Below are positions 1-18,422 of a DNA stretch of 18,422 bases, piece after piece. The notes beneath the pieces were generated by a model that had not been told where the DNA came from, searched no databases, and saw nothing but the letters and a program-made list of their open reading frames with translations. The DNA comes from JBGPLH01 sp041486365 [NCBI: Thermodesulfobacteriota bacterium] (GTDB lineage: Bacteria > JAUYMQ01): positions 1 through 18,422 of the forward strand of contig JBGPLH010000023.1 of assembly GCA_041486365.1 (NCBI GenBank). Reading direction: 5' to 3'. Numbering within the stretch: position 1 is the stretch's first letter; the number at the start of each line of letters is the position of its first letter. The position numbers were made by a program, and so were the translations under genes.

Positions 1-1164
1 ATCCCGGGCCACGTTGTCCCGGATCGTCACGTGCGCCGAGTACCAGATCACGAGATCGCTCGTGCGCACCATGACGTTGCGCTCGATCAGCGTGTTCGCG
101 CTCCCCCAGAGCTTGATCCCGTCGGCCCGCCGCATGAGCGGCAGATCCTTCCCGACGATCCGGTTGCCCCGCAGGACACTGTCCGGGGCGCCCCGCAGGC
201 TGATCCCGAAGAGGACGTCCTCGAGGTCGTTCCGCTCGATCCGGGTCCGGGGCGCGAAGGCGACGATGCCGCAGTCCTCCACGTCCGGCACGATGCCGCT
301 CCCGCGAATCCGCAGGTCCCTCACCGTCGTGTCCGGGGCCATCACCCGGAGCACGCAACCGCGCCCGCCACCGTCGAGGATGGCGCTCCCCGGCGGACCG
401 GCGGGCGCAAGCGTCACCGGGTGTTTTACCACGAACTGGCCGCGGTAGACCCCCGGCGGGATGCGCACCTCGCTTCCGGGCGGCGCGCGGTCGATAGCCC
501 CCTGGAGATCGAAGGCATGGGCGACGGAAGCGCTGAAGAGCAGCGCGGCCGCCAGGAGAACGCCGGCCACCGCCGCCGCGGAGGAGACCACGGCGCGCGG
601 GGCGGCCTGTGCGGCGGGCTCGCGCCGTCGCATCGCAAGCCCGATCAGACTCAGGACGCTCCCCGCCGTGCAGATGGCGAATCCTGCCTGGACCATCGCA
701 TAGACGCTGAACTGCCCCACGTGGCTCCAGAAGAAGACGAACGGCGTGAAGGGCGGGACGCTTCGATTGAGCGGCGCGTGGGGGTCCAGGCTGTTCCCGA
801 AGTACCAGAGCCAGAAGGAGACGTCGGCCAGGAAAATCAGCGGGAAGCTGATCGGCACGAGAAGCGCCCAGTTCAGCCACTTCTTCCGGGTGAAGGCCGC
901 GGCGAGCGCGATCAGGGTGAAGGCGACCATCCCCCAGGGGGCAATCGCCAGCTCGACGATCGCGGCCTCCTGGAGCGGGCGCATCCCGATGTAGTGGTTG
1001 AGCCCGTTTACTTCCCTGACGTCACCGCCGAGGCCGAAGACGCCCACCCACACCCGGAGATGCTCCGGGTACTGCGGCGCGAAGAGCGTCAGCTTCCAGA
1101 AGGGAAGGAAGGCGGCGGCCACGAAGCAGGCCGCCGCCACCACGAAGATCGCCCTAGCGCGCAT
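1..1164 (-). CDS. nosD: NosD-type periplasmic beta-helix protein with N-terminal membrane domain (3' end outside window)
   Basis: I translated this minus-strand frame by hand; it is open for 388 codons and leaves the window without a stop. Residues 1-215 form a membrane module with about five hydrophobic segments (near 5-23, 78-93, 97-118, 150-178 and 191-213) and the motif GLNHYIGM near residue 54. From about residue 218 the protein becomes a right-handed beta-helix of the NosD/CASH type, with typical strings such as IPPGVYRGQFVV, GNRIVGKDLP and RADGIKLW. NosD serves copper-site maturation of nitrous oxide reductase together with the NosFY ABC transporter. The small membrane domain resembles proteins encoded next to nosD in clade II nos clusters, from memory. 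Its ATG lies inside the last codons of nosZ (11-base overlap), so the two are co-transcribed. The last hydrophobic segment may act as the export signal of the beta-helix. The NosD assignment is firm; the role of the membrane domain is not. Confidence 0.88.
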   Translation of the reverse strand, partial: MRARAIFVVAAACFVAAAFLPFWKLTLFAPQYPEHLRVWVGVFGLGGDVREVNGLNHYIGMRPLQEAAIVELAIAPWGMVAFTLIALAAAFTRKKWLNWALLVPISFPLIFLADVSFWLWYFGNSLDPHAPLNRSVPPFTPFVFFWSHVGQFSVYAMVQAGFAICTAGSVLSLIGLAMRRREPAAQAAPRAVVSSAAAVAGVLLAAALLFSASVAHAFDLQGAIDRAPPGSEVRIPPGVYRGQFVVKHPVTLAPAGPPGSAILDGGGRGCVLRVMAPDTTVRDLRIRGSGIVPDVEDCGIVAFAPRTRIERNDLEDVLFGISLRGAPDSVLRGNRIVGKDLPLMRRADGIKLWGSANTLIERNVMVRTSDLVIWYSAHVTIRDNVARD

Positions 1165-3340
1165 CGCTGCCCACCGCCCGAGCTTCCTTGTCAGAGTCGG
1201 CTCCCGCTCCGCGGGAGACCTCCGGCTCATGCTCCCCTTCGCCCGGCTTCGCGTTCAGAGTCGGCTCCCGCTTCGCGGGAGACCTCCGGCCGCTCTTCGC
1301 GGGAGCGCCTTCCTCGTCGATGACGCCCGGCGGGGCCACCATCAGGTATCCGGCCATCTCCAGGTGCAGCGCCGAGCAGAACTCGGTGCAGTACCAGGTG
1401 AAGATTCCGTCGTGGTTCGCCGTGAACTCGAACGTGTTGGTCTCCCCCGGCTCGATCGACAGGGTGATGTTGTAATCGGGTACCGCGAACCCGTGCGTGG
1501 CGTCCTGCGCCCGCTCCAGATTCGTGATGTGCCACACCACGTGATCGCCCTTGCGGATGCGCACGTGCTCGGGGTTGTAGTGGCTGCGCACCGCGGTCAT
1601 GAAAACCTCGACGTTGTTCCCCTGTCGCACGACCTTCTCGTCGCCTGCCTTTGGCGCCTTCGGGTCCACCGCCTGGATCTCCGGATCCCAGCCGACCTCC
1701 GGGTACACCTTCCAGGGCTTCAGCTTGTCGGCCTTGATCATCTGGGCGTAGTGCGGCTCGCCCTCGCCGACCGCCATGTCGTACAGCACCTTCATCGGCT
1801 TGTCCGGGTTCGCGATGTCGACGAGCTGCAGGTTCTGGGGGAGCAGCGGTCCCGGTGGGAAGAAGCGGTCCACGGACCACTTGTTGAGAGCGACCAGGTA
1901 CTTCCCGTCCGGGCTCACCGTGTCGCCCTCGGCCGCCGAGATGTGGCCCACGTTGTACTGCACGGGAACCTTGTCGACGAGCTTCCAGCCGTCCTTGTGG
2001 TAGGGCGGGCCGAGCTTCCAGCGCGCCACCGCAGAGTCGAGGAAGAGGCTCGTGTAGGCGTAGCCCTTGTCGTCGAACTGGGTATGGAGCGGACCCAGCC
2101 CGAGCTCCACCTGCGCCTCCTTCACGGCGTCGAAGTTGAGCACGGGGACCCCGAAGTTCTCGTCCGGCGTCCAGTTCTTCGCCGCGATGGCGTCCTGCAC
2201 CTTCTTGAAGCTATACACCGTCGCCTGCGGATCGAGCTTCCCCGAGACGATCATGTACTCGCCCCCCGGAGTCACGTCCACGCCGTGGGGGCTCTTGGGC
2301 TCGGCCGCGTAGAAGAGCAACCCCTCGGCGATCGAGGTCTTCAGCGGAATGACCGGGAAGCCGTTGATCTGGACCGTCTTGCCCGCCTTGAACACCTCCT
2401 CCGCCTTCCTGAGGTTGATGATGTGCAGGTAGTCGGTATCGCGCTGGCTGGCGCCCGCCTCGAGCGGCGGCTTGCCTTCCTCGATGCCTCCCGTGGCCAT
2501 CTCGGTGTTGAAGGAGTTGCAGAAGACCCAGCCCTCACTCACCTTCTTGCCGGCGTCGCACAGATCCTGCCCGTAGGGCGGCAGCTCGAGGGAGAAAGAT
2601 CGGGTCTTGTCGATCCGCCCCTTCTCACGGTCGAACTTCCAGAACGTGATATGGCCGCGGTACTTCTCCTTGAACTGGGAAAGCGGCGCGTACTCGCCCC
2701 CGAGCGGCTGCGCGTACTGGCCGCCCTCGGCGATGTACTCGGTGTTGGGCGTCACGAAGGTGCCGCCGTGATCCGAGGTGGCGATGGGGTTCTTCACGAT
2801 CTGCTTCGTCTCGAAGTCGCGGAGATCGATCACGGCGACGCGGCTCTGGGCCTTGTCGTTGATGAAGAGGAACTGGCCATCGTAATCGCCGCCGGTCTCG
2901 GAGAGCGCCGGATGGTGCGTGTCGGCCCAGGCCAGACCCTTGGCGTCGCCTGCTCCTTCCGCGAGCACCTTCATCGTCCCCCTCGCCCCGTAGCCGTAAC
3001 CCTGCCAGGGCTCCGGCGTGAAGACGGCGATGGATCGGAGGAGCCGCATGGAGGGGACCCCGATCGCGAAGACCTGGCCCGCGTGCCCTCCGGATGCGAA
3101 CATGATGTAATCATCGTGGCGGCCGCTCGGCATATAGGTCTTCATCGCCGCGACCACGTCGTCCGGAGAGAGCTTCCGCTCCGAGACCACCTGGTTCGCC
3201 TCGGCGGACATCCCCGCCACCTCCGCCACCGTCTGCTTGGTGGACGTGGGCTTCGGAGGCTCGCAGGCGGTGGTCGTGAGCGCGATCGCACCAAGCGCGA
3301 CGAGGCCTGCCATGAACATTCGTGACCCGAATGTGCGCAT
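1154..3340 (-). CDS. nosZ: Nitrous oxide reductase, clade II (Sec/lipoprotein type)
   Basis: Reduces N2O to N2 in the periplasm, the last step of denitrification. Of 728 residues, the first 25 form a hydrophobic signal without a twin arginine, ending at C26 in LTTTAC. This is an imperfect lipobox, so a Sec-exported, possibly lipid-anchored enzyme as in clade II NosZ. A beta-propeller follows with CuZ-type histidines (DTHHP, SDHGG, PLHTQF, EPHY). The C-terminal cupredoxin domain carries the CuA ligands C651, C655, H659 and M662 in WYCTEFCSALHLEM. I chose the start at 3340 because AGGAG stands 8 bases upstream; a start 39 bases earlier would add a charged stretch before the signal. The natural end should be near residue 670. 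About 60 further Pro/Glu/Arg-rich residues are encoded partly by two palindromic repeats. The next gene overlaps its stop by 11 bases. Confidence 0.97.
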   Translation of the reverse strand: MRTFGSRMFMAGLVALGAIALTTTACEPPKPTSTKQTVAEVAGMSAEANQVVSERKLSPDDVVAAMKTYMPSGRHDDYIMFASGGHAGQVFAIGVPSMRLLRSIAVFTPEPWQGYGYGARGTMKVLAEGAGDAKGLAWADTHHPALSETGGDYDGQFLFINDKAQSRVAVIDLRDFETKQIVKNPIATSDHGGTFVTPNTEYIAEGGQYAQPLGGEYAPLSQFKEKYRGHITFWKFDREKGRIDKTRSFSLELPPYGQDLCDAGKKVSEGWVFCNSFNTEMATGGIEEGKPPLEAGASQRDTDYLHIINLRKAEEVFKAGKTVQINGFPVIPLKTSIAEGLLFYAAEPKSPHGVDVTPGGEYMIVSGKLDPQATVYSFKKVQDAIAAKNWTPDENFGVPVLNFDAVKEAQVELGLGPLHTQFDDKGYAYTSLFLDSAVARWKLGPPYHKDGWKLVDKVPVQYNVGHISAAEGDTVSPDGKYLVALNKWSVDRFFPPGPLLPQNLQLVDIANPDKPMKVLYDMAVGEGEPHYAQMIKADKLKPWKVYPEVGWDPEIQAVDPKAPKAGDEKVVRQGNNVEVFMTAVRSHYNPEHVRIRKGDHVVWHITNLERAQDATHGFAVPDYNITLSIEPGETNTFEFTANHDGIFTWYCTEFCSALHLEMAGYLMVAPPGVIDEEGAPAKSGRRSPAKREPTLNAKPGEGEHEPEVSRGAGADSDKEARAVGSDAR
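1191..1226. repeat. 36-bp palindromic repeat, copy 1, inside the 3' end of nosZ
   Basis: Begins TCAGAGTCGG and ends ACCTCCGGC. The core is a perfect 7-bp hairpin, CTCCCGC at 1201-1207 and GCGGGAG at 1211-1217, with a TCC loop. It differs from the copy at 1255-1290 at a single base, in the loop. The two copies start 64 bases apart, not a multiple of three, so nosZ reads them in different frames (this copy as EVSRGAGADSD). No transposase lies nearby. It looks like a REP or small palindromic mobile element. Confidence 0.85.
1255..1290. repeat. 36-bp palindromic repeat, copy 2, inside the 3' end of nosZ
   Basis: Second copy of the element at 1191-1226, in the same orientation. The hairpin is CTCCCGC at 1265-1271 and GCGGGAG at 1275-1281 with a TTC loop. 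nosZ reads it as GRRSPAKREPTLN. Just beyond it, around 1291-1307, a shorter related string (CTCTTCGCGGGAG) may be a third, decayed partial copy. Confidence 0.85.
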
Positions 3341-3424
3341 CGAAATCGCTCCTGCCGGCCCTTCGCGCCTGGGGCGCAATCAACCGGCCTGAAGAATCGG
3401 ACAGCGCGCCCCCTGCGCGCATGG

Positions 3425-3442
3425 CCGGCCTGCCCTGGCCGG
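3425..3442 (-). promoter_or_regulatory. Hairpin in the presumed nosZ leader
   Basis: A perfect 6-bp stem (CCGGCC at 3425-3430, GGCCGG at 3437-3442) with a 6-base loop lies about 85 bases upstream of the nosZ start. It may be a leader RNA structure or simply GC-rich background. No T-run follows on the leftward strand, so it does not look like an intrinsic terminator. Confidence 0.3.
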
Positions 3443-3525
3443 TGTGTCATTCATGGTCCACCCGGGGAGCAGGAAGCGTGCCGACGGAAAACCGCTGGAG
3501 TGGCGGGGAAGCGGACCCGAAATAC

Positions 3526-3540
3526 GCGCAGGGAATGCGC
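3526..3540. promoter_or_regulatory. Dyad GCGCA-N5-TGCGC, possible activator site
   Basis: Perfect inverted repeat with 5-bp arms and a 5-base spacer, centred at 3533, about 115 bases upstream of the predicted start of the sigma-54 transcript. The position suits an enhancer-binding-protein site, but no known consensus is matched. Confidence 0.3.
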
Positions 3541-3550
3541 GCTAGGCCCA

Positions 3551-3574
3551 GTTTGCTGCACGAATTGCGCAAAC
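3551..3574. promoter_or_regulatory. Dyad GTTTGC-N12-GCAAAC, possible enhancer-binding-protein site
   Basis: Inverted repeat with 6-bp arms at 3551-3556 and 3569-3574, centred near 3562. That is about 85 bases upstream of the predicted sigma-54 transcription start, the usual distance range for NtrC-family activator sites. The activator itself is not in the window, so the assignment rests on position and symmetry only. Confidence 0.35.
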
Positions 3575-3622
3575 CTCTCGTCTGCCATATCCTGGCGAGT
3601 CGCCCGTGCCTGCTTTTTCCCG

Positions 3623-3638
3623 TGGCACACGCTTTGCA
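3623..3638 (+). promoter_or_regulatory. Sigma-54 (RpoN) -24/-12 promoter
   Basis: TGGCAC at 3623-3628, five bases, then TTGCA at 3634-3638. This matches the RpoN consensus TGGCAC-N5-TTGCA exactly, including the invariant GG and GC spaced correctly. It predicts a transcription start near 3648-3650 and a leader of about 63 bases before the CBS-domain gene at 3712. Dependence on an AAA+ enhancer-binding activator follows from known RpoN biology. Confidence 0.8.
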
Positions 3639-3664
3639 CCCTATATAGAAGGTCGATCATTTCG

Positions 3665-3680
3665 CGCGGCGATCGCCGCG
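3665..3680. promoter_or_regulatory. 16-bp perfect palindrome in the leader of the CBS-domain gene
   Basis: CGCGGCGATCGCCGCG is a perfect palindrome centred between 3672 and 3673. It lies between the predicted sigma-54 transcription start and the ribosome binding site GGAGAGG at 3701-3707. It could be an operator or a leader stem; GC-rich background could also produce it. Confidence 0.3.
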
Positions 3681-3711
3681 GCGGTTTTGGAAGTGACTCC
3701 GGAGAGGCGCC

Positions 3712-4176
3712 ATGGAAAATCTGCGAGTCGGCGACGTCATGACCACCCCCGCCTGGACGCTCCAGGCCACGGACCCGGTGTCCCGGGCAAAAGGTGTTTT
3801 CGTCGATCGTCAGATCCGTCGCCTCCCGGTGCTCGAGGGTGAGCGCCTCGTGGGCATGCTCTCAGACCGGGATCTGCGTCCCTGCGCGTCACCTATTCCG
3901 TCGTCCTTGAATGTCCCGACGGAGGAGTGTGAGTTGTCGCGCACGCTCGGCGGGATTCACGTCCTCGAGGTCATGCGACCCACGCCCGTCTCGATCGGTC
4001 CCTACCACACGGTCCTTGAAGCCGCCCGGCTCATGGTCGAGCACGACGTGCGGGCCCTCCCCGTGGTGGACCAACGCCACGTGATTGGCATCATCACCCA
4101 GACCGACGTGCTCCGGGCGCTCCTCGGCTACGCGGCCGGACCCGGGACTCGCCTCGGTCCGAAGTCCTCCGCCTGA
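3712..4176 (+). CDS. Tandem CBS-domain protein
   Basis: A 154-residue soluble protein made only of two CBS domains, about residues 6-60 (VGDVMTTPAWTLQATD... RRLPVLEGERLVGMLSDRDL) and 86-140 (VLEVMRPTPVSIGPYHTV... VRALPVVDQRHVIGIITQTDVL). A short linker joins them. Such pairs fold into a Bateman module that commonly binds adenine nucleotides and regulates a partner; nothing shows the ligand here. The start follows GGAGAGG, and the gene sits directly downstream of a perfect sigma-54 promoter. A P-type ATPase starts 42 bases after its stop, so the two are probably one transcript and the CBS protein may sense energy state for it. Family assignment is secure; partner and ligand are inferred. Confidence 0.9.
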   Translation: MENLRVGDVMTTPAWTLQATDPVSRAKGVFVDRQIRRLPVLEGERLVGMLSDRDLRPCASPIPSSLNVPTEECELSRTLGGIHVLEVMRPTPVSIGPYHTVLEAARLMVEHDVRALPVVDQRHVIGIITQTDVLRALLGYAAGPGTRLGPKSSA

Positions 4177-4218
4177 GCGACGCGGCTCCCGCGCCCGCCC
4201 CTGACCCTTCCATTTGAG

Positions 4219-6936
4219 ATGCCTTCTTTCCCGACGCGCGGACCCCAACGGCTCCCGATGAAACGCGCGACTCGAACGATCGAGCTGCCCCCGGTGAGCA
4301 TCGCCCGTCCGGATCTGCTCCCGGCGGACGAGGCCGCCCGCGTGCTCGGGACCGACCCGGAGCGAGGACTGGATCCCGCCCTGGCGGCGGACCGCCTCGC
4401 GCGGCTCGGCCCGAACGAGCTGCCCCCGCCCCCGCGCGACGGCTGGCCCGCGCGGCTCCTGCGCCAGCTCATCGAGCCGATGGCGCTGCTCCTCATCGGG
4501 GCGGCCGCGGTGTCGGCCCTGGCCCTCGGGGATCGAGTCGGGGCGGTGGCGATCCTCGCCATCGTCGCTCTCAACGCGATGATCGCCCTGTTCCAGGAAG
4601 GGACCGCCGGACGCGCCCTGGATGCCCTGCGCCGCCTGGAGACGCCCCGGGCGCGCGTGGTGCGCGGCAACGCTCCCGGCGTGATCCAGGCGCGAGACCT
4701 CGTGCCGGGCGACGTCGTCCTTCTTGCGGCGGGAGACAGGGTGCCGGCCGACCTGCGCCTGATCGAAGCAGCCGCCCTAGAGGCCGACGAGTCCCTGCTC
4801 ACCGGTGAGTCGCTGCCGGTGGCGAAGGATCCCGCCGCGATCGGGAAGCCCGATGCGGCCCTCGCGGAGCGGCCGGCGATGCTCTTCGCGGGAACGCTCC
4901 TCACGCGCGGCTCGGCCCGCGCAATTGTCGCGCTCACCGGGACCGACACCGCGCTCGGGGCGATCGCGCGGGGGCTTCGCGCGCGCCCCGTGCCGACGCC
5001 GCTGCAACGTGAGCTGGGAAGGCTCACCGCGCGGCTCGGGGCGATCTCGATTGCCATCGCCGCGGCCGTCTTCGCCGTGAGCGCGTTGCGGATGGGCGGC
5101 GCAGAGGGGCTCGAGCGCGCGTTCCTCGTGGCGGTGGCCCTGGCGGTGGCCGCGGTGCCCGAGGGGCTCGCCACCGTCACGACCGTGGCGCTCGCCCTCG
5201 GCGTTCGGCGGATGGCCGCGCGCGGCTCGATCGTGCGGCGGCTTCCCGCCGTGGAGACGCTCGGCTCGACGACGGTCCTCGCCATCGACAAGACGGGCAC
5301 GCTGACCGAGAACCGCCTTGCGCTCGAGTCCGCGGCGCCCGCCCGGTGTGCGTCCCGTCCCGTCGCGGATCTCCCGGAGGCCATTCGCGTGCCCCTCGTC
5401 GAGGCGGCCGTGCTCTGCAATGACGCGACGATCACGCCCCCCGCGGGCGATCCGCTCGATCTGGCGCTCCTCGCCTTTGCGGGCGCGGACCGGATCGATC
5501 CGCTGCGGGAGGCCCGGCCGCGCCTGGCCGCCCTCCCCTTCGACGCCGTCCGAAAGCGCATGACGACGCTCCACCGCATGCCCGGTGGCGCGCTCCTCGT
5601 CGTGAAGGGGGCGCCCGAAAGGGTCGTCGCCCTCTGCGCCGACGCCCTGGACGCGACCGGCGGGCGCGTCCCGCTGGACGACGACGCGCGCCGGGCCTTG
5701 CTGGCGACCGCCGACCGCATGGCCACCGGCGGCGCCCGCGTGCTCGCCCTCGCGCGCCGCGACTTCCCCGGGCCCCCGGAGGACCTCGAGGCCGCGGAAC
5801 GGGGCTCGACGCTCCTGGCCCTCGTCGGGATGCGCGATCCGATCCGTCCCGAGGCCGCTTCCTCCGTGGCGCGAATCCGCGCGGCGGGCATCCGGCTGAT
5901 CATGGTCAGCGGCGATCATCCGGGCACCTGCGCCGCCATCGCGCGCGAGACGGGGCTGGCGGGCCCGGAGGTCGCCCTGTTCACCGGCGACGACCTGCGA
6001 TTGCGCGGCCTGCCGCCCGATCCACTCGCCGTGGCCGTGTACGCCCGGGTCGATCCGGGGCAGAAGCTCGCGCTCGTGGAGGCGCTCCAGGCGCGGGGTG
6101 AGGTCGTCGCGATGACGGGCGACGGGGTGAACGACGCACCGGCACTGCGGCGGGCGAACATCGGCGTCGCGATGGGTAGGCGCGGCAGTGACGTGGCGCG
6201 GGAGGCCGGCGATATGATCGTGACGGACGACAACCTCGCCACGATCGCGACGGCGGTGCTGGAGGGGCGGGGGATCTACGACAACATCCGCAAGGTGGTC
6301 GACTACCTCGTCGCGGGGAATCTTTCCGAGATCCTCGTCGTACTGGGGGGTCTGTTCCTCTTCCCCGAGATGGGCGTGCCGCTCCTGCCGCTCCAGCTCC
6401 TCTGGATCAACCTCCTCACCGACGGCCTTCCCGCCGTCGCGCTGGGCGCGGACGCGGTGCACGAGGGGCTCATGGACCACCCGCCCCGCCGCGCGGACGA
6501 GCGGCTGCTCGGGGCGCGGCGCGTCGCGCGGCTCCTCGGGCGCGGCCTTCTCATCGCGGGCGTCTCCATCGGAAGCCTCGCGCTGGCGCGCTTCCTGTGG
6601 CACGAGCCCTGGGCGCACGCGCGGTGGCTCATGTTCACCGTGCTGGTCACGGCGCACCTGCTCTACGCCTTCGCGGCGCGCATTCCCGCGCGTGCGACGC
6701 TCCGGGATATGGTCCCCAATGCCTGGCTTGTCCTCGCGGTGGGCTTCGGCCTCGGGCTCCAGCTCCTCATCGCGGCCTGGCCCGCGGCGCACGGCCTCTT
6801 CGGGGCCACCGCGCTGGGCCCGCGCGAGTGGGGCCTAGCGCTCGTCGCCGGGGTGATTCCCGCATTGATCATCGCCGCGGAGCGATCGGCCGCCGGCCCC
6901 GCCCGGGGAGATGCGCGAGCGGCGGCAACGCGGTAG
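4219..6936 (+). CDS. P-type IIA cation ATPase, calcium type
   Basis: A 905-residue membrane pump. Seen in order: N-terminal cation-ATPase domain, M1-M2 near residues 75-125, actuator motif TGES at 195, M4 motif PEGL at 314, phosphorylation site DKTGTLTEN with D357, nucleotide-binding KGAPE at 463, hinge TGDGVNDAP at 633, and a six-segment C-terminal membrane domain. Ion-site residues typical of Ca2+ (or Mn2+) pumps are present: N701 and E704 in M5 (AGNLSE) and N731, T734, D735 in M6 (WINLLTDGLPA). This separates it from heavy-metal P1B pumps, and no N-terminal metal-binding domain is seen. It would expel Ca2+ from the cytoplasm. The start is uncertain: the ribosome binding site is weak, and a second Met occurs at residue 14. 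It lies 42 bases after the CBS-domain gene and is probably driven by the same promoter. Confidence 0.93.
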   Translation: MPSFPTRGPQRLPMKRATRTIELPPVSIARPDLLPADEAARVLGTDPERGLDPALAADRLARLGPNELPPPPRDGWPARLLRQLIEPMALLLIGAAAVSALALGDRVGAVAILAIVALNAMIALFQEGTAGRALDALRRLETPRARVVRGNAPGVIQARDLVPGDVVLLAAGDRVPADLRLIEAAALEADESLLTGESLPVAKDPAAIGKPDAALAERPAMLFAGTLLTRGSARAIVALTGTDTALGAIARGLRARPVPTPLQRELGRLTARLGAISIAIAAAVFAVSALRMGGAEGLERAFLVAVALAVAAVPEGLATVTTVALALGVRRMAARGSIVRRLPAVETLGSTTVLAIDKTGTLTENRLALESAAPARCASRPVADLPEAIRVPLVEAAVLCNDATITPPAGDPLDLALLAFAGADRIDPLREARPRLAALPFDAVRKRMTTLHRMPGGALLVVKGAPERVVALCADALDATGGRVPLDDDARRALLATADRMATGGARVLALARRDFPGPPEDLEAAERGSTLLALVGMRDPIRPEAASSVARIRAAGIRLIMVSGDHPGTCAAIARETGLAGPEVALFTGDDLRLRGLPPDPLAVAVYARVDPGQKLALVEALQARGEVVAMTGDGVNDAPALRRANIGVAMGRRGSDVAREAGDMIVTDDNLATIATAVLEGRGIYDNIRKVVDYLVAGNLSEILVVLGGLFLFPEMGVPLLPLQLLWINLLTDGLPAVALGADAVHEGLMDHPPRRADERLLGARRVARLLGRGLLIAGVSIGSLALARFLWHEPWAHARWLMFTVLVTAHLLYAFAARIPARATLRDMVPNAWLVLAVGFGLGLQLLIAAWPAAHGLFGATALGPREWGLALVAGVIPALIIAAERSAAGPARGDARAAATR

Positions 6937-7035
6937 TCTGGGTCCACCCCCGTGTTTCCTTCCGAAGCTCTTGCGATCGGGCGACAGGCACGCGCCCGGA
7001 TCTTCGCCCCCGCACGCCAGGAAAGGAAAGCACGC

Positions 7036-7935
7036 ATGATCACCGATCGCGACATGATCGAAGCCCGCGACGACCGCCGCCACCAGCCCGCCGTGGACGC
7101 CATGCCCCTGTGGAACGAGAGCTACTGGTTTTCCTTCCACGATCCCGCCGCGCGGATCGGCGTGGTGACGCGCATCGGGATGCTGCCGAACCGGAACGAG
7201 GCGAATGTCTGGTTCTACATCTCGAAGGACGGGAAGATCGCCCACACGGGCAACGATCTGCGCTGCGCGGTCCCCGGCGGGGACATCGATGAGCTTTCGC
7301 TCGGGGACGTGACGTTTCGCTGCACCGAGCCGCTCCGGAACTTTCGGCTGACCTACGCGGGATCGGGCGCCTCCATGGACGTCACGTGGAGCGGCGCCCA
7401 TCCCGTGTTCCAGTACCCCGTTCCGCCCGGATCGACCGAGTCGCAGTTCCCCCGACACATCGAGCAGGGCGGGCGCGCGCGGGGCACGGTCACGGTCGGC
7501 GGCAGCGCCCGCGCCATCGATACCGTCGGGCACCGTGATCATTCCTGGGGAGGGGAGCGCGACTGGACGCGGCTGGAGACGTGGCACTACATCTCGGGGG
7601 ACTTCGGGGACTTCTCCTTCAACGTGGTGCGCGTGATGATGGGCGGGGGCGAATTCAGCGCGGGTTACGTCTGGGACGGGAGGGAGATCATGAGCGTCAC
7701 GGACATCCGCACGGAGGTCGCGACCGACGCGTCCGGCCGCCGGCAGACGGCCGCGACGATCGCCTTTCTCGACGAGCGGGAGCGCGCGCACGCGATCTCG
7801 GCGCGGGTGATCGACGTCTGCGAGGTGGACCTGGGCGGGACCCGCTGCAACGACGGCTTCGCCGAATTCCGGATGGGGGAGAGAACGGGCCAGGGGATCG
7901 TGGAACTGGGGACCCAGGATGGGGGTCAGGCTTGA
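7036..7935 (+). CDS. DUF7064/CrtC-AttH-like (lipocalin-like fold) protein
   Basis: A protein of 299 residues without signal peptide or membrane segment. Near residue 165 it has GHRDHSWGGERDW, the hallmark I know from DUF7064-type proteins distantly related to the hydroxyneurosporene synthase/AttH fold. No activity can be assigned. Relatives often occur beside acyl-CoA and APH-type kinase genes, which matches the genes facing it here. I chose the start at 7036 because the purine-rich AGGAAAGGAAAG lies five bases upstream; a longer frame from 6952 has no such signal. Its last codons and stop lie inside a REP-like repeat (7922-7949), so the final residues (DGGQA) may result from repeat insertion. 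Confidence 0.75.
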   Translation: MITDRDMIEARDDRRHQPAVDAMPLWNESYWFSFHDPAARIGVVTRIGMLPNRNEANVWFYISKDGKIAHTGNDLRCAVPGGDIDELSLGDVTFRCTEPLRNFRLTYAGSGASMDVTWSGAHPVFQYPVPPGSTESQFPRHIEQGGRARGTVTVGGSARAIDTVGHRDHSWGGERDWTRLETWHYISGDFGDFSFNVVRVMMGGGEFSAGYVWDGREIMSVTDIRTEVATDASGRRQTAATIAFLDERERAHAISARVIDVCEVDLGGTRCNDGFAEFRMGERTGQGIVELGTQDGGQA

Positions 7936-7949
7936 CTTATTGACTTTTG
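7922..7949 (-). repeat. REP-like repeat, left arm of an inverted pair
   Basis: Begins GGGGTCAGGCTTGAC and continues TTATTGACTTTT. It is the near reverse complement of 8015-8041: 15 bases match perfectly, then TGACTT is shared. It overlaps the 3' end of the DUF7064-like gene, whose stop TGA is at 7933-7935. Confidence 0.8.
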
Positions 7950-8014
7950 CAGAGTGTTCTTAGCCAACGGGCAACCTTGATGATGGGCCGAGAACGGGCG
8001 GGCGCCGGAAGCCA

Positions 8015-8041
8015 TAAGTCAAAACGTCAAGCCTGACCCCA
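8015..8041 (+). repeat. REP-like repeat, right arm of an inverted pair
   Basis: Begins TAAGTCAAAACGTC and ends AAGCCTGACCCCA. It pairs with 7922-7949 around a spacer of about 65 bases and fills the convergent gap up to the stop of the minus-strand gene at 8047. The pair could form a long stem and block transcription in both directions. Its first half resembles the tandem repeats at 10819-10895. Confidence 0.8.
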
Positions 8042-8046
8042 AATGA

Positions 8047-8544
8047 CTACCAGACGATCTCCCCCGCCTGCACCCACTTACGATCCCGGGCGATCTGCCG
8101 GCGCAGGTAGGCGCCCGCCTGGGCGCGGACGCGGCGAAGCGGCTCCTGCTTTCCCAGGTCCTCCGAGGCGAGGGCGTGCAGCAGCCGCGAGAGCGATTCC
8201 TTCCGGCGATCGTTCTCCTCGCGTAGCGGCACCGAGGACGTGAGCGCTTCGGGCGGTAGCGCCTCGCCCGCCAGACAAGCTATCTCCCGGAGGGCCGTCA
8301 CGGTGTCCGGCCCGGCGCCACCCCAGTCCCTCTCCGCCGCAATCGTCTTCAGTGTTTCCTGCAGGTCCTCGTGGTCCTCCCGCAGGGCGGGGTACACGCG
8401 GTCCCAGCGCTTCATGCAGTGATCGAGCATCATGAGCATGTAGGCCACCCGCTCCATCACGTGCGGGTTCGTGATCTCGGGCATCACCTCTTCCATGAGG
8501 CCCCGCTGGATCTGGCCGAGGATGTCGCCCACGTCCGGTCGCAT
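8047..8544 (-). CDS. Conserved protein of unknown function, partner of APH-type kinase
   Basis: I do not recognise a named function. The product has 165 residues, is mostly helical and soluble, and has no signal peptide, membrane segment or cysteine-pair motif. It opens MRPDVGDILGQIQRGLMEEV and has Met-rich helices (VAYMLMMLDHCMKRW) followed by a charged C-terminal half. From memory, proteins with this opening occur next to aminoglycoside-phosphotransferase-like kinases of the ACAD10 kind, as here, where the kinase gene lies 64 bases upstream. AGGAGGA seven bases before the ATG makes the start convincing. The stop is six bases from the REP pair. Confidence 0.78.
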   Translation of the reverse strand: MRPDVGDILGQIQRGLMEEVMPEITNPHVMERVAYMLMMLDHCMKRWDRVYPALREDHEDLQETLKTIAAERDWGGAGPDTVTALREIACLAGEALPPEALTSSVPLREENDRRKESLSRLLHALASEDLGKQEPLRRVRAQAGAYLRRQIARDRKWVQAGEIVW

Positions 8545-8580
8545 CGATTCCTCCTGAGGGCCTCGTCGGCCCGCGCGCTC

Positions 8581-8608
8581 TCAGAGTCGGCCCGCGTGGG
8601 ACCTTCGG
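8581..8608. repeat. Diverged copy of the nosZ-tail palindromic repeat
   Basis: TCAGAGTCGG followed by CCCGCGTGGGACCTTCGG. The first ten bases are identical to the repeats at 1191 and 1255, and the rest looks like a shortened form with a weaker hairpin (CCC-GCGT-GGG). It occupies the 64-base gap between the APH-type kinase stop and the ribosome binding site of the next gene. Confidence 0.5.
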
Positions 8609-9619
8609 TCACAAGCCGAGCTGGTCGGCGATGTCCTCGCACAGACGCGGCACGAGGAAACCCACGAGTCCCAGCAGCAGGTCCGCCCCCTCGGCGAAGG
8701 CGCGCACGCCCGACAGGGCGATCACGGCCATCTTCACGTTCCCCAGGACCTGGTAGAAGAACACGCGATCCCGATCCACGGGGATCCCCGCGACCTGTTC
8801 GTAGCGGCGGAAGAAGTCCTCGGGCTCGATGAGCCCGCCCACCAATCCCGAGCCGCTCCAGAACTTCATGCTCGCCCAGCCGACGTCCTCCATCGGGTCG
8901 CCCAGATGCGCGAGCTCCCAGTCGAGCATGGCGGTGATCAGGCCCGGGTCCTCGAACAGGAAGTTTCCCGTGCGGAAGTCCCCGTGTACCAGCGTGATCC
9001 GATCCGTCTCGGGCGCGTGTGCCTCGAGCCACCCGAGCGCGGCGGCGATCACCGGCAGTGGCTCGGGCCTGCGCCGGTCATACACGTCCTTCCACAGGCG
9101 CGCCTGGCGCAGCGCCGCGTCCCTTCCCGGCCCCGGCACCCCGAGGAAATCGAGGCCCCGCGCGCGCCAATCGAGGCTGTGTACCTGGCGCAGGATCTCG
9201 ATGAACTGACCGGCGATCTTCTCGCGGAAGGCGGCGTCCATCCCGGGCGGGAACGCGGGGGGCGAGGGCTGCCCGGCCATGCGTTCCATGATGAGCGAGG
9301 GGCGCCCGAGCGCCTTCCCTTCCGCGTCGAGCCAGTACATGCGCGGGAGCGGGAGCGGGAGATCCTCGAGTGCCTTCACGGTGCGGAACTCGAAGCTGCG
9401 ATCCGTCGTGAGCCCCGCCTCGAGCAGGCTCAAGACCGGATCGCGCCGGAGCACGCAGCCGCGCTCCACCGTCCGCCCGTTCTCCCGCCAGGATACGTCG
9501 AAGGTCCAGGTCTCGCGCGACGCGCCCCCGGACATGCGGGCGAGATTCGCGATGGCGAGATCCTCGGCCCCGGCCAGTTGCTCCGCGATGAAAGCCTTCA
9601 GTTGATCGGCGAGATTCAT
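8609..9619 (-). CDS. APH-family phosphotransferase (ACAD10-like small-molecule kinase)
   Basis: 336 residues with a protein-kinase-like fold. The catalytic loop VHGDFRTGNF places D214 and N219, and the metal-binding LDWELAHLGDP places D233. An N-lobe with a glycine-rich stretch (MSGGASRETW, near 29-38) and VLRR near 56-59 precede them. The closest family in my judgement is the phosphotransferase related to the kinase domain of mammalian ACAD10, which phosphorylates hydroxylated acyl compounds, rather than antibiotic kinases. The surrounding acyl-CoA genes support this. It is not evidence of drug resistance. The ribosome binding site is weak (AAGG, about eight bases upstream). It is followed after 64 bases by the unknown-function gene, probably on the same transcript. 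Confidence 0.88.
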   Translation of the reverse strand: MNLADQLKAFIAEQLAGAEDLAIANLARMSGGASRETWTFDVSWRENGRTVERGCVLRRDPVLSLLEAGLTTDRSFEFRTVKALEDLPLPLPRMYWLDAEGKALGRPSLIMERMAGQPSPPAFPPGMDAAFREKIAGQFIEILRQVHSLDWRARGLDFLGVPGPGRDAALRQARLWKDVYDRRRPEPLPVIAAALGWLEAHAPETDRITLVHGDFRTGNFLFEDPGLITAMLDWELAHLGDPMEDVGWASMKFWSGSGLVGGLIEPEDFFRRYEQVAGIPVDRDRVFFYQVLGNVKMAVIALSGVRAFAEGADLLLGLVGFLVPRLCEDIADQLGL

Positions 9620-9656
9620 GTGTTGGGTGCCTTGCAGGAGCCCGTGGGAAAGATGA

Positions 9657-9693
9657 GGCCTGCCCCTGTCGCCGGGCGGGACGAGGGCAGGCC
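9657..9693 (-). terminator. Strong hairpin between nitroreductase and APH-type kinase genes
   Basis: A perfect 9-bp stem (GGCCTGCCC at 9657-9665, GGGCAGGCC at 9685-9693) encloses a 19-base loop that can itself pair in part. It lies about 118 bases after the nitroreductase stop. Only a weak T-run (CTTTCCC) follows on the leftward strand, so it may be an inefficient terminator, attenuator or processing site. Confidence 0.4.
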
Positions 9694-9811
9694 CCGATAG
9701 GCGGAAGTCCCGGACGGGACGGAGGAGGTTGCACTCGCCGGGAGAACGGTCGTCCCCCCTTTGCGAGGCATTCCGGAACTTCCGCGCAGTGGGACTGTGA
9801 AAGCGTGAGCG

Positions 9812-10696
9812 TCAGGACCCTCCTCCGCCGTTTCCGGCGGCGCTCGGGTCCTCCATCATCTCCTCCATCATGCTCTGCATGATCTGGGGCACCTCGTTCT
9901 CGTCGCCAAAGACCTCCGAGAGCCCGAACTGCTCCGCGAGCCATCGCAGCTCGGCCGCCCGGTGCGGGAGCGGGCCCGGGGCCTGGACCATGCCAGCCTC
10001 GGTCAGATCCCTGACCACGGCGGCGTCGCGCTCGAAGGGGATGTCGGCCCGGTTATAGGCGTAGAGCTGCTCGAAGGGGAGCCGCGGGCGCTGCCCCCCG
10101 GCGGCGGATTCCTCCGCCGGGTAGCCCACGGTCTGCAGCAGGCAGATCTTTGAATCGGCCGGCAGCTTGAGGACGCGCTTCATCTTCTTCTGCGCCGGGA
10201 GCCCGAGACAGCAGGTGCCGAGCCCCTCCTCGAAGGCGACGAGGGTGGCCTGCGCGATGGCCTGGCCCGCGTCCACCTCGGTGATCCCCCCGACCTTGAT
10301 CGCCTCCTCGGCTCCCTGGAAGAAGGGGATCAGCGTCTCATCGAGATACTTGTGGCTCTTCTCGACGTTCACGCCGATGGCGCCGGCGTCCACCAGCTCG
10401 TGGAGCCGGTCACCCTGCTTCTTGATCGCGGCGTAGTCGATGTACCAGACGAGCACCACCGGGGCGAGGCGGAACTGGAAGCCGGCGATCGCGGTTCCGA
10501 CGGGGAGCGCGTCGATCACCTCCTTGGGCGCCGTGAACCGGTCGATCACCACGCACTTCACCGCCTGCACGTTCCCCCAATGCGAGGCGAGCCGCGCGGC
10601 CTCGAGCATCTTCTGGATCTTCTCCTTCTCGACCGGCTTGTAGGGGCGCAGGAAGCGCATCGAGCGCCGGTTGCCGATCACCTGCTTGAGCTCCAT
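9812..10696 (-). CDS. Nitroreductase-family flavoprotein
   Basis: 294 residues. The N-terminal NRRSMRFLRPYKPVEKEKIQ and the following ARLASHWGNVQAVKCVVI are the FMN-binding opening of the nitroreductase fold, and FEEGLGTCCLGLPAQKKMKRVLKLP is the typical C-terminal core (about 170-200). These enzymes use FMN and NAD(P)H, but the substrate cannot be read from sequence. After the core comes an unusual tail of about 80 residues ending in a Met/Glu-rich stretch (IMQSMMEEMMED) and GNGGGGS. I chose the start at 10696 because AAAGGAAG is well placed upstream; an in-frame start 60 bases earlier lacks this. A REP-containing gap separates it from the thiolase gene upstream, so it may be its own unit. 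Confidence 0.85.
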   Translation of the reverse strand: MELKQVIGNRRSMRFLRPYKPVEKEKIQKMLEAARLASHWGNVQAVKCVVIDRFTAPKEVIDALPVGTAIAGFQFRLAPVVLVWYIDYAAIKKQGDRLHELVDAGAIGVNVEKSHKYLDETLIPFFQGAEEAIKVGGITEVDAGQAIAQATLVAFEEGLGTCCLGLPAQKKMKRVLKLPADSKICLLQTVGYPAEESAAGGQRPRLPFEQLYAYNRADIPFERDAAVVRDLTEAGMVQAPGPLPHRAAELRWLAEQFGLSEVFGDENEVPQIMQSMMEEMMEDPSAAGNGGGGS

Positions 10697-10818
10697 CGGT
10701 TCTTCCTTTCTCGCCGTCGCGTTCCCCTGGGGGGGCCGGACGCCATCGGGCTTCAACCCGCGGGATGATGCGCCGCTCAGGGCATGCGGGGCGCGCGGGG
10801 CAGGGGCCGGTCGTCCTC

Positions 10819-10848
10819 TTAAGTCAACAAGTCGTGCCTGGCACCGAA
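10819..10848 (+). repeat. REP-like repeat, tandem copy 1
   Basis: TTAAGTCAACAAGTC followed by GTGCCTGGCACCGAA. The second half holds the perfect small palindrome GTGCC-T-GGCAC. It is one of two direct copies 47 bases apart in the gap between the thiolase and nitroreductase genes. Such elements are usually spread by REP-associated tyrosine (RAYT) transposases; none is in the window. Confidence 0.85.
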
Positions 10849-10865
10849 TCCCCGAATCCCGCCCA

Positions 10866-10895
10866 TTAAGTCAACAAGTCATGCCTGGCACCGAA
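10866..10895 (+). repeat. REP-like repeat, tandem copy 2
   Basis: Same 30-base element as at 10819-10848 with one change (GTCATGCC instead of GTCGTGCC), which breaks the outermost pair of the palindrome. It ends 16 bases from the thiolase stop. The gap 10757-10911 holds nothing else recognisable. Confidence 0.85.
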
Positions 10896-10911
10896 GCGCC
10901 GATTCCCATCC

Positions 10912-12150
10912 TCAAACCGCCGCGAGGATATGGATCGCGATGGCCGCCGGATCGGCCCGGACGGCGCCGCCGGCGTTCTCGGCCAGCCCGACACGCGCGC
11001 CCTTCACCTGGCGATCACCGCAGCGACCCCGAAGCTGCTGAGTCAGCTCGTAAAGCTGCGCCGCGCCGGTCGCGCCCACGGGATGACCGCGGGCGATCAG
11101 CCCGCCGGAGACGTTGATCGGCAGCTTGCCGCCGAGTCGCGTGTGGCCCTGCTCGACGAGCTTCCCGCCCTCGCCGGGCGCGCAGAGCCCCAGCTCTTCC
11201 ATGATCATGATCTCAGCGGGGGCGCTCGCGTCATGCACCTCGACGAGGTGGACGTCCTTCGGCCCGATGCCCGCCTTCGTGTAGGCCAGCCGCGCGGCCT
11301 CCGTCACCGGATCGGGCTCGTCGGTCGCGCGGTCGCGCCCCGTGCGCAGCACGGAGGCCGCGATTCGGACGGGATCGACGTGCCCCCCGCGGGCCCGGAG
11401 GCGGTCGATGAACTCCCGGCTCGCCACAACGAGCGCAGCCGCGCCGTCGCCGATGGGCGCGCACATGAGGCGCGTGAGAGGCTCGGCCACCATGGGGGAG
11501 GCCAGAACCTCTTCCACCGTCCGGACCTCGCGGTACTGCGCCTTCGGGTTGAGCGAGCCGTGCCAGGAGTTCTTCGCCGCGACGGCGGCGAACTGCTCCT
11601 TCGTGGTGCCGTGCTTCTTCATGTGGTCGCGCGCGGCCATGGCGTAGAAGTCCATGAACATCGACCGCTTCTGGCCCGAGGCCGCGGCGTCGGCGCCCGC
11701 GGACTTCTCCTGCGACTTGAGCATCTGCTTGATCGATTCCAGGAACTCCACGTCCACGGCCCCGCCGAACGCCGCGAAGGTCTTCGCCTTGTCCTCGCTG
11801 TAGAGCTTCTCCATCCCCACGACGAGCGCGCAGTCGTGGAAACCGCCCGCCACCGCCTGCCAGGCGAGGTGCGCGGCCGTGGAGGAGGACGCGCAGGCGT
11901 TCTCGACGTTCACCATGGGGATCCCGCCGATCCCATACTCCCGGAGCACCACCTGCGCGCGCACGCACTCCTGTCCCGTGACCAGGCCCTGCGCCGCGTT
12001 GCCCACGAAGGCGATCTGGATCTCCTCCTTCGTGATTCCGGCGTCCGGCAGCGTCTCATCGAGCGCCTCGGCCACGAGGCTCTTCATGGAGCGATCGAGA
12101 TACTTGCCGAACCGGGTCATTCCGGCGCCGATGATGAAAGCGTCCCTCAT
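10912..12150 (-). CDS. SCP2-type thiolase (acetyl-CoA acetyltransferase-like)
   Basis: 412 residues. The nucleophilic cysteine is C86 in VENACASSSTAAHLAW. VEVHDASAPAEIM and GLIARGHPVGATGAAQ supply the active-site histidines. The C-terminal cysteine of classical thiolases (CxGxG motif) is absent; the corresponding stretch reads LAENAGGAVRADPAA, as in the SCP2/SCPx-type subfamily that cleaves or binds bulky, often sterol-derived, acyl-CoAs. It would catalyse thiolytic cleavage of 3-ketoacyl-CoA in the cytoplasm, but a non-thiolytic role is possible. GGGAGGA precedes the ATG at 12150. A much longer upstream frame exists but overlaps the dehydrogenase and is not real. It follows the acyl-CoA dehydrogenase by 16 bases, so it is the third gene of that operon. 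No DUF35 partner gene, common beside such thiolases, is seen. Confidence 0.9.
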   Translation of the reverse strand: MRDAFIIGAGMTRFGKYLDRSMKSLVAEALDETLPDAGITKEEIQIAFVGNAAQGLVTGQECVRAQVVLREYGIGGIPMVNVENACASSSTAAHLAWQAVAGGFHDCALVVGMEKLYSEDKAKTFAAFGGAVDVEFLESIKQMLKSQEKSAGADAAASGQKRSMFMDFYAMAARDHMKKHGTTKEQFAAVAAKNSWHGSLNPKAQYREVRTVEEVLASPMVAEPLTRLMCAPIGDGAAALVVASREFIDRLRARGGHVDPVRIAASVLRTGRDRATDEPDPVTEAARLAYTKAGIGPKDVHLVEVHDASAPAEIMIMEELGLCAPGEGGKLVEQGHTRLGGKLPINVSGGLIARGHPVGATGAAQLYELTQQLRGRCGDRQVKGARVGLAENAGGAVRADPAAIAIHILAAV

Positions 12151-12166
12151 CCAGGTCCTCCCTTTC

Positions 12167-13399
12167 CTAGTAGCGATCGAGCACGTGGCGCGCCCCGGCG
12201 AGCGAGAGCACGTCGTTCGTGCCGTCCTCGATCTGGGACGCCCGCGCGTCGCGGAAGATCTTCTCGATGGGGTACTCCCGGGAGAGCCCGTAACCGCCGA
12301 AGAGCTGGAGCGCCGTGCTGGCCACCTGGAAGGCGGCGTCGGTGCAGAAAGTCTTCGCGGCGATCGAGTACTGGGTCTGGGGCGGAATGTTCGTGGCGTT
12401 GTAGGAGAGCGCGTGCCGAGAGAGGGCGCGGCAGGCCTCGACGGTCTTGAACATGTCGAAGAGGTGCTTCTGGACGAGCTGGTGCTCGCAGATGGGCTTG
12501 CCGCCCTGCACGCGGACCTTCGTGTAGGCGAGCGCCTCCTCGAAGGCCGAGCGCGCCACGCCGGTGAAGATCGCCCCCATGCCGGCGTTCGCGGCGGCCA
12601 GCACGGTGTCGAGCGCGAACTCGTACATCGTCGGGTCGACGAGCATGAGCTCCGCCGGGAGCCGCACGTCGTCGAAATAGATCTCCCCCTGGTTGAGCGC
12701 CCGCTGGCCGAGCTTGTCGAGGGGCTTGCCGCGGGAGACACCGGGGAGATCGAGCGGCACAAAGGCCACTCCGCCGCCCAGGCCCTCGCCGGTCTCGATC
12801 GTGAGGAACACGAGCGCGTGGGTGGCGAACGTGCCGTTGGAGACCCAGGCGGACTTCTGGCCGGCGAGGACGTATACGTCGCCGTCGCGCTTCGCCATCA
12901 CCTGTGTCCTCACCTGCGGGTCGCCGAAGGTCTTCGTGCCCGCGTACAGGAAGTCGGAGCCGTGCTGGGGCTCGGTGATCGCCCAGCAGCCGATGTACTT
13001 CGCCTCGGTGTCCTCGATGAAGGGCTTCGCGTACTTGTCGATGAGATCAGGCCGGAGCGTGGCCAGCACCGTGAAGGGGAGGCCCGCCACGCCGATGCCA
13101 ATGGCGAAGTCCGCGCTGCCCCACCCGAGCTCCTCGAGGAAAATGTGTGTATCCACGCCGGCGAGGCCCCCGCCGCCGAACTCGGCGGGGATTCCGGTGG
13201 CGTGGTAGCCGAGGCGCCAGGCCGCCCGGAACACGTCCCAGAAGATTGAATCCCTCGCGATCACCTGCTCGGGATCGTCCAGGCGATCGAGCGACCGGGC
13301 GGCGGGGCGGAGCACTTCCTCCGCGAACTTGTGCACGTTCTCGCGGATCTGGATCTGGTCCTGCGTGAGGTGGATGTCCACGTCGAGCGGGAGTCTCAT
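12167..13399 (-). CDS. Acyl-CoA dehydrogenase
   Basis: 410 residues with the full acyl-CoA dehydrogenase layout: helical N-terminal domain (VHKFAEEVLRPAARSLD), central beta-domain with FAD/substrate signature CWAITEPQHGSDF near 145, and C-terminal helices with LQLFGGYGLSREYPIEKIFRDAR. It introduces the alpha-beta double bond into an acyl-CoA, passing electrons to ETF. The position of the usual catalytic glutamate (IYEGT) reads IEDGT, an aspartate at about 392. The base may be Asp, sit elsewhere, or activity may differ. The start ATG overlaps the stop of the acyl-CoA synthetase gene by four bases (ATGA), which fixes the start and implies translational coupling. The upstream in-frame extension lies within the synthetase gene and was rejected. 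Confidence 0.93.
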   Translation of the reverse strand: MRLPLDVDIHLTQDQIQIRENVHKFAEEVLRPAARSLDRLDDPEQVIARDSIFWDVFRAAWRLGYHATGIPAEFGGGGLAGVDTHIFLEELGWGSADFAIGIGVAGLPFTVLATLRPDLIDKYAKPFIEDTEAKYIGCWAITEPQHGSDFLYAGTKTFGDPQVRTQVMAKRDGDVYVLAGQKSAWVSNGTFATHALVFLTIETGEGLGGGVAFVPLDLPGVSRGKPLDKLGQRALNQGEIYFDDVRLPAELMLVDPTMYEFALDTVLAAANAGMGAIFTGVARSAFEEALAYTKVRVQGGKPICEHQLVQKHLFDMFKTVEACRALSRHALSYNATNIPPQTQYSIAAKTFCTDAAFQVASTALQLFGGYGLSREYPIEKIFRDARASQIEDGTNDVLSLAGARHVLDRY

Positions 13400-14991
13400 G
13401 CCGTCCTCGTTTTCGCCTCGAAGGCTTCCCGATCCCAGGTGCCCGGGGTCACGCCCCGGCGCTTGAGATCCGTTTTCTGCACGCGGTGCGTTTCCGTCTT
13501 CGGGATTTCCGGACGGACGTCCACGTACCGGGGAATCATGAAATCGGCCATGCGACCCCGCAGGAACTCGATGAGTCGCGGCGCATCGATCGTCGCGCCC
13601 GGCCGCGGCACCACGACAATCATGATGTCGTCCTCGGCCAGCTCCGATTTCACGCCGAAGGCCGCGCTCTCGAGCACGGCCGGGTGCGCGTTCACCTCGC
13701 GCTCCACCTCGTAGGAGGAGACGTTCTCGCCGCGGCGGCGCATGCAGTCGTTCAGCCGGTCGACGAAGTACAGGTTGCTGTCCCCGTCGCGGTACATGAT
13801 GTCGCCGGTGCGCAGCCATCCATCGTGGACCTTCTTCCGCGACGCCTCGGGGTTCCGGTAGTACTCGACCTTGCGCGCCTCGGGGTCATCGATCTTGAAG
13901 ATCAGCTCGCCGGGCTGTTCGGCGGGCACCTCGTTGCCGTTGGGATCGACGAGCCTGTACTCCACGCCCGGCGGAGGCTGCCCGATGGAGCCGACGGGTG
14001 CGTTGCCGAAGTTGAACGTGAGGAATCCGCCGCCGTCCACGGCCCCGTACCATTCCATGATCTTCACGCCGAATCGCCGTTCGAAGGCCTCCCAGACGTT
14101 CGCCGGGCAGGCGGCGGACATCACCCGCTCGACCGGATTGTCCGCGTCGTCGGGTTTCTCGGGCTGCTTCATGAGGATCGGGATCATGGCGCCGAGCGCG
14201 TTGAAGGTCGTCGCGCCGTACCGGCGCGTCTCGTCCCAGAACCGGCTCGCGCTGAAACGGGGACCGAGCGCGAGCCGTGCACCCGAGTGGAGCGCGCACA
14301 TCGTGGAGATGAAGAGCGCGTTGGCGTGGAAGAGGGGGAGGCAGGTGTAGATCGTGTCCTCCGGCTTGTAGAACATCATCGCCAGCGGCTCGGTGCGGCG
14401 GGCGTCCGAGGCGGCGTAGCGCATCACGACGCCCTTCGGGAGCCCCGTGGTCCCCGAGGTGTACATGAGGGCGCAGATCCCGTTCGGGTCGATGCCAACG
14501 TCAGGATTGTCGTCGCGCGCGGTCTCGATGTCGGTGAGGGCGGACGCCCCGATCGGGAGCGAGCAGCGGGGCTCCTCGGACCGATCGAAGATCACATGCT
14601 GGAGCTTGGGGAGCTTCGTCCGGATGGCCTCGAGGATCGGAGCGTGCTCCGGATCGAGGATCAGCGCGCGCGAGTCCGAGTGATCGAGAATGTAGGCGAG
14701 CCCCTCGCCCTTGAGCGACAAGTTGATGGGCACGATCCCGGCGCCGATCTTCTGGAGGGCGAAGTAGACCGCGAGCCAGCGCGGAGAGTTGGGGAGCATC
14801 ACGCTCACGTGGCTCTCCGGGCCGATCTGGAGGGCCAGGAGGCCGTGGGCGATGCGATTGCTCCAGGCGTTCAGGGCGGCGAGGGTGAGACGCTGATCGT
14901 CGAAGAGAAGAAAAAGTCGATCGGGGGAATCCGCCGCTTTGTCCGCAAGCAGGCGGCCATGGGGGAGGAAATCCACCGCGTTTACTGACAT
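13396..14991 (-). CDS. Acyl-CoA synthetase (AMP-forming, CaiC/FadD-like)
   Basis: 531 residues of the ANL adenylating family. Motifs: P-loop YTSGTTGLPKG at 177-187, WYGAVDGGG near 314-322 (A5 region, Asp where Glu is usual), GWLRTGD at 391-397, VDRLNDCMRRRGENVSSYEVE near 410-430, and the terminal PKTETHRVQK at 497-506. In the last motif Arg stands where the adenylation lysine (GK) is usual. It should activate a carboxylic acid to its CoA thioester for the dehydrogenase and thiolase that follow. The chain type cannot be told; it resembles carnitine/crotonobetaine-type ligases most. The start has GAGGAA upstream. The 185-base leader upstream holds the terminator of the preceding gene, so the operon probably has its own promoter there. 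Confidence 0.92.
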   Translation of the reverse strand: MSVNAVDFLPHGRLLADKAADSPDRLFLLFDDQRLTLAALNAWSNRIAHGLLALQIGPESHVSVMLPNSPRWLAVYFALQKIGAGIVPINLSLKGEGLAYILDHSDSRALILDPEHAPILEAIRTKLPKLQHVIFDRSEEPRCSLPIGASALTDIETARDDNPDVGIDPNGICALMYTSGTTGLPKGVVMRYAASDARRTEPLAMMFYKPEDTIYTCLPLFHANALFISTMCALHSGARLALGPRFSASRFWDETRRYGATTFNALGAMIPILMKQPEKPDDADNPVERVMSAACPANVWEAFERRFGVKIMEWYGAVDGGGFLTFNFGNAPVGSIGQPPPGVEYRLVDPNGNEVPAEQPGELIFKIDDPEARKVEYYRNPEASRKKVHDGWLRTGDIMYRDGDSNLYFVDRLNDCMRRRGENVSSYEVEREVNAHPAVLESAAFGVKSELAEDDIMIVVVPRPGATIDAPRLIEFLRGRMADFMIPRYVDVRPEIPKTETHRVQKTDLKRRGVTPGTWDREAFEAKTRTA

Positions 14992-15133
14992 CCGGTTCCT
15001 CGAGAGTTCACTTGGGAGGTGAATCCCGTTGGACCGCAAACGATGCAAGAACCGTTCCTCGCGTCTTTCATGGATTTTCACCGACCCATCGTGCAGTCGA
15101 TGCAAAATTCCAACCTTCTGACCGGAGGCAGGG

Positions 15134-15175
15134 AAAAAATTGCGGGAGGGATGTGAAGCCCCCTTCGAGCCCTCC
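15134..15175 (-). terminator. Intrinsic terminator of the molybdoenzyme gene
   Basis: On the minus strand, one base after the stop codon, GGAGGG (15175-15170) pairs with CCCTCC (15150-15145). An inner GAAG/CTTC stem strengthens it, and a run of six T (15139-15134) follows after five bases. This has the form of a rho-independent terminator and separates the hemY-molybdoenzyme unit from the acyl-CoA operon. Confidence 0.75.
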
Positions 15176-15176
15176 A

Positions 15177-18044
15177 CTAGATCTTCTCGACCTCGATGCG
15201 CGTCCCGCGGTCGTTCTGTCCGGGCTGGTGGCTGATCACCATCGGCGCCAGGTGGAAGTAGCCCCCGGCGAGCTGGATCGGGTTGATGGGGCTCGGGATC
15301 GCGACCTGGTGGGAACGGCGCCCGGGGAACTGATGGGGCTCCCAGCCGTGGTACATGATCACCTGCCCCGGGCGCACGGCGGGTGACACCTTCGCCTGGA
15401 GCTCGAACTGCCCCAGGTCGTTCCGGGCGCGGATCCGCTCGCCGTCCGCGATCCCCCGCGCCTGCGCGTCCTTCGGGCTCATGTAGAGGATCGGCCCGCC
15501 CCGCTGAAGGCGCAGCATGAGCGCGTTGTCCCGCCAGGACGAATGGATCGACCAGCGCGTGTGGCCACCCGTCATGTGGAGCGGGTAGTCACCGCCGATC
15601 GCAGGGTTGTCCTTGTGCGTCGGCAGCACCTCGCCGAGCTCCTCGAACAGCTCGTGATCGACGTAGAACTGCATGCGCCGTGTGAGCGTGGGCCAGGGGA
15701 TCTTCCTGTCGGTGTGCCAGGTGTTCGCCGTGATCGTGTCGTCGGGTTTCACATCCGTCGCGGTGCCTATGTTCGTCCCGGTCTTCCCCACCGCGGTGAA
15801 TCGCGCGTAGCCCTTCTTCTTCAGGTCCTCCCAGCTCACCCCCGTGAGGTTGCTCGACAGCCTCGTCAACGCGTCGAGCACCTTCTCGATGTCCTTCTCC
15901 GTGTAACGGCCGTGGTAAGTGAAGTCGTCGTAGGCCTTGTCGAGCCTCCGTTCCTTCCCGGCCCGATCCCGGTAGGTGGTCACCCCGAGCGCCTTCGCCC
16001 GCTCCTGGATCTTCTTCATCAGCAGGCAGTGGAACTCCCACTCGTGCCGGGACTCGGCCAGCGGCGCGACCGCCCGCGTGGTCACGTGGGCGTAGGGCGC
16101 GATCGGCGTGCCCCAGGAGATGTCGTTCTTCTCGTACCAGCCGGCAGCGGGGAGCACGAAGTCGCTGTGCATCCCCGTCGTGCTCATCCGCCAGTCGACG
16201 GTGACGAGGAGATCGAGCTTCGGCACGAAGTGCTTGATGAGCTGCTGGTACCCGCGGACGCGGCGCAGGATGTTTCCGCCTTCCTCGATGAAGATCCGCG
16301 GCGGCGTCTTCGCTTCGTACTGCCAGCCCTTCGCGTAGGCCTCCCTCACGTAGGACTCCACATCGCGCCGGAGGTGCGGATCCCAGTCCTTCGAGCGCCC
16401 GCTCGTCTCCTTGAGGCCGCCGTGCTCGTAGAAGAAGAGCACCGAATTGGTGAAAGCGCCCTTTGCGAAGATGTCGCGGGTGTCCATGTAGGTGATCATC
16501 TCATCGGAGTAGCCCTGGATCTTGCGCTTGGCGATGGAGGGCGCGTAGCCCGCCATGACGGCGAGCGCCCCGAGGTTCATCGGGAGCGACGGGGGCGAGA
16601 GCGCCGCGATCTCCGGCGAGTCGATGCTCATCCAGGGGAACGCGTTGAAGCCGCTCCCCTTCTTCCCGTAGTGCCCGCAGAGGGCGAGGACGAGCATCTG
16701 CGCCCGCTCCATCTCGGCCCCGTGGTAGAACTTCGAGAAGTTCGACTGGGTGAGGATCGTGGCGGCCTTCGCCCTTCCGATGTCGCGCGCGAGGGCGCGC
16801 ACGAGGACCGGCGACACCCCGGTGATCTTCCGGGTCTCCTCCGGGCTGAAACCGGACACCTTTTCGCGCAGCAGCGTGAACGCCGGCGTGACCTTCACCG
16901 TCCCCTCAAGGGTTTTCGCGTCGTACTCCCCGTCCAGCTCCGGCACGATCCGGCCGAGCTTCAGGCTTCGCTTCGGCGCCTCCCGGATCCGCCGCGCGGC
17001 CCTGTCCCAGACGTAGAACACGTCGTCCTTGCCCCCGCGCACGCAATCGCTCTCGCGCAGGAACTTCCCGTTGTCGCGCCGCACGAGTAGCGGCTGGTCC
17101 GTCTGCTCCCGCAGGAAGGCCTCGTCGTGCAGCTTCTCCTCGAGAATGACGTTCGCGATGGACAGGCCGAGCGCCGCGTCGCTGCCCACCTTCACCGGCA
17201 CCCAGAGGTCGGCGTGCAGGGCCGAGGGGTTGTAGTCCGGGGCGATCGTCACGACCTTCGCCCCGTGGTAGCGCGCCTCGTTGAAGAAGTGGGCGTTGGG
17301 GATCTGGGTGTAGACCGGGTTGCCGCCCCAGATGAGGATCATGTCCGAGAAGAAGCAGTCGTCGCCGGAACTCGCGAAGACGATCTTCCCGGTGGTGATC
17401 GCGGCGCCGGGATGGTGGTCGCCGATCTCGGAGTTCATGTCGAGGATAGGCGTGTCGAGAATGGCCCCCGTGCGCAGGAGCCCGAGCCCGTGACAACCGT
17501 TGGTGAGCGCCGTGCCGAGGTCCCAGTAGAAGGCGCCGGGGCCGGACGTCCTGAGTACCTCGACGGCCTTGTCGGCGATCTCGGTGAGCGCCTCGTCCCA
17601 GGTCACGCGCTTCCACTTCCCCGCGCCGCGGGGCCCGACGCGTTTCAGCGGGTACTTGAGCCGCGTGGGGTCGTACATGCGGTGGCTGTAGCAGGCGCCC
17701 TTCTGGCAACCGCGCGGATTGTAATCGGGGACGTCGGGCCGGATGGATTCATAGGTCGCCGCCTGCTCCTCCCGGAGCACCATGCCGTCCTTCACGTACA
17801 CGTTCCAGGCGCAGGCGCGCTGGTACCAGCAGTTGACGTAGTGGGTCCCCTTCGCGATCCGATCCCAGGTCCACTTCTTCCGCGTGAGGTCTTCGAAACC
17901 GCCGTAGCGGGGGGCCGGCGCCATCCCCGCGGGAGCGGCCGCCCAGGCCTCGGGGAGCGACGATCGGAGACGGCTCAGGCACAGCGCGGCGGTGGCGGCG
18001 CCGGTCCCCTTCAGGAAGTCGCGTCGGCTGAATGATCGCGCCAT
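15177..18044 (-). CDS. Tat-exported DMSO-reductase-family molybdoenzyme, type II catalytic subunit
   Basis: 955 residues. A Tat signal (SRRDFLKG, residues 6-13, hydrophobic core, AWA near 33-35) predicts folded export to the periplasm. The N-terminal [4Fe-4S] site reads H68-x3-C72-x5-C78-x34-C113; the histidine is typical of type II enzymes such as ethylbenzene, dimethylsulfide or steroid C25 dehydrogenase and selenate reductase. MNSEIGDHHPG near 203-213 probably supplies the molybdenum aspartate (D209). The C-terminal molybdopterin-dinucleotide domain (MTGGHTRWSIHSSW; ARGIADGERIRARNDLG) is complete. The substrate is unknown. GAGGGG precedes the ATG. It lies 15 bases after hemY, and a terminator follows at once, so no beta (iron-sulfur), gamma (heme) or chaperone gene is linked downstream. 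Overall family is certain; the type II call is likely. Confidence 0.9.
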   Translation of the reverse strand: MARSFSRRDFLKGTGAATAALCLSRLRSSLPEAWAAAPAGMAPAPRYGGFEDLTRKKWTWDRIAKGTHYVNCWYQRACAWNVYVKDGMVLREEQAATYESIRPDVPDYNPRGCQKGACYSHRMYDPTRLKYPLKRVGPRGAGKWKRVTWDEALTEIADKAVEVLRTSGPGAFYWDLGTALTNGCHGLGLLRTGAILDTPILDMNSEIGDHHPGAAITTGKIVFASSGDDCFFSDMILIWGGNPVYTQIPNAHFFNEARYHGAKVVTIAPDYNPSALHADLWVPVKVGSDAALGLSIANVILEEKLHDEAFLREQTDQPLLVRRDNGKFLRESDCVRGGKDDVFYVWDRAARRIREAPKRSLKLGRIVPELDGEYDAKTLEGTVKVTPAFTLLREKVSGFSPEETRKITGVSPVLVRALARDIGRAKAATILTQSNFSKFYHGAEMERAQMLVLALCGHYGKKGSGFNAFPWMSIDSPEIAALSPPSLPMNLGALAVMAGYAPSIAKRKIQGYSDEMITYMDTRDIFAKGAFTNSVLFFYEHGGLKETSGRSKDWDPHLRRDVESYVREAYAKGWQYEAKTPPRIFIEEGGNILRRVRGYQQLIKHFVPKLDLLVTVDWRMSTTGMHSDFVLPAAGWYEKNDISWGTPIAPYAHVTTRAVAPLAESRHEWEFHCLLMKKIQERAKALGVTTYRDRAGKERRLDKAYDDFTYHGRYTEKDIEKVLDALTRLSSNLTGVSWEDLKKKGYARFTAVGKTGTNIGTATDVKPDDTITANTWHTDRKIPWPTLTRRMQFYVDHELFEELGEVLPTHKDNPAIGGDYPLHMTGGHTRWSIHSSWRDNALMLRLQRGGPILYMSPKDAQARGIADGERIRARNDLGQFELQAKVSPAVRPGQVIMYHGWEPHQFPGRRSHQVAIPSPINPIQLAGGYFHLAPMVISHQPGQNDRGTRIEVEKI

Positions 18045-18059
18045 GGTCCCCTCTTCTTT

Positions 18060-18422
18060 TCAGTGTCGGTCCCCGCCCGAACCCGTTTCCTTCCGTTCCC
18101 CGATCGTCTCCTCGAGGAGGGTCCGCGCGAGGTGGCTCGCGCTCCCGATGCAATCCGCGAGCGAAATCCCCCCCAGGTACGCGCCGGCGAGGTGAAGCCC
18201 GGGGAAGGACCGCTCGAACTCCCGGGCCTCTCTCACGACGCGCCCGTAGCCGAGGTTGTACTGCGGGATCGCCCGCGGCCACCGCGTCACGCGGCGGAAC
18301 ACGGGGTCCGGCAGGGGGCCCAGGGCGTGATGCAGGTCGTCCATCACGGCGCCGAGGATTTTCTCCTCCGTCCAGTCAATCACCTCGCGGTGCGCCGTTC
18401 CTCCGGCGAGGACCGTGAGGCC
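18060..18422 (-). CDS. hemY: Protoporphyrinogen oxidase, C-terminal part (5' end outside window)
   Basis: The frame is open to the right edge (120 codons visible), so the start lies outside; an internal GTG at 18383 is not the real start. Visible: LTVLAGGTAHREVIDW, then RWPRAIPQYNLGYGRV and FPGLHLAGAYLGGISLADCIGSA, the characteristic C-terminus of HemY-type protoporphyrinogen oxidase with the closing FAD-binding strand. It oxidises protoporphyrinogen IX to protoporphyrin IX in heme synthesis, normally using oxygen. It is 15 bases upstream of the molybdoenzyme gene and in the same direction, so both are likely on one transcript. Confidence 0.92.
   Translation of the reverse strand, partial: GLTVLAGGTAHREVIDWTEEKILGAVMDDLHHALGPLPDPVFRRVTRWPRAIPQYNLGYGRVVREAREFERSFPGLHLAGAYLGGISLADCIGSASHLARTLLEETIGERKETGSGGDRH

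Follow-up and report, generated by a model that had tools for sequence, protein, structure and literature searches.

Nitrous oxide reductase (NosZ) destroys nitrous oxide, a greenhouse gas. In operons of the maltose type, a hairpin after the first gene blocks 3′–5′ exonucleases and thereby preserves the mRNA of that gene. According to the cited part of a study in E. coli, such hairpins, which are without a uridine tract, are present after 26 of 34 stabilised 5′ genes, and 17 of these 26 are located inside the downstream coding sequence (PMC5927463). Palindromic repeats of other kinds have also been described. REP sequences, in the excerpted account used here, are short palindromic repeats of 14–40 nt in E. 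coli that are usually extragenic (PMC12306157), and in the Rickettsia palindromic elements and other protein-coding MITEs a palindromic repeat is read as protein in an ordinary enzyme, as stated in the section cited (PMC10969869).

Here we study a repeated hairpin at the 3′ end of a nosZ gene in a window of 18,422 nt, which is the whole stretch of DNA that was analysed. The locus shares with the malE–malF type a junction hairpin that separates a first gene, presumably expressed at a high level, from accessory genes, again without a U-tract, and it differs in that the hairpin is also located in the upstream gene's own frame and in that its stability is at the level of shuffled sequence. With REP sequences the repeat shares its size (36 bp), a palindromic stem-loop, near-identical copies and a position at a gene end, but its copies are not extragenic, since both are in the nosZ frame and copy 1 is in addition in the nosB frame from an ATG at 1230. 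REP sequences have many copies per genome; of the present repeat, the 18.4-kb window contains two. The initial annotation of this DNA had likened it to the Rickettsia elements, and the likeness holds in so far as a palindromic repeat is read as protein. Rickettsia elements give a conserved peptide in unrelated genes by in-frame insertion; here the peptide RRSPA[K/E]REPTL is part of the NosZ tail and would also be part of the leader of NosB if translation began at ATG 1230. It is loose in other respects, because the Rickettsia elements are ∼150 bp long compared with 36 bp here, and the window repeat is read in two frames of one ORF, at one operon junction only and with no third copy found. A Rickettsia-type protein-coding insertion is not established, and a reading in which the repeat occupies a hairpin slot of the operon is better supported.

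The repeat and the NosZ tail

The window carries a clade II (Sec-type) nosZ on the minus strand at 1154–3325 (TIGR04246, 854.4 bits against a cut-off of 625). Its length of 723 codons is counted from 3325, where the start codon is provisional, as the ORF has no stop up to 3379. The core columns expected to hold the Cu ligand residues are invariant when 30 NosZ sequences are aligned. The conserved end of the protein, YLMVAP, is reached at residue 665 of 723, and the frame then remains open to a TAG at 1156–1154, leaving a C-terminal extension of 58 codons plus the stop (1154–1330, minus strand) in which both repeat copies are located. The initial annotation had put the addition at about 60 residues, close to the 58 measured.

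The two copies form a direct repeat of 36 bp with 35/36 identical positions and are located, on the minus strand and in the nosZ frame, at 1191–1226 (copy 1, the downstream one on the transcript, with its hairpin core at 1201–1217) and 1255–1290 (copy 2, the upstream one, with its core at 1265–1281), 64 bp apart from start to start. Each forms a hairpin with a perfect 7-bp stem and a 3-nt loop, and the sole mismatch between them (1209 versus 1273) falls on the central base of the triloop. In the NosZ frame copy 2 encodes RRSPAKREPTL and copy 1 encodes PEVSRGAGADS, and copy 1 in the NosB frame gives RRSPAEREPTL. Two hairpin copies that differ at one base inside nosZ, and that are read in two frames without stopping, are therefore present as first described. 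The absence of a stop from either copy is unsurprising, because, of the three frames in which the 36-mer can be read in the sense direction, two have no stop and the third has a TGA at the 3′ end.

A 28-base core pattern, allowing up to 3 mismatches, matched the 18.4-kb window at the two copies only, without a third, and two matches were reached in 0 of 200 dinucleotide shuffles. Perfect 7-bp/3-nt hairpins occur seven times in the window, two of them being the repeat copies and five others lying elsewhere. It is the repetition, not the palindromicity, that exceeds chance. An 11-bp remnant of the core at 1295–1305 (minus-strand feature, CTTCGCGGGAG on the plus strand) is a possible third partial copy, which could be due to chance. 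The hairpin folds as a 38-nt RNA at −15.8 kcal/mol, the stability of single copies as DNA is weak (z from −1.0 to −1.8), no T-run is located 3′ of either copy on the transcript strand, and Rfam gave no match in the window at the gathering score.

Among its nearest relatives the NosZ tail is unusual, because in the 66 readable of 75 loci the protein ends −1 to 10 residues past the conserved VxP (the counts of tails and hairpins omit eight loci without a recognisable CuA-end motif, L022, L059, L061, L062, L063, L066, L071 and L072, and also L038, whose frame runs off its contig). In the phylum of locus L060, tails of 22–124 residues are present in 15 of 27 readable loci, and across NosZ as a whole a long tail is not exceptional. 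The earlier statement that the copies lie past the usual NosZ end is thus right for close relatives and does not extend to that phylum. The extensions there share with the present one their C-terminal position, and some are proline/alanine-rich and repetitive, but they have other sequences, and an unsystematic look noticed no DNA hairpin repeat in them. Similar extensions of 120–124 residues after the CuA domain were seen in L111, L112, L114–L118, L125, L130 and L140, where they may be a folded accessory domain.

An AlphaFold model built with the 30 aligned sequences folds the NosZ core well and gives residues 671–721 a pLDDT below 50, with values of 30–37 in the tail, where the lack of aligned relatives by itself lowers model confidence. 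The tail is predicted from this model to be disordered, in agreement with one of the possibilities raised at the outset. We read it as a passenger, a by-product, and a floppy tail of 58 residues is probably harmless.

The nosZ–nosB junction

Downstream of nosZ on the minus strand, nosB, which encodes a membrane protein, and nosD are read as one ORF (1–1230) that is cut by the window edge. TIGR04247 scores 133 bits on this cut-off protein, below its cut-off of 300. Most of the fetched loci likewise have homologues of nosB and nosD downstream of nosZ, and among the loci whose gene order was examined a fusion like the single ORF of the window was seen only in L026, L060 having been flagged owing to its different gene order. 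As read from the sequence, the ORF might encode one protein.

The distance from the conserved NosZ end to the ATG at 1164 is 166 nt in the window and 50–309 nt in relatives with nosB directly downstream. Because 166 nt falls inside this range, the copies fill an ordinary nosZ–nosB junction, and a lengthening by insertion is not shown; the initial annotation's proposal of an insertion absorbed into the enzyme is thus not upheld. Along the transcript the conserved NosZ end is followed by 49 nt, the copy 2 hairpin, ∼34 nt, an SD-like sequence and ATG 1230, and after ATG 1230 comes an imperfect repeat of this unit with the copy 1 hairpin, ∼36 nt and ATG 1164. The repeated unit is ∼65–72 bp long, and each time it opens with a copy and closes with a possible nosB start. 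Alignment of the units on the minus strand places unit A, with copy 2, a spacer containing the SD-like AAGGGGAG and ATG 1230, at 1226–1290, and unit B, with copy 1, a spacer and ATG 1164, at 1155–1226. The spacer halves of the two units are also alike (P = 0.005 against letter shuffles and 0.0022 against random window segments, in a post hoc test), and their anti-SD duplex energies hardly differ (−7.9 kcal/mol for unit A and −7.1 kcal/mol for unit B).

Both ATG 1230 and ATG 1164 are in the NosB frame, and the nosZ frame closes 8 nt downstream of the ATG 1164 triplet (ATGCGCGCTAG), which gives an overlap of 11 nt. Translation from ATG 1230 would make copy 1 residues 4–14 of NosB, RRSPAEREPTL, which is the register in which NosZ reads copy 2. 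This start is favoured by the length of the NosB leader in relatives, an agreement that is partly by construction, because the rule took whichever Met lay closest to 24 residues upstream. Against it, scoring by codon composition gives 1230–1165 a value of 0.02 when read in the NosZ frame and a poorer one of −0.28 when read in the NosB frame. Copy 1 is in the NosZ frame, as had been annotated for the tail, but may equally be a NosB leader from ATG 1230. A position of copy 1 inside nosB from this start would fit the 17 of 26 E. coli hairpins that are located in downstream coding sequence.

Hairpins after nosZ in relatives

We fetched 75 nosZ loci, mostly from records titled as Chloroflexi-type bacteria, and for the 66 usable ones the first 100 nt past nosZ were folded and scored by z against dinucleotide shuffles. 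Values of z below −2 were obtained after nosZ in 50/66 loci, compared with 1/66 within nosZ coding sequence, 10/64 after nosB and 3/64 within nosB coding sequence. Perfect stems of at least 10 bp gave the same order after nosZ and within it (20/66 and 0/66), with 3/64 after nosB and 0/64 in nosB coding sequence. When ORFs were called roughly in these loci, z was below −2 for 32 of 39 nosZ spacers, compared with 38 of 114 for the remaining spacers between co-directional genes. The excess after nosZ over that after nosB was 31/45 versus 7/44 when NosZ sequences were clustered at 85% identity and 9/16 versus 2/16 at 75%.

In these relatives the hairpin starts at a median of 16.5 nt past the nosZ stop, and at least 5 T within the next 8 nt were found in just 3 of the 66 loci, so that the junction hairpins are not intrinsic terminators; this reading was rejected for the window as well, as a U-tract is missing after its copies.

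The hairpin sequences vary between lineages. A 17-mer of the hairpin arm had 101, 80 and 20 genome matches in L049, L053 and L065, respectively, and a 19-mer of the arm in L028 had 6, and in these four genomes a dispersed repeat thus occupies the slot. The arm of L002 is unique in its genome, and thus repeats do not always fill the slot. Four arms were tested, picked for long or repeated stems.

In two hold-out phyla the post-nosZ hairpin excess is weaker. The phylum of L026 (records titled Acidobacteriota) gave 9/22 after nosZ versus 4/22 in coding sequence, and the phylum of L060 (titled Deltaproteobacteria) gave 9/27 versus 2/27, with a pooled value of 18/49 versus 6/49 (Fisher one-sided P = 0.004). 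By the search used, nosB was directly after nosZ in only 9 of the 27 loci of the latter phylum. L087, L097 and L134 were excluded from the hold-out as repeats of genomes already used, and further loci were lost because they were short (L084, L102 and L119) or had no motif (L110 and L122).

The window lacks this stability signal of its relatives, because its spacer is at the level of shuffles (z = +0.05 over 167 nt and −0.53 over 100 nt) and its single copies are weak. At ∼70% GC, little can stand out in stability. Of two properties expected of a 3′ protective hairpin, the window copies show the absence of a U-tract but are not more stable than background, as the folds in 50 of 66 relatives are. 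The link from the slot of the relatives to the window therefore rests on position, on architecture (a hairpin, ∼25–35 nt and a nosB start) and on repetition, and not on stability.

Possible origins and role of the repeat

We tentatively favour, at a probability of roughly 0.45, the reading that a hairpin-bearing repeat in the nosZ–nosB junction of a clade II nos operon is translated for want of an earlier stop, as NosZ has no stop before the repeat. The junction hairpin of the relatives, being without a U-tract, could be a 3′ protective or processing element on the mRNA, through which the nosZ segment would outlast that of the accessory genes, as in malE–malF of E. coli. In the lineage of the window this slot would be occupied by a duplicated palindrome, and loss or downstream shift of the NosZ stop would have turned the hairpin slot into coding sequence, with nosZ–nosB coupling presumably kept through the 11-nt overlap. 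It counts against this mechanism that ribosomes finishing NosZ would traverse both hairpins. A role of the hairpin on nos mRNA is a reading of sequence and folding analyses, and it leads us to expect nosZ mRNA above nosB mRNA in clade II operons. In Nitrosophilus labii, according to the part of the report cited, nosZ levels are high and read coverage is low upstream of nosB, and nosB has a predicted start site of its own (PMC11539149); this separate start site counts against the slot reading. Among the listed titles and abstract openings, we found no published account of a hairpin after nosZ. It is doubtful, though conceivable, that in clade II nos operons the junction is a recurrent docking slot for lineage-specific palindromes, which would act as 3′ hairpins that adjust NosZ output against that of the accessory proteins; in the present lineage the slot would have moved across the NosZ stop, so that one palindrome serves at once as RNA element, NosZ tail and NosB leader.

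The repeat might instead be a dispersed palindromic element, REP-, MITE- or Rickettsia-element-like, that was inserted twice near the nosZ end and absorbed into the frame. This origin is possible but rather unlikely. The edge of similarity is sharp, with 35/36 bp followed by a far less similar spacer, and the one difference between the copies sits in the triloop. The window contains two further repeat families (7922–8040 and 10819–10907), and dispersed repeats fill the junction in some relatives. Yet no third copy was found in 18.4 kb, and the core was found in 0 of 12, 0 of 198, 0 of 5 and 0 of 237 genomes, some of which were searched twice, a weak test as none of them is known to be a close relative; a family dispersed within this lineage alone may therefore exist. 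Viral contigs, plasmids and the flanks of the 75 nosZ loci gave no match to the core, and a phage search with it returned one weak match (E = 0.3). As to relatedness, the thiolase ORF of the window reached a best identity of 59% among 30 genomes, the molybdopterin oxidoreductase did not exceed 58% among the 297 genomes searched from the L056 phylum and matched only weakly in 5 from the L001 phylum, and the best protein match to a plasmid-borne NosZ was 61.7%. The junction is, moreover, no longer than that of the relatives, and because the spacer halves are alike in addition to the copies, duplication of a longer unit is favoured over a dispersed element.

Such a duplication could have been functionless, a local tandem copying of a GC-rich stretch at the nosB start in which the hairpin is incidental and the frame open by chance. 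The similarity that reaches past the 36-mer to the ATG (post hoc, as given above), the five other hairpins of the same size that arose in the window by chance and a spacer no more stable than shuffles all agree with this. An open frame is plausible by chance too, because in DNA of 68% GC two of the three repeat frames have no stop. We nevertheless regard this explanation as rather unlikely: the divergence is uneven, with a hairpin half at 35/36 and an indel-rich spacer half, and the site coincides with the hairpin slot of the relatives. Far less probable is an assembly or sequencing error that makes the tail artefactual and hides a true, earlier NosZ end. The locus is on a single contig, hairpins are error-prone, and a stop in another frame would overlap ATG 1230 as ATGA, which is a common arrangement. 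However, downstream of the conserved NosZ end no stop interrupts the three frames for 24, 33 and 58 codons, respectively, so that a single frameshift there would shorten the tail and not abolish it. The hidden frameshift that the initial annotation had listed as a possible refutation would therefore still leave 24 or 33 extra codons. By codon score the NosZ frame also ranks first in each half of the tail, and its codon composition at 1330–1231 is above that of every off-frame control chunk, although only at the 5th percentile of true-frame chunks.

If the hairpin slot is real, a non-coding feature common to many clade II N2O reducers may set the amount of NosZ relative to the maturation and electron-transfer proteins, which bears on which organisms consume N2O in soils and sludge, and the window would be an example of an RNA hairpin slipping into protein. 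Should nothing beyond the local duplication hold up, the locus is a curiosity, a copper enzyme with a disordered tail derived from repeat DNA.

Of the two other repeat families in the window, one is a 28-bp inverted repeat (7922–7949 and 8013–8040, GGGGTCAGGCTTGAC...) with arms that are 89% complementary and 63 nt apart; its left arm overlaps the 3′ end of a DUF7064/DUF7065 ORF (6952–7935), so that it is again hairpin-forming and at a gene end. The other consists of 42-bp direct copies with 90% identity (10819–10860 and 10866–10907) that contain the palindrome GTGCCTGGCAC and are located upstream of an ORF of the nitroreductase family. The window further encodes, on the minus strand at 15177–18044, a type II DMSO-reductase-family catalytic subunit near ethylbenzene dehydrogenase, with a twin-arginine signal. 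It scores 937.6 bits with TIGR03479, just under the cut-off of 984.75, and is located close to ORFs for an acyl-CoA ligase, an acyl-CoA dehydrogenase-like protein and a thiolase.
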